Below are positions 1-64,000 of a stretch of 64,000 nt of DNA, piece by piece. Numbering within the stretch: position 1 is the first letter of the stretch; every line of letters starts with the position of its first letter. The notes below the pieces were generated by a model. It made no database searches. It was not told where the DNA came from and saw only the letters and a program-made list of their open reading frames with translations. Source of the DNA: a virus. The position numbers were made by a program, and so were the translations under genes. Location: IMG/VR virus record IMGVR_UViG_3300038361_000164, positions 1 through 64,000 of that record; one strand, written 5' to 3'.

Positions 1-1
1 T

Positions 2-268
2 GGTTCATCTGGTAATTCGGGTACATCTGGATCATCGGGATCATCAGGTACATCAGGAGCTGCAGGAGCTAACGGCACATCAGGCTCGTCAGGATCATCA
101 GGTACATCCGGATCATCTGGTAAATCTGGAACATCAGGTTCATCAGGATCATCTGGAACTTCAGGAGCTGCGGGAACTTCAGGAACTTCAGGAGCTGCGG
201 GAACTTCAGGAACTTCAGGAGCTGCGGGAACTTCTGGGTCATCGGGATCATCCGGTACATCTGGATAT
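2..268 (+). repeat. Collagen Gly-X-Y coding repeat with an internal 27-nt tandem repeat
   Basis: Nine-base Gly-X-Y units run from the left edge to the Tyr-Trp at about 266-271. Between about 155 and 235 a 27-nt unit encoding GAAGTSGTS is repeated about three times almost without change, which suggests recent slippage or recombination. No dyad or spacer structure is present, so this is coding repeat rather than CRISPR. Confidence 0.85.
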
Positions 269-1192
269 TGAACAGAAGTTGCTGGTGAAATTTATTATAC
301 CGGTAATGTAGCAATTGGTGGTACCAATCCGGCAAAACGTTTCCATATAACCGGCTCAGGCACAGGAGCTTTAGCTCCAGCATTTAGATTAGAAAATACA
401 GATGCGTCTGTGGCTGATTGACAAATGGTGGCCCACAGTAGTGATTATTTCTCTTTTAATGAAGTCGGTATAACTGGAAGATTTTTCATAGCAGCAGGCG
501 GTAACGTTGGAATAAAAGCTAATGCTACTTCATATCTGTTTGAAGTTGATGGTGGTACTACTGGTGGAGATATTCTTTGCTACGACATATTTACACATGA
601 CGGAAATGTGGAAACTTCTGATGAAAGATTAAAAGAAGATATTGTAACTTCAGCATTAGGGCTTGATTTTGTTAATGCACTAAACCCTGTTAGTTATAAA
701 TGAAAAACAGTTCCAGAAAAACAACAAATGGAATCTGGCAACGATGTAGCCCTGACAACTATAAATAAAGAGGTAACTACAGAAGAAATAGTATTTGAAA
801 ATGACAAGTATGTGAAAAAAGTTATAACAGCATTCCAAGATGTAGAAGTGCCAGTAATAGATGTACATGACTTATATAATGAAGCTGGGGAAATTATAGG
901 CCAACACGAAATACCTCGAATGGAGCCTTATGAAAGAGTTCATAGAACATTTCCAGAGGAAACCCATAGTCGAACTCATTATGGAATGGTATCACAAGAA
1001 GTGGAACAAGTGCTTCTCAATGCTGGGCTAACCACCAAAGATTTTGCAGGATTTATTCGTGAAAGCAAAAGAGATAGATATGGGCTTAGATATACAGAAT
1101 TTATAGCTCCAATGATAAAAGCTATTCAAGAACTGTCAGCCAAAGTAACACAGTTAGAAGCTGATTCACATACTCATGTCAATATTAAATAA
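2..1192 (+). CDS. Collagen-like tail/appendage fibre with C-terminal S74 chaperone domain (5' truncated, TGA=Trp)
   Basis: Open at the window's left edge; 396 residues are visible. About 30 Gly-X-Y triplets (GSS, GTS, GAA, GNS, GKS) come first and are rich in Ser/Thr with no Pro. A receptor-fibre-like segment (YYTGNVAIGG) follows, then a peptidase_S74 (intramolecular chaperone) domain with the catalytic-type motif SDERLKEDI and the conserved PVSYKWK. The last Trp is encoded by TGA at 701-703. Other in-frame TGA codons are at 269 and 419. The C-terminus (about residues 345-390) looks like the coiled-coil end typical of S74 domains. S74 domains trimerise fibres and then cleave themselves off. 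The protein ends at TAA. Read with the standard code it would be three fragments, so earlier tools may call it broken. Family assignment is firm; whether it is a tail or head fibre is not. Confidence 0.9.
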
Positions 1193-1195
1193 AAC

Positions 1196-1224
1196 TTGAC
1201 TAGTTTTAGCACTATGATTTATAT
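1196..1224 (+). promoter_or_regulatory. Sigma70-like promoter, TTGACT-N17-TTATAT
   Basis: TTGACT at 1196-1201 is followed by a 17-nt spacer and TTATAT at 1219-1224 (TATATT one base later is an alternative). It lies in the 39-nt gap between the S74 fibre and the next gene. A start about 7 nt after the -10 box would fall at or next to the ATG at 1232, so any transcript would be leaderless or nearly so. It would drive the 1232-5557 virion operon. Called from sequence only. Confidence 0.5.
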
Positions 1225-1231
1225 TTAAGTA

Positions 1232-1414
1232 ATGAAATTGCAACCGAAAACTAATATAGCAGACGAACTAACTTTGGCACAAAGATTAGAACAAGCTGCT
1301 AAAGAAATAGTAGAAAACCAAGCAGCTAGCGAAGGTGTACATGTAGAAATAACTCCAAAAGTAATAGACGAGATAGAAGAGTATGGCGACAGATTATACG
1401 ACTGGGAATCTTAG
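1232..1414 (+). CDS. Small acidic protein of unknown function (60 aa)
   Basis: Starts MKLQPKTNIADEL and ends YDWES at TAG. It is predicted to be largely helical, with many Glu/Ala residues and no recognisable domain. No Shine-Dalgarno is obvious upstream; a promoter -10 lies only a few bases before the ATG. Its last 32 bases overlap the start of the next gene in another frame, which suggests translational coupling. Position between a fibre and neck/tail genes suggests a minor virion or assembly role, but that is inference. Confidence 0.6.
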   Translation: MKLQPKTNIADELTLAQRLEQAAKEIVENQAASEGVHVEITPKVIDEIEEYGDRLYDWES

Positions 1415-2324
1415 TCTAGATATAAAATATCCTTTTGTTAGTTTTGCGCAGAATTATTTTGCACAACATGGCACCTATACCTGAACGTCCGATCCTCGTA
1501 CTACTGGGATTATTATAGCTGATAAGTATGCGATTAATATAGGTGTAGCCTTTCAACGTCCCACTATCATAGTATCAAGAGGGCCTATTGCTTGAAGCGA
1601 TGTAATACGTAATACAACAATACCAGGAACGGGCGTACAATATACTTTAGAACAGGAACGATTACAGGGAAACATAGGTACACACGACACACGGCAGAAT
1701 GCTACAATTACTAATTTAATAAACGGCTCTATACGTTATAGTGTGTTATTTAAAGAAGGGTTACCAGCAGAATCTGCGGCGAGTGATTTATTTTTTGCCT
1801 TAGCAGCGTATCAAGAAGATTTTAAGGTAAAAAAAATACATAGCATTAAGAATTTACGATTAGGAGAAGAAAGATTAGTTAAAACTAAATCTGATAAAAT
1901 TCTTACACAAGTAGATATCGATCTTCAATTCGAATCTCAAAAAACATTACGACGTGGAGAAAAACAAAGTTACTGTGTTGTATTTATTGATGCTGTCGAA
2001 GTTTTCGAAGGTATTAATTATACTGTTAAAACTAACGGAACACAGATTGCCTTTAACACAGCACCAGCTTTGGCAGAGGCGTTAACAATAACTTATACAG
2101 ACGCCACTACTTTACTAACTGTTACATTAGCAGCTTTAGGTACAGGAGATGGCACTACAACTGTATTTACTATTCCAGATTCGGGAGCAGTATATGGATA
2201 CTTTACTTGGTTATCTGAATTCATTGTAACTGGCCCAGGAATTACTTCACTTACTTTAACAAATAACTATCCAGATGGCGGCGAAGAAACAATAAGCGGC
2301 ACCTGGTTTCAAGCAGATGGGTAA
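1383..2324 (+). CDS. Virion protein of unknown role, upstream of tail sheath (313 aa, TGA=Trp)
   Basis: Reading TGA as Trp (1482, 1593) gives one frame from ATG 1383, preceded by GAAGAG, to TAA 2324. The start MATDYTTGN overlaps the 60-aa gene by 32 nt. Beta-rich sequence with a C-terminal Gly/Thr-rich region (GTGDGTTTVFTIP, about residues 250-262) typical of phage structural proteins. A tail-completion or neck role fits its place two genes before the sheath, but no family is recognised. The standard code would lose the first 100 or so residues. Confidence 0.75.
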
Positions 2325-2339
2325 TAAACAGTAAATAAT

Positions 2340-3221
2340 ATGGGTTTAACACAAGAACAACAGATGGAACATTTCATGATAGGCTTTCAAGATCAACTTG
2401 AAAAGACTGCATTTATTCCACAAATGACTGCTAAGATTTTACCACATCTTCTTAAATGAAAGAAGTTACTTACAACACCGTCTAAAACTAATATTGGAAA
2501 ATTTGTCATAGGCATAAAAAACGCTAAAGGCAAAAGATTAGAATACTTATCTAAAATGTCTGATCCACTAGAAAGAGCGATGAGAAATACAAAAGGCAAA
2601 GGATTTAAAATGCCTAAAATAGATCCACTACAACAAGTTGGCGGCGCTGGAGGCACCCTTTCTAGGGGAATTAGAACTTCTATAGGTAACACTGCTCTTA
2701 ATTTACAGACACTTTCTAAAGGACTTAAAGGACAGGGATTTGTAAAAGGAACGGGTCAATTTGTTAAAAACTTAGGAACTATGTCAAAAAATCAGATACG
2801 TGGATCAAGATTAAAAGAAATTGACTTGACTAATAAGCATTTATATTACGATATTAAAAGCAAGAATACGTTCTTAAGGGGATCAGGTCCCTTGGGACGT
2901 TTCAAAATTTTTGACAGAAAAGTAGTAGGTACTATTAACAAGGGCGGTCGTAACACTGTAATAGTGAAAAAACGACCTCTTGCCCACGCAGCTAGCGCGA
3001 CTTTAACTGCGCCAGGAATACTTGCTACAGCTCCGTTACTCAATTTGGGAGATAAGACGGACAAAAAAGGTAAGAAAATACCTTTTGCGAAAAGATATTT
3101 AAAGGCTGTACCGAAAGCACTGCCAGAAGTTGCTACCTGAGGAGTCGCAAGACCTCTTGGTTATGGGATAGAAGGAGTACGAGGTATAAAAGGTATACAT
3201 AGCCTTCTTAACACAACTTAG
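2340..3221 (+). CDS. Basic virion protein of unknown function (293 aa, TGA=Trp)
   Basis: Starts at ATG 2340 (MGLTQEQQMEHF), reads TGA as Trp in HLLKWKK and VATWGVARP, and ends at TAG 3221. Very rich in Lys/Arg and Gly, with a hydrophobic Ala-rich stretch near residues 215-235 (AHAASATLTAPGILATAPLL) followed by a basic tail. The mix of a basic surface and one hydrophobic segment could suit a DNA- or membrane-contacting virion protein. No homologous family is recognised. It sits 15 nt after the previous gene and 23 nt before the sheath gene. Confidence 0.7.
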
Positions 3222-3244
3222 ACCTAATTTATGGAGGATCTAAA

Positions 3245-4873
3245 ATGGCTTACACTAAACCAGGTGTAGAAATCACTCAAGTGCAGACAACTGCACAACC
3301 TATCTTAACTGCTCCAGATATGATTGGTTGCATAATTGGAGAGGGTTTTTGGTGGCAGGATCCATCATGGGATGACTCGACAGATACAGTACGATATTCT
3401 GTATTTGCAACACAATATGAAAACAACTATTTGTTCGTTCCTTATTCAGGAATTAACTCTACGTACAATACAAATGTATTAGAAGGATCGGTTATTGTAG
3501 ATCTTTTACCTACACAAGGTGATGGAGCAGGAATACTTGTAAATGTATTAACATCTCAATTTACAACTACGGCTTCAGGAATTTACATTGATGCAAGTTT
3601 AATATCTTCCGGCGCTAAAGCTGACATTCACGTAGGGTTCTTAGCTAAGAATCCAGATAATGTGGAACAGTTTGGTACCTTATCTAGTCTTTCTGATATC
3701 AGAGATGCTATTGGAGAGCCAGTTAGTTGGAATCCTTTGGCATACGGTATATATACTGCTATGGTAAATGCTGGCACAGAAATTAGTTACATAGGCGTAT
3801 CTGGATTTACAGCCGATAACTTTGGAGAAGCTCTAGATAATTTAGCTTCTGAAGAAGTGTATGCTATCGCCCCAATGAGTCAATTGGCGGTTACAGCTAC
3901 CTATAAAACTCACGTAGAAGCACAATCAGCAGCAGCTGGTAAAAAGGAGAGAATTGCATTTTTAAATAGCATTACTCCATGGACCGGCACACCACATGCT
4001 GAAAGTACTTCAGATAAAACTACAACAGCGGAATCGTTAAGAGATACTAATTCAGCTGTTAGATCAAAACGTATTTTTGCGACATTCCCAGATATTGCAT
4101 ATATCCAAGAACGTCGTCATATTTCATCAGTTCATCCAGCATGGTTAGATGCGGTATATACAAGGTATACTCCAGCTGGTATTAGTTTTGCTGATTCGAA
4201 TACTTATAATGTTTACGCACTATTAGCATCTGATTTAAAACTAAGTGGAACACTTTACAAGAAAGGTACTAAAATTACAGCAGCCAACTGGACTACTTTA
4301 AAAGCAGCAGGTTGGGCAGATGGTGGAATGGTGACAGTATTAGCACCAGTTCCTGGCTATTACTACGCAGCTGAATTGTTAGGACTACGTATCGGAAACT
4401 CACCATCACAGTCATTGACTAACATCGCCTTAGGACTTGCTAAACGTACTTATGGTTCTCAAGATTATTTCTCTGAGACCCAATTAAATACTATGGCAGA
4501 AGGTGGAACGTTTATAATGACACAGGCGAATAGTAACTCACCTGTAGTGAGTAGACATCAGTTAAGTACCGACGTAACTTCTATCGCAAAAAGAGAGCTT
4601 AGTATAACCTCTGCGATTGACTTTGCAGCTAAGTTTGTAAGACAAAGTATCAATCCATATATCGGAAATACAAATATAACAACAAACTTTATCACTTTAA
4701 TTAATACAATTTTAGTTGGTATTGGTTTGTACTTGGTTAGACAAGAAATTGTTGCAGACTTTAGTATTGTTTCTGTTACTCAAGATAGTATCAGTCCAGA
4801 TGTACTAAATGTTGATATAGAAGTATTGCCTCTATACCCAAGTAACTACATCAGAATTAAAATGATATTCTAA
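3245..4873 (+). CDS. Contractile tail sheath protein
   Basis: 542 residues beginning MAYTKPGVEITQV, the PGV start typical of myovirus sheath proteins, and ending in a beta-strand-rich segment (SPDVLNVDIEVLPLYPSNYIRI) like sheath C-terminal domains. A strong ribosome site GGAGG lies 9 nt upstream. It is followed 12 nt later by the tube protein, the usual sheath-tube order. Sheath subunits polymerise around the tube and contract to drive it through the envelope. No in-frame TGA; Trp is TGG (for example the WW near residue 37). Assignment rests on size, both termini and gene order. Confidence 0.85.
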   Translation: MAYTKPGVEITQVQTTAQPILTAPDMIGCIIGEGFWWQDPSWDDSTDTVRYSVFATQYENNYLFVPYSGINSTYNTNVLEGSVIVDLLPTQGDGAGILVNVLTSQFTTTASGIYIDASLISSGAKADIHVGFLAKNPDNVEQFGTLSSLSDIRDAIGEPVSWNPLAYGIYTAMVNAGTEISYIGVSGFTADNFGEALDNLASEEVYAIAPMSQLAVTATYKTHVEAQSAAAGKKERIAFLNSITPWTGTPHAESTSDKTTTAESLRDTNSAVRSKRIFATFPDIAYIQERRHISSVHPAWLDAVYTRYTPAGISFADSNTYNVYALLASDLKLSGTLYKKGTKITAANWTTLKAAGWADGGMVTVLAPVPGYYYAAELLGLRIGNSPSQSLTNIALGLAKRTYGSQDYFSETQLNTMAEGGTFIMTQANSNSPVVSRHQLSTDVTSIAKRELSITSAIDFAAKFVRQSINPYIGNTNITTNFITLINTILVGIGLYLVRQEIVADFSIVSVTQDSISPDVLNVDIEVLPLYPSNYIRIKMIF

Positions 4874-4885
4874 GGAGAATAAAAA

Positions 4886-5557
4886 ATGGCACCACTTAAT
4901 ACCTTACAAACTTGGGGTGAATCCCAATTTAATAATAACGTACAGACGATAGATAATTTATCTAATTTTCTATCCGCGGAATCTATGGTGGTATGTACAG
5001 GGCCTCCAGAGTACAATCCAGCAGATGACTTTGCAAATTTGATTCCAGTTGGACTGGTTCAAAATGTCCAGGTATCACAGAATAAACAAATCAGTCAAGT
5101 ATTTGAAATAGGATCTAGAAAACCTATTTTTATTCCAGGACGTACGATTGTAAATTGTGGAATATCAAAAATACTATTTGATAGTCACTCATTGATGAAG
5201 GCTTTGTATTTACAAACTCACAGCGATGTAATTGGACTAGGAGTAGAGGATGTAGATGGAGTTGATGTTCCAATTACACTAAGTACAGGTGAGGATGCAC
5301 CTGGATTAGTTACAGATGGTACTACTCCAGATTTCTTTATTAACTTAGCTTCTAAGTTCTTTAATAGACCTTTGGGATTAGGATTTTTCTTGAGAGATAT
5401 GGAAGGTGATCAATATGGCGGATTTTATTTAAATAACTGTTATATTCAACACCACACATTTAATATTGCTAGTCAGCAAACTATTTTAGTTGAAAATGTA
5501 TCTATAAGATGCTCTCGATTAGAACCAGTTGCTTATGGCGCAGGCTCGACAATTTAA
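4886..5557 (+). CDS. Tail tube protein (myovirus type)
   Basis: 223 residues with TAAGGAGA upstream of the ATG. It follows the sheath gene directly, as in most contractile-tail phages, and is close in length to tail tube proteins. The sequence contains the beta-rich pattern NVQVSQNKQISQVFEIGSR (about residues 60-80), characteristic of tube subunits in which a sheet lines the lumen, and a C-terminal strand LVENVSIRCSR. No TGA codons. The next + strand tail gene is about 35.7 kb downstream. Ends at TAA just before a strong hairpin. Confidence 0.8.
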   Translation: MAPLNTLQTWGESQFNNNVQTIDNLSNFLSAESMVVCTGPPEYNPADDFANLIPVGLVQNVQVSQNKQISQVFEIGSRKPIFIPGRTIVNCGISKILFDSHSLMKALYLQTHSDVIGLGVEDVDGVDVPITLSTGEDAPGLVTDGTTPDFFINLASKFFNRPLGLGFFLRDMEGDQYGGFYLNNCYIQHHTFNIASQQTILVENVSIRCSRLEPVAYGAGSTI

Positions 5558-5576
5558 GCTAAAAAAAATAAACTAC

Positions 5577-5610
5577 AAAAAAAGGGGTGCCAGTTACGGT
5601 ACCCCTTTTT
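5577..5610. terminator. Bidirectional intrinsic terminator between convergent operons
   Basis: A-tract, stem GGGGTGCC (5584-5591), loop AGTTAC, stem GGTACCCC (5598-5605), then T-tract. The 8-bp stem contains one G-T pair. The A-tract on one side and T-tract on the other make it work on both strands. It lies between the tube gene (+) and the dNMP kinase gene (-). Confidence 0.9.
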
Positions 5611-5613
5611 ATT

Positions 5614-6192
5614 TTAAGTTCTTTTAAACTGCTCTATTAATGTATTTGCGGCATTAAACTGCTCGTCCAAAGTCATGTCTTGATTATAAATTTCATAAGT
5701 AAAAGGATAATCATCTAAAGAAGTTTCCGAAGCGTGATTACTGAATTCATCTTTTATTACATCTCTATATAACCTAATAACGATCCCTCCTGCCGCTTCT
5801 ATTGCCTTTACTTCGTTGGGAAACCTAACGTCAGTTGCTACAACCTTCAGTAATGGAGTTTGTCTAGAAGCATAATCTTCGATATCCTTAATCGTTTTAT
5901 TAGCCCAAACATCTGGATACATTTTACGAAAGATATCTGTTCCAACATACTGTAATACTTCACGATATGTAGGATGTCTACCTTTTAAGGTAAGATGTTC
6001 TTGAGCTTTTGCTTTATCAGCTTCAAGTTGTCCATAATTCACTACTCCAAGATAATCTTGACATAATTGTTTTAAAGGACCTGCAAAAGAAAATTTTACG
6101 TATTCATCTGATTTTATAAGTCTTTTACCTATACTATCTTTGCCAGCACTTCTTTTTCCAGAAAGCCCAACAATAAAATAATTTTTATCCAT
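5614..6192 (-). CDS. Deoxynucleoside monophosphate kinase (T4 gp1-like)
   Basis: 192 residues. The P-loop GLSGKRSAGKDS spans residues 9-20, and VVATDVRFPNEVKAIEAAGG followed by an HASETSLDD motif matches the phage dNMP kinase family, which phosphorylates dNMPs to dNDPs for DNA synthesis. It is the last gene of the leftward early operon, 12 nt after the polymerase stop. The ATG is preceded by an A-rich leader (ATCAATATAAAAA) rather than a Shine-Dalgarno site. No in-frame TGA. Size matches the family. Confidence 0.9.
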   Translation of the reverse strand: MDKNYFIVGLSGKRSAGKDSIGKRLIKSDEYVKFSFAGPLKQLCQDYLGVVNYGQLEADKAKAQEHLTLKGRHPTYREVLQYVGTDIFRKMYPDVWANKTIKDIEDYASRQTPLLKVVATDVRFPNEVKAIEAAGGIVIRLYRDVIKDEFSNHASETSLDDYPFTYEIYNQDMTLDEQFNAANTLIEQFKRT

Positions 6193-6204
6193 TTTTTATA
6201 TTGA

Positions 6205-9200
6205 TTAATGTACCCAATGATCGCTAATAACTGCATCTACTTTCATAGGAACAGAGTCTGCATAATGATTAAAAGCTTCAATCATTTTTAACTCCATCAT
6301 CTTAGCGACAGCTTTTGCATCGTCTTCATGTACTTCTACTAGAATTTCCATTTGTGTTGCGAACTAACCGATTCCGTTAGCTCTCTTTAGGTTTCCCCAA
6401 AGATCGGACTATATCATAGGCCCTTCGGCCTTCAAGATCTTTCGGCATATCTTTATACCTACTCGCAATTTTTACGATAGTCTCTGAAGGTGGAATTTTA
6501 TAAATATAATCATGATCATCATATTTTTTTAAAATTTTTGCAATCATAGGAGTATCATGCACTTTAAATTGTATAAAGTATCCTCGACATCCAATTGTTT
6601 TATGACGTGTACCGTGTAACTCAAATTTTTTATTAATAAAAGATACAAAGTTGTCTGCAAATTTTAAACTATATACTTGGCCAATGCTAAGACTATAATA
6701 TTTAAGTTGTCGATGAAAAGTTCCATCGTCAAACATAAGTAAAGCAAATCCCAACTCTGTTAATCCTCCTAATGTTTTTTCTACTTTCCAGAAGTCAGCT
6801 TCCTTTAAAGCATTTAGGATTTCATTTTTACCAACTGTAAATTCGTATAAAATACTCTTTTTATTTACAGAACCCCACAATTTTGAATGTTGTAAAGTTG
6901 TAATTAATGATTGTTTATATTCTAAATAATTTTTTACATATCCTCCGAACTTTATTCTTAAAGTTCGTTTTTGACGCATCCAATATGCATCTCCTAAATA
7001 TGAACTAATTATTACTTGTTGTTCTTGTTTTGTCATTTTATTCCCTCCCTGCTGATTACCCAATCCAAAAGATTTTAGCACTAAGGCACTTTTGGCTCTA
7101 AGGGTTTTCCAGCAAATTATCTTGATTTACCCACGACGCTATTCCGTATCGTGCACAACATTAACAATTCTGGCATCCCATTTGTGAATTTTAATATTGT
7201 TACTTATTTTAACTAGCGCTAACTTAGTAGTACTAGCACCACAGCCTTGAAATGGCATGTTCTTAGCTTCATTAATAGCATGTGACACTTCTCCCTTATT
7301 ATCCCAGTCTATGTGACTTACGTCCATTCTGCGATGATCTAAAGGTGAATAGGTATATCTGTTATGTTCAACTGCCTCAGACAAGTCATCCATTAAGTTT
7401 TTAATATACGGAAATGTTATAAAATATTTCTTCATCAGTTTACGTGCTTCATACAAATTAATACTTAATGTAGCCGCAAGTTTACTAACTCCCATTCCAT
7501 AAAGAATGCCGAAGCTTATTGATTTTGCTGGGTTTCTATATTTTGTTTTCATTTCGTCTATTAACTTACCGTTTTTATCGAAGAACTTTTCATAGTCAAT
7601 TCCAAAAATAAGACTTGCTGAGTAGCAATGTAAGTCCATGTCGTTTTTCAGAGCGTAAATAAATTTAGGCTCTTTGCTCAAATGAGCTAATAATCGCAGT
7701 TCTTGCAGTAATTCCCTAGCTTTCGCTAAGGCCCGGACTCTCTCTTCACCCCAAAGGGTGCGCCGTATATAGTCTCTACACTTGCCCGGAAAGATATATC
7801 TTTCCTGCTAGCTCGGGATTGCCATCAGCATTATCTGTTAAGGTTTCCCCGAATTAGCGGCGTTTTCATCTATAAATTTCTTTATAGCGGAGCCTTGCAA
7901 AAATTTTTCATGTTTTCTCTCTAAATACAAATTACTATCAGCATACAATAAGTCATAAAATTTAACAATTTCTGACTGTGTACACACCCTTACTAAGCCT
8001 AAACCATTTGAAAAGGTTCCAGTAACTTTTAAAAATTGTTTTAAATATGTTTTTAATTGATTAAAAAACAGTTCAGAACCAGTAGCGATTTCAACAGATA
8101 CTCTTTTATCTCCAACACATTTCACACAACCATCACCATCTAAAACTCCTCGCACAATGTGAGATGTTAGTGGTATGTTTAAATGCAAAGTTTTGCTTTT
8201 ATTTGGAGTTATTCCAATTTTATTTAAAAATTGATGTATTTCTTTATTACCAAAGCGTACGCTACACATATATGATCCATATTTTTTATTCTTATAGGAT
8301 TTTGGCTGCACATCATACCCTATAAATTTACTATATTTACATAAATGTTGTACATCTTTTTCATCTGCAGAAACATCTATTGTATATTTGCTATAAGTAG
8401 GAGTGGAAATATTACCATCAGCCGAAATAAATCCTATCCAATATTGAACTTCTTTGTTTGAAAGATCTTTAAAAGGATTGGTTTTCACGACACGTTGGGT
8501 TTCAGAAGGCCCTTTTAAAACATAATTATTTCGCAGCAATATGCGTCTAATTGTAGTGTTATATGTTTTTAAGATTTTCCCTATTTCTGTAGGGTTTTTA
8601 CCTTCATCGTAAAGAGTACATATTTGTAATTCTTGAGAGGGAGTATATTTATTATGTATTGTCATACCTCAATATACTCGTATTTTAAGCAGAAAACAAG
8701 TAAAATATTTCGTTATCTTGACCCGAAAAGTCTGCTGCGATTATTCTATAATCAGGATACTGAGCTGTAAATGCTGCCCTGTATTCCTTTTCTTTTGGTA
8801 TATTCATTAGGTTAGGTGTTCGTCCTGCGAATCTACCTGTGCCTGCACCTAATTGTGCAAAACGAGCATGTATTCGTAGATCAGATGGATGAATATGTTT
8901 TTCTAGAAAAGCTTCTCCATAAGTACTTACTTTTTTTGTAGCTTCTCTATATTTCAATAGTGCATCTGTGGCAGGGCTTCTTAAACTTTTTAAGATTGCA
9001 GCTCCTGTACCAGCGATTTCTTTTCCTAATATCTTTTCTAAAGCAGGTCTTACCTGCAAAGGAGATCCATAATTAATTACCGGGTCTCCAAATAAATCTG
9101 TTTCACATACTTTTTTGAAATATGCATTTAAATCTTTAAAGGCGCTATCAGCTCTTACTAAAGCTTCTTTCTGCAAAAATAACCACTTATCTTTGTTTAT

Positions 9201-9806
9201 AAAAATACCGTTTAATTCCATATCTCCAGAAACTCTCACTACTTCATATTCCAAAGTAGCTAAGTCTTTCATGTCTCTATCTATATGTTTTTTAGTTAGT
9301 ATATCATATAATGGTATTAGATGTTCAACATCTTCTCCAGCATATTTGATTTGCTCTTCTGTAAAAGGGTCTCCCCATTTATGCCCAATAAAGCTTTTCT
9401 GTTCTGTCTTATCTATGTACACATTTAGAAACTTTTTAAGTAATAGTTCTAAATTATGTCGCCATTTGCGACCCATAGAAAGTAATTGACTGCCTATCAT
9501 AGTACATGCCACGTTCTCAAGTTCAACATCAAAATTAGCCTTAATCATTGAATAATCAAATTTCGCATTATGTGCTATTTTGAGAATTTCTTTTGGTTTG
9601 AGCCATTCTAAAAGGGTATAAATATTTTTAGAGCCCAATTGGAAGACGTCGAAGGTATATTGTTTTTGTGTGTTTCCAAGCTGGATAAGTAATACTCGGT
9701 CAACTAAAGGATCTAATCCAGTAGTTTCTGTATCGAATCCTAGAACGGAGCAGGTTTTTAGATAGTTTAATGCAGATTTTAATTCATTTGTGTTTGTTAC
9801 ATACAT
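6205..9806 (-). CDS. Family A DNA polymerase, split by two group I introns
   Basis: Spliced exons are 9806-8721, 7705-7148 and 6348-6205 on the minus strand. Each is a whole number of codons (362, 186, 48), giving 595 aa. Exon 1 carries the 3'-5' exonuclease (FDTET, D25/E27; NAKFDYS; YAGEDVEHL) and most of palm motif A (ADFSG). Exon 2 begins QELRLLAHLS, which completes motif A, carries motif B (R419, K423, F427, Y431) and ends VHD. Exon 3 begins EILVEV, which completes motif C (VHDE). Both junctions follow the group I rule: U ends the upstream exon and G ends the intron. The size resembles T7-like replicative polymerases without a 5' nuclease. The start overlaps the sigma gene end by 10 nt. 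No in-frame TGA. Confidence 0.93.
6349..7147 (-). ncRNA. Group I intron in polymerase motif C, containing a LAGLIDADG gene
   Basis: 799 nt, running from position 7147 down to 6349. Exon 1 ends GTGCACGAT and exon 2 starts GAAATTCTA, giving VHD-E. Core elements seen on the minus strand: a P-like AATTTGCTGGAAA near the 5' end, TTGGGTAATCAGCAGG (Q/R-like) just before the internal gene, and GATATAGTCCGATC (S-like) near the 3' end. The internal gene overlaps the S element. The R element was not assigned with confidence. Confidence 0.85.
6377..7036 (-). CDS. LAGLIDADG homing endonuclease of the motif C intron
   Basis: 219 residues if the start is ATG 7036, chosen because GGGAGGGAATAAA precedes it; an upstream in-frame start at 7081 would run through the intron core. 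The motif GFALLMFDDGTF matches the LAGLIDADG_2 type (ALxxxxDDG), with a first, weaker motif in SSYLGDAYW near the N-terminus. It would cut an intronless polymerase allele at motif C and spread the intron. Its 3' end (RAYDIVRSLGKP) is also the intron's S-element region, so coding and ribozyme constraints overlap. Ends TAA. Confidence 0.85.
   Translation of the reverse strand: MTKQEQQVIISSYLGDAYWMRQKRTLRIKFGGYVKNYLEYKQSLITTLQHSKLWGSVNKKSILYEFTVGKNEILNALKEADFWKVEKTLGGLTELGFALLMFDDGTFHRQLKYYSLSIGQVYSLKFADNFVSFINKKFELHGTRHKTIGCRGYFIQFKVHDTPMIAKILKKYDDHDYIYKIPPSETIVKIASRYKDMPKDLEGRRAYDIVRSLGKPKES
7706..8720 (-). ncRNA. Group I intron in polymerase motif A, containing a LAGLIDADG gene
   Basis: 1015 nt, from 8720 down to 7706. 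The exon junction gives DFSG-QELR. After the internal gene the core elements lie in order on the minus strand: AATTCGGGGAAACC (P), GGCAATCCCGAGC (Q), GTGTAGAGACTATATACGG (R) and AGAGAGTCCGGG (S), ending ATTACTG. This is a near-textbook group I core. The gene's stop codon lies immediately after the P element, so its last codons (NSGKP) are part of it. Confidence 0.93.
7838..8665 (-). CDS. Two-motif LAGLIDADG homing endonuclease of the motif A intron
   Basis: 275 residues. The N-terminus has a helix-turn-helix-like segment (SQELQICTLYDEGKNPTEIG, about residues 10-30), followed by two LAGLIDADG motifs, WIGFISADG (about residue 77) and VRGVLDGDG (about residue 170), so it should act as a monomer. 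It starts 55 nt inside the intron and ends at TAA 7838 within the ribozyme core. It is expected to cleave the uninterrupted motif A site. No in-frame TGA, as for other early genes. Confidence 0.9.
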   Translation of the reverse strand: MTIHNKYTPSQELQICTLYDEGKNPTEIGKILKTYNTTIRRILLRNNYVLKGPSETQRVVKTNPFKDLSNKEVQYWIGFISADGNISTPTYSKYTIDVSADEKDVQHLCKYSKFIGYDVQPKSYKNKKYGSYMCSVRFGNKEIHQFLNKIGITPNKSKTLHLNIPLTSHIVRGVLDGDGCVKCVGDKRVSVEIATGSELFFNQLKTYLKQFLKVTGTFSNGLGLVRVCTQSEIVKFYDLLYADSNLYLERKHEKFLQGSAIKKFIDENAANSGKP

Positions 9807-10609
9807 TCTGTTATAAAGGTTCTGAGTTTCTCGGTTGTTCTTCGTCTTTTAAGTTTTTCTAATACTTTGGCTTTTAATTGTCTGACACGTTCTCTGGTTA
9901 ATCCTAAATCAATTCCGATTTCTTTTAAAGTATATGGACGGATATATTTTCCAAGTCCAAAATAAAGATTAATAATTTCCTTTTCTCTGTCAGTAAAACC
10001 TCTTAAGAGATCATCCAGTTCAACCTTAAATTCCTGCGCTAACTCCGCACTTTGTAAGGTGCGAGAATTAGCGGGAATTATTTCATATAAATTTTTGTTG
10101 TTCTTTGTTTGCGGAGTATCGAGTCCTACGTACCTATACATATAGTGTGTAGTGTTTTTTACATTCTGATTTTGTAAGAATTGATTTAACTCTACCATGC
10201 TAGGTGTACGGCCCAGGGTGTGTTCTAACTCCTCATGTAGCTTAGCAACTTTGTTTTGCTGAGCAATTTGATTCATAGGTAGTCGAATTAATCGACCATT
10301 TTCGTTTAATGCCGTGACAATACTTTGTCGAATCCACCACACAGCATAAGTAATAAACTTTACTCCACGGGTGATATCAAAGCGATCGTACGCTTTTAAC
10401 AACCCCACATTTCCCTCACTTATGAGTTCTTCTAAGGGCAATCCTTTATCTTGATACGTTTTCGCAACAGTAATAACAAATCTTAAATTATGAGTAATAA
10501 TTTGATTATAGGCGTTACGACTGCCAGATTTGGCTAATGCCATTAGTCTAGCTTCTTCTTCTCGTTTTAAAGGCTTTAAATTTGCTATATCGCTTAAATA
10601 TCTTTCCAT
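9797..10609 (-). CDS. RNA polymerase sigma-70 family factor
   Basis: 270 residues. Region 1.2/2 has YLSDIANLKPLKREEE, LRFVITVAKTYQDKG, LISEGNVGLLKAYDRFD and KFITYAVWWIRQSI; region 3 has GRLIRLPMNQ; region 4 has FTDREKEIINLYFGLG and a helix-turn-helix LKEIGIDLGLTRERVRQLKA. All core-binding and DNA-binding regions are present, so it should redirect host RNA polymerase to phage promoters. The leader has ACCAAAAAAATA before the ATG. The stop overlaps the polymerase start. Most similar in style to primary/group 2 sigma factors. Its targets are unknown. Confidence 0.92.
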   Translation of the reverse strand: MERYLSDIANLKPLKREEEARLMALAKSGSRNAYNQIITHNLRFVITVAKTYQDKGLPLEELISEGNVGLLKAYDRFDITRGVKFITYAVWWIRQSIVTALNENGRLIRLPMNQIAQQNKVAKLHEELEHTLGRTPSMVELNQFLQNQNVKNTTHYMYRYVGLDTPQTKNNKNLYEIIPANSRTLQSAELAQEFKVELDDLLRGFTDREKEIINLYFGLGKYIRPYTLKEIGIDLGLTRERVRQLKAKVLEKLKRRRTTEKLRTFITECM

Positions 10610-10908
10610 TATTTTTTTGGTGGGTGGTGAGGTATTAGTGTTACAGTTTTATTGGGATGTACAATTATTTGATCTACTGAACGTCCTTCAGCAAATTCGT
10701 TACAAACCCAACATTTCGGTATTCTGTTTCGTCTAGAACATTTCTCCGGGTGCTTCCAATTGTGAAAAATTTTATCATACTTTTCCTCATCAGATAACTC
10801 TATGCCAGTTTGTCTGTTTGATATTTCTCCAAAATCTGAACTCTGTCTTCGTGTTTGCTTAGCGTGCTTATGTTCGCCTAGAGGTGCTTTAGTGTTTATA
10901 TTAGACAT
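10609..10908 (-). CDS. Small Cys-containing protein of unknown function
   Basis: 99 residues, basic, with C-x8-C-x2-C near residues 57-69 (EKCSRRNRIPKCWVC), possibly a metal or nucleic-acid binding knuckle, and a C-terminal HHPPKK tail. It overlaps the E1-like gene end and the sigma start by single bases, so it is translationally coupled into the Ubl-JAB-E1-sigma operon. No family recognised. Its link to the ubiquitin-like module is by position only. Confidence 0.6.
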   Translation of the reverse strand: MSNINTKAPLGEHKHAKQTRRQSSDFGEISNRQTGIELSDEEKYDKIFHNWKHPEKCSRRNRIPKCWVCNEFAEGRSVDQIIVHPNKTVTLIPHHPPKK

Positions 10909-11501
10909 TAGAATCTTTGAATGTATTGAGAAGGGTTTTGTTCCCCTCTATACCAATTTAAAACTAACTGTGCACCGATTTCCGCAATAATTCTGTTACC
11001 ACCTTGAATGATGTTTTGTTCTAACTGATATTCTAATTGACAGCTTCCGTTTTCTGCATCTTCTTTTACAGTGCTTAATAGTTTTTTCAAAGTATTAGCT
11101 TTATGTTTAGTAAAAAATGCAATAGACTGCCCTTCACTACGAAGGTCAATCCAGTAAGTATTAAGCGTATCCATATGTTTAAACAACATGCGTCTAAATG
11201 TTGTATTATCTACTGCACTAATGATACAATCATATCCAGAAAGTTGACTTGTTTTTAAAATTTTGTGATCATAGCTTACTACCTCATAACGAGCTTCTAT
11301 AGCATCGGCCTTATAATCGAGAATGTCTTCTTCTAAATAATTCTGATATTTGATGTTCTTGTCTTCAACTATATCTGGATCTGCAGCCTCTAAAACTAAT
11401 CCAGGAAGTTGTTCTATATCTTTATAGTGTTGTAAATTGTGAATTAGCCATGATCCTATTCCTCCAAGACCAACTACTAATAATTTTCCACGATTTCTCA
11501 T
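10908..11501 (-). CDS. ThiF/MoeB/E1-like adenylating enzyme
   Basis: 197 residues, shorter than usual MoeB/ThiF (about 250). The Rossmann motif VVGLGGIGSW spans residues 9-18; ADPDIVEDKNIKYQ supplies the Asp/Asn of the ATP site (D41, D43, N49); K64 follows; and SAVDNTTFRR (about 95-104) matches the conserved DN-x-x-x-R. The usual NxxRQ Arg appears as Tyr, and no CxxC zinc site is visible. ThiF-type enzymes adenylate the C-terminal Gly of a ubiquitin-like partner. The ATG overlaps the JAB gene stop (ATGA), and a Ubl candidate lies three genes upstream, so a linked function is likely. Catalytic competence is unproven. Confidence 0.85.
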   Translation of the reverse strand: MRNRGKLLVVGLGGIGSWLIHNLQHYKDIEQLPGLVLEAADPDIVEDKNIKYQNYLEEDILDYKADAIEARYEVVSYDHKILKTSQLSGYDCIISAVDNTTFRRMLFKHMDTLNTYWIDLRSEGQSIAFFTKHKANTLKKLLSTVKEDAENGSCQLEYQLEQNIIQGGNRIIAEIGAQLVLNWYRGEQNPSQYIQRF

Positions 11502-12010
11502 TTACTGCTCGGCTCCTCAATAATTTGTGTTGTCATTAATTCAAAATCTCCGGTTTCTTGTACAAAATATGTATTCATTTTATGTTGTAAATTAGAATAT
11601 ATTAAAAAGAAACCAGTTAGTCCATGATTTTTTCCACCCGATCCTGCAATATCCCATTGAGATGGAATAGGCGCACTGTGCGGATGTGTATGTGTTATAG
11701 CTATGTGCTCGTGCGACGCTTTGGGATTCATTAAACTAGTAGAGTTTAAATACTTAAACCAATCGTTTGGATCGGGCATAAAATCTACTACAGAATTCAA
11801 TCGAGTCTTAGTGTGATGAGCTTTAAAAGCTGAACTATGCTCTTGTGTTTTAGCCAGGTTTATAATTCTAGTGTATTTAGTACTTGTCCAAACATTGTCC
11901 ACTTTGCAGCCGCTCAAAGCCCCGATGATTTCGTCATCAGGGCTCGAAGCTGCGTGAGCTAAATATTCGTTCAATACACTACTAGGTATTTGATGAATAA
12001 TATTTTGCAT
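11498..12010 (-). CDS. JAB/MPN (JAMM) metallopeptidase
   Basis: 170 residues. The complete JAMM metal site is visible: Glu27 in DDEIIGALSG, then H107-x-H109-P110 and S117-x-x-D120 (THTHPHSAPIPSQWD). JAMM proteases cleave isopeptide bonds or trim ubiquitin-like proteins to expose a C-terminal GG. It is coupled to the E1-like gene through ATGA. The terminal TGA is the only TGA found at the end of an early gene. If read as Trp, seven residues (WEIVENY) would be added before TAG at 11477. Confidence 0.92.
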   Translation of the reverse strand: MQNIIHQIPSSVLNEYLAHAASSPDDEIIGALSGCKVDNVWTSTKYTRIINLAKTQEHSSAFKAHHTKTRLNSVVDFMPDPNDWFKYLNSTSLMNPKASHEHIAITHTHPHSAPIPSQWDIAGSGGKNHGLTGFFLIYSNLQHKMNTYFVQETGDFELMTTQIIEEPSSK

Positions 12011-12012
12011 AT

Positions 12013-12810
12013 TTAAATCGAAGCTAAACGCAATGCGTCATATTTGGTTTGTAAAGTAACTATTTTTTTCTCTAATTTTTTAACCATACCCGCTTCTTTG
12101 GAATGATTGATCTGCCAATGGCGAAGAATCCATGTCCATTTTTTATTAGAAAGCCAGTTATGACCGCTTGAACCGTATAAAGCGGAAACGACATCCTCAG
12201 ATATGCGTGTGGCTCTAGCCAATATCCATAGACGAAGATTTTCAGCTGCTGTCACATACTCTTCTAGTCCTTTAGAATCTATAGGACAATCAAAAAGCAC
12301 CTCTTTCATAACATTATCAGTGAAAGTGTTACTGCGTCCTTTTTGTCGCACTAAGTCCCTGGTACCAGATGGAAGAGTACAAGCTGTGTGATCGTCTAGA
12401 CCAAACATTACTCGTTCTAATCGTCCTACCGCACTGGGAGTTAGCAAAGCAGTAGCTCCTAATTGTTGGAGCTTATCAGAACAGGTTCGATTATCCCAAC
12501 CCTCTAAATGTAATTTTTTAAAAAATATAACATTTCGTTCGCTGCCAAAGTATTTGTATGTGCGTAGAACATCGGCCCATACTAAACCTACCTCTATTAG
12601 TCTTTGTCTTAGTTTATATACACTAATATGTAAACTATTGGCAAAGCTTATTTGGGTAAAAGTTGCGCATGGCGGTATAATAAAGGTTCCTATTGCTTCT
12701 CTAACTTTTATAGGCTTTCCGCTTACTGACATTTTTTTTGTTGGAGTCATAAGTTTTCCAACGATACTTCCAAAGTTTTTTGAAGGTCTATTTCTTATTT
12801 CTGTTTTCAT
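12013..12810 (-). CDS. Putative DNA-binding protein in the Ubl module
   Basis: 265 residues with no clear family. The segment TQISFANSLHISVYKLRQRLIEVGL (about residues 53-76) reads as a helix-turn-helix, and the C-terminal 30 residues (MVKKLEKKIVTLQTKYDALRL) form a likely coiled coil. No E2-like catalytic motif is seen, so I do not call it a conjugating enzyme. It sits between the Ubl gene and the JAB gene (2 nt from JAB). The leader contains AATCAAATAGAAAAC. It could be a regulator or a target-recognition protein. Confidence 0.6.
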   Translation of the reverse strand: MKTEIRNRPSKNFGSIVGKLMTPTKKMSVSGKPIKVREAIGTFIIPPCATFTQISFANSLHISVYKLRQRLIEVGLVWADVLRTYKYFGSERNVIFFKKLHLEGWDNRTCSDKLQQLGATALLTPSAVGRLERVMFGLDDHTACTLPSGTRDLVRQKGRSNTFTDNVMKEVLFDCPIDSKGLEEYVTAAENLRLWILARATRISEDVVSALYGSSGHNWLSNKKWTWILRHWQINHSKEAGMVKKLEKKIVTLQTKYDALRLASI

Positions 12811-12836
12811 GTTTTCTATTTGATTATGTTTTCATA

Positions 12837-12854
12837 TAGCAAAAAGTTTTGCTA
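12837..12854 (-). other. Short hairpin after the Ubl gene
   Basis: Perfect inverted repeat TAGCAAA-AAGT-TTTGCTA (extendable by one pair) directly after the Ubl stop codon. No clear U-tract follows, so it may be an RNA processing or stability element, or a weak terminator that lets Ubl exceed its downstream partners. Confidence 0.4.
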
Positions 12855-12855
12855 C

Positions 12856-13086
12856 TTATTTTCCACCATACAAGCTGTTAGTAAGTGTAATGTCTTCCGC
12901 TTCTTCGAGCATCTTTACATTTAACATTTCTGGATCTACAAACTTACCATCTATGTAAGCCCATTTACCATTTCCTGTTTCTGCGATGATTTTTTCAAGA
13001 GCTTGTCCTCCTTCTCCTTCCCATTCATCATGTCCGCTTCTACTTACTATTTTTATGTGTACTTGTTTCTTAACTAATTTTGCCAT
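12856..13086 (-). CDS. Ubiquitin-like / ThiS-like beta-grasp protein ending in GGK
   Basis: 76 residues, the length of ubiquitin. Pattern: beta-hairpin VHIKIVSRSGHDEWEGEG, a helix (QALEKIIAETG, about 29-39), strands (WAYIDGKFVD), a short helix, a last strand DITLTNSLY, and the tail GGK (G74, G75, K76). This order matches the beta-grasp fold of ThiS/MoaD/Ubl carriers, whose terminal Gly is adenylated by ThiF/E1. A single extra Lys would have to be removed, a job for the JAB peptidase encoded 0.8 kb away. Leader TAACCACTAAAAAG precedes the ATG. Fold called by eye only. Confidence 0.7.
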   Translation of the reverse strand: MAKLVKKQVHIKIVSRSGHDEWEGEGGQALEKIIAETGNGKWAYIDGKFVDPEMLNVKMLEEAEDITLTNSLYGGK

Positions 13087-13099
13087 TACTTTTTAGTGG

Positions 13100-15304
13100 T
13101 TATCTTATTGTAGATATATGCTTTGATACCAATCGGTCGTTACTTATTGCATATAATCTATTTACTAATTGATCTTTTCCTGTTTGATCATTACTTTTGT
13201 CAACAATACAGAATCGTTGACCGCTTCCTGCATCGTAAACACTGTTGTCATTGTGTGCGTCGACAACATAGTTTCTTTTCGAGCCTTTGATTAAATAACC
13301 CTGAATCGTAATACGATCGGACAATCTATGAGACTCTTCTTTTATCTTAAATAATTTTTCAGTTTCTTCTAAAAGCTGTTTACTTTTTTGAACAGCTTCT
13401 TCGTACATTTTTTTCCCACTTGAAATCAAAACTCCAATTTGTGAGACGGTAATCGAACTCATACCGCATTGTCCAGTTTTCATCTTATCTAAAAACTCTT
13501 TTGGATTTTGTATTTTAGCTGACAGACGTTCTAGTTTATTAATATTTGAAATACGAATAAAAGCATCATCAATTTTTACATAGTTGATATTCTTTCTTCG
13601 AGCGATTTCCATTCTTACAATAAAATAACTAGAACCAGTTCCAAGACCTGCTATATTAAATAGTAAACCGTTGTGTAAAAATCCATGTATTCTTAAAGAA
13701 CATTTGCTTACTGATTCTACAAAAGCATAATATGCAGTTTGTGTATCGAAACACATTGCTCTTCTAATACAAGCTCCTACTTCTTTACCGTTTATACGCT
13801 TACCATTAATATAAGATAAGTATGAGGTGTATGTAGCAGCGTTAATTTCTCTTAGTTCATGCACAATAGTTGCATCGCCAATTTTATAGGTTCCTGACCA
13901 TTTTTCGGCAAAACTACAGAATTCCTCAAATACATCATCAAAACTAAAATCTTTCCATTTGCTTTGCTTTATATTTTTCTTAATAAATTGAGCTACCCAG
14001 GGATGTTTTACTAAATCTTCTTCCCAATATGGTACATTGGCGGTTATTGCACGCATCTCCAAAACCTGTCCTTCATACTCTATTTTATCGCTGAAGTATT
14101 TCACACCGTTCAGTGTGATAGGTTTTGTAGCAGATAAAGCGTCTAACTTCTTATCAACTTTTTTTGTTACAATAATCTTTATGTCTTTAGCTTTCTTTTC
14201 ATCTGTTTGCTTTTTTGCTGCTAATTTTTTACTTCGTTGAATATCGGCATTAGAAAATACTCGCGCACCTTCTCCAGCTCTAGGAGTAATACGGCGTCTT
14301 GCGTAAGCTAAGAATTGATTTCTAGAATTATGATCTCCAAACATTTGTGGATCTTCCAAATCGTTGTTGAAATAAGCAGCTCTAAGAAGTGTTTGTGCGG
14401 ATCCTTCATAGTTGTTTTGGAAAAAACCACCACTACCATCGAGCAGTATTTGACGATCTACATCTAAAAAATCATGAACTGGTGATGTTTGTGGATGCAC
14501 ACTAAATCTTATTTGACTTTTAGTTTTTCGTCCATTGCTGTAATAATAATTACTGGTTGGCGCTCCTACTAATATAGCCACTCTCCATGTTGGAAATTGT
14601 GCTATACAGGTAATTTTTGCTTCTCTTGAATTATTCGATATACCTTTATTTACCTTGTCATTCCACTGTAATTGTGCATCTTCTTTAAAGATGTCAGACA
14701 ATAAATTCACATAGCCAATGACTGTGCGAAGTGTAGTACCCTCAGCTTCTTGATCTAATTCTTCTATAAATTCTAAATTCCATTGTTTTCTTCTTCCCAT
14801 TAAGGTCTCATTTAAACCTTCTAAGATATTAGCTGTAAGTTCTTTCAATGTAGGTAGAGAATCGCTATATCCTATCAATTTATTAGATAGTCTTTCTACT
14901 TTTTGGGAAATAAGTCGTTTAATATACTTACCTGTCCCTGTAATTAAAAAAGATAGATAATTAGCCGACAATGCATCATCTAGGTCTACTTCCTTAATGC
15001 TTATATATTGCTTACTATAGCCGTCTCCAATGCCAACTTTGTAATGTGGAGTTGTTGTTATTGTCTTTTTGTTCGTGTTTTCTTTTAGTTGGATCCGTTT
15101 AGCGTGCTCTATTATAACTTCATATTTTTCAGTAATAATAGTTGCCTGTAATCCTAACAAGCCGTCTGCATCTAATGAAGCTTTAGATAAATAACCTACT
15201 GAGGCTTTGATCTGGGTCAAAGCGCTTTTGCTTAAACCCAGATCAAATACAGTATTAATTTCTACTAATTCTTCTACGGAACCATATGATTGGTTTCCAT
15301 ACAT
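13100..15304 (-). CDS. Large protein of unknown function next to the Ubl gene (734 aa)
   Basis: No family recognised. The N-terminal half is mixed alpha/beta and includes HPQTSPVHDFLDVDRQILLDGSGG near residue 265. A Lys-rich linker follows (about 345-385, AAKKQTDEKKAKD), then a C-terminal half rich in aromatic and basic residues with a coiled-coil stretch (EAVQKSKQLLEETEKLFKIKEE). It lies 13 nt upstream of the Ubl gene in the same operon, and the 133-aa gene precedes it by 3 nt. No signal peptide or membrane segment. It could be a conjugation target or effector for the Ubl system. Confidence 0.7.
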   Translation of the reverse strand: MYGNQSYGSVEELVEINTVFDLGLSKSALTQIKASVGYLSKASLDADGLLGLQATIITEKYEVIIEHAKRIQLKENTNKKTITTTPHYKVGIGDGYSKQYISIKEVDLDDALSANYLSFLITGTGKYIKRLISQKVERLSNKLIGYSDSLPTLKELTANILEGLNETLMGRRKQWNLEFIEELDQEAEGTTLRTVIGYVNLLSDIFKEDAQLQWNDKVNKGISNNSREAKITCIAQFPTWRVAILVGAPTSNYYYSNGRKTKSQIRFSVHPQTSPVHDFLDVDRQILLDGSGGFFQNNYEGSAQTLLRAAYFNNDLEDPQMFGDHNSRNQFLAYARRRITPRAGEGARVFSNADIQRSKKLAAKKQTDEKKAKDIKIIVTKKVDKKLDALSATKPITLNGVKYFSDKIEYEGQVLEMRAITANVPYWEEDLVKHPWVAQFIKKNIKQSKWKDFSFDDVFEEFCSFAEKWSGTYKIGDATIVHELREINAATYTSYLSYINGKRINGKEVGACIRRAMCFDTQTAYYAFVESVSKCSLRIHGFLHNGLLFNIAGLGTGSSYFIVRMEIARRKNINYVKIDDAFIRISNINKLERLSAKIQNPKEFLDKMKTGQCGMSSITVSQIGVLISSGKKMYEEAVQKSKQLLEETEKLFKIKEESHRLSDRITIQGYLIKGSKRNYVVDAHNDNSVYDAGSGQRFCIVDKSNDQTGKDQLVNRLYAISNDRLVSKHISTIR

Positions 15305-15307
15305 AAT

Positions 15308-15709
15308 TTAATTAAATAGTTCCTTTGTTTCTTCGGTTTCTTCGTCCATGTTGCAACCAACTATGACTAAAAAGTCTCTTGGGTCTGGGCGAAGTTCCAG
15401 TTGTTTTCCTTCAAAATCTTTTAAAGCCGTTACATCATAAAACCTCATTATTTGGGCTAAAGTGCTGTTAGGCAATAATTGTCCTTTTTTATCAGTGGAA
15501 TACCAGTTACCCTTAATTGTAGGCTCCCCGGTTTTATAATCCTGGATAAAGGAATCAGATATTTCGAACGTTCGTTCGTTATCATCAACCATAGTAAAGG
15601 CAATCTTGTCGGAAAGACCACTAGGTGTTTTTATTTCAATTTTTTTCAAAGATACCACTCGCATACTTCTCGCCGTGCTGCCGATTCCTGTGTTTAAAAA
15701 GTCGTTCAT
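15308..15709 (-). CDS. 133-aa protein with acidic C-terminal tail, function unknown
   Basis: A beta-rich body (MRVVSLKKIEIKTPSG, IAFTMVDDNERTFEIS) is followed by an acidic tail (MDEETEETKELFN) resembling in style the partner-binding tails of single-strand DNA-binding proteins. The homology itself is not established. It is the first gene of the operon running through the Ubl, E1 and sigma genes. The leader has AACCAAAACACGAAAAA before the ATG. A terminator and a promoter-like element lie directly upstream. Confidence 0.6.
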   Translation of the reverse strand: MNDFLNTGIGSTARSMRVVSLKKIEIKTPSGLSDKIAFTMVDDNERTFEISDSFIQDYKTGEPTIKGNWYSTDKKGQLLPNSTLAQIMRFYDVTALKDFEGKQLELRPDPRDFLVIVGCNMDEETEETKELFN

Positions 15710-15768
15710 TTTTTCGTGTTTTGGTTTGTTTGTTCTAAGTGGTAAATAACTTGCATATTCTTAGGTAG

Positions 15769-15790
15769 AAAAAAAGGACCAAAGGGTCCT
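15769..15790 (-). terminator. Intrinsic terminator downstream of RNR
   Basis: On the minus strand: AGGACC-CTTT-GGTCCT followed by six further T's. It lies between the RNR stop (15820) and the next operon's first gene (15709). It is about 10 nt downstream of a promoter-like element, an unusual order. Confidence 0.8.
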
Positions 15791-15800
15791 CGTTCTCTGT

Positions 15801-15820
15801 TGTTCTTATACCAAATTAAT
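15801..15820 (-). promoter_or_regulatory. Candidate extended -10 promoter, TTTGGTATAAGAACA
   Basis: The minus strand reads TTTGGTATAAGAACA immediately after the RNR stop. TG-G-TATAAG is an extended -10 element. The same 15 bases recur at 41197-41211, upstream of the SF2 helicase gene, the other minus-strand intergenic region of similar size. No good -35 is seen in either copy. Confidence 0.45.
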
Positions 15821-17802
15821 TATATTTGGCAAGTGTCGTTACTACAGAATCTTTCAATTTCTGCTAAATTCTTTCTAACTGTTTTAAATGATAATGTTTT
15901 AATATTTTTTATTAATTCATTATATTTTTCCTCAGTTATTTTTTCATAAGGCATTTGTGCGTAAGCCCCTTTTTCTAGTCTCGGTAAGAATGAAACTGAT
16001 TTTAATTTATATTGAAAAATATCTAAAGCTTGTTCAATAAAAGGACCCTCAGTTTCTGGATCAAATGTTATAGTAACTGATACAGAATTATCTGCCCAAT
16101 GTTCTTGCATAAATGCGGCCATTTCTAACTGCTCCCACATAGATACAGTTTCTAGAGTTCTTACTCCTTCACCAACATCTACAGGAATTTCTACAACCAC
16201 AGTTGAATCTTCTTGCCCCTTCACAGGCTCTATTATATATCCAGCTTTTTGCATAGGAACAATGAGTGGACTATTTTTATCTAACTGTATTCGCCTTATA
16301 TAAAAGCGACTTTCGGGGTAATGGATACCAGGAGTACACCCGGTAACAAGACTTGTACTTCCGCTAGGTTTTTGAGTAGTAATTCGAATACTTTTAGGTA
16401 TGGCTAACCAATTTGAATATATATCATCATAATTCTTTAAAACATCATAACCTTTTCTTAGCCATGTTCTTAAAACATCAATTTTATTATTAATTAAAAA
16501 TTGGGCCACACCGCTAACGCTTGTACCTATTCGGCGATTTCGTAACATTATGGCATTAGTACCAGCCCAGCCTGTGTTTAGAAGAGTAATAGTTTTTCCA
16601 TAAAGATATGCATATTTTAAAGATTTAAAAAAGTCTTCTAGCGAATCATGATGAGGTAAATATGCTTCTACTAAATTACACAACTCCCCTTCACCATGAC
16701 CACCTTCGAGGAAAATTTCACCACATGGGTTTGTCAAAACAGTTCTTGAGTCTTTCTGAAGTCCATTACTTGTGTCGCCCATACGTTTATTATTATGAGC
16801 ATTTTCAATCCAAAGTAGTCCAGGTTCTCCATTATTTCGAATACGGGTAGCTATTTCAGAATAGTCCATTCCTAAGGTTGCTTGCACACTGTTGTTACTC
16901 GCCCAGTATATAGACTCTCTTTCGGGATTTACCTTTAAATTTTTTAAATCGAGAAATTCAGTTGAATCATCCCCTCCTAAGAGAATTGCGGATCTTCTTG
17001 TGTTTCCAGCAACAACGGTTTTACCTATCCAGTTAAATAAATCAGCTATAGTTCTTTGAGTTATGAGTTGGTCTACATTTTTATTTAAAATATCTTTCAT
17101 TGCTTTAAACATTTCTTTCAAAGGTCCGGCTCCCGAAGCTGTTCCTCCAAAAGTTTTTATAAGAGCTCCAGCAGGTCTAACCTCACTATAATCAAAATTT
17201 GGACTCTTATTTTTTCCAAAATAAGATCCAATTAGTAATCCTAAAGCCTCTACCCAACCCTCTCTAGAATCAGGAATAACGAAGTCTTCTACTTCTTCAG
17301 TAGGTGTCCTTACTACAATTGTTTTTGCACCTTTTAGATCTGCACCTAAACCTATACCTTGCATAAGTACATCAAATCCAAACATAAAAGGTTTCATTGG
17401 ATCATTTTTCATAAACTCAGTAGTTGTTACTGAGCAATTAAATAACGCTCCAGATAGTTTCTTTTTATGTATAATATCCGTACCTTGCGCAAATAAACCC
17501 CTACCTCCTGGAAGAATCTTCATAGTGTACATTCTATCATACATTTCTTGGGCAGAAAATTGGGCTTTTTGTGGTATCCACTCAAGCCTATGCTGCTCTA
17601 TCCATTCTTTTTGTATATTGTATGTACCCTCAACAACTCGTTGAATTGTTTGCCACCATTCTTCGTTCTTACCATTTTTTAGAATTCGACTGTAGGTTCT
17701 TTTATAGACCAGTTCACCTAGCCCATTAAAACCGAAAGGTGGTTTGCGTCTTTTATATTTATTTAAAAAGGTTTCCGTTAATTGAAAACGATTTTCATTC
17801 AC
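15820..17802 (-). CDS. nrdJ: Class II (adenosylcobalamin-dependent) ribonucleotide reductase
   Basis: 660 residues. PGGRGLFAQGTD, ALFNCSVTT (first active-site Cys), GIGLGADLKG, the central NPCGEI with the thiyl-radical Cys, and PSGSTSLVTGCTPGIHYPES are class II NrdJ landmarks. The C-terminus FCSNDTCQI carries the Cys pair reduced by thioredoxin. It reduces ribonucleotides to deoxyribonucleotides using B12, with no oxygen requirement. The GTG start overlaps the dUTPase-like stop (TAGTG). No in-frame TGA. Somewhat short for the monomeric RTPR type (about 740). Confidence 0.92.
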   Translation of the reverse strand: MNENRFQLTETFLNKYKRRKPPFGFNGLGELVYKRTYSRILKNGKNEEWWQTIQRVVEGTYNIQKEWIEQHRLEWIPQKAQFSAQEMYDRMYTMKILPGGRGLFAQGTDIIHKKKLSGALFNCSVTTTEFMKNDPMKPFMFGFDVLMQGIGLGADLKGAKTIVVRTPTEEVEDFVIPDSREGWVEALGLLIGSYFGKNKSPNFDYSEVRPAGALIKTFGGTASGAGPLKEMFKAMKDILNKNVDQLITQRTIADLFNWIGKTVVAGNTRRSAILLGGDDSTEFLDLKNLKVNPERESIYWASNNSVQATLGMDYSEIATRIRNNGEPGLLWIENAHNNKRMGDTSNGLQKDSRTVLTNPCGEIFLEGGHGEGELCNLVEAYLPHHDSLEDFFKSLKYAYLYGKTITLLNTGWAGTNAIMLRNRRIGTSVSGVAQFLINNKIDVLRTWLRKGYDVLKNYDDIYSNWLAIPKSIRITTQKPSGSTSLVTGCTPGIHYPESRFYIRRIQLDKNSPLIVPMQKAGYIIEPVKGQEDSTVVVEIPVDVGEGVRTLETVSMWEQLEMAAFMQEHWADNSVSVTITFDPETEGPFIEQALDIFQYKLKSVSFLPRLEKGAYAQMPYEKITEEKYNELIKNIKTLSFKTVRKNLAEIERFCSNDTCQI

Positions 17803-18212
17803 TAATCAGTTCCTCGCGTTTTTTTCTCTTTTTTTAACTGCATCAATTCTGTTTTAAGCATTGGTAGTACTGAAATACGAGCTATAGCTTGCCCAGGAAC
17901 TATCTTTTGTGGATAAGGTCCTACATTTACTATTTCGAAAATAAGCTCATCGCTATTTTCAGAAGGCAAAAAGCTACTCTTTATTACCAAAGACCAAGGA
18001 TGTCTCGCCATATCTGGATCCAATGAAACGTTTCCACGGTAACCTTCTGGTATGTGTAAACTAATTCCAGTATGAACTTTTTTTGTTGTGCCTGATGTAA
18101 TTATGTCTTTAATATATCCAATTACTTGAATGTTTCCAATTCCATCTTTTGGCACAATTGGATCGAATGCTCTTGAATTTAATTTTTTGTATGTTAATGT
18201 AACATGTTCCAT
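17802..18212 (-). CDS. dUTPase-like protein
   Basis: 136 residues, the usual size of a trimeric dUTPase subunit. It has the GISLHIPEGYRGNVSLDPD core, the late strand EIVNVGPYPQKIVPGQAIARISVLPM that matches the family's PGQ-IAQ motif, and a tail. Motifs 1 and 2 are divergent, so activity is uncertain. Location between RNR and RecU supports a nucleotide role (dUTP to dUMP, or a dCTP deaminase relative). The terminal TAG overlaps the RNR GTG. Confidence 0.65.
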   Translation of the reverse strand: MEHVTLTYKKLNSRAFDPIVPKDGIGNIQVIGYIKDIITSGTTKKVHTGISLHIPEGYRGNVSLDPDMARHPWSLVIKSSFLPSENSDELIFEIVNVGPYPQKIVPGQAIARISVLPMLKTELMQLKKEKKTRGTD

Positions 18213-18213
18213 G

Positions 18214-18504
18214 TTAATCTAATATGGTTATTGTTTTTATATCGTCTGTAGGTATTACTAGTCTTTGAGCAACATCTGCTTTTGACATGAACCCTGCTGG
18301 GAGGGATTGACTAGTTTGTTGTTCTTCTTCTTTTTTTTCATGCTTGTCATCGGGAGGATCAAGTATTATAAATGCATTAGCAACGTATAAAACTACTTTG
18401 CCTTCTCCAAATCTTCCTATTCCCGTCTCATTGGAATCTCGTGTAAAGATCCTAACGTTTTTTCCCATGATATACTTTTCTAGTTTGTTATCATTATCTT
18501 TCAT
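18214..18504 (-). CDS. Small protein of unknown function (96 aa)
   Basis: Acidic, with a Glu/Lys-rich low-complexity middle (DDKHEKKEEEQQTSQS, about residues 52-67) and a C-terminal segment SKADVAQRLVIPTDDIKTITIL. It overlaps the RecU gene end by 11 nt. The ATG at 18504 is preceded by ATCAATATGTAAAA. No family recognised; coupling suggests a DNA-metabolism accessory. Confidence 0.55.
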   Translation of the reverse strand: MKDNDNKLEKYIMGKNVRIFTRDSNETGIGRFGEGKVVLYVANAFIILDPPDDKHEKKEEEQQTSQSLPAGFMSKADVAQRLVIPTDDIKTITILD

Positions 18505-18976
18505 TTTTACATATTGATTTAATTTTGTCTATGTCATCTAAATAATTGTCTATGTTTACCAACCACTCGGATTTAAAATCTTTTATTGGAATGGATTTTC
18601 GTGCATCTTCATCATCTGCGTATTTTTTAACTAAGTAAAGAGGTGTTATGAATGCAGAGTTTTTATATAATTCTGTAAAGTGTATAAGAAAGAATCCAAT
18701 TCCTCCAAGCTCCTCTACTATACTTAAATAAATAGTTTGGTGTTGGTGTATATTTTTTAGCGGAAAAGCTGTTTTTATCTTAGTTTCTTTTGCATCAAAT
18801 GCTATAAACTGCCCTCCCTCTATTAAACCAGCGTAGTCAACTGTGGACGACTGTGCGACCAATCCTTTACGTGTTAATAGTATAGGAACGGGCACCTTTA
18901 AAATCAAGGCTTTTTTCTTTTTTCTGTAAGCGTTATTTGCTTTATTTGCACGCTTCTCTAACTCCATTCCTTTCAT
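18494..18976 (-). CDS. recU: RecU-type Holliday junction resolvase
   Basis: 160 residues. RANKANNAYRKKKKALILKVPVP, VDYAGLIEGGQFIAFDAKET (catalytic D and E/K of the PD-(D/E)XK nuclease) and FPLKNIHQHQTIYL with GGIGFFLIHF are characteristic RecU segments. It would resolve replication/recombination branches before packaging. RecU is largely a Bacillota/Mollicutes family, which informs the host guess. Preceded by TAACCACACCTAATT; no Shine-Dalgarno. No in-frame TGA. Confidence 0.88.
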   Translation of the reverse strand: MKGMELEKRANKANNAYRKKKKALILKVPVPILLTRKGLVAQSSTVDYAGLIEGGQFIAFDAKETKIKTAFPLKNIHQHQTIYLSIVEELGGIGFFLIHFTELYKNSAFITPLYLVKKYADDEDARKSIPIKDFKSEWLVNIDNYLDDIDKIKSICKNER

Positions 18977-18988
18977 AATTAGGTGTGG

Positions 18989-19651
18989 TTATTTTTTAAT
19001 AGCTTCCACGTATAAAGACCTGTACGAGGCATTCGCCTCTGACGAATATGTTCCTTCAAATATAAAATGCTTTGATTGACTTATTTGATATTCCATTTTA
19101 GTAATGTTTGTTTTTTTAAACCCGGCAATTTGTAAATCCTTACATATGGTTTCATAATCCCACGCATTTTGATGGGCTAGCGCCTCTTTACCTAATAAAT
19201 GAGGCTGTCCTGTTGGAGATATAAAATCCTCTCTTAAACATTCAAAGATAGTATAGTCTTTATTATACTTAGTTTTTGCTCGTGCTGTTTCTTGTTTAAA
19301 AAGTTTATAGTTATGGTTTCTGTTAATATATTCTTTAATACTTCTTTCCACATCTGGAATCACTAGTCTTAGTATTCCTTCAGGGTTTAAAACTCTATAA
19401 ATCTCTTTAAATAATAAGGGTGATTTATATATACTAACATGTTCAAAAACATGAGACCCATACACACATTCTATTGAGTTATTTGGAAGAGGTATTTTTG
19501 TAAAATTTTTAAAATCTATTATTATATCTCCAAGTGTTGGGTCTACGTCTACCGTACACCAGGCGCTATCTGGTTTTTTCCAACCCCATCCTGGGCCAAA
19601 ATGTATTTTAGTCCAAATAGGGGGTTCATATTTTCGTTTTTTTAAGTCCAT
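18989..19651 (-). CDS. Class I SAM-dependent methyltransferase
   Basis: 220 residues, Methyltransf_11 type: DVDPTLGDIIIDFK (nucleotide-binding loop end), GSHVFEHVSIY (motif III-like) and LFKEIYRVLNPEGILRLVIPD. It is related to glycan or small-molecule methyltransferases found in polysaccharide clusters and sits next to the glycan module. The glycine-rich GPGWGW near residue 19 is probably the SAM loop. Substrate unknown. Leader TAACCACTATAAAA. All Trp are TGG. Confidence 0.8.
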   Translation of the reverse strand: MDLKKRKYEPPIWTKIHFGPGWGWKKPDSAWCTVDVDPTLGDIIIDFKNFTKIPLPNNSIECVYGSHVFEHVSIYKSPLLFKEIYRVLNPEGILRLVIPDVERSIKEYINRNHNYKLFKQETARAKTKYNKDYTIFECLREDFISPTGQPHLLGKEALAHQNAWDYETICKDLQIAGFKKTNITKMEYQISQSKHFIFEGTYSSEANASYRSLYVEAIKK

Positions 19652-19662
19652 TTTTATAGTGG

Positions 19663-20436
19663 TTATAAAGCGTTAATACTATTAATTTCTTCTAGTACGT
19701 TTTCCGCAGTATCATCTTTTCAAATTCATTTTTGGTTCTCTGTAGCTATGTGTGGGTGTTCTCCTACACTCATTCCTGTTGTTCTCTTTAATCAACTTGC
19801 AGAACTGATCATAATTCCAGGTGTCGTTATTTTAAATACTCTATATGCAATATCAGGATTCATCATCATTAAAGCTCCACAGCCGTTTGATACTAACCAA
19901 TTCATCTTTGACTTCATATAAAAAGCCATTCTTAGTTCAACATTTATATTATATAAAGAAGGTTTATTTTCTAAATCGTCTATAATAAGATCATTTTTTT
20001 TATTAAATATTTTTCTTCACATTTTTACATTAGAATTTCTTGCTACTTCATACCGCCTTTCTCTAAGAGTGATGAGATTAGTAGTGTTATACACCATATC
20101 TAAAGCTGTTTGTCCAGCAGTTATGTGCTTAAAATTTTTATCAAAATAAACGTCCTTATCGATGGAAACAGTGTTATAGCCCAAACCAATACCCTTAGTT
20201 CCAATACCTACACCGCGGCAATTGGGCATCATCATAGCCAAAGGCATTAAAAGATGAGTTATTCTCCATTCTCAATCGTAATTAGCAGCTTTAGAATGCT
20301 TTTTAATGGAGGTAGTATTAATAGTAATATAAAAAGAATCTTCGTTATTTAATAATCTTTCTTGCTCACATAATGTGAGAAAGATAACAAAATCATAGGT
20401 AATAGGTTGATGCGCTAAATTATAACTAATGATCAT
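19663..20436 (-). CDS. Unknown glycan-module protein (257 aa, TGA=Trp)
   Basis: Starts MIISYNLAHQPITYDF at ATG 20436, overlapping the next gene's end by 11 nt, and ends EINSINAL at TAA 19663. In-frame TGA codons near 20274 and 20019 are read as Trp. A Gly-rich GVGIGTKGIGLGYNTVSIDKD lies near residue 85. I recognise no family. Position in an operon of glycosyltransferases suggests sugar metabolism. Under the standard code only a 76-aa fragment would be found. Confidence 0.65.
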
Positions 20437-21115
20437 ACTTATGTCCTTCTAGTCCAAAATTAATGAATGGATTTAATGATAATATGTTGCATCTATATTC
20501 TTCCGTCAATAACAATTTCAATACTTTTGTTGATTTTTCTATTTTAGATAACCAGACTTTGTAATGCTCTTCTTGATCATGTTCACCCCAGGCTATGCTT
20601 ATAGTTTCTTTAGTATGATATCCAGTAAAAAAACTTTCATCATCTAAAGTACCACAGTCGTGCCCGACAAGTATTATGTTCTTAGCACCCATATAAGCTG
20701 CTAAATGCATAGCTGTTGTAAAAGTGGTCCATGAAACTATTAAAGTATCCGATGCTCTTGGCAAAATATGTATTTTAAGTTCATTAAAATTATGGTTAAA
20801 CACAACAACATTATATAAATGATCATAATTATTTTTAATATGGTTTAAATTGATCGAGTTGTTTCCACCGTAACTTCCTTTTGAAATAAAATGTATTACA
20901 TTGGTCAAGGCTTTATCTTGCAGAATTTTATCCAATAATTGTGTTTCTTTTCTTACAAGATAAGTTGGATGTATTTTTTTATACGTTTGATTTACTCCAA
21001 TTAAAGTCTTGTTATTAAAAAAAGAATTGTCAACATAGTCACAGGATTTTCCAGCACCCATAACATAGATATCTTCGTCTTTATGTATATTTTTAAATTC
21101 TTTAAGAGCTCTCAT
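20426..21115 (-). CDS. Rossmann-like protein, possibly DUF115/MptE-like
   Basis: 229 residues. DIYVMGAGKSCDYVDNS at the start and GAKNIILVGHDCG (about 155-167) are the two conserved segments of DUF115-like/MAF-type proteins linked to glycosylation of surface structures. It overlaps both neighbours by a few bases. No TGA codons, in contrast to the gene on its 3' side. Role: probable glycosyl-nucleotide handling or glycosyltransferase-like activity; moderate certainty. Confidence 0.6.
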   Translation of the reverse strand: MRALKEFKNIHKDEDIYVMGAGKSCDYVDNSFFNNKTLIGVNQTYKKIHPTYLVRKETQLLDKILQDKALTNVIHFISKGSYGGNNSINLNHIKNNYDHLYNVVVFNHNFNELKIHILPRASDTLIVSWTTFTTAMHLAAYMGAKNIILVGHDCGTLDDESFFTGYHTKETISIAWGEHDQEEHYKVWLSKIEKSTKVLKLLLTEEYRCNILSLNPFINFGLEGHKYDH

Positions 21116-22146
21116 TATAGTTTTGTAAGAAATTCCTTTATTCTTTGAGCATCAGATTCAAAATTAACTACTTCGTTAAACTTAGCCTTTACTCTGGCAG
21201 ACCACTCTGGCCAGTGTGCTTCGGCATCGCGAATTTCGTTTACTATTTGTTCTGTGCTTTTACCATGCACATCTATCACAGTCTTTCCTGGAACAAATAA
21301 CATTTCAGGAGTTGAGCCTCGATGATAGGACATATTAACTATGACGGGCTTACCGGCCGCAAAAGCTTGATGTATATTATATCCATAGCCATCTCCCGAA
21401 GGTTTGACATGCCAAAGAAACCCAGTTTCACATAAATTTTGATCTAAGTCATCTGTAGCACCATCACGATTTCCTGCTCCATATATTTTTATATCCCAAT
21501 CAACTAAGCGCTGCTCTATTTCTGCAAGCTTAGGAGCGGTAGGAGAATAGTGTAATAAGTTTATAATACTCTTTGTATTGGTGTTTTCTGTATTGGAAAA
21601 ACGCTCTACTTCAAACTCTTGATGATAATGACACGTATTTGCATTTGGCCAAGTGGAATTACTTTTCTTAGCAGAAGTTAAATAGTTTTTAATTGGGTAA
21701 TTCCAATTGTCATTTCCAGCTTGAAAAATAAATTTGGCATTTGGCATATACTGTGAAATTAGTCGTTGGAAAAGATCTATATGACTGATATGCGAGGCTA
21801 AGACTACATCAAACTTCATTGTTTTAAAAGCTGGAAGTGTTATACCTCTATTAACTCTATTTCTTGGAGAAGTGCAAAAGTAAACTCCTGGAGTATCCGT
21901 AGCAATAGTTTCTGTGTGAACGTATTGTATTTTAGGAAGGGTTTCTCCGTGGATTGTTTTTAAGTTTTCTGTATTGAAATCTAAAAACTGTCTAGCAGTT
22001 CCCTCTGCTGGATATACATTCCAAAAGTTCTCATGCCACCATTCCATTCCTATAGGTCTGTATAATTCCCAACCAAGTCTTTCTTCAAAAAGTAAATGGA
22101 GAGAATGATATAAATCTTCGTGATGTAAGTCTGCTAAAATTTTCAT
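21115..22146 (-). CDS. Glycosyltransferase (GT1/GT4-like)
   Basis: 343 residues from ATG 22146 (preferred over a TTG 9 nt upstream because of its leader). The C-terminal half holds the nucleotide-sugar site WHVKPSGDGYGYNIHQAFAAGKPVIVNMSYHRG, with the E/Q-x7-E-type pattern modified. The N-terminus resembles a GT-B Rossmann domain (MKILADLHHEDLYHSL). No in-frame TGA although the next upstream gene is full of them. Transfers an unknown sugar in the phage glycan module. Confidence 0.75.
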   Translation of the reverse strand: MKILADLHHEDLYHSLHLLFEERLGWELYRPIGMEWWHENFWNVYPAEGTARQFLDFNTENLKTIHGETLPKIQYVHTETIATDTPGVYFCTSPRNRVNRGITLPAFKTMKFDVVLASHISHIDLFQRLISQYMPNAKFIFQAGNDNWNYPIKNYLTSAKKSNSTWPNANTCHYHQEFEVERFSNTENTNTKSIINLLHYSPTAPKLAEIEQRLVDWDIKIYGAGNRDGATDDLDQNLCETGFLWHVKPSGDGYGYNIHQAFAAGKPVIVNMSYHRGSTPEMLFVPGKTVIDVHGKSTEQIVNEIRDAEAHWPEWSARVKAKFNEVVNFESDAQRIKEFLTKL

Positions 22147-22148
22147 AA

Positions 22149-22997
22149 TTATCAATTATTGTTGGTTTCGTATCCTAGTTCAATTAATTCGTTGCCTGCG
22201 ATTTCTTTAAAAATATCAATTTGTTGGGGAGTTCAAGATTTTCAACGACTGCCCGCAGAGGCCTTTGCATTTCCAAAAGTACTGTGTTTATCTATATTAA
22301 TTACCTTGCAACTATCAAAGCTGGTAATTTTGGTCTGCACTTCTATTGCTTTTTGTTGCATACGTTTTTTATCCATAGGAATGTTAATAAAATTAAAAAG
22401 ACTTTCCGCAGTTTTATATCCATTTTTAACTCAATCCTCTAAAAACGTTATATTATAATTAGACATTCCTTTTCTACAATCCAAGGCAATTCTAGCTCTG
22501 TTTCTTTGTCCTTTGCAAAAAACTTTGAAATATTCTAAAGTCCTATATTCATGATTTGCTGTTTTTTTCTGAATAATAGATTCTATATGATTTCTAGGGT
22601 CCCGAGTATTAAGTACAAACTCCCAATCTCCGGGCAAAGAATTAAGTTCTGAAACTCCTCATCTAGTTAAAGTTTCTCCGTCGTAGGGATTTGGAACCAA
22701 CGCACTGTTAGTTTCTTCTCCTCACCAGTTTCAAACATAAGTATATCAAAATTGATATTCTAAGTTAGAATTTTGCTTTTCCCCTATTAACTTCAAGTGG
22801 TCGTGCGTTAAGTGCTGAACGGGACAGTGGATAGGAGATTCGGCCAATAAGGTACCTTGTGGCTCATAAATATGCTCATCTCCACGCTTTAAACTTTGTC
22901 TTTTTTTGTCTCATTCTTGAGGCTTTATATCTTGGATATGGTTTCTTACTAAATTAGAGCCACCCCTTATGTACATAAATAATAGTATATTTTTCAT
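22149..22997 (-). CDS. Sulfotransferase-like protein (282 aa, TGA=Trp)
   Basis: The N-terminus MKNILLFMYIRGGSNLVRNH resembles the 5'-phosphosulfate loop, and VLNTRDPRNHIESI resembles the 3'-phosphate loop. The C-terminal SAGSRWKSWTPQQIDIFKE and GNELIELGYE match the sulfotransferase_1 pattern. Many TGA codons are read as Trp, including three within YQFWYTYVWNWWGEE. The gene ends with TGA-TAA, so the true last residue depends on decoding. PAPS-dependent sulfation of a sugar is a reasonable guess. The leader has ATCAACATATAAA. Confidence 0.6.
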
Positions 22998-23009
22998 TTT
23001 ATATGTTGA

Positions 23010-23876
23010 TTATGCTGCCCAGTTACTTAAACATGTGTCTTTAGTAAGATCATTTCAAGCAGTTAGAGCTTTGTTTTTTAAATCCTCATCTATAGAATGT
23101 AAGTAAGTTTCTATGTGACTTGGAAATTGACCTGGATATAGTTCTACGTGTTTTAAAAAGAAACCTAACCGAGACAACTCTAAAGCAGAGTCCGTGTCAA
23201 AAGATTCTTTCTTTTCTAATTTGTAATAAAAACTCATTAAGTATCCAACGTGAAATCATCCCTCTTGGAAGTGAGATCATCCTTGTCTATAGTTAGCGCG
23301 ATGTGCGCCAAATTTTGCGTTATTATCCGCTAATCCTTTTATTCATTTTCTGCCATGTGATATTTCATCTGCGGTAAGAGAGTCCCACATTTCTTTCTTA
23401 ATTAATAAAAATGCGTTTTCCCAATGTGGGTTAGGCACAATTCACGGGTATACATTAGAAGGTTCGAATGTTTGATTTAGTACAGGGGCAATAGAACCGG
23501 TAAAAACATAAGATGGTGAGTAATGAGATTCTTGAATATGGTGACAAGAAAAATCATAACCTCCCTCCAAAAAGTCTTTTATAAATACATCTACAGTAGA
23601 AGGATCGCTTATAAAACAATCATTATCTATCATAAGTATTAATTCAAAGTCTCCTTGTAATCGATTTTTAAATCGAACCATTCCTTGGTCATAGGTTAAA
23701 TGCCCACTGTTCCAATATTCAGTATTTGGACCTGTATACGCTCCCCAAGCTTCTCTGCCTGTGTCTTGTATAATTACATTTGTATATCCAGATTTTCAAA
23801 GTCTGGAAATTGTGTCTTCAAAAAAGCTATTTTTTCTGTGATGATTGCTAATAATTAATACTTTAGTTTTATCCAT
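23010..23876 (-). CDS. GT-A type glycosyltransferase-like protein (288 aa, TGA=Trp)
   Basis: Starts MDKTKVLIISNHHRKNSFFED. The central segment LILMIDNDCFISDPS carries a DND motif like the DxD metal site of GT-A enzymes (about residue 85). TGA=Trp at several places, for example SRLWKSG, PWIVPNPHW, KWIKGLAD and GWSHFQEGWFH. Ends LSNWAA at TAA. Its ATG overlaps the previous gene's stop. Substrate unknown. Confidence 0.65.
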
Positions 23877-25027
23877 TATATTCGTACAGATGGTCTTGTT
23901 TTATTAAAAAATCTGGAAGCCTTATCCGCCATTTCAGTGCCAGAAACCAAATCCTGATGTAGATAGGTAGGATGATATTCTCCCGGAATGGGGTGCTTGT
24001 CGTAATAAATATCTATTTCTTTTAAGATATCTCGCCAACCAGCAGAATAATGCTTTCCGCGATAAGGCACCAACTCTCCCTGACCGCACCAAGCTACGGA
24101 AAAGTGGGCTGGCAATGTTTTAGGGTGTCCGTGCCTTTTTCCTAAAGTAGTCATTTTATCATCGGCGAACGCTCGTCCACAAAATTCTTCAGTAAATCCC
24201 TCTGTAGCATTAAACACAGTTCTGGACATAATATGAAATCCATGAAAATTTGGGATAAATTGTATCTTTGAAGATAAAAGACCTTCTACGTGTTGTTGAC
24301 AAAAATCTTTACTTTTATCTAAAAAATTTTCATCATCTAAACTAATCAATTGAGAGGATATGAAATTTGGAATATATACATCACACAAAGCACTTGGATA
24401 TCTTAGATAGTCCCTGACACAATGAACCGAATCATTGCTATAATTAGAGCCTCCTTTCCCGTCTTTTACTTCTTGCATATGTTCTAAGAGCCAATCTTTT
24501 TCTTGATTAGTAACTCTGGCAAATATGGCATGAGGAGAGCAATAATAATTATCTCCTCAAATTTTAACATACTCTTCAAGTTCTTTTAAGCTAAATAGAT
24601 ACAAAAAGTCCCCAGGAGTAATAATCAAAGTATCTCCGCTAGAAGCTTCCACTGCTAAATTATATAACAATCCAGAACTCATTCATAAAAAAGATCTAGA
24701 TATATCATATAAAGTCCCGTTTTTAAACTTTTCAACATTTTCTTTTAGCCCGTTTCTAAATTCTTCTTCGAAGATATTTTTTGTATCATAATGCACCATT
24801 AAACGATCTAAGTAGTCGGTAGTATCTTTAAAAGTTCTTGTAACTACTTTTAGGTTAGGTATCTCTATCTCTAGGTTTTTAAAGTGCTCGGCAGAGCCAT
24901 CTTCAACACGATCGTCGTGAGCTAAAACAATTTCAAACTCAACACCTTGGTTATGTTTTAATAAAGCTCGAATAAACATTTCAGTGTCTCATTTAGAATT
25001 GAGAGCACAACAGCATATACTTATCAT
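23876..25027 (-). CDS. Family 2-like glycosyltransferase (383 aa, TGA=Trp)
   Basis: Starts MISICCCALNSKWDTEMF (first Trp is TGA) and shows EFEIVLAHDDRVEDGSAE (about residues 35-52), the nucleotide-binding HDD of GT2 enzymes, with LDDENFL and AFADDKM further on. TGA appears again in SRSFLWMSS and VKIWGDN. Ends RPSVRI at TAA 23876. Leader AACCATCAATAAA. It would add a sugar to a phage-borne or host glycan. Confidence 0.7.
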
Positions 25028-25029
25028 TT

Positions 25030-26166
25030 TTATTGATGGTTAGAAAATAATTTTCGTAAAGTATTATAAATACGTTCTCTAAACTCTCCCACTACCCAAA
25101 ATCCGCTAGGAATGAATACAGGATGAATTTTAGAGTGTATTTGACATGTTCCGTTTGGAAAGCAATTGTGGATAGTATTATCAGGCCACATCGGAGTAGT
25201 TTGTATGTTAGCATCCTTAAACACTTGATTACATTTATCTATATTAATATTTGTGTTATTTAAAACAAATCCAAAAGTTCACCAACTTGGATTCGATTCC
25301 ACATCGGTTATTATTTGGTATTCACTAGGAATAACTGTTTTAAACAATGTAACATTTTCTCTAGAAACAGCTATAGATTGTTTAGCTAATTTTAGATTAG
25401 CAAGGCCTATACTTGCAGCAATGTCGTTCATATGAAACTTATATCCAGCTTCCTGTATAGAAGACGTCATTTGATGCTCCAACCGATCCATTCCTTTTGG
25501 AACTTTTCGATCTATACCAAATCATTTCAGCTTAATAGCTCGTTGATAATTATTTTCACAATTAATTGCAAGAGCTCCGCCGTCTCCGGTAGTAAGATGT
25601 TTAATTGATTGAAAAGAGAAACAAACATAATCCCCTCAATGTGAAATATGTTTATTTTTATAAAGAGTATCTACTCCGTGAGCAGCGTCAAGTATAAGAG
25701 GTATGTTTTTCTTTTTGCAGATTTTTACTAACTCATTCAATCTAAAAGGCACTACTCCACCTACCAAAACTAACATAACAATATTAAAAGTTTGTTTGTT
25801 AGCTTTTAAAGTCTTGATAATCTCATCACAGTCTAAACACAGAGTAGTATTGGATACTTTCCCTCAAATCACAGAATTACCTGTATTTGTTATAGCACAA
25901 TTGGTAGCAACCATGGTAAAAGGAGTTGTGAGTACGGAATTTTGCGAGGAGGACATAGCAAGTTTTAAGGCCATCATTAAGGAGCTTGTACATGAATTTG
26001 TACAAACAACTTTATCATGCTTAAATCAAGTATTTAATGCTTTTGTAAATTTTACAACTTTAGGACCTTCTCCTATCATTCCCGAATCTAACACATTTCC
26101 TACTTCATTTTTTGCTGTAGTAGACATTGCTACTTTAAACATTGGTATTGTGTTTGTGCTAGACAT
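25030..26166 (-). CDS. DegT/DnrJ/EryC1-type PLP aminotransferase (TGA=Trp)
   Basis: 378 residues from ATG 26166, with AAGGAG 6 nt upstream. MFKVAMS and DSGMIGEGPKV at the N-terminus, DAAHG, and the PLP-Lys region SFQSIKHLTTGDGG are typical of sugar aminotransferases acting on nucleotide-linked keto-sugars such as the GMD product. At least five TGA codons are read as Trp (NTWFK, VIWGKV, SHWGDY, LKWFG, SWWTFG). Ends SNHQ at TAA 25030. It probably makes an amino sugar such as perosamine (inference). Confidence 0.85.
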
Positions 26167-26744
26167 TATAACTCCTTTCTTGTGCACAAAGTTACAGCGT
26201 TGTGATTATTAGCCTCTACAACTGTATAATCTCAACAAGTATTAAACCATTTTTCTTTGAATATTATATTTCAGGGTTTATATTTATATTTTTTTTGCCA
26301 CTTATTGTGGATGCCGCCTTCTAAAATAAAGGCTTTATTTGAACTATTATCAAATAATTTTATGAGAGAAGGTAAATTATTATAATGATTGCAAACATCT
26401 ATATGAACTAATCCCAGATCTTCGGTTATAAGTTCTTTAAGTTTGTTTTCCGTTCCTTTGACTACTGCTCATTCACAAACTAAATTTGCTTTTTCTAAAT
26501 TAGAAATAGTTATTTTAAAATTGGCGTGTGTTTTTGCGTAAGGAGGCTCTATATATTCAGATTCAAAAGAATCTATAGTTATAATCTTACTTTTAGCTGC
26601 TAGTGCTTTCCCTATGAGAATAGCACTAGCACCCTGTTGTGTACCGATTTCAATTACTAATTTAGGATTAGTATTTTTGACAAAATCAATGATTTTAGTT
26701 TGTAAATGTGAGTTGGAATATGACGTGGTAAATACAGTAGACAT
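26166..26744 (-). CDS. Class I methyltransferase-like protein (192 aa, TGA=Trp)
   Basis: Start at ATG 26744 (MSTVFTTSYS). KLVIEIGTQQGASAILIGKAL and IITIDSFE form a SAM-binding loop. TGA=Trp at 26469-71 and later (KPWNII, TCWDYT). Ends TRKEL at TAA 26166. Stop and downstream start overlap by one base (TAATG). Possibly an O-methyltransferase of the glycan; the catalytic site is unclear. Confidence 0.65.
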
Positions 26745-27166
26745 TAAAAGTCCTCCCGTAATTCTACCCAATTGTTCTCAAAGTCTTGTATAAATATATT
26801 AAACCAACCTTTTGGATTTTTATACTTATGTACTATGACATAAGCTGGTAAAACTTTTAAAAATTCCTCTCTACTACCCTTAGCACCTGTATGAAGACAA
26901 ACGTGATTTATGCCTTGTCTGTTGAATTGCCAAGTTCCGACATTTCCAGAGCCTTTGTGAAATTGATGAATTTCTATGTCAGGTGTGTCCGTGTCAGTGA
27001 GGGTATATCTGTGTATGGTTGCAACGTCATCTATATTAAACAAAGCTTTAGAAATTGTAGAATCAAGTTCGCTTTCCCAGATACAGGTATATCCTACAAT
27101 TTTACACCAAAATTCTTCAAATAAAAGTATGTTGTTTGTTATCCAACCAATGTGATCTATGTGCAT
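26744..27166 (-). CDS. VOC (glyoxalase/bleomycin-resistance fold) protein
   Basis: 140 residues. MHIDHIGWITNNI at the start and GINHVCLHTG (about residues 81-90), with FNIFIQDFENNWVELRED at the end, match the paired beta-alpha-beta-beta-beta VOC module and its His/Glu metal ligands. Such proteins appear in sugar and polyketide clusters as epimerases or lyases. All Trp are TGG. Substrate unknown. Confidence 0.75.
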   Translation of the reverse strand: MHIDHIGWITNNILLFEEFWCKIVGYTCIWESELDSTISKALFNIDDVATIHRYTLTDTDTPDIEIHQFHKGSGNVGTWQFNRQGINHVCLHTGAKGSREEFLKVLPAYVIVHKYKNPKGWFNIFIQDFENNWVELREDF

Positions 27167-27178
27167 AATTTATTGCTC

Positions 27179-27844
27179 CTAGTTGTTTATCCATAAGGTT
27201 TGCTGTCCATCCAATAATAGCGTCCAACCGTGGTCAAAAAGCCACTCCCTAGCTAAACGAGGTTTTCCGCCCCCGGCTAAGTTGTTGTCATCTATTAATA
27301 TAACGGACTGATCTGTTAATTTATCGATTGCTGCTTCCAACTCCTTCAAACAATGTTCTTGACAAGGGTTAATAATATCACTATGAAATTGAACAATATT
27401 GTCATCAGAAAGAACGCAATCGAATCCACCAGGAAGATCTTCCATAGGATAATCAAAACTATCTAAATATAATAAATCTATTTGATGTTCGCAATTGTTT
27501 AAATATTCTACTGAGTCCATAAAAACATATTCTACATAATCATATTGCTTTGTAAATCTTTTTACTCGATTTAAATGCTCCTGAACATTATCAACTGTAA
27601 TTAACTTTCCACCTAATAGATTGATAGTTTCGGCAAAAAGAGCAGTAGACATGCCACCACCCCAATCATTTTCCTCACGCTGACATCCGGTTTCTACTAT
27701 TAGCTTCCCATTGCGTTGATAAAATAAGTTTAAAGCAGCTTTCATAGTAGGATACCTACCATCAAGCTGATTGTATTTATTAAAAAAATCTGTGTTTCTA
27801 ACGTATAAAAACTTTTTTATAGCGTCTGTAAGTACGTTTTCCAT
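27179..27844 (-). CDS. Class I SAM-dependent methyltransferase (FkbM/MT24-like)
   Basis: 221 residues. GKLIVETGCQREENDWGGGMSTALFAE is the SAM loop, GGKLITVDN the acidic strand, LLYLDSFDY the central Asp motif, and SVILIDDNNLAGGGKPRL a late motif. It could methylate a sugar. It overlaps the next gene's end by 28 nt. No TGA codons. Ends TAG. Confidence 0.75.
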   Translation of the reverse strand: MENVLTDAIKKFLYVRNTDFFNKYNQLDGRYPTMKAALNLFYQRNGKLIVETGCQREENDWGGGMSTALFAETINLLGGKLITVDNVQEHLNRVKRFTKQYDYVEYVFMDSVEYLNNCEHQIDLLYLDSFDYPMEDLPGGFDCVLSDDNIVQFHSDIINPCQEHCLKELEAAIDKLTDQSVILIDDNNLAGGGKPRLAREWLFDHGWTLLLDGQQTLWINN

Positions 27845-28842
27845 TGTGTTTGTATGGTTTCTTGTCCAAAATATTGTAAAGCAGTAGCTCTACCATTTGC
27901 TCCTATTTCTCTAGCTAAGTCTATATCATTTAAAAGCAAGTCACAATATTTTCGTAATTGATCCACATCGTCGCTAATAAATCCGTTAATACTGTTTCGT
28001 ATAATTGTATCTATTTCATACAATCCACTAACTCCTAGGTATTGAGCATTTCCATGCACAGGTCCCAAAGCTATAACTGGAATCCCGGTCATTAAAGCTT
28101 CAATAAAGTTTAAAGTATAGCTCGCAGGATGTGTGCCTGTATAAAAATAAGCTCTATTATTTCTCATTTCAGCTTTTAATTGCTCAAAGGAAACTTTACC
28201 AGGAGAGAATTCTAAATGCTCATTTCCAGGTCCAAACAATATTCTTGGTACACTTTTAGTAACTTCATCATAAATAGGAAAATTACAATGAGGTGTACGC
28301 TGTTGCATTGATTGATTAAAAGTAACAATTCTTTTATTTTTACCATTCCAGTTTTTATATTCTTCTGGATCTTTGTAAAAACGAATTAGTGCATCACCTC
28401 CTAAGTATCCAGGAATATTCATTTCGTTTGGAGAATACCTTACGATTTTTAATCCCTGCTCTCTAAAAGGTCTAAGCTCTGCTTCAGTGTTAGTAATAGA
28501 TTGTCCTATGGTTCTCCATATCACAACTTTATGCTTCATAGCTTCCCAGTTTCCTGAAATCCATCTAGGAATGTGCATTACAATAACACAATCAAACATA
28601 TCTACAAATTCTTTAGTTAATCTATCTTTCCCATCTACCGCTCCTTGACAAAGCGTATGATACATGTCTAAATGCTTTTGCTCATACTCAATGTTTAAAA
28701 GTCCGGGACGTAAAGTAGCGTCTCCAGGATTTTTTGGCTCTACATACGCGCCAGGAGAAAAGACATAATGTCCCATCCCAGTTAAAAGTTTTACTTCGTC
28801 ATACTCTAGAATACTGTGACAACTTAAATATAATATTTTCAT
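27817..28842 (-). CDS. GT4-like glycosyltransferase
   Basis: 341 residues. The GT-B C-terminal signature RAYFYTGTHPASYTLNFIEALMTGIPVIALG is followed by NGFISDDVDQLRKYCDLLLND and REIGANGRATALQYF. The N-terminus MKILYLSCHSILEYDEV is a Rossmann start. No in-frame TGA. Overlaps its neighbours. It transfers a sugar in the same pathway as GMD and the aminotransferase. Confidence 0.8.
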   Translation of the reverse strand: MKILYLSCHSILEYDEVKLLTGMGHYVFSPGAYVEPKNPGDATLRPGLLNIEYEQKHLDMYHTLCQGAVDGKDRLTKEFVDMFDCVIVMHIPRWISGNWEAMKHKVVIWRTIGQSITNTEAELRPFREQGLKIVRYSPNEMNIPGYLGGDALIRFYKDPEEYKNWNGKNKRIVTFNQSMQQRTPHCNFPIYDEVTKSVPRILFGPGNEHLEFSPGKVSFEQLKAEMRNNRAYFYTGTHPASYTLNFIEALMTGIPVIALGPVHGNAQYLGVSGLYEIDTIIRNSINGFISDDVDQLRKYCDLLLNDIDLAREIGANGRATALQYFGQETIQTQWKTYLQTL

Positions 28843-29813
28843 TACGACTGTAACCTCGCTAGATCGGAGTCTACCATTTTTATTACAAGTTCTTTAAAAC
28901 TAACTTTAGGAGACCATCCAAGTTCCTGTCTTGCAAAAGCAGAATCGCCTCTTAAAACATTTACTTCTGCAGGACGCATAAATCTTGGATCTTGTTTTAT
29001 ACAATGACGCCAGGTTTCATACCCAATGTGTGTAAACGCGACATCTAAGAAATCTTTAATTGAGTGGGATTTTCCAGTAGCTATTACAAAATCTGTAGGC
29101 TCCTTTTGCTGTAACATCGCCCACATTGCTTTTACATATTCAGGTGCATATCCCCAATCACGTCTAGCTTCAAGATTGCCTAAAGTTATGTGATTTTGAA
29201 TACCCAATCTTATCTTTGCAACACCGTCTGATATTTTTCTAGTAACAAATTCTAATCCACGTCTTTCTGATTCGTGATTAAATAAAATGCCACAACAGTT
29301 ATACATTCCATACGATTCTCTATAATTTACTGTAATATGATGACCGTAAAGTTTAGAAACCCCATAAGGCGATCTTGGACTAAAGGGAGTAGTTTCATCC
29401 ATTAACTCTGTTGTTTGGTTTCCAAACATTTCTGATGAGCTAGCTTGGTAAAACTTTATTTTTTTATTGGTATCAAACTCTCTAATCGCTTCCAACATTC
29501 TTAACACACCTAATCCTGTAACATCACTTGTCTGTTCTGGAGTGTTCCAGCTTTCACCAACAAAAGATTGAGAGGCTAAGTTGTATATTTCGTCGGGATC
29601 GCATACCTTTAAAGCTCTTAGGAGTGAATTTTGGTCTGTCAAATCACCTTGTATAAAAGTAATTTTTTCTTCCAAATGTGCGGTATTTGTTCTATTTTTT
29701 GTGGAAGCTCTACGTTCTAAACCAAAAACTTCATAATTTTTGGTTAATAAAAAATCAGCTAAATGGCTTCCATCCATTCCATTTATGCCTGTAATTAAAG
29801 CACGTTTACTCAT
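28842..29813 (-). CDS. gmd: GDP-mannose 4,6-dehydratase
   Basis: 323 residues, short-chain dehydrogenase. NAD-binding GINGMDGSHLADFL (about 7-20), the catalytic SSSEMFGNQ region, and the SPYGVSKLYGH YxxxK pair are diagnostic; SFVGESWNTPEQT is a GMD signature. It converts GDP-mannose to GDP-4-keto-6-deoxymannose, the precursor of fucose, rhamnose or perosamine. Only TGG for Trp. The start overlaps the upstream gene's stop by 8 nt. Confidence 0.93.
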   Translation of the reverse strand: MSKRALITGINGMDGSHLADFLLTKNYEVFGLERRASTKNRTNTAHLEEKITFIQGDLTDQNSLLRALKVCDPDEIYNLASQSFVGESWNTPEQTSDVTGLGVLRMLEAIREFDTNKKIKFYQASSSEMFGNQTTELMDETTPFSPRSPYGVSKLYGHHITVNYRESYGMYNCCGILFNHESERRGLEFVTRKISDGVAKIRLGIQNHITLGNLEARRDWGYAPEYVKAMWAMLQQKEPTDFVIATGKSHSIKDFLDVAFTHIGYETWRHCIKQDPRFMRPAEVNVLRGDSAFARQELGWSPKVSFKELVIKMVDSDLARLQS

Positions 29814-31428
29814 TCGTATTGTTGGTTAAGGCTACCCATTGTTCTTTAATGGAATCAATGTGTACTTGTTGTTTAATAATTTCTTTGCCCAATAAAGCTT
29901 GAGCCTTATAATAAGCATAATTTTCTTTTAATTCAAGCAATTGTTTAGCTGCATGTGCCACATCCGGTTCGTACTGTTCTCCAACTTTAATTTCTCTCGT
30001 AATATTGCCAGAGTATCTAGCTGTCGAAGCTTCATGGCTGTTAACCCATAAAATACCTGGAACATCTATTAAATCAAGATGTGCTGTGTTTCTACTCAAT
30101 ATTACAGGTATTCCGCAAAGCAAAGCTTGTCTTGGTGTGACACTATATCCTTCCCCTGCGGAGATAAATATATAAGCACTTAAATTTTTCCACCAAGCTA
30201 AATAGTCTTCAAAAATGAGAGTTTCATTTTGAAAACTAATATTTTTTGAATCTAGAGCAAGTATGCTTTCTAAATGTTCTACCATTTCTGGAGTGTTAAC
30301 AAAATCCCTGGAGTGTATAGCAAGAAAATCATTTTCGCTTTTCATTACATTAAAGCTCTCAATAATTTTATCTACTTTTTTACGTTCCCATAGTCCGCCA
30401 GAATAACCAAAAGTTATTTTGTCCGTAGGTGGGTTATTTTCTAAAATTGAATAGTGTGCTATGTGCTCTAACTTGTCGATAGTGGCTTTTGGATATTCTT
30501 TTTGTAAATGTTCATGTAGCCAACTATTAGTTATAACTGTATGGTCGAACATTTCAATCAATGGTTGCAATAAATCAACTCCAGTACTTTCCCACATAAG
30601 GTAAAAATAGGATTCTATGTTATATTTGTTTTTTAAATCTTCAAGCACACGTCTTGTATGCGTAAATATGTTTTCTGCAATGTCTATGCCGGAAACATGT
30701 ATAAATTTAGCATTTTTGTATTTCTCAGGATTTTCTGCATGTGCATTTTCTAAAGTCAAATATAACTTTAACCATTCAAAATCTTTGATATGTCTGTTTA
30801 AATTCTCTTGGGAAAAATCATCTATAGTTTGTAGAAATCTGAAATGCTGTCCAATACGATCATATGCTCTGTAAAATGACACGTTTTTAAAATTACGAAA
30901 AACGTTATCATATAAATTAAACATATGTGCTCCCAGACCATCTTCTCTTAAATAAAAACCATACATAATAATTGGAGTATCCAACCCGTCCTTAACAGGC
31001 AATAGGTGGTCGATATTAATATTTTTAATATGTTCCATTATATCCAATTCACAGGTTTTAACTTCAAATCCTTTTATCTTTAGTTGTTCAAATTTAGAGG
31101 GAGTTTCTTCAAGTGCAGCCATTAATCCTTGAGGTTTTACCAAATCTTTAGGATATCTTGGGGAAATAACGGCATGGACAATTCCATGAAATTGTGTTTC
31201 TTCGTATAAAGAAGTCACAGTTGTAAATTCTAGTTCAGTTTTATTAGCTGATAAAAAAATTTCTGTGGTTATGGGGGAAATAATGCGGTTGCCCCAAACT
31301 AATGTTAGAGTAGTGTTTATATCGTATGGAGTGTTATATGTGACCCTTACTTTATATATGCCGCTTGAGTTAACGTTTTTAACGTCGTGTAGTGTAACAA
31401 TTTTTTGTTGTGGGGTTTCTCTTATCAT
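29806..31428 (-). CDS. GT4 glycosyltransferase with long N-terminal region
   Basis: 540 residues. The N-terminal 115 or so residues (VTYNTPYDINTTLTLVWGN) are beta-rich, perhaps a carbohydrate-binding or Ig-like module. The GT-B part has ITFGYSGGLWERKKVDKIIESF, SAYIFISAGEGYSVTPRQALLCGIPVILS and a C-terminal helix. No in-frame TGA. It is the first gene of the glycan module after the replication cluster. Function: sugar transfer, possibly on a virion protein. Confidence 0.8.
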   Translation of the reverse strand: MIRETPQQKIVTLHDVKNVNSSGIYKVRVTYNTPYDINTTLTLVWGNRIISPITTEIFLSANKTELEFTTVTSLYEETQFHGIVHAVISPRYPKDLVKPQGLMAALEETPSKFEQLKIKGFEVKTCELDIMEHIKNINIDHLLPVKDGLDTPIIMYGFYLREDGLGAHMFNLYDNVFRNFKNVSFYRAYDRIGQHFRFLQTIDDFSQENLNRHIKDFEWLKLYLTLENAHAENPEKYKNAKFIHVSGIDIAENIFTHTRRVLEDLKNKYNIESYFYLMWESTGVDLLQPLIEMFDHTVITNSWLHEHLQKEYPKATIDKLEHIAHYSILENNPPTDKITFGYSGGLWERKKVDKIIESFNVMKSENDFLAIHSRDFVNTPEMVEHLESILALDSKNISFQNETLIFEDYLAWWKNLSAYIFISAGEGYSVTPRQALLCGIPVILSRNTAHLDLIDVPGILWVNSHEASTARYSGNITREIKVGEQYEPDVAHAAKQLLELKENYAYYKAQALLGKEIIKQQVHIDSIKEQWVALTNNTNE

Positions 31429-31446
31429 AATAAATTAATGTTTAAA

Positions 31447-31478
31447 GTTAGAGGAGAGCACAAGGCTCCCCTCTTAAC
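31447..31478. terminator. Stem-loop between the glycan and recombination operons
   Basis: GTTAGAGGAGAGC (31447-31459) pairs with GCTCCCCTCTTAAC (31465-31478) with a small bulge. On the minus strand it follows the DUF669-like gene and is followed by CTTTAAACATTAATTTATT, only a weak U-tract. Probably a partial terminator or a 3'-end stabiliser. Confidence 0.5.
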
Positions 31479-31489
31479 GTGTTTAAATA

Positions 31490-31954
31490 TTATTCAAACA
31501 ATGCTTGTTTGCCTCCAGACGCAACTTGCGTCTCGCCAACATCAGCACCACCGCTAGCACCACCTTCTATAGCTTTCCATTTCGCTATTGAAGTTTGTGG
31601 TTTGCCGTTAGTTCCTTTCGCTGTTTCTGCCCATGCTGAAACTGTTTTGCCCTTTATGTCCTTAGCAATCATCTCTGGAGTTACGTCTTCGCTGTTTATT
31701 AACTCGCTTCCGCAAGCGCTTAAAAACGAAACTAAAAATCCCGCTGATGCATCCGTCATAACAAAGTTATTCCAGATCTTTCGACCGGAAAACTTACCTG
31801 ATATAATATCAAAGGTTGTGGCAACCATTACATTACCGGTAGATGCTGTTTTGATTTTTGTTTCGCTAACTTTTAATTCGTAACGAGCATCTGGAATAGG
31901 CGCGTATTCGCCTGTTTTCATATTTGCTTTCTTATCTTTTAAGTTTAAACCCAT
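31490..31954 (-). CDS. DUF669-like putative single-strand DNA-binding protein
   Basis: 154 residues. A compact beta-rich body (GEYAPIPDARYELKVSETKIKT, DIISGKFSGRKIWNNFV) and a Gly/Ala-rich C-terminal region ending in an acidic/aromatic tip (QALFE), like SSB tails. DUF669 proteins usually sit next to a Sak4/RecA-like ATPase, as here (4 nt apart). Leader AACCAAATAAAAAC. The Gly-rich linker spans about residues 134-148. Confidence 0.7.
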   Translation of the reverse strand: MGLNLKDKKANMKTGEYAPIPDARYELKVSETKIKTASTGNVMVATTFDIISGKFSGRKIWNNFVMTDASAGFLVSFLSACGSELINSEDVTPEMIAKDIKGKTVSAWAETAKGTNGKPQTSIAKWKAIEGGASGGADVGETQVASGGKQALFE

Positions 31955-31958
31955 GTTT

Positions 31959-32897
31959 TTATTTGGTTTCTGGTTTTAGTTCTTCTTTTAAATCTTTAAT
32001 GAATAAATCGGCTTCGTCTTTTCTTAGATCGAGCATACTCTCGATAGAGTAGTCCTCTACTAATTTTACCGATAAAATCTGACTATCACACTGTGCTGCA
32101 AGCTCACTAAGTTCACTTAGTTGTTCTGACGTGATGCCAGCTGTTACAAGTTCATTATCATTTAGCACAGCTTTAACAGTTCTTTCTCTCATTTCATTAA
32201 GAGCTTCTCTTTGTGTAATAACAACTGGAGCTCGTTCCAATCCTTCTATGCCGATAGCATTTGTAAGAATTTTGTAGGTGAAAGGAAAATCTTTATCTTT
32301 TGGTAATCTGTTAGTTCTGTCTTTTTTAATGCGAGCCATTCTGTTACCTTCTTTTGTAACATACAACTCTAACACTATATCAAACATATGTGGAAGTTTT
32401 TTAGGACCATCGGGTTTGGTTCCGATAGGTTTCATAAATTCAGCCTGATCGTATTCAACTTTTAATCCTTCAGTTACTATAATGTTCATATCTAAAGCTA
32501 ATAGCTTTCTTACCAACATTTGAGTTTCGGATTTGAAGTGCTTATAATCTTTCGGTTGAATTTCGTATTCTTCTACACCTAACATTGCTTTTTTACGTTT
32601 AACATAATTAGCTTCAATTTCATTATAAATGTTATTAAACGGATCAACTATAATTGTTTTAAAATCTTGAGGATCTTCGAGTAATTCTTCAATACCTGCC
32701 ATAACTTTTTTCGGATCGCAAGTATTCATTCTATGGAAATCAAATACTTCTCCATAATGATCTGTACCTTTTTCAGTATCTATCATTACAGGGTTAGGAA
32801 AATGAAGACTGGTAATTGTTTTGCCAGTTCCCGCTTCTCCATAAATATACATTTTTAGTCTTTCGGCCTTTTTCTCTGCTTTTTTAAATAAGCTCAT
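31959..32897 (-). CDS. Sak4-like RecA/AAA_24 recombination ATPase
   Basis: 312 residues from ATG 32897 (chosen over an upstream in-frame start at 33002 that would run into the exonuclease gene). Walker A GEAGTGKT (about residues 19-26) and Walker B FKTIIVDPFNN mark the ATPase core. Length and neighbours match Sak4-type single-strand annealing or recombination proteins, which act with an SSB. The C-terminal 70 residues are helical and acidic. Leader AAACCAAATATT. Confidence 0.75.
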   Translation of the reverse strand: MSLFKKAEKKAERLKMYIYGEAGTGKTITSLHFPNPVMIDTEKGTDHYGEVFDFHRMNTCDPKKVMAGIEELLEDPQDFKTIIVDPFNNIYNEIEANYVKRKKAMLGVEEYEIQPKDYKHFKSETQMLVRKLLALDMNIIVTEGLKVEYDQAEFMKPIGTKPDGPKKLPHMFDIVLELYVTKEGNRMARIKKDRTNRLPKDKDFPFTYKILTNAIGIEGLERAPVVITQREALNEMRERTVKAVLNDNELVTAGITSEQLSELSELAAQCDSQILSVKLVEDYSIESMLDLRKDEADLFIKDLKEELKPETK

Positions 32898-32898
32898 T

Positions 32899-33567
32899 TT
32901 AATATTTGGTTTTAGGCATATATTGTCTTTGTAAATCAAAAAGCTGATAAGTCGTTCTAGTATCAGCAGAACAGTAGTCAGCGATTCCTTGGATGTTTCC
33001 ATCTTTAAATGCTTGTTCTACATTTTCTGCTTTTATCTCACCCTCTTTAGGGGAAGGTATTCCCATCACTTCACAAGCGAGTCGTAGAGATACCATTTTA
33101 AACTTGTCCCAATCAGCTAACAACATGGCAACATCGTGATGCGGCCAGGCTGAAAATCTTTTTGTATTTAGAAAATTAGTGTTCGTAGGTTTTATTGTAT
33201 TAATCATCGAACGTACTTTAATAAATGGAACATCAAATCCTAAACCATTGTAACTTATATAAGTTCCATTAAACTTAGATATAATGCTCCAAAATTTGTC
33301 TAGAATTTGTGTCTCAGTGCCCACTAAAGCGGTTTCACCTTCTTGCATTTTTCCTGAGGTATTATTTTTGCGGTACATTCCTATACAAACAATCTCACCA
33401 AAGTAGGGATTAGTACCCATAGTCTTTCTTCTGAGCTCGTCTAATTCCTTTGGAGTGGTCGTCGAAGCGATGCGCCATTGCATCTTTTTTTCCAACTCCT
33501 CTTCCTGTATAATTGACAGGGGAGCTTGTTGCGGAATTGTTTCTATGTCGAAACAAATATGATCCAT
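32899..33567 (-). CDS. PolB-exonuclease-2-like 3'-5' exonuclease
   Basis: 222 residues, DnaQ superfamily: CFDIET (about 5-10), YISYNGLGFDVPFIKVR, and YCSADTRTTYQLF (DEDD-type carboxylates). PF10108-like. It would serve proofreading or DNA processing, adding to the exonuclease domain of the polymerase. It ends one base before the Sak4-like ATG. Leader TAACCAAAAATAAT. Confidence 0.8.
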   Translation of the reverse strand: MDHICFDIETIPQQAPLSIIQEEELEKKMQWRIASTTTPKELDELRRKTMGTNPYFGEIVCIGMYRKNNTSGKMQEGETALVGTETQILDKFWSIISKFNGTYISYNGLGFDVPFIKVRSMINTIKPTNTNFLNTKRFSAWPHHDVAMLLADWDKFKMVSLRLACEVMGIPSPKEGEIKAENVEQAFKDGNIQGIADYCSADTRTTYQLFDLQRQYMPKTKY

Positions 33568-33578
33568 ATTATTTTTGG

Positions 33579-34328
33579 TTATAGTGTCAAATAATTCTTT
33601 TGCGGAGCGATGTGCAATTTATCCAGATATGATGGAAAATACTCCCTAAATAAGGAATTTACCAATTCTGGAGAATTAGTGTTTTCGGACAGATGTCCGA
33701 CAGTTACCCACTTAAGCTCGTCTAAGTTTAAACTATTTAAAAATTCCATAGTTTGTGTGTTACTTAGATGCCCAAAAGGGCTCGCAATTCGCTCCTTAAG
33801 TAGGACAGTGTAGTCTTCATGTTTCCATAGTAGTTCTTCTGAGTAATCGGCTTCAATAAAATAGGCGTCACATCCAGCGACACACACTTGCATTAACTTA
33901 CTAATGCTTCCGGTGTCTGTTATATACGCAAATCTCTTATCACCCTCTTTAATTATAAATCCAACACTTGCTTTAGAATCATGTTGTGTGCTAAAAGCGG
34001 TGATTGTTAAATCGCCTACAATAACTTGTTCCCCTCCCTCTATGTGAGAAAGAATGGCACATTTTTTAAATATTGTAGGTTTAACGAGATAAGATTGCTT
34101 CGGCATGAACACTGCACATTGTGATTTTCTGGCAAGTATCCCTGCCCCTGTCACGTGATCACCGTGTTCATGTGTAATAAATAACGCTTTCGGAACGAGT
34201 GCTTCGCCGTATGCTTCTACTATTTTTTTATAACTGACTCCAGCATCTATTGTGATAACAGTTCCAGTGTCAGATTCTATTACAGTACAATTACCCTTAC
34301 TACTGCTGTATAAGAAATTGATTTTCAT
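33579..34328 (-). CDS. Metallo-beta-lactamase-fold hydrolase (YycJ-like)
   Basis: 249 residues from ATG 34328 (TAATG overlap with the primase gene). THEHGDHVTGAG (about 51-62) is the HxHxDH metal motif, and TDTG, SPFGHLSN and GHLSEN supply the later ligands. YycJ/WalJ-like proteins are exonuclease-like DNases in Bacillota. Here it probably trims DNA or processes ends during recombination (inference). Confidence 0.8.
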   Translation of the reverse strand: MKINFLYSSSKGNCTVIESDTGTVITIDAGVSYKKIVEAYGEALVPKALFITHEHGDHVTGAGILARKSQCAVFMPKQSYLVKPTIFKKCAILSHIEGGEQVIVGDLTITAFSTQHDSKASVGFIIKEGDKRFAYITDTGSISKLMQVCVAGCDAYFIEADYSEELLWKHEDYTVLLKERIASPFGHLSNTQTMEFLNSLNLDELKWVTVGHLSENTNSPELVNSLFREYFPSYLDKLHIAPQKNYLTL

Positions 34329-37084
34329 TATGTTAGTAATTCTGGTTTTAAGGTAAAGCACCTCACACTCTTCCCATTCATAGTGCGTACTTTATTTGCG
34401 TCGTAAATTAGCTTAGCTTCAAACATCTCAGCTAATATAGCTTTAGGTGTATGTGCTAAAGGTTCTTCAGATTGTCGTAAAAACTTATTAACTTCGTTAA
34501 ACAGTAATCCACTAACAAAATGTGGAGTATTAAAATCTTTTGATTCATTTTTAGTCCAAAAACCTACCACAGGCGTACGGTTATCTTTTTCAACATCGTT
34601 CTGTGCATTGGTTTGTAATCTAATTCGATCACTTGCCATTAGTTCTCTAATTACGCTAAGTAGACGTTCGGAAGATAGCTCGCTTGCAGCTTCTTCTACA
34701 ATGCTTACTATTTTTTCTTTAAATAGTTCTTTAAATTTGTCTTGGTTGACTTTAGCTTCTCTAGTAGACCATAATTCATCACTAATAAATTTATAACTAG
34801 TGTATAATAGGGCTACGTTTCTGGCTACTCGTATGTCATTAGGTTGTCCTTCAATAAGTTTGTAAAACTCATCAAGTGCATCATAATATATTTTTTCAAT
34901 TCTAGCGACAGGAGTGTTAAAAATTCTGTGTATGAATCTTGCAGTTACTCCTGAATATAGCTTCTTAAACTTTTGAACTTTTTGCCCTCTCGCTATCTCT
35001 CGTTTAGGAGAGTTGTAGTTTAAAGATACTAAGCGCGCTAAGTTAGAAGCCTCTCCGTACGGAGTATCCTCTCCTGTCACAGATAACCAGCCTCGAATTA
35101 TGTAAGTAGTACCCACATTTTGATTTCGATTCATTCTAGATCGAGCAGTGTTATCTGCAAAGTTCTGCAACATAGTTAATGCGGAAGTGTACGCACTTGG
35201 TGAAGTGAATACGCTCTTTTTAAAATCATCGACTAAGTACATAGCATCTTTATAGTAATAACCTATTTTTCCTAAACTGTTTGGAGTTGAGGACCATGTA
35301 GGTACGTTTTTAAAGATTCCATAAAAGTGTTGAAATGCTCCCATTAAATAAGATTTACCTCTACCGGTTTCTCCTCTTACAAATAAAAGGAATCTGGAGA
35401 AATCTCCAGCTTCTTTTAAGAAAGGAAAAACAATAGGCATAAATGTATAAGCTAACGCACCATGCGCTATTTCGAAATCAGCGAGATTTAATAAGTCATC
35501 TCTCATGTGTTTTTTTACAGTGGAAAATTGCGTATCTGTTAAGATTTGTAAATCTAAAGATTCAGCAAACTGCTCCCCATCAAGGCTCACAATTACATCA
35601 TTATTTGGTTTAACACCTTCAGCTGTAACTATAACAGATGGCGTTCTATACGCAGTAGGATATTGTTTACTATCGATGTCTGTGTCAAACCCAAACGATT
35701 TTAAAATGGTTATCGCTTTGGTATTTGAATACTTTTGAATTCCACATTGAATTGCTGCAATATCTAAAGCCAGCAAACTGTCTGGCGGTATTGTTTTCAA
35801 TACAGCTGCTTTAAATCTTTCTGTCGATGCATAATCTTCAGCCGCAATTTCAAAGGGTTCTATTTTATTTTGCTGTGTTTTAATCTCTCCGTAAAAGGTA
35901 ACCGTAGTGTCCATTCCATCAACAATAGTTCTAACTTCATCTAAGTCGATTGTGAAGTTTGATAGTTGTTTAATAGCAGGAGGCTCTCCTACTACTCTTG
36001 ATGGTATTCTTTCAAAGTAAGCATTATTAGCTTTAAAAATAAAGTCTAATTTATTAATAACCGCACCTTCAACATCGGTTTGTGTTTTAGTCTCGGAAAC
36101 AGCCCACTTATAAAAAGCTATTGGGCTTTTGGCAGCTCCTATAGCACTGCAACGACCTGGACATATATTTCCATACTTCGCATCTTGCAAAGATTCACAA
36201 AGAATTGGCAAATATCCAGTTTCTTGCGCCTCACCCCTTATTTTGTTTTTCATAATGGTAAGGTGTCTTCTAGTTTTCTTATCATCATAATTTTCTAATT
36301 TACTAAAAAATTCCTGAATCAAATACTCTTCTGCCTCGTCACCTGCGTTTAAAAACAGATAGGCTACAACTTCTCTAAAGAAATTTGGAGCTTCTCTATT
36401 CTTTAAACAAAGATCCCAGGTATTTTTTATTGCGGAACATCTATTTAAAATATTTAAATAAGGACGTTCCTTCTTAACGAAGAAATTAGCATTAGCATAC
36501 TTTATAGTATCTAAAGTTATTTCATCTAAGAATTTACTATACTTTTTAGATTTATGGTGGAACCCGTTTGGCCCCTTTACAAGATTTCCGAAGTCATCTT
36601 CTGATACTGCACTTTGTTTTGGAAAAAGCTCCCAATCAATATCTTCATCAACTTTTTCCATTGAATTAAATAATTGATTCATACCTGTTTTAACAATATC
36701 TGCTTTTACAGGTATATCGAAGAATACCCAAATATGGTAACCTTTATTTCCAGAATGCTCAATATAGCTTGGTATGTTTTTTTCTGTAAACAATCTTTTA
36801 ACTCGTTCAGCCTGTTCAAAAAGTCTTGATTCCCAGTCTTCTACGTTAAAATCTTTTTTAGACCATATTCGTTTATTTACATCTATATCAACTACTGCCC
36901 ATTTTATTGTATTTTCAATTGGCAGCAATTGATATAAACCAATTGTTTGTTGTCCCTTTAAGTGCGCCTGTATTACCTCGTCGTCTATTGGTTCTAGCAT
37001 CTTATGATACGCACCGCTTGGAGCTTGAATAGTATATACGTCGCTTCTATGGACAAATAGTTTTTTTACTGTTTGTACATCCAT
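34328..37084 (-). CDS. AEP primase fused to a P-loop helicase/ATPase
   Basis: 918 residues. The N-terminal AEP primase fold has WAVVDIDVN (D66, D68) and HSGNKGYHIWVFF, the nucleotide-binding strand seen in TOTE-type primases, with ELFPKQ. A Cys-rich segment (CPGRC, NICPG) may bind zinc. The C-terminal half has Walker A RGETGRGKSYLMG and Walker B AMYLVDDFKKS. This gives primer synthesis and DNA unwinding in one protein, the core of the replisome beside the family A polymerase. Leader CCAAATAAAACT. No TGA codons. Confidence 0.82.
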   Translation of the reverse strand: MDVQTVKKLFVHRSDVYTIQAPSGAYHKMLEPIDDEVIQAHLKGQQTIGLYQLLPIENTIKWAVVDIDVNKRIWSKKDFNVEDWESRLFEQAERVKRLFTEKNIPSYIEHSGNKGYHIWVFFDIPVKADIVKTGMNQLFNSMEKVDEDIDWELFPKQSAVSEDDFGNLVKGPNGFHHKSKKYSKFLDEITLDTIKYANANFFVKKERPYLNILNRCSAIKNTWDLCLKNREAPNFFREVVAYLFLNAGDEAEEYLIQEFFSKLENYDDKKTRRHLTIMKNKIRGEAQETGYLPILCESLQDAKYGNICPGRCSAIGAAKSPIAFYKWAVSETKTQTDVEGAVINKLDFIFKANNAYFERIPSRVVGEPPAIKQLSNFTIDLDEVRTIVDGMDTTVTFYGEIKTQQNKIEPFEIAAEDYASTERFKAAVLKTIPPDSLLALDIAAIQCGIQKYSNTKAITILKSFGFDTDIDSKQYPTAYRTPSVIVTAEGVKPNNDVIVSLDGEQFAESLDLQILTDTQFSTVKKHMRDDLLNLADFEIAHGALAYTFMPIVFPFLKEAGDFSRFLLFVRGETGRGKSYLMGAFQHFYGIFKNVPTWSSTPNSLGKIGYYYKDAMYLVDDFKKSVFTSPSAYTSALTMLQNFADNTARSRMNRNQNVGTTYIIRGWLSVTGEDTPYGEASNLARLVSLNYNSPKREIARGQKVQKFKKLYSGVTARFIHRIFNTPVARIEKIYYDALDEFYKLIEGQPNDIRVARNVALLYTSYKFISDELWSTREAKVNQDKFKELFKEKIVSIVEEAASELSSERLLSVIRELMASDRIRLQTNAQNDVEKDNRTPVVGFWTKNESKDFNTPHFVSGLLFNEVNKFLRQSEEPLAHTPKAILAEMFEAKLIYDANKVRTMNGKSVRCFTLKPELLT

Positions 37085-37092
37085 GTGTAGTT

Positions 37093-38580
37093 TTATTTGG
37101 ATAAATATTTTTTATTACATAAAAAGTTGCAAAAAATTCCACAACTTAAATTGTTTTGGTTATTTAAATCAGCAGAGTCTGTCATAACGGCAGACCACGT
37201 GTCGAAAAGATGGCTTTTACCGAGAGGGCACTCAATTTTAGCAACCTTATGTAGAGCTCTTTTGAGATTAGAAACTCTGTTTTCCAATCGCCCTATTTGC
37301 ACCTTTAATTTTAAGAAATTTTTGGCAGAAGTCAAGGTCTCAGATGATAAATCTCCATATTTTTTTGCCAAAATTTGTGTGATATTATAATCATTTAGTT
37401 CTAGTTTAAAGTTATCTGGAGCATAATTAGAGAGTTGTTTGTTTACACGATCTCTTAAAAGGTGAACTCTTTTCATGGAAATATTTTTTCTACCGCTACC
37501 CTTTCGATCTGCAATGCGCAAATCTAATAAGTTGTGTACATTTTTACTGCCAATTTTGGCAATAAACTTTTTCACAGAAGCGGTTGAGGAAATCTTTCTT
37601 GAATCAAATAAATGATTTTTCACTAACGATATTACTGTGTTACTTATATCTTTTGAAAAGCCCCATCTGTATAGGATTCTTTCAGTTAACAATGCTCCTA
37701 CGTTTTCATGATTATAGAAATGCTGCCCAGTTTCAGTTACTACCGATGTGTGGGGTTTGCCTATGTCATGCAGAAGCCCTGCTAAGCGTATCAATACTGT
37801 GTTATTTTTTCCAATAGGAACACAGTCAAGTGTTAGCATAATGTGATCGTATAAGGTCATACCCTTACTTTTGTTGGACTGTTCTAAGGAACGTGTTTTT
37901 AAAAGTTCTGGAAATAACTCTTCCAATAGTTTAAAGTTCAGTAACATATCAAAACAACGACTCGGTTTAACACAACGTGTAAGTAGTTTTTTCAACTCTG
38001 TTGCAATTTGGCGAGTATGTGCGCTAACAATTTTTAAGCGATTATGGCTCAATATTTGAAGGGTGGCGGAATTTACTCTCCAGTCAGGTCCTAATATAGC
38101 TGCTAGAATGGGTGCGCGTATCAATCGTATTTTAGATTCCATTATGCGCTCATTTCCATCTCCAACAAATCTAATTATTTTGTTTTTCAAATCTTTTTGA
38201 CCGTCATGAAAATCTATTACAGCATCCTTTTGGACATCGTAATACATAGCATTAACAGTAAAATCTCTAGAATTCGAATCTTCCAATAATGAATCTGTAA
38301 AAGTTTGACTATAGTAGGTATTGTTTAGTGTGACCTTTTTCAAGGGATATAGATTAACTATATTTTTTCCTAAACGAATAGTTATAGAAGTGTTATAAGG
38401 ATTAATACTTATAATAATATTTTTCAGCTTTTTCTGCAATACTTCCATAGTAGCTGAAACTACAAAATCTAACCCATAAGGAGTCTTCTTTAGTAAAAGA
38501 TCCCTAACAGTTCCCCCGCAAGCATATACTTTCAGATCGTATGCTTCCAAGTTTTTCGCAATGTGTTTTAAAGTGTCCAT
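37093..38580 (-). CDS. CCA-adding/poly(A) polymerase-like nucleotidyltransferase with HD domain
   Basis: 495 residues. GGTVRDLLLKK (22-32) and SRDFTVNAMYYD are hallmarks of tRNA nucleotidyltransferases, followed by a C-terminal HD domain (GLLHDIGKPH, about 275-284). It could repair or mature tRNA 3' ends, useful if the phage depends on its own tRNAs. Odd point: the metal-binding DxD after GGxVRD reads GLD, so the first Asp is absent. That may change activity or reflect a different enzyme. Stop is 8 nt from the primase ATG. Confidence 0.8.
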   Translation of the reverse strand: MDTLKHIAKNLEAYDLKVYACGGTVRDLLLKKTPYGLDFVVSATMEVLQKKLKNIIISINPYNTSITIRLGKNIVNLYPLKKVTLNNTYYSQTFTDSLLEDSNSRDFTVNAMYYDVQKDAVIDFHDGQKDLKNKIIRFVGDGNERIMESKIRLIRAPILAAILGPDWRVNSATLQILSHNRLKIVSAHTRQIATELKKLLTRCVKPSRCFDMLLNFKLLEELFPELLKTRSLEQSNKSKGMTLYDHIMLTLDCVPIGKNNTVLIRLAGLLHDIGKPHTSVVTETGQHFYNHENVGALLTERILYRWGFSKDISNTVISLVKNHLFDSRKISSTASVKKFIAKIGSKNVHNLLDLRIADRKGSGRKNISMKRVHLLRDRVNKQLSNYAPDNFKLELNDYNITQILAKKYGDLSSETLTSAKNFLKLKVQIGRLENRVSNLKRALHKVAKIECPLGKSHLFDTWSAVMTDSADLNNQNNLSCGIFCNFLCNKKYLSK

Positions 38581-38582
38581 AA

Positions 38583-38927
38583 TTATTCAAGTGGTAATTT
38601 GTCAATTCCAAAAGCTTTGCCCATCCAAGTTGCAACTAGTCCAAGACTAAAGTATGGGTTTCGTATTTTATGCTCATCACATTTCGTTGTGACATGCACT
38701 TTGGGCCAATGCTCTTCAGCGTATTCCGCCATTACTTTATTGTGTACTCCTTTGGGACCTTTAGAACCATTTCGTCTACAATATCCTCTACGCTCTTTCT
38801 GTCTAGCGTAAAAAAAATGTTTACAGTTTCCGCAACATTCCATTATCTGTAGTCCGGGAAATTGCTCTGTAATTACTCCCGGACTATTTTCGACCTCATC
38901 GAAGTCGTAGTTTATTTTATCGGCCAT
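38583..38927 (-). CDS. Cys/His-rich putative zinc-binding protein
   Basis: 114 residues. CCGNCKHFFYARQKERRGYCR (about 31-51) and a later C-D-E-H near residue 85 form a plausible zinc site; HWPKVHVTTKC precedes it. No family recognised. It overlaps neither neighbour by more than a few bases and is part of the same operon as the CCA-like gene. A nucleic-acid binding role is possible. Confidence 0.6.
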   Translation of the reverse strand: MADKINYDFDEVENSPGVITEQFPGLQIMECCGNCKHFFYARQKERRGYCRRNGSKGPKGVHNKVMAEYAEEHWPKVHVTTKCDEHKIRNPYFSLGLVATWMGKAFGIDKLPLE

Positions 38928-39190
38928 TATCTAGCTCTTGGTCTTGGCACAAAAGCTTTGTCAACCCAAATGTCTCCGTACTCTCTGGCATCCTGCCATT
39001 CTTCAGGTGTATTAGGTTGTGCAATCATTACTCCAGAGCATGACATGAACAAAGTAATGGGTTTCATTCCTTTGAGAGTTTGCTTTCTAACCTGTAGTTG
39101 CGCTGGTGTTAGATTCTTCTCTAACTTTTCTTGTTTTTGAATTTCCTCAAAATCGGGTTTTCCAAGTCTAAAGGAATCTTTTCTAATCAT
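38927..39190 (-). CDS. Small basic protein of unknown function (87 aa)
   Basis: Starts MIRKDSFRLGKPDFEEIQKQ and has a central PITLFMSCSGVMIAQPNTPEEWQDA. Its stop overlaps the next ATG (TAATG). No motif identified. Its place in the operon is between the zinc-like protein and peptide deformylase. Confidence 0.5.
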   Translation of the reverse strand: MIRKDSFRLGKPDFEEIQKQEKLEKNLTPAQLQVRKQTLKGMKPITLFMSCSGVMIAQPNTPEEWQDAREYGDIWVDKAFVPRPRAR

Positions 39191-39212
39191 AGGGAATTAC
39201 CTACCTTTTCTT

Positions 39213-39794
39213 TTATTTTAGTTTGTTCTTGCAGATAAGTATACCATTTAAGTGATCCATCTCATGTTGCACTATAAACGGAGCTATACTTGCGGCTGCG
39301 TAAAATTTAATTGTTTTAGGTTCTTTAGAATCAAGTTCGTAGTAAGTTAAAACTACGTTCGATCTTCTAATTACTTTGTATGTTTGACCAGGAAGACTTA
39401 AACAGCCTTCCATTCTCTTCACCTTTTTACCAGATAATATAATTGTTGCATTTATTATTATTTTCCAACCCCAATGTATTTGCTTATCTGAAAATGTTGG
39501 CCATCGCATTAAGAAAATTGATGGACATGATTCTTCTGGCTTATCCCAAATTTGAGGAGCTGCAAGACCAATTGCGTTAATATTGCCTTTGTCATCTTTT
39601 AGAGAAGTTGCCGTGTCTATGAGATTTTCACATAATTCGATTATGTCGTCTGGCCAAGCATATTTTTGCTTGTCGTCATCAGCAGTTGTTAATGCTCCGG
39701 TCAACAATCCCGCAGGTACGCAAGGACTTGTTTTTTCGATTAACATTACTGCCTCTGGATTATCGTCTGTGAACGTGTTTATTTTTTTATTCAT
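39213..39794 (-). CDS. def: Peptide deformylase
   Basis: 193 residues with all three active-site motifs: GLAAPQ (76-81), EGCLSLP (129-135, Cys ligand) and HEMDH (177-181). It removes formyl groups from new proteins. Phage-borne deformylases are known and may speed early phage protein maturation. It is somewhat long at the N-terminus (about 40 extra residues). The ATG overlaps the helicase gene stop. Confidence 0.93.
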   Translation of the reverse strand: MNKKINTFTDDNPEAVMLIEKTSPCVPAGLLTGALTTADDDKQKYAWPDDIIELCENLIDTATSLKDDKGNINAIGLAAPQIWDKPEESCPSIFLMRWPTFSDKQIHWGWKIIINATIILSGKKVKRMEGCLSLPGQTYKVIRRSNVVLTYYELDSKEPKTIKFYAAASIAPFIVQHEMDHLNGILICKNKLK

Positions 39795-41176
39795 TAATCT
39801 TCCTTTACGATGTTTTTAAAAATTCTTTTTCTTCTATAATATTGGGTATGTAATAACTCTACTTTGGGATCATAAAAATCAACCAGTTTAGAGAAAGTTT
39901 TACCCTCTGCTGGGCGCATTATGCGGCCGGATGTTTGCGTTAGTTTTACTTTAGACACTATGGGTGCACATAACATTCCTATTTCTAGGTGTGGTACATC
40001 TATGCCTTTACTGAAAAGCCCATATGTGGATATCATAATTTTAACCTTTTTGTTTAAAATTTGTTCCATGGCCGCTTTTCTTTGTTTTTTTGGCATTTTC
40101 GAAAGCATAAAAACTGCACGTTCTGGTCCTAATTGTTCATAAAAATAATGTACCTGACTACGTCTAGCACAAAGCATTACTACAAAATTATCTGCGTAGT
40201 CTTCATTTAAGGTCTTTAATATTAGCGTGTTACGATCTTCATCGATAGCCATATCGCTTAATAAATCTTGGTACTCTTGAGTCGTCATCAAAGGATACCA
40301 GTAAGACGTTTTAATATATTCAATGCTAGGTTTTATTAAATGCTCTTTTAATGCTTCGGGAGGCACTTTATGTATATGAGGGCCTGTAGACCAGAAAATA
40401 GCTTTAGTAAGCCCATCCTCTCTTTCGGGCGTAGCGCTAAATCCAAATTTATATTTAGCCGCTAAATGTGTCATAGTTTTATAATAAGTGTTTGCAGGGC
40501 AGATGTGAACCTCGTCTGCTATAATCATTCCAAATGTTTTGCTTAATAAGCTAAACAACTCGTCATTCATTTTAGCCATACTTTGGTGTAAAGCAATTGT
40601 AACTGGCTTTAAATTGAGAACACCGTCCCCAATTAATCCTATTTGCTCTTCTTTTATGTTAGTAAATTTGAGAAAAGCCTTTTTTGTTTGAGTTGCCAAT
40701 TCGATGGTATCTACTAAAATTAGAGTAGCTTCTTTCTTTTTAAGAGTTAGAGCTACAAAGGTTATGGTTTTACCAGAGCCAGTCATTGCTTCAATTACTC
40801 CGACAGTTTTTGGTTCACAGGCGTTTACTATATTTTGTTGATAGTCTCGTAAAGTTCCTGTAAACTTTAAAGTTGAAAAATAGGAGGTTTGCATATTGCT
40901 AACACGTTTATCTATTATATCTTCTTTTCTAATAAATACCTTATGAGCTTTTGCAAGTTCTAAAACCGTAGGCAGCGCTCCAATAGGTATTTCAATTCCA
41001 GTTTCCGTTGTTTTCTTATAATAAGTTAAGACAGGCGCAATGTTCCAAAGACTTAGCCCTAGATTTTCTTTCATTTTCAATAAAGGGTTAGAAATGGTCA
41101 ACTCTGTCTTAACCGCTTCCTCAAGTTCTGGCGATAAGCCAGTTAAAAAAGCTGTATTTGATAAATAAATAATCAT
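39794..41176 (-). CDS. SF2 helicase (UvsW/DEAD-type)
   Basis: 460 residues. TGSGKT (motif I, about 132), IADEVH (II), GFSATP (III), and QTSGRIMRP (VI). An N-terminal extension of about 100 residues has no obvious domain. It probably acts in replication-fork repair or recombination, like UvsW. It is the first gene of the leftward operon from the divergent region. Leader ATAACCAGACTTAAT. Confidence 0.9.
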   Translation of the reverse strand: MIIYLSNTAFLTGLSPELEEAVKTELTISNPLLKMKENLGLSLWNIAPVLTYYKKTTETGIEIPIGALPTVLELAKAHKVFIRKEDIIDKRVSNMQTSYFSTLKFTGTLRDYQQNIVNACEPKTVGVIEAMTGSGKTITFVALTLKKKEATLILVDTIELATQTKKAFLKFTNIKEEQIGLIGDGVLNLKPVTIALHQSMAKMNDELFSLLSKTFGMIIADEVHICPANTYYKTMTHLAAKYKFGFSATPEREDGLTKAIFWSTGPHIHKVPPEALKEHLIKPSIEYIKTSYWYPLMTTQEYQDLLSDMAIDEDRNTLILKTLNEDYADNFVVMLCARRSQVHYFYEQLGPERAVFMLSKMPKKQRKAAMEQILNKKVKIMISTYGLFSKGIDVPHLEIGMLCAPIVSKVKLTQTSGRIMRPAEGKTFSKLVDFYDPKVELLHTQYYRRKRIFKNIVKED

Positions 41177-41196
41177 ATTAAGTCTGGTTATTCTAA

Positions 41197-41216
41197 TGTT
41201 CTTATACCAAAATATA
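41197..41216 (-). promoter_or_regulatory. Candidate extended -10 promoter for the leftward operon
   Basis: The minus strand reads TTTGGTATAAGAACA about 25 nt upstream of the SF2 helicase ATG. TG-G-TATAAG is an extended -10. The identical 15-mer lies at 15801-15815. Confidence 0.45.
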
Positions 41217-41228
41217 TAAATATTGCTA

Positions 41229-41257
41229 TTGAACTTGTCTCCGAAAAAAGCTATATT
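41229..41257 (+). promoter_or_regulatory. Sigma70-like promoter for the rightward tail operon
   Basis: TTGAAC (41229-41234), 17-nt spacer, TATATT (41252-41257). The predicted start is near 41264, giving a leader of about 32 nt that contains TTAACCAAGG just before the tail-chaperone ATG. It is the only good -35/-10 pair in the divergent gap and would run the whole 41-64 kb operon. Confidence 0.65.
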
Positions 41258-41295
41258 ATAACATAACTATTTTATTAATTAACCAAGGAATTTTA

Positions 41296-41742
41296 ATGGA
41301 AAAACGAATAGAAGAAATCTTAGAAGAAGTATTCAACACAGGAGTGGCTACAAAAACCTTTGATTTAATACCGGATAAGCTATCCGTCACTGTAGTTACG
41401 ATTAACTCAGAGGATCAGCTTGCTCTTGAAAAGGCGATACCCGAAGAAACGGGCGGTCAATGGTATATGATTCATAAATACAGCCGTAACATGTTGAAAT
41501 ACACTGTTAAAAAGTACGGGACAAAAACATTTGGAACTGCTGACGCGGCTGAAGACTTTCTTAAAACCCTTTCTGGAAGTATATTAGACAGGCTTATAAA
41601 AGAACAAAGTGCTTTAGAAAAAGAATTACGAACAGCTCTAGGTTTGGAGAATGTAGAAGAACATTTTTTCGTAAAGGACGAACTCGAAACAGGCTCAGAG
41701 CAATCGTCCAAGGAGTCCAACTCGGCGAACCCGGAAGCCTAA
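41296..41742 (+). CDS. Tail assembly chaperone, short (unshifted) product
   Basis: 148 residues, ATG with AACCAAGG about 8 nt upstream. It is placed directly before the tape measure gene, as for gpG-type chaperones. The C-terminal 25 residues after the slip site are Ser/Glu-rich and probably unstructured. A -1 shift yields a longer product (separate entry). Ends TAA. It helps build the tail by binding the tape measure. Confidence 0.8.
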   Translation: MEKRIEEILEEVFNTGVATKTFDLIPDKLSVTVVTINSEDQLALEKAIPEETGGQWYMIHKYSRNMLKYTVKKYGTKTFGTADAAEDFLKTLSGSILDRLIKEQSALEKELRTALGLENVEEHFFVKDELETGSEQSSKESNSANPEA

Positions 41743-42101
41743 GAGAAGCAGTTTTATTAAGATATTCTGAAGAAGAAAATAATGCCAGATATTTAGAAAC
41801 GTTAATAAATCTTTTTGGGATCATGTCCCAGAGAGGGGAAGAACCTGATACTGAATATTTAGAAAAGTTATTAGAACAGTATCAAACAATAATGTTAGGA
41901 AAATCTGAATCCAAAACAGATAAAATAGAATCTAAAAAGGAATCTGCTGATGCAAATCTTTTAACTGATTTTAAAGGTTTTCAAGAGAATATTAAAGGTA
42001 AGACCTTTTCCTTTAAAAAACTAAAAGATACTGTAGGGAAAAAAGAATTTGATTCCACAGATATTCGAAAACTATCAGAAAAGTATTTAGGAGATAAATA
42101 A
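41296..42101 (+). CDS. Tail assembly chaperone, -1 frameshift fusion product
   Basis: Join at the T TTT TTC site: 125 codons in the first frame, then from 41670 in the -1 frame to TAA 42101, 268 residues in all. The -1 frame is open without a stop from before the slip site to 42101 and reads like a real protein (EPGSLREAVLLRYSEEENNARYLETLI), whereas an independent gene would have to start at ATG 41823 with no good ribosome site. This copies the gpG/gpGT arrangement of many tailed phages. The ratio of products would set chaperone stoichiometry. The next gene's ATG overlaps by one base. Confidence 0.75.
41664..41670 (+). other. Putative -1 frameshift slippery site T TTT TTC
   Basis: Frame-0 codons CAT TTT TTC contain the X-XXY-YYZ heptamer T-TTT-TTC. 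Slipping back one base leads into RKGRTRNRLRAIVQG and on into the downstream open frame. I did not fold the downstream region for a stimulatory structure. Confidence 0.6.
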
Positions 42102-45100
42102 TGCCACCTAATCCACAAGAAACATTAACCTATAAGGTACAGCTTGACACAAGTGATTTACCTGAACAGCTGCAAAGAGCCAGACAAGAAATTGACAGCG
42201 CTGTTGGTGCCGTTACAGGCTCTCAAGGTGGATTTAATCCAGGAGAACTGTTAGGTAACTTAAACTCTTCGTTAGGTAACGCTGCGTCTAGTGTTGGGCA
42301 AGTAATAGATCAAGCACAGCTTGGTTATGCTAAAGCCCGCGAAGATTTAGCTGGATTGGGATTTTTAAATCCAACCACTCCAGATTTTCAACTTTCCCCA
42401 AATTATCAACGTCATAACTTACCGACAAATACAGGAGCTGCACTTGCCGGCATGTTTGGTGCTGGATATGATCTATCTAATCCTCTTACAAGAATGGACT
42501 ACAGAAGACAATCTGCTAAACATTTCTCAGAGCAAATGGGAGAATCTGTTGCTAATAATCAATTTGGAATTTTGTCTGCAGCAATAGGTTTCGGAGTAGC
42601 GGGTCCGGCGGGATTACTAGCGGCGGGCGTAGGAATGGGGGCCGATGTACTCACTCAAATTCTTGCTAAGGATGCTATAGACAGTAAAGAATACGCTAGA
42701 GATTTAGCAGGATTTGCTACCGCAGGTGGATTTAGTTCAGATAGTTCTGCGTTTAGAGATTTGGCACTTGAAGTTGTTCAGGCACCAAGAAACTTTGACA
42801 ACTTAGCAACCGGCTATACAGGTGAAATGATGCAAGCCAACATAGGGGCTTTTGCTTCTGGAGGTGGATTTCAAGGAGTTGGTAGTGTGGAAGAAATGTC
42901 CACTAAAATAAGAAAGGTATTAGATACCACAAATCAAGTAGCCAAACAGCTTGGAATCTTCCAAGAAGAGGCCGCAAAGATAATGGGAGAGCTAGAACAA
43001 AAAGGAGTTAGCTCTTTAAATAACGTTACTAGCTTTACCGCAAATATGCAAGTAATGGGCGGGCTTGCTGGTATGACTGGTACAGAATTAATTGGTATGG
43101 GCATGCAAGGAATGCAGGCTGCGGCCGGTACTGGAATGGGAGCTGCTGCAGGCTTTAACATTGCAGCTGCCGCAACAGTGGAAGCTGGCATGCTAAGTAG
43201 AGGAAACGCGGCTCAGCGTAGTATGGTTTTTGACATGGGTGGCGTAACAAACACAGCTAATTTTCTTACAAACAATGCTTTAAATTATGGGGAATCTTCT
43301 GCAGGATTTCTTCAAGCAGCAAATATAGCAGGAGGCGGCTCATACACTGGAGATCTTAATCAACTATACACAAACGCAGCTTCTTATTTGGGCCAAGATC
43401 CACAGAATTATTATAAACTAAGTGCTAATCAGGGAAGTATTATTGGTGGTCTATCTCCCACAGAAATAGGCGGAGCAGATTATGATAAAGCTGTAAGTAT
43501 TGCAGACACACTTAGCCCAGGGCCTCATGATTCAGATACGATAGTTGGTATTTTAATGAGAAATTTGGGACATAGCGGTGCTGCTGCGAGACTTTTAGTG
43601 CAACAACAATCTTCTGGAGGAGGAGCGGCTCTGTTAGGACATATGAAAACAGCTAACTTAGCCTACCAAACACAAGCAGAGATGGAACCTGGAATAGTTG
43701 GATCAATTGGGGCAGGCATATCGTTAAGTGCAAATTATTTAACGAATCCATTCAGACAAATTGGCGGAGGGTTGTGAGAAGGCACTAGTTCTTTTATTTC
43801 AAATATTGCAGAAAAAACAGGAGACTTTTTTACAGGCAAAACTAGAGTCTCTGGAGAACTTACTAATCCAGAACAAAACGCCCGAATTTCAAAGCTAATT
43901 GATCAGGGTATTTCGGAATACGGCGGAGGATTAGATCGTTGAGAAAATTATGCAATGAACGCAGGACTGCGATCCAACAAAAACGCTCCAAAAATGTATA
44001 ATCAAGAATTATTCGAATCAAATGTTAGAGTAGGAAGGCGGCTTAGTGGGGCAGACAAACTTGATTTGTCCTCTGACGAATATACGAGCTCACTGCTAGA
44101 CTATGGTCGTAAAAGCATAAATTGAGACGAAATTATAAGTAATAAAGAATTCGAAACAGCTGAAGAATTATATGATACAGTTTCAGAGGGTAGGTATGGT
44201 GTATATTTTAGTGACTTAAATGATTATCAAGTAAAAATAATTGATTCGGAATTAAGAGGCAATACTTCTTTAAGTGAAAGATTGTATCGCATTAGCATTG
44301 AAAGTAACACATCTTTGATGGACCCTAGAAATGATTATATCTCGAAGAAATATATAGAAGACGGTATGCCAGCAATTAGCGTGAGTAAGGCAGATTTTGT
44401 TAAAGATAGGGATGCAAAATTTAAAAAATGAAGAGATTTCAATGGAAGAAGACTTTCTGGGGATTACACTGACGAAGTTAAAGGCGCTTATGCGGAAATA
44501 GCTAAGGGTTATGAAAAAGTAAGTGGCGAGCAAACATTTGATGAGTATGAAAAATGGATGATTCATATGTCAAAGAGATTTGCTGGAGGAGATCAGGAGT
44601 TTGTGTATGCACAAGCATTCGGGGCTCTTAGAAAGTCCTTAAATCGCTATGAACTGGACGATATGCCTGTAGATGCTGATTTTGAACAGGCAAATACTAT
44701 ATTACAAGAATCTGCTAAATTTATAGGCAGACATCTACCAGAATGGATGCACGGAGATAGATTAAAAATACTTATGAACGAAACAGCTCACGACATGCAA
44801 GCTTCTTTAGGTTCTGGAAAAGATCTTGTATATAAAACTTTAAGCTCTAAAGGACGCGCTAATTTCGCGGATATGTTCGACAATGAAGAAATGACTGTTG
44901 ACAATCTGTTCGATGAATACGCACTTATGGAAGAGCGTAAACGAAAGATCGTGAGAAACGCACTGTCAGAAACTTCCGAAGGCGTGGCACTTGCTAATAG
45001 TTTAGTAACATCTAATGATGACGGACAAGATTCTTTACGAGCATTACAAATTTTAGCTAGCGCTGTAGATATTGACGCTAGAGCATTGAGAACTATAAAA

Positions 45101-45106
45101 CAATAA
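42101..45106 (+). CDS. Tape measure protein (1001 aa, TGA=Trp)
   Basis: Begins MPPNPQETLTYKVQLDTSDLPEQLQRARQ, the N-terminal style of tape measure proteins, with Ala/Gly-rich hydrophobic stretches (AAIGFGVAGPAGLLAAG, about residues 160-180) of the kind that enter the host membrane. Four TGA=Trp codons (43775, 43940, 44123, 44429). It follows the frameshift chaperone, the canonical order. A length of 1001 residues suggests a tail around 150 nm by the usual per-residue rule (inference). No lysozyme motif identified. Confidence 0.75.
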
Positions 45107-45108
45107 CA

Positions 45109-47283
45109 ATGGACTTTAAAAAACCACTCATCAATGATTATACAGATTTTGAACTGTATTTAGAGGGAATAAAAATTCCCTTTAGTTCAGTAACTATACA
45201 TGAATCGGAATCGGCTCCTCCTAGTCTTTCTATAAGGCTTCCGGCTAAATCTGGGGCATTAAAAATATTAGCTAAAACAGTTGTACATTTATATGGTCCG
45301 GCGCCCAATCCTTTTACTGGAATTAAAGAAAAAATACTTTTATTTGAAGGAGAGGTAAGTGGATTTGGATACGATACAACTTCTAACAGTTCTTCTATTT
45401 CTTTGCGTTGTCAAAGTTTATTAGCTTCTATTTATAAAGCAAAAGCCTGACCAAACGATGCGATAGTGCTTAATTCTTTTAGAAGTGCGGCTGGAGACAC
45501 GCAAGCCTTTATTTTAAAAGATGTCGACACTGTGGCGGCACAGACCATTAATAAAAATGTCGATGAAACAAAAGCATTGGAAAATACTGTGTCAACCGTA
45601 ACGAACTCTGAAAATTTATCAAACTTGTTTGGATTTACTGATATGTTATTGAAACAGTTATCAGAAGACTCTCCCGCCGAAGCTGGAGATTTTCAACAAT
45701 TTCTTAATTCCATTTTTAAATATTTTGAATTACGAGATACTTCTTTTGGAGTAAATTCTCGTTCTTACAAACTTATGGATTCTGTTGTGGCATTTCCAAA
45801 TCCAAATCCGGCCAGTGCTTTTCAATTAAGTTTACTTAGAGAAATAGTAAATAGAAGCGATTTTGAACCAACGAATAGACAACTATATTTGATTCAAGGC
45901 ATAATGAAATTATTGACAACTATACATTATAAAGTAATTATGCCTTCTACGTTTACTAGCGTTCCACAATCTTTTTCTGACAATGGAGGAAAAATAGGTC
46001 CTCTTCGTATGTTGCTTTTACCAAAAATGGATAATGCTCCTCCAGCACTTTGTAATGTGTTTTTTGATGAGCAGATAAAAAGCGTAGGATATTCAAGAGA
46101 CATTGATAGAGAGCCAACACGTGTGATCGGTTCTATGGAATTTAATTTACCTGGGATAAACAAAGATGGAGGAAAAGAACAGTTATACTCTCCATATACA
46201 GTTATTCCTTCTGTAACTGCACTAGATGGGGGATATACTAATTACACAGCCGAAGAAATGTATAGAGGAATACATTCTGAAATACTACAAGTACCTGGAT
46301 ACTTTATTACTGCCTTGGAAAATGAATTAATAACAAAAGAAGATTTAAAACCAGGACAAGACACTTATAAGCTTATTACGGAATTTACCACTAGAGAATA
46401 TTTAAAACGTAGGTTTTCTGGTAGACAGCTTTCTGTATCTTGTGAGTGATCTCCATATCGAATGATAGGTTTTCCTGGAGTTGTGTTAACAAAAGATCTT
46501 TCTATAACTGCAATTATTTCTTCCATAACTACTACTATAGATTCTAAGGGATCTATTTCATCCTCTATTGCTTTCAATAATCCAAGACCAATATTTGATC
46601 AAGAAGAAAACAATTTATTTTTACAAAAAGGTGCTGGGGACGAACTTATAAACCATTATAGTGTAGATTCATATTCTGGACTAGATGGTGTTTTATACAA
46701 TCCAGATCTTTATAGATTTGATAAGATTGGTATGGATATTTATGCTTATGCTTTGCTTGGTCAGGGCTGTAAAAGAGAAGAATTTTTAACTTTTAAAGAT
46801 TCTCTTCTAAAAACTCACCCAGCTTTAACAAATTTATCAAGCGATAAAGCCCGTCGATTGGATCAGTCAATTCTTAATCTCATACGAAATCAAGAAACTG
46901 AAGCTTTTCAGCTTTCAAATACCGCAACGATCGGACATGAGTATAATTATTTAATCTATAAATCTATTCATAAACTAAGAATTTTAAATAAACAATCTGA
47001 TATACAAAGAACACAGTTGTTGGTTAACTGGAGAAATTTACTTACTAAAAAAGAATATGAAAATTATTTATCCATAACTGGTACTATCTCTGATTACAAA
47101 AAACCTTCGGAGATATTTACCAATACTGAAGATGTTCAAAAGGCAATCCAAAGTGACATAGATAAAGAATCTCTTGATACAGATATTTTTAAACCGTATA
47201 ATTTAACTAGATACCTTCACGTCAAAGAGGCGATGAAGGGTTTCATAGCAGAACAAAACACTAAATCTATAGGAGTAATTTAA
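45109..47283 (+). CDS. Baseplate hub-like protein (724 aa, TGA=Trp)
   Basis: The N-terminus (DYTDFELYLEGIKIPFSSVTIHESESAPPSLSIRL, about residues 9-43) resembles the first domain of hub proteins of the gp27/gpD/VgrG type, with EGEVSGFGYDTTSNSSSISLRCQS after it. In-frame TGA at 45448 (AKAWPND) and 46447 (CEWSPYR). It follows the tape measure by 2 nt and precedes other baseplate genes. TAATG overlap to the next gene. The gene is longer than T4 gp27 (391 aa); the extra C-terminal 400 residues are of unknown use. Confidence 0.6.
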
Positions 47284-48443
47284 TGATAGATTTTTCATAT
47301 CCAACTTCTAATAGTTCCACCTCTCCGAGTGCTAAGGCTGAACATATAAAAAACGGCGGCTCCATGACTAATGATTTTCCAGATGTAGATTATACTTTAA
47401 GATTGTTAGGAAATACTAATCTTCCAGAATTAAAACCAAAAACAGGACCTTCGGATTTAGAGGAAATTATTAACGATAGTACAGAAGCTGGGGCCACTAT
47501 TATGGTGTTGGGCGATTCTGGGGAAATTACACATAGAACTAATAAATTTTATTTAACAGGTTTTAACTATTCCTTCAAAGAAAAGGCACAGGTTACAGAA
47601 ACTTTAAATGCACCGGTTCTTTCTTTCTTCGATGACAGTGTAAAAATCTATAATTTTCAAGGAAGTGTAGTAGACTACGCAAGTCAAGATGCTTTCTTTC
47701 CTGGTAAATATTATCATGCAAGTAGTTTAACAAAACTATACAACGATGTAATACGTGGTACAAAACTTGTACAAAATAAACGAATTGCAATCATGAGAAT
47801 TGCTAATCATTTAATATATGGTTATCCTTTAAATTTTCAATTACAGCACAACGCTAGTAGAGATAAATTGGCAAGCTTTTCTATGGCTTGAGTAGTCGCA
47901 ACACATACCTTAAGTTTGGCAGGTGTGGTGACTGAAAAAGACTTAGAAAGCATGTACATACCTGCATTATCAGACGATCCAATTATTACAAAATACTTTA
48001 GAAGCATGAACGAGGTAATAGAGTCTATTGATAATTTATTAAACTTTAGTAAATGAAATGAATCTTTAGCGTATTTAGGTAGATTAAGTACCGTAAGCCC
48101 AAGTCAACTACAGTTGGAATTATCGTCTGAAGTGACTACCTTTGTTCCTAGTGATATAGAAATTAAAATAGAAACAGCAAGGCAAGTGATTGGCAGTAGA
48201 ATTGGAATAGCCCCAGATTCAGATGGTACAGAGATTTCCCCTGTAATTTATAAATATTTCACAGGTGGTACTTCTGATTTAGATAGTTTTTTTGGAGATA
48301 TGAGCACTAGGTGGGAACAGTATACTACTAACGCTAGTTCTATTGCAAGTGATGAAGCCTTTTCAAAATTTCAAGGACAAACTGTTTTGCTTGAAAACAT
48401 TAGAATAGAATTAGAAATCATTAAAAGACAATATCAGGTGTAA
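47283..48443 (+). CDS. Baseplate-region structural protein (386 aa, TGA=Trp)
   Basis: Starts MIDFSYPTSNSSTSPS and ends IKRQYQV. TGA=Trp at 47889 (SMAWVVA) and 48054 (FSKWNES). No family recognised. The central region (TEAGATIMVLGDSGEITHRTNKFYLTGFNYSF) is beta-rich and may be a LysM-free hub accessory. Overlaps its neighbours by one base, so it is tightly coupled in the baseplate operon. Confidence 0.55.
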
Positions 48444-48445
48444 CT

Positions 48446-49168
48446 ATGGGTAGAAAAGAGCAAGAATTAAGATTATTTGAACTATATAGAGATGGGGACC
48501 AGGAAGCAAAAAAGGAACTTTTAAGTTCTTTGAAGCCACTAATAAGAAGTCAGGCGCAGAGATTTGCTGGATCAGGATTGCCTCAAGTAGCTGTTGAATT
48601 AGAAGGAGTAAGACTGGCCTCAGAGGCAATAGACACTTACAATCCTAAACAGTTTAACACTCAATTAAATACGCATGTAGTTAATCGTTTAAAAAAACTA
48701 AGCAGATTTGTGACTAACTATCAAAACATAGGACACATCCCTGAACCACGAGCTTTAATGATTGGAAAATATCATAATATATTTGAAAACTTAGAAGCTG
48801 ACAAAGGTCGAGAACCTACACAAGCAGAGCTCTCTGATGCCCTTCATGTTAGTATTGCTGAGATAGAGCGTTTGCAATCAGAACTTCGAAAAGATTTATC
48901 AATGACTGTCGAGGATGATTCTGATGCTGGAGGTTTCTACTTCTATTCAGATACTACTACAGCAGACCCAAAACTATTACAGGCTTTAGAATTTGTTTAT
49001 TTTGATGCAGATAATATTGATAAAAAAATATTAGAATATACGTTTGGAATGGGAAACACTCCAAAACTATTATCTGGACAAATTATATCAAAACTAAGAA
49101 TAAGTGGAAATGAGCTGAGAACTAGAAAAGCGGCCTTAGGAAAAGAAATTAAACAACTAATAAAATAA
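48446..49168 (+). CDS. Sigma-70-like protein inside the tail operon
   Basis: 240 residues. LFELYRDGDQEAKKELLSSLKPLIRSQAQRFA and ASEAIDTYNPKQFNTQLNTHVVNRLKKLSRFV parallel sigma region 2; a region 3-like segment REPTQAELSDALHVSIAEIERLQSEL follows; DKKILEYTFGMG and LRISGNELRTRKAALG parallel region 4. Genes of this kind sit among tail genes in some large phages, possibly with both virion and transcription roles. No TGA codons although its neighbours have them. ATG follows the previous stop by 3 nt. Core-binding residues are weaker than in the 9797-10609 sigma. Confidence 0.7.
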   Translation: MGRKEQELRLFELYRDGDQEAKKELLSSLKPLIRSQAQRFAGSGLPQVAVELEGVRLASEAIDTYNPKQFNTQLNTHVVNRLKKLSRFVTNYQNIGHIPEPRALMIGKYHNIFENLEADKGREPTQAELSDALHVSIAEIERLQSELRKDLSMTVEDDSDAGGFYFYSDTTTADPKLLQALEFVYFDADNIDKKILEYTFGMGNTPKLLSGQIISKLRISGNELRTRKAALGKEIKQLIK

Positions 49169-51240
49169 TGCCTACCTTAGATCAAACATATACTACCGTA
49201 AAAACAGCACTTGGTTTAACCTCTGAAAGTTCGTGTGAATATTCAGAAATATTACAATCTATACGAGAACAAACCAAAGATCTAGCAGATGAAACAAAAG
49301 AAGCTGTAGACCTTATTTCAGCCAAATCTATGGGAAATTTTCTTGGCGTATTTGGCGTACTAATGAGTGATTTGTTTTCAGGAGCCGGCAACGCAATGGT
49401 AGAACTTACTGTTGATAAAATGTTATTTGAAAATGTTCTATCCGCCACCGTGGCAGCAGTTACTATGGCAATTACAGCTATACCTAGTTTCGAGATCATC
49501 TTAATTTATTTAGCTGCAAAACAACTAAGTGTTTCTTTAACACAGCGTATACAATTATCAGAAATTTTAGTTCGAGAGTTGGGATATTTACTGGCATTTA
49601 TGGATGCTTTAGGAGATTTATTTGATTCAGATTTTAGAGATATTGCTTTTCCTGAAATAACTAAAAGTCTGGGACATGTTAAAACAGCAAGTAGATTAGT
49701 AGCTTCTGAATATATAAAAACAGTTTCTAATGATACCACTGAAAAGCTGTCTTTAAATGTTTCTAATCTAGACATAGCGAAGAATGAAATAAATTTAGCA
49801 ATTGATGACCTTACTGGTGGAAATTATTCAGTATTTTCCAACGAGTTAGTTAAAATTCACAATGAGTATGGTTTAGAGATTCCAACTATTACTAACAGCT
49901 TGGCCACGAGTTCTAACTTTTTTGAAGGCTTGTCCGATTATATGACTGGATTAAAAACAGCGATTAAAGATAAATATTACGGAGACAATTTTAAAGAAAA
50001 TAGACAAACAATTGTGACGGGGCTATTGCGTAAAGTATTTAATGTGTTCCCAGAATTTATTAGACTTGTTTTATTAAAGGAAATTGTTTCAGAATCTACG
50101 GATATTTTAATTAAAAAATTCCCAGTATGGCTTTCTTTAAATGCATCGAATAGGGAGGAGATCAATAAAAGACTCAAAATACCAGACACAATTATTGATA
50201 ATATCTTTCCAGAAATTAGAACAAAAAATGTAGATCCATTCTTTACTGATAACAAAACTAAAGATTTAACTTGGTTAGTATTAATGATGGCTGGGAAAAC
50301 AGCAGAGGCGGCACTATTGCTATTTCCTACTAATTGGGAATTTTTAAACGCAGCAGCCGGCATTGGGAGATCGATTCTTTGACCTGCACACCTTAACTTA
50401 TTAAAAGTAAAAAACACGATGCAGACTTTTATCGCTACGGAAGAGGATAAAAGCTTTTTAGATATTCAAGGTCACAAAGTTTCTTGAAACACAGACTTAG
50501 TAGGTGCTAGAAATTTATTAAATCTTATTATAGGCGATCAACAGCTTTCTGTTACTATTGGTGGAACAGCTTACGAGTTTAATCCAACCGCAACTTTGTC
50601 AAGTTTTAGTCAAGCCACTCTTGCTTTGGATTCTTTGGAGAGCTATATTGTAGAAAAACACACAGCTCCAAAAGAGCCTGGTGATACAGCGTTTGAGTTA
50701 GCCCAACGTTTTTTAGGTCCTCTATCTTTTGATGTTGTAATACTTCTCACTCAATCACCATATTTCACAGCGGGAGTTCAATCTATACGAGTTGCTCTTA
50801 ACGAGCAGATAACTAAAGATGCCGAAGAACTTGTTTTGGCTAATAACTTAATACACAAAATAGAAGCTATTGCTTCGTTTCCAGCTTTGCGAAGAATTTT
50901 AGAAGAATTGTTGGAAGGGTTAGGAGATAAACTAAACATAGCTAATATTAATGAAACGCTAAAAAAGGGAGACTTATCTGGATTGGTTGACGTATTGGAC
51001 GACACTGCCAGAGCAACAGAAGGTATTGGTTTTATCAAATGTTTATCAGAAAAAGAAGGAGTGAATATCGCTTTTTTAGAGAATTGAGGAAAATTTTTTG
51101 GAATTAGCTTGGAAAAGGGCTATGGAATAGATAAATTAAAGGAATGGGTTTCTTATAAAGATAAAAGTTTAGCTGCGTTAAGTGATAAGTATCAAGTATT
51201 ACAATCAGCTGAAAAACAAGTAGAGGAGTTAATGGCATAA
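49168..51240 (+). CDS. Large baseplate-region protein (690 aa, TGA=Trp)
   Basis: Starts MPTLDQTYTTVKTALG with a stop-start overlap and ends VEELMA. In-frame TGA at 50380 (ILWPAH), 50485 (VSWNTD) and 51085 (ENWGKF). An N-terminal hydrophobic stretch (LSATVAAVTMAITAIPSFEIILIYLAA, about residues 90-117) is unusual for a structural protein and could be membrane-facing. Otherwise helical. No family recognised. Confidence 0.6.
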
Positions 51241-51686
51241 TGGCCGGATTACGAGATATAAAATTAATTAAAAATCTTGCGGGATCAGATTACTTACAGT
51301 ACACATTAGATGGTGCTGGGGAACTGGCCAGTGGCACCACTTTGCTCAAACAGCGTTTAGCTAAAATGATGCTCACAAAAAGAGGATCTAACTTCTTTGA
51401 CAGTAGTTACGGCAGTGAAATCGCTAGCTTTTTTGGAACTACAACACATCCTGGCCAAGTTGATGCTTTAAAGGAAATGTTTCCAGTTTATTTAGTAAAA
51501 CTAGTAGAAGATGTAAAGCTTCAACAAGAAAAAATGGAAATTGATGGAATTGTATTAGAGCCGGAAGAAACCGTAGTCGATATTACATTAGATAATATTA
51601 TTTTCGATGCCGTTGTCGGTGGTTGAATTATTAGTTTGTCCATTATTACCGCGACAAACAGCACTGTCGCAATTACATTGCCATAG
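51240..51686 (+). CDS. gp25-like baseplate wedge protein (148 aa, TGA=Trp)
   Basis: Starts MAGLRDIKLIKNL; LAKMMLTKRGSNFFDSSYGSEI (about 39-60) matches the T4 gp25/GPW lysozyme-like wedge family. TGA=Trp at 51624 (VGGWIISL) extends the protein by 20 residues to TAG 51686. Precedes the gpJ-type baseplate gene, the usual order for contractile tails. Starts within the stop of the previous gene. Confidence 0.75.
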
Positions 51687-51694
51687 GAGTATTT

Positions 51695-54600
51695 ATGAAT
51701 CAAATAGAAATTGTTAATTTAATAAAAGAAAAATTAAAAGAACAAAACATTAATGTTAGTGATGGAAGTGTAATTTCTGACATATTAGTTAATCCAATAA
51801 GCCACGCTTTAGCGGATTATCAAGTAGAGCACGATGCGATTATCGCAAGACAAACTGTTAGCGATTTATCTCTGTTATCAGAAGGAGAGCTGGACGCTGT
51901 TGCTGCTAACTTTATGGTTTATAGAACAGCCGGAACCAAGTCCTATGGATACGTAAAAGCATCCTTTACTGCTCCACGTCCATTTAAATTATCTAAGGGT
52001 ACAATTTTAGTAAGTAGTGGTGGAGTAGAATTCGAAACTCTAAGTGATTTTTATATCTCCCAAGTTCAGATGCAACTAAACAGCAGCGAATATCCTTTAT
52101 ATGATACTGGAAACTTATTAATCCAAGCCAAGGAGGCCGGTCTAAATGACGTTGAGGTTGGAACTCTTTTCACTATTAGAGGAGCCTCACAAAGTTCTCC
52201 TGTAAAGATTGTCAATGTTGCCAGTTTTATTGGAGGTTCTTTACGAGAGGATAACGAAACATTTTTTAACAGAATAAGAAACACTGTTTTAAACTATTCA
52301 TTAGCATCACCAGATGCTATCAAAAACGGCATACAGGATTTAATTGATTCTGTTATAGACGTAGAGGTAGTGGGTGCTGGGCATGATCGCATGATCCGAG
52401 ATTTAACCACTAGTTATACTCAATTTACAACTTATAGATCTGAAGATTTTTTACACACATATTCCGGAATGCATACTGGAAAATACGATAAAAAGCACAC
52501 AGCATTCTTAGGCTACTTTACAGATTCAGATGAGTCAGATACTGTCTCTAGTCCAGATCCTGGAGCATGATCTCAGGAATTTTCAAATGCCATGTATGAG
52601 GGAATGTATTTACTTGCAGACACTGATTATATTGAATCATCATTAGAATTTTATGTGAGAGAACTTTTTGATTATAGTGCGGCCGAAGATCCACTGGCTA
52701 TTATGATGATATCTGGTATGTGACAATTTCATGATGGGGTGCGGCTAGACCAAAATCCGCAATATGTGGATGAATTTGGTATAGACATCGCTAACAACCG
52801 ATTACGACTTGGAAAAGTAATTGACGAAAGTAGTATAACTGAAGAAATATCTATTGTTTTAAGCGAATTAACAAGTATTTATGAATTAATAAATTCCGGT
52901 AATCCGACAGAACAAGATTTAGGGAATGAACAATTGGGAGTTTTACTTAATAACACTTATTTTAATAATGTGTCTCCTATTTTCCACAAACAATTAGATC
53001 AGCATACTGGCATTGAAATTAATTTAACAATGGCTACAACAGATAATACTGATGATGGTGAAATGTGTTATATAACAGTATTGAGAAATTCTGTAGTTTA
53101 TAAACCACATGATGGGTATGGTCTTGCTTGGAGAAAACAACCAGCTTATTTAGTTAGAATTAATGGTTATTTAATAGACTCCGGAGCAACTTATCCTGGT
53201 GCATCTAATCAGCTTTTATTAGATACCGCACAATTTGTAGAAGAGTATCAAACAGATTTTGATGACAGTTGGTTTGGTGTAGGTTTGCCGAAAGCTTACT
53301 GAAAATACAATGTTTACTTAGTAGATAATGATATTTTACAAGATGAGGTTTGAGTAGGTAGAGATCAGCTTTGAGACCAAACAGGTGGAACTAACCAGTT
53401 TCTACAAGCTGCAAAAGTTTGGATTGTTCCAGATGTAACTTATGGATTTAAATTAAAAGTCTTTCCAAAACTTGGTTTCCAAGGTTGGATTTGGGATAAC
53501 GATTCCGGCAGTTATGATGTTACCGCTTCTTTAGTTATAGATAGGGGTACTACCTATCCTCCTTATATTCCTGTATCTGGAGATGCTATAACGAGTGATA
53601 CCGGAACAGGTGTAATTACTAGTTATAAAAATCATTTTGGAGTGGCAGTAGCTGAAACGCGAAACAATGAATGATATTTAGATAACTTAACTATCAGTTC
53701 TTTTGAAGAATCTTTTTCCATGCACTTATTTAAAATGTATTTAGCTGGGCAGTACTTCACTCCAGGCTCTTCTGCTGTTTTAAATTACTACGGAATAGGA
53801 TATGATCCTGTACAATACGCTCTCAATGGTGAAGGCCATAGCAAAGTAAGAGCTCTAGTTTATAATCAAACTACAGCCGCTTGGGAAAATATTGGAACCA
53901 ATACCTATACAATTGACAATATAGGAAGCAACACTGCTTTAGCTAAGCTTACTAAAACTGTCACAGGTTTGAGTGATTATTTAGATGCTGATAATTACAT
54001 TTATATTGCGGCAGCGGCCATAAACAGTGGTTCTGCTTTTCCTAATGACACAGAACATAGTTTACGTACTTACTATGTCGAAGTAAATAACGGATCCGAA
54101 CTAGCTATGCATAGAGGAAACGCTTGAGATATTTACGTACACGATCCACTAAGTATTGTGGAAGGCTCTGTGGTAGGATCTGTTACAGGAAATACCTTAA
54201 ACTTACAGGCACTTACGGGAACCCATAACCACATTCAAACCATTACAAGTGTGAGAGAATTTATTTCTCAAGTAGAGTTTGATGCCAGTTCTTATGTTGT
54301 TACAAATAATAATACAGGTGCTACCTTTTCAAAAAATGCAAACTATACATTAACATTTGATTTAGATGACATGACTGGAACTCTTATAGAAGTAAGTTAT
54401 AGATATCTTGGAAGTGGAGATGTCATAGATACATACATTAACGATGTAAGTAGAAGATACCCATCGGCAGACCAATTAGTAAAAGTAATGCCTCCTACTA
54501 TAATTCAAGTTACAAAACTAGAGTTTTCAGGATCTTTGAGTGTTGGAGAAGCAACTGATGTAGTTGCGAGCTATTTTAATGCACTAACAGCCCTTACTTT

Positions 54601-54802
54601 CGACAAGTCGGATTTGATAAGTTACCTGTATGATAATGGAGCTACCTATGTAAATGTAGACATGGACATTAATGCTATTGAGTATGATCCGGTGTTTGTA
54701 AAAACAACTGTAAGAGTTGCCTCTACTTATACAATTCCTATTGCGAATGTGAGCAGATTTTATACACATGTAAACTATTTAACAGGTATCTCTAAAGTAT
54801 AA
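51695..54802 (+). CDS. Baseplate J/gp6-like wedge protein (1035 aa, TGA=Trp)
   Basis: Starts with AGGAGT upstream. The first 290 residues match the baseplate J/gp47 pattern (DILVNPISHALADYQVEHDAII, YRTAGTKSYGYVKASF, GGSLREDNETFFNRI), the wedge component that joins the gp25-like protein. Seven TGA=Trp codons are located (52568, 52721, 53300, 53351, 53372, 53672, 54125). The C-terminal 600 residues are beta-rich and longer than in small phages. Without recoding this would appear as four or more broken genes. Confidence 0.85.
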
Positions 54803-56487
54803 TGAGTTTTAACCCACAACCAGTTATAAGTACAGATCGAATACTAGATAGTCTCGGTTCTTTTTATAATAACTTAGACGAAGCTACTAAAACTACACTG
54901 AAAGAATATTGATCAGCAGTATACACAGGTGTTGAGGGGTTGTTGTTTGAACTTTTTCAAGCAGATTTAACTACGTATTTGCAACATACTACTGGGTATT
55001 TAGAACATGCTTATCAGTCATATAATATTGTTTTCACAGGAAATAATATAAATATTGATACAACATTTTTAGATATCCCAACTACTCTTTCTGGGTCACC
55101 TTCAGCTACAGTACTTAATGGGGAGTCTTATGCTTATAAAATAAGTGCCATAACAGATTTTGGAGAAACACCTGTTTCAAACTCAATTGTAGTAATTAGT
55201 GGAGGAACGGATCTTAGTGCTAATAATATAAATTTAGGATGGGGCGCTGTTACAGGAGCCTCTCACTATAATGTATATGGACGTACAGTTGGAGGCACTT
55301 TAGCTTTATTGGATTCAGTAGAAACAAATTCTTACACTGATGTGGGAATTACAGCACTAACTAGAACATTGCCAGCAACCAATACAGCTGTAAAGACTTT
55401 TAGATATCAACTTGGCGATGAAAGAGCTTATGTGTCTATTCCCACTCTAAGTGGTTACACAACTTCTCAAGTATTAACAGAGCAGACTCACTATGAAGTA
55501 GAAGATTTACATAAAATAAAGTTTTTACAAAACCTACATAAAGTCAAGTTCGACGTAACACAAGAAGTTAGTGGCGATAGTTTTATAATTAATAATGTTA
55601 AAGGACGATCTATAACCCTTAAACGAGGTGTTAGGTATGTATTTGTATTAACTACAATAGATAATTTTGCTCTTACAAGTGTTGGAAGTAATTTAACAAC
55701 GCCCGGCACTTCGACTACTGTTGATTATACTCCAACAGCCTTAACTCCAGATACTATTTATTATAACAACCCCTCTGGTTCTTTAGCAATTAGTGTGGTA
55801 GATGATATTTCTAATGTTATTTTTTATAGAGCAGAGCAAGAACCATTACAGGCTGGAGAAAAGTTTTTAGCCTTATCTGGATATAGTTTATTGCCATCCT
55901 TATTTAGTATATACTTTCCAGGGTTTGGTGCGGATACTCCAGAAGATGTTGTTTTAAATAATCACTATCAACCATACGCCAGTGGTTATGCTACAGGTGC
56001 GTTAACTTATACTCAAAAACGCTTAGCATATGCAACTCATTTAAAGAACTGGTCATATGCCTATTCCTCTAAGTTAAGGTCTTCACCTACAGTTTCAAAT
56101 TTGGAAGCTGCGTACTCCTTAGTAAAAGGACTTCCTTTTGTATATGAATCGGGAGTAATATCTTCTATTACAAATATAAGTAATTATAATTATGTTGATG
56201 TTTTGTTATCTGATAATACAACACAAACTTATGAAATTACAGATAGTTTACTTTTAAACATAGTAGATGGTCAGTCGGTATCTAAATTTGATGTTATCTG
56301 TTCTGGAATCAGTTTAGTAGATTATTTGATAGACGAATATACTGTTTCTGGTTATATGACAAAAACAGGAAGTGTATTAGAATTCGATGTAGGTATAGAT
56401 CATATAAATGAATTAGGAGTAACTCCTAAATTTATTGAGAAACTAGATTTAACTGTGCGCTCTAAAAATCTTGATGGGGAGTTTTAA
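54802..56487 (+). CDS. Baseplate/fibre protein with fibronectin-III-like domain (561 aa)
   Basis: ATG 54802 overlaps the previous stop (TAATG) and TGA=Trp occurs once at 54910 (KEYWSAV). SGSPSATVLNGESYAYKISAITDFGETP...WGAVTGASHYNVYGR (about residues 95-165) is a fibronectin-III-like fold used for glycan contact. The N-terminal 60 residues probably dock on the wedge. Ends at TAA. Baseplate peripheral or tail-spike-like. Confidence 0.65.
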
Positions 56488-56488
56488 A

Positions 56489-57373
56489 ATGTTGACTTTA
56501 GTTCGTAACATCAGTTACACCTTTAATTATCATAACAAAGACCATAATTTTGCTTTAAGCACACACACTTTAGGTGGCACTGTTTCTGGTGTGTTGACAG
56601 ATAGTAGCGCTGTAGTGCGCACTTGAAAGTTTTTAGATGGCACTACGTGAGAAGGCGCGGTACTGTACAATGAATTAGAACCATATGCGGGCACTACTTA
56701 TGCAGAAGATACATCTGAAAGAATTTATTTAGACAAGTTGGTATTTACTCCAAATTCAACCCATGCAGACACTGTGTATATGCAGTGCACTCAACATGAA
56801 AATGAAGGAGCGGAAATCACTATTAGTGATACTGAAGGCTCTATTGTAAATAATATTGAGCTTTATCATTTATTATGTGCTCATCATTCCAATCGTGTTG
56901 AGTATGCTAATACCCCAAACTCAGATTTAATAGAATACTTTTTAACTAATTTTATACCAGCGGGAAGCAAACCTAAAATAATTAATGCAGCACCAAGTGG
57001 AACAATTACTGGTGATGTAACAAGTTGATACGATCCAGCTGGTGCAGATATTTCTCTTTCTGGGTTGCTTTCGGACTTGGAAAATGATATATTAATAAAG
57101 ACATGAGAACAGACAGCTCCAACTATTGCATTGCTAACTAGTTCGAGCTTATTGAGTCCTATATCAAGCTCAACAACTTTAGGGATGAGCGCGGATCTAA
57201 CAGATCCTCCGGTTGATACTATTTATGATTTTCGACTAAGTATTGATGATACATATAATACAACAAGAGTTATAGCAGAAATTAAAGTATCAGGAGTTAC
57301 TGCTTTTGACACTTGAGATCACGACGATTTTGCTATAGGAGATTGTCGTTTACCTTTTACACTATTACCATAA
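56489..57373 (+). CDS. Tail structural protein (294 aa, TGA=Trp)
   Basis: Starts MLTLVRNISYTFNYHNKD two bases after the previous stop; TGA=Trp in VRTWKFLD, GTTWEGAV, TSWYDPA, KTWEQTA and FDTWDHD. Beta-rich, no family recognised. Ends LLP at TAA. Likely a peripheral baseplate or fibre-attachment protein by position. Confidence 0.6.
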
Positions 57374-57384
57374 TGGAGAAATAA

Positions 57385-59085
57385 ATGGACGCATTAACAG
57401 CCTTAGTAAATACACAGACTCCAAATATCGCGTTGAGCGGAATTCAAAGTAATTTCGAAATCATAGAAGCTGCTATTGAGGTTAATGAGGGAGTTATCAC
57501 AGGAGCGGAAGGAGTGCTTGTAGGCACTACTGCTTCACAAACCTTAACAAATAAAACCATGGTTTCTGCTGGACGTGGCGGTACTAACTTATTAGATATC
57601 GGTAGAAAGGATTTGGGAGATGATTCACTATTTAATGTTTTAACATATCGTAATGGATTGGGTAATAATAGCATAACTAACATAAAAGTAGATGATGATA
57701 CTATTTATAACTTGACTATTAGTGGTGGAAACGGAGTTAAGGCTTCTGCTACTAACAATTGATTACATTTAGATTTAGAAACAGATGCTGTTTTATCAAG
57801 TGCATCTCAAACATGAGTTCAAGGTGCTTCAGCCATTACAACAGGATTCGCAACAGATTTCGCAGGAAACGTTCGAGCTAGAACTAAACTTGCTTTGGGC
57901 TATCACACAGTGGCTCCTACTTCAGATTTCCATTTTAAACCACAGTCGATGTTAAATGACTTTTCAGGAATATATGAAGTAGCTTCTGGACAAAATATTA
58001 GTGAGCAGTATACTGTAAATACAAACACACTTCAAACAGTGTGGGACGGGACTACCTGGCTTCAAAGCTTGAATGGCTCTGTTATGCAAACATTAGTCGC
58101 TGCTGGATTAACAATTAGTGGAACGCTAGATGTGAGCGGAGATATTAATGCGACAGGTGCCGGAACTTATAAAGGTACTATTGACGCAACTGCAACTTTA
58201 GGTGCAGACTTAGTAGGCACCTCACAAATTAAAGATGACGCCGTAACAAATGCTAAAATGGCAAATCTTGCGATAGATACTGCAGAGTTAGCTGCAACTT
58301 CAGTTACTACAGCTAAAATTGGTAATTTAGCAGTTACCACAGGTAAACTAGCAAGCGCTTCTGTTACGGAAGCAAAAATAGGAACAGGTGCGGTGGTGGA
58401 AGCTAAACTAGCGACAGACGCCGTTACCACTGATAAGGTGGCATCCTCGGTATTTGGAAATAGTATGCAACTGGCTGGAGGAAATTGAGATGTCAAGCCA
58501 GGAAACGCAACTATATCTGTTAACGCTTCCGGAGTGCAGCTGGGTGATGTAACTATCACAAATTTAAGTACAAATATCATTGATGATACAATCTCTGGTG
58601 TAAATAATATATGGACAGCATCTAAAACTGGGGCTGTTATAGAAGAAAGTGCAGGATACTTCGGAGATAAAACACGTATTAAATTATCTACTATAGCATT
58701 TGAAAAGGGATATTCACATACAGATACAGGTGTGCGCGGATCTCCATATGATTATTATAGGCTCGAAACTCTTGGATACACTTATGCATATATACCACTT
58801 CCAATTGGATTTAAAACAACAGGAGCCTGTCTTTGGGCATCAAATACCTTAGTTAAATGAAAAGTTCACGAATGTAGTGTAAAGAATGAGGATCGCACCA
58901 GTCTTTCGTCGACCTGAACAGACTCCGTCTCAGCGGATTCTAGTGAATCAATAACACCATATAATATAAGTGATTCTACTGTAATGGTTGCTGGTGGTTT
59001 TAAGTATGTTATATTCGAAGTTTATAATACCGGACCTACCGTGCATAACTTCTACGGTGCCACAATTGAAATTGAAAAAGCTTAA
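57385..59085 (+). CDS. Tail fibre with AKI/TTAKL-type repeats (566 aa, TGA=Trp)
   Basis: GGAGAAATAA precedes the ATG. The middle holds tandem repeats of the phage_fibre pattern (NAKMANLAIDTAELA, TTAKIGNLAVTTGKLA, TEAKIGTGAVVEAKLA, about residues 285-350). TGA=Trp in NNWLHLD, SQTWVQG, GNWDVKP, VKWKVHE and STWTDSV. The end forms a beta-rich tip (GFKYVIFEVYNTGPTVHNFYGATIEIEK). Trimeric fibre for host binding; target unknown. Confidence 0.75.
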
Positions 59086-59094
59086 GGAATAATT

Positions 59095-62000
59095 ATGAAT
59101 AAAATAAAAATACCAGCAGGTACTAAACAAAATTTTGAGACTGTATTTGAAGATCTTCAAACTAAAATACAGGCTAATATAAACAATAGACTGAGTCTTT
59201 TATTAGGAACCTCTAATGGATTACCTATACTAAAAAATAATGGAGCTTTAGTAACTGGGGAAAATGATTTTAAAATCAGTTTATATACTCAAGATGGTTT
59301 AGAAACTCGTATACAAGTACAAGGTGGTACTGTCTTTTTTGGTAACGGTGAGTTTTACACATTACCTTCTACACAGGAAACCTCTTTAACAAGTCCAGCT
59401 GCTTCGACAGTATACTTAGTTAAATTACGATATGCGGAATTGGGCGGAAGCCCTGTTGCTGCACAAAATAGTTTTTTGTTCGACACTGTTAGTGATAATC
59501 CTTATTCTCAAAAGAACACAAGATTTAGTGATTCTTATACTATTATTTGGGTAGCTTTAGCTAGTGGAACGGATATTACTTACGGCTCTAATGAAATCCC
59601 ATTAGCCCTGGTAAAGACAGGAACAGTAGGGGCTAGTTATTTATTTCAATCTTCTGCTTGAACATATTTAGATTCTTCTTCAACACACACTGCAGTAGCT
59701 GGTGTGGTCGATTTAAGAGCTTCTTACGATCTTAAAGTACGTACAGAAGTATTAGATGACTCTTTACTAGTTTTTAAGGATCGAGACAGTACAGGTACAA
59801 ACAAATTAGCCGCAGATTTAGAAGTAAATAATTTTACCACTTCAGGCCTAACTGCTGTAACTGGGGCCTTTTCAGGCGCTGTCGTCGGGGAAAGTACGGG
59901 TCAGTTTCAAACTGCTTTAAATGTTGTTGGTTTAACAAATACTGGATATTTAAATTTTTTAAATTCTTCTGGCTTATATTCTGGAAGATTAGTCTTCGAT
60001 GCATCAGATCAAAAATTAGGATTTACTGACTCTATTGGAATTTTCGGAAGTCATATGCATTGAAATAATTCTGGATACTTTGGATGAACTAATTATGTAT
60101 CCTTTGATCCCTTAAAACATTTTCACTTGCACCAACGAGGTTCGCAAGTAACAACAACTCTCAGATTAGATGCGGATTCTACTTCTACAGACTCAGATAC
60201 TGACACAGTGTTTGATATTTCTGTGTTAGCTAATGATAACGGCAGTAATCTTGGAAAACTTACAGTTCAACCTGTAACTAACAACAGATCAGTCTTTTTT
60301 AAAGATGTGGCTGGTAATGATCTATTAGCAATTAATCCTGGTAACCGTTCAATAGCAGTTGGAGATTACACAGCAACTAATGGACTTATTTTAAACACTA
60401 CAAGTTTATTTAAACAAACATCACAATTTGACGCAGCTGTTTCTATGGATACATTAACAGCCTCCGGAATTGCTGCTGTAAATACACTTACATTAAATGG
60501 TAGTTCTGTAAAAGTTGAGGAATCTACCCCAGATCCTGTTCTTAATTTTAGAATCTATGATGTATTTCCTACTGAAGATATTACAGAAAAAAAAGCATAT
60601 CTTCATTTAAAATGGGGATATGATAATCTAGTTGCCATTGATGTAGACTATACTGCGGGAACAGTCACTTTGCCTCTCACAAATGAAGTAGGTGAAACAA
60701 ATACTTTTAACACACAAGTTGCTAGAAGCATTTTTAAATTTAGCTCTGTCGGTGAGCCGGAATTTGACATTTTAAGTTCTACTATTTCCGGATCTTACCG
60801 AGTACTTACTCTTGATACTTCGTCTCAATCTTTAGTGGCCGGCACACATATATCTTCGGCCGAATATCCATCAAAAATATTAGATGATACTAAAACTAAA
60901 GGATATACTGTTAGCCTCAGTGAATTCGATGCTACCAACGCTAATCGTGCGCATTATAAAACAACACATACTTTAGGAGCAGTTCATAGAACATCACCAG
61001 AATTAATAGTTAAACTTGAATTAGGAAAATGATGGTTTGTAAAAATTAATGGATTTAATTCAGATAAAGAAGGTTTGGTAAGCTCTTTACCGTTTGGAAG
61101 TTATGATCCAGATCATGCAGCAGGAGGACAAGCATCTGTTACATATCAAAGTCCTTATCAACATAAATTACCATTTTTAGATAACACAGGTTCAATATCT
61201 TTAACATCTACTAATTATGGATTTAATATAGATATTACGGGATGAGAAGATACTACAGATTCTGAGCAAACAGCTCATGAGTTTGAAATAATTTACTCTA
61301 CTGTAGCGGAAAATGGTTTTGAAAATTATACTAATACCACACATCTTATTACAAAAAATAGATTTGTTCCAATTAGTTCTAACCAACCAAATACTTGGTA
61401 CGTTTCAGTAAGACCCTTACAAAATAAACAAGTTGTAGGCACAGCCGTGGCTTCAAATATTGTTGCTGGTGGCGGTGGAGTGGCTCCGTCAGATGAAGCC
61501 TGGCATTTAGCTGGTTTTAATGTGGAAACGGTTTCCGGAACAATTGCCAATATAGGTGACATGGCTAATTCTAATGTTAATGTTACTATGAGTGATTTAG
61601 CTATGTACGGAAGTAATCAACTTAACGGAGAATGAATGTCTGTGGCGTATTCTGGCGGCGGTGGAGGTACTCACGAAGCTAGAATGTTGGATAATTTAAC
61701 TACTATTAGTGGATCTCTTATGACGCAACGCTTTAAGATTGAAAGTTTAACAGATGTTTCTGGTTTAATAGTTGTGGGAGATCCGTGGACTATTGGAGTA
61801 GATAAAGCATCTCGTTTGGTACATGAATTTAAAGACTTGCCAGTTGATTATACAATTACAAATATAGCTGTAAACGTAACTTCGGTAGATGGTGTTTCTT
61901 CATCTTCACCGGCTGTAATGAGATTTTATCAATATCCAGAAGAAGCGAGTGCTAGTCTTTTAGAAATTGCGGGAGTCGGTACTTATTCAGAAACTCTTAA

Positions 62001-62172
62001 TTTCGATATAACACAATCTGTTTATAGTCCTAGAAAATTAGTAATTGATTTATGAGATCCGTCGGATTCTCCCAACAATACTTGTAGTGTGCGTGGCGGA
62101 GTTATTGTGTGAGTTAAACCTAAAATAAATATATTAGGTGGAACAACTCAAGATTCTGGTAGTACTTCTTAA
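59095..62172 (+). CDS. Large tail fibre/receptor-binding protein (1025 aa, TGA=Trp)
   Basis: AAGGAATAATT precedes the ATG (MNKIKIPAGTKQNFETVFEDL). A fibre-type N-terminus is followed by long beta-rich, Gly/Ser/Thr-rich repeats. TGA=Trp in SSAWTYL, HMHWNNSG, FGWTNYV, LGKWWFV and others. The C-terminal part with a SGGGGGTHEARM loop may be the receptor tip. Ends DSGSTS at TAA. Largest fibre in the window. Confidence 0.7.
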
Positions 62173-62193
62173 AAATAATTAACCAATTATATA

Positions 62194-63018
62194 ATGTCAA
62201 AAACTTATACAGAAGTTTTAAAAGATTCTAACGGAAACCTTATTCAAGGTGCATTGGTTAGCTTGTATCTCGATGGAGTACGCATAGATGTGGATAGCAC
62301 TTCGAAAGATGGCCGCTTTACATTTACTGGACTTACTACAAATTATTATGAACTTAGATTTAAAGGTCGTGGATTTACTAGTGATGATACTCGGTATATA
62401 AGTATTGTTGATGATATAGATACCGACAGTTTAAAACCAGAAATACGATTAGAAAGATTATTAGCACAATTTAATGCAATAACTTGGGCTTCCAGAGCTA
62501 TTTTAATTGCAGCTGTAGATGACGATCTTGTTTCTAGTTCTAATACTATGGTTGCTAGAGATTTTTTAATTCGTCCTCCCGCTGTTACGGAATCAAATAC
62601 TGCTTATATTTTTGAAACATCATCAGTAGATGTAAATGTTTCTGGAATTACAAAAGCTGTTGTAACTGCCGATTTCAATCTTACAGGAGATGCAAAGTTT
62701 AAATTAGAAACAGACTTTACCGGGGCCGGTAATTGATTTACTTGGTTAGACACTGCAGATACCACTGTCATAGGTAATGGAAATTTATTTCCTAATGGAT
62801 ATAGAGATTTAAGAGACATAGAAGTAACAACTTCTGGGGTTATCGCAGAATATACAGTTTCTGGTGTCTCATACATAGCTGGATTTACAGGATTTGTAGA
62901 AGGAGAAACTCCAGTTATTAAAGCAACACTCACGACAGATATATTAAACCAAGGAGGTTACTTAACTAGCTTGGCTGTTTTTACCAACCCAAATTTAGTA
63001 GACCCACAAACCACTTAA
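62194..63018 (+). CDS. Virion protein with carboxypeptidase-regulatory-like (Ig-like) domain (274 aa)
   Basis: Leader TTAACCAATTATATA precedes the ATG, as in the early genes. The first 85 residues (KDSNGNLIQGALVSLYLDGVRID...GRFTFTGLTTNYYELRF) match the CarboxypepD_reg/Ig-like beta-sandwich found in surface-exposed phage proteins that bind sugars. TGA=Trp in GNWFTWLDT. Ends DPQTT at TAA, 7 nt before the next gene. Confidence 0.7.
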
Positions 63019-63024
63019 TTATAT

Positions 63025-64000
63025 ATGCGATTTCATATACTTGGATTGCCACATACAAAAATAAGAAAAGATCTTCCTTGAGCCTTTTGTGCTTATACAC
63101 AAAAAATTCATAACATGTGTAAAATGTTATATGATAATAATCATGAAGTTTTTTTATATGCACATACAGGAAGTACAGCTCCTTGTACGAAGTTAATAGA
63201 TTTTTATCCTAATAACATGTTTGACGAATGTTTTGGAAAAATCACTTCTGACACCCGAACAGCTTTTAATACAGAAGTACCGACAAACATTTGAGCGCGA
63301 GATAACTTCGCCAAAGAAGTAAATAAACGTTTAATAAAAGATGACATAATTTTAGCACCTTTTGGGGATATGTATGAAGGAAGTACTTTCAAAAACTGCA
63401 AAGCACCTGTAATAGAAATGGCAATCGGATATCCCAATTGTCATTTTGCATATTATAAAGTGTGGGAAAGTTATTATATTAAAAATCACATAGATGGTCG
63501 CAATCATAATGAAAAACCCAACTGATCTGAAACTGTAATACATGGTTATATTGATCCAGAGGAATATATTTATAATCCAAACCCAAGAGATTATTTTCTA
63601 TACATGGCAAGAGTGGAGGACGATTATGCACATTCAAAAGGACTGCATTTAGCATTAGAATTACAAGCTAAGTTAGGCTTTAAACTAATTATAGCTGGAC
63701 CAGGTCCTGGGGAAAAATATGTTAGAAATAATGTGACTTACATAGGCCCAGTTTCAGAAACCGAGAAAGCGTTATTATTATCAAATGCTAAAGGATTATT
63801 TTCTTTAAGCCTGTACCCAGAACCTTTTGGATATATAGTAATTGAAAGTTTAATATCTGGCACTCCTGTAATTACTACAGATCATGGAGCTTTTCCAGAA
63901 ACAGTAATAGAAGGTAAAACAGGTTTTAGAGCAATTTGTTGAGATGATCTAGTCAACGCAGTGGAAAATATCAATAATATATCTAGATACGAATGTAGAG
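63025..64000 (+). CDS. GT4 glycosyltransferase, 3' truncated by window end (TGA=Trp)
   Basis: 325 residues visible from MRFHILGLPH. The GT-B C-terminal signature is present (YPEPFGYIVIESLISGTPVITTDHGAFPETV), with IAGPGPGEKYV before it. TGA=Trp in LPWAFCAY, NIWARD, PNWSET and ICWDD. It lies on the late strand next to the fibre genes, unlike the - strand glycan module, so it may glycosylate a fibre (inference). Leader ACCACTTAATTATAT. Confidence 0.8.

Follow-up and report, generated by a model that had tools for sequence, protein, structure and literature searches.

Sequence analysis identified a real and conserved jumbo-phage operon that encodes a ubiquitin-like protein (Ubl), a JAMM peptidase, and an E1-like adenylating enzyme, and that is a new viral variant of the Ubl-E1-JAMM systems, the output of which we infer from its parts. 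At least ten related viruses encode the Ubl and the E1 together, usually with the JAMM peptidase as well, and these genes very probably constitute a functional module in which Ubl, E1, and JAMM act together in one way or another. The operon suggests that these phages have machinery of their own either for protein tagging or for carrying sulfur.

The window analyzed here, a stretch of 64,000 nucleotides, comprises bases 1–64000 of a 210,263-bp IMG/VR virus record, and tail sheath and primase genes elsewhere in the window agree with its identity as a phage. The operon lies on the minus strand and is nearly gapless, with genes in the order 133-aa protein (f133), 734-aa protein (f734), 76-aa Ubl, 265-aa protein, JAMM peptidase, E1, and 99-aa protein (f99). 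The Ubl, JAMM, and E1 reading frames were all recovered on this strand where the original prediction had placed them, including the overlap of the JAMM stop at 11498 with the E1 start at 11501; position 10908 is likewise common to the E1 and 99-aa ORFs. A ribonucleotide reductase (RNR) gene flanks the operon on one side and a sigma-70 factor gene on the other. The proposal that the system acts in anti-defence or tail modification found no direct support; the surroundings are replication and nucleotide genes (RNR, PolA, RecU, and the sigma factor). The DNA polymerase A gene in this neighborhood (window:6377–9806) is split over 8685–9806 and 7139–7681, with LAGLIDADG endonuclease genes at 7838–8665 and 6377–7081, a layout resembling that produced by inteins or by homing genes carried in introns. 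Elsewhere in the window, genes for glycosyltransferase, methyltransferase, and nucleotide-sugar epimerase functions are grouped together (27179–31428), and the phage encodes a peptide deformylase (39213–39794) and a tRNA nucleotidyltransferase (37093–38580).

The Ubl (12856–13086, minus strand) has the C-terminus LYGG-K, in which the codons of Gly74-Gly75 occupy positions 12862–12867 and are followed by K76 and the stop. Searches of Pfam, NCBIfam, and the PDB gave no convincing sequence match for this protein, and no sequence similarity to any known Ubl was detectable, including ThiS and PRTRC-C. An AlphaFold2 model built with 11 homologues (pLDDT 80, pTM 0.64) predicts a beta-beta-alpha-beta-beta-alpha-beta arrangement, with strands at residues 9–15, 18–24, 41–45, 48–50, and 66–70, helices at 26–38 and 57–62, and a loose tail. 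In Foldseek searches, its best PDB matches were nearly all ubiquitin-fold proteins (NEDD8, SUMO, and ubiquitin), and archaeal ubiquitin and Mth1743 were within the top 50; probabilities were 0.95–1 and E-values about 1e-3, with TM scores of only 0.42–0.52. The predicted fold is thus convincing as a family assignment and modest as a structural fit, and the beta-grasp fold first proposed for this protein is borne out as a prediction, its structure being unsolved. The conservation of the Gly-Gly pair, checked by alignment, is complete (11/11 Ubls). Eight of these proteins stop exactly at GG, the window protein adds a lysine, that of locus L036 adds NAN, and that of L015 continues into a fused domain. 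Among 123 ATG ORFs of at least 50 aa in the window, one ends exactly in GG and four carry the pair somewhere in their final five residues, so that an invariant pair in 11 homologues is more than expected by chance. The L015 protein (L015:6677–7498) carries a cysteine-rich linker and a further domain after GG, 196 aa in total, for which we found neither a Pfam match nor a homologue among the loci compared.

The JAMM/JAB metallopeptidase (170 aa; 11498–12010, minus strand) matches Pfam Prok-JAB at 7.8e-10, and its profile matches solved JAMM structures (PDB 2kcq at 7e-12, PfJAMM1 at 3e-11). The complete active site claimed from the window sequence (E27, H107-x-H109-P, S117-x-x-D120) is present, and nine of nine homologues share its residues E27, H107, H109, S117, and D120 (motif E, H-x-H-x7-S-x2-D). 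The idea that JAMM trims GGK to GG needs narrowing: as a general or sole role it fails, since eight of the 11 Ubls already end in GG, whereas the 196-aa extension in L015 would require a cut behind GG in at least that phage. That JAMM is kept although most Ubls need no trimming suggests that it also cleaves conjugates. Reversal would not be universal, however, because two divergent phages, L037 (230 kb) and L047 (147 kb), have retained E1, f734, and Ubl with no JAMM detected anywhere in their records.

The E1 (197 aa; 10908–11501, minus strand) was originally described as a ThiF-type adenylating enzyme, in agreement with its Pfam match to ThiF (5.9e-10). Its glycine loop, D41, D43, K64, D98, and S153-C154-Q155 are invariant in all 12 E1s aligned, and C154, which hhalign places opposite a cysteine conserved in E. 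coli ThiF, is a candidate catalytic cysteine on this sequence comparison. The arginine of the NxxRQ motif is replaced by tyrosine in 12/12 E1s, and the remaining ThiF/E1 signature residues (GxGGxG, DxD, Lys, Asp, and Cys) are present and invariant. The protein begins at the first beta strand and has no C-terminal extension; being short at both ends, it resembles minimal E1s. No N-terminal arginine finger was seen in this sequence, and its lack, together with that of the NxxRQ arginine, leaves honest doubt about the ATP chemistry of the enzyme.

Single-sequence searches of IMG/VR and phage records with E1 and f734 gave no match. Related phages were instead reached via the neighboring RNR gene, and in these the operon is complete and its gene order preserved. 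Scans with E1 alignments and, independently, with an f734 alignment yielded about ten distinct lineages and recovered one and the same gene set, so the expected co-occurrence of Ubl, JAMM, and E1 genes in related phages was confirmed. Most relatives contain the block f133-f734-Ubl-JAMM-E1-f99, with f99 and f133 not found in every contig. In the one pair compared (L028 and L034), dN/dS was 0.06–0.12 for f133, f734, Ubl, JAMM, and E1, which indicates that this gene set is maintained by purifying selection. In L047, a GroES-like ORF, recognized by eye, separates the f734 relative from the Ubl (L047:8805–9086).

More distant cassettes were also observed. The crAss-like phages cr85_1 (L025:4029–8385) and L016–L023 encode a possible Ubl-like protein and a ThiF-type E1 together with a JAMM-containing protein, a protein of 371–434 aa, and one further unknown. 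The 371-aa family has an HSH...PCLGxGP motif, by eye perhaps an E2-like site. The crAss-like E1 is matched by 77 phage records, in many of which it is annotated as thiamine biosynthesis, and the single match in a bacterial genome scan with our E1 was of this kind. In L038 (1567–5530), an E1 adjoins a JAB gene, and nearby are a chaperonin-like gene and one with weak resemblance to TFIIB (Pfam 0.005); this is perhaps an archaeal virus with a related E1/JAB pair.

Among the remaining operon genes, f734 (13100–15304, minus strand) is the large conserved partner. All nine contigs found by the f734 scan also carry E1, and f734 lies directly upstream of Ubl in most relatives. Its ten aligned members share an invariant C518 and N500-R503-N505-E508. 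It matched no known family and, in Foldseek, no PDB fold; its look-alikes are viral proteins without a name, a result that a poor model (pLDDT 62) keeps from being decisive. The idea that f734 hides an E2 was not supported by hhalign, PDB profile, or Foldseek comparisons, the last subject to the same model quality. As it is always present and adjoins Ubl in most relatives, f734 is the best candidate for a ligase, adaptor, or substrate. Of the 734-aa and 265-aa neighbors earlier suggested as possible targets or specificity factors, the former is constant and the latter is not: the 265-aa protein (12013–12810, minus strand) has a homologue only in an L007-type phage (23% identity), is absent from most relatives, and is a non-core accessory protein. 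It looks helix-turn-helix-like by eye. Gene order had raised the idea that it is a PRTRC-B-type E2, which we rejected given the lack of a profile match and its absence from most relatives. The small protein f99 (10609–10908, minus strand) is probably zinc-binding, judging from the motif H-N-W-x5-C...C-x2-C, in which H49, C57, C66, and C69 are invariant in six members. The first gene of the cassette, f133 (15308–15709, minus strand), has same-place homologues in seven relatives and no family match in the profile libraries searched.

We give even chances to protein conjugation as the output of the module. The best explanation, which has about equal odds of being right or wrong, is a phage-encoded, reversible, E2-less Ubl system of the SAMP/Urm1 type with f734 as its constant partner; it draws on features read from sequence or a model, namely the predicted fold and unvarying GG of the Ubl, a JAMM whose active site is intact, the signature residues of the E1, and a gene set that stays fixed and is under purifying selection. 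In such a system, JAMM would remove the residues after Gly-Gly (the lysine in the window, the whole domain in L015), and E1 would adenylate the Gly-Gly carboxylate with ATP and hold the Ubl as a thioester on C154. The Ubl would then be passed, directly or via f734, to lysines on f734 or on further proteins of the phage or its host, to some presumed benefit during infection, and JAMM would cut it off again. A bolder and rather doubtful extension is that f734 represents a new Ubl transferase class or a dedicated substrate that replaces E2/E3, and that these jumbo phages run self-contained protein tagging during infection, possibly on the replication machinery.

The same parts could also serve a sulfur carrier, in which E1 adenylates the Ubl to form a thiocarboxylate whose sulfur enters a pathway for tRNA, nucleotides, or cofactors, and JAMM trims the precursor or frees a CysO-cysteine-like adduct. 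The parts list is that of QbsC/D/E and CysO-Mec, the E1 is short like ThiF/MoeB, small prokaryotic JAMMs lie closest to the JAMM in profile comparison, and the Ubl ends in GG as ThiS does. However, the 210-kb record contains no recognizable rhodanese or PALP cysteine synthase, although the controls were positive, its only Aminotran_5 match is weak, below cut-off, and broken by a stop, and no sulfur enzyme was found among the scanned neighbors. Iyer 2006 (PMC1779556), moreover, came upon no JAB genes in thiamine and Moco operons. Since the host might supply sulfur, the missing rhodanese and cysteine synthase lower the probability of this role without removing it, and we regard it as unlikely.

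Counter-defence, with E1, Ubl, or JAMM disturbing host CBASS, Bil, or Bub conjugation as a decoy or deconjugase, appears distinctly improbable. Ubl conjugation is known as a defence (PMC10097602; reviewed in PMC12948488), Borgs carry many deSAMPylases for which counter-defence has been proposed (PMC12660748), and our E1 and JAMM weakly match the PADLOC E1-E2 and JAB models; yet a decoy or deconjugase requires neither an intact Ubl of its own nor a constant 734-aa partner, and the genes are inherited together and kept by purifying selection. Lastly, proteolytic maturation, in which the Ubl is a detachable N-terminal segment or a tag for folding, JAMM frees it from proteins to which it is fused or attached, and E1 is a specialized binder, would suit the L015 fusion right after GG and has a phage Ubl and JAB precedent in lambdoid TAPI/TAPK (PMC1779556), but is very improbable, as ten of 11 Ubls have no fused domain, the strongly conserved adenylating enzyme would be left without a role, and the operon lies outside any tail gene block.

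The open literature searched, a scope that leaves room for prior notice in subscription papers and preprints, held no description of a phage Ubl-E1-JAMM operon, and a 2021 survey that compared 224 jumbo phages named no Ubl, JAB, or ThiF protein (PMC7824862). Bacterial Ubl conjugation acts in antiviral defence, and a conserved counterpart in viruses, equipped with a modifier of its own, would reverse the roles. With three small proteins and one unknown partner, the system is compact and testable, and the distant E1/JAMM cassettes in cultured crAss-like phages offer laboratory models.

Sulfur carriers of the QbsC/CysO type and CBASS had initially been named among the known parallels; the nearest relative of the E1 is instead plasmid PRTRC ThiF. 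Its best NCBIfam match is PRTRC_ThiF (TIGR03736; E 4.1e-13, although at 49 bits against a cut-off of 144.75 bits), hhalign profile comparison with PRTRC ThiF gave 99.6%, and the plasmid tblastn matches listed for E1 are all PRTRC ThiF. In the tree, jumbo-phage and PRTRC E1s group together against the crAss-like E1s and ThiF/MoeB (support 88/80). PRTRC is operon type 6d of Iyer 2006 (PMC1779556), because the parts agree and Pelobacter propionicus is listed there. Both systems occur on mobile elements and encode a small Ubl, a JAB protein, and a related E1 in the order Ubl ... JAB-E1. Unlike PRTRC, the phage operon has the 734-aa protein, which is not found in PRTRC, and the phage Ubls carry a C-terminal GG, whereas the PRTRC-C proteins examined end in GTKG or GTKA. 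Prok_Ub (PF14454), which PRTRC-C matches at 3e-30, does not match the phage Ubl or its relatives, and DUF2016, present with Prok-JAB in the PRTRC-A protein of L005, is absent from the phage JAMM, which has Prok-JAB only. A PRTRC-B E2 of family D (Prok-E2_D, PF14460) was not detected in the 210-kb record, with a weak control signal, and neither the 265-aa protein nor f734 matches this family; there was also no match to the PRTRC ParB-family protein. Since these four elements were not found, the operon is not classed as PRTRC: by sequence, it appears related through its E1 and stands outside the PRTRC system proper.

The QbsC/D/E and CysO-Mec sulfur carriers combine a Ubl, with or without residues past GG, with a JAMM and an E1. 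They differ from the phage operon in their setting, as metabolic or sulfur-transfer genes are neither beside it nor found in the record. CBASS Cap2/Cap3, Bil, and Bub share with it E1-like and JAB-type enzymes and a conjugation logic, but have E2 domains or proteins, whereas no E2, nucleotidyltransferase, or defence context was recognized in the phage operon. The original prediction of no evident E2 thus agrees with the models tried: neither PF14461 nor PF14460 matched (the PF14460 control being weak). PF00179 gave no signal either, but its control was silent everywhere, which makes that search uninformative. Lambdoid TAPI/TAPK, described among tail-protein Ubl and JAB pairs in phages (Iyer 2006, PMC1779556), likewise join a phage Ubl and a JAB as a unit; they lack an E1 and belong to the tail block, in which the phage operon does not lie. 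SAMP1-UbaA-HvJAMM1 and Urm1-Uba4 resemble the phage operon in having a GG-ended Ubl, a single E1, a JAMM (in SAMP), and no dedicated E2; they are non-viral, use another E1 subfamily, and have no f734, and conjugation, proposed for the phage operon, is demonstrated for them. With its E2-less design and similar parts list, SAMP1/HvJAMM1, in which the JAMM cleaves both isopeptide-linked Ubl and a linear Ubl fusion (PMC4443979), would by analogy be the nearest working parallel.
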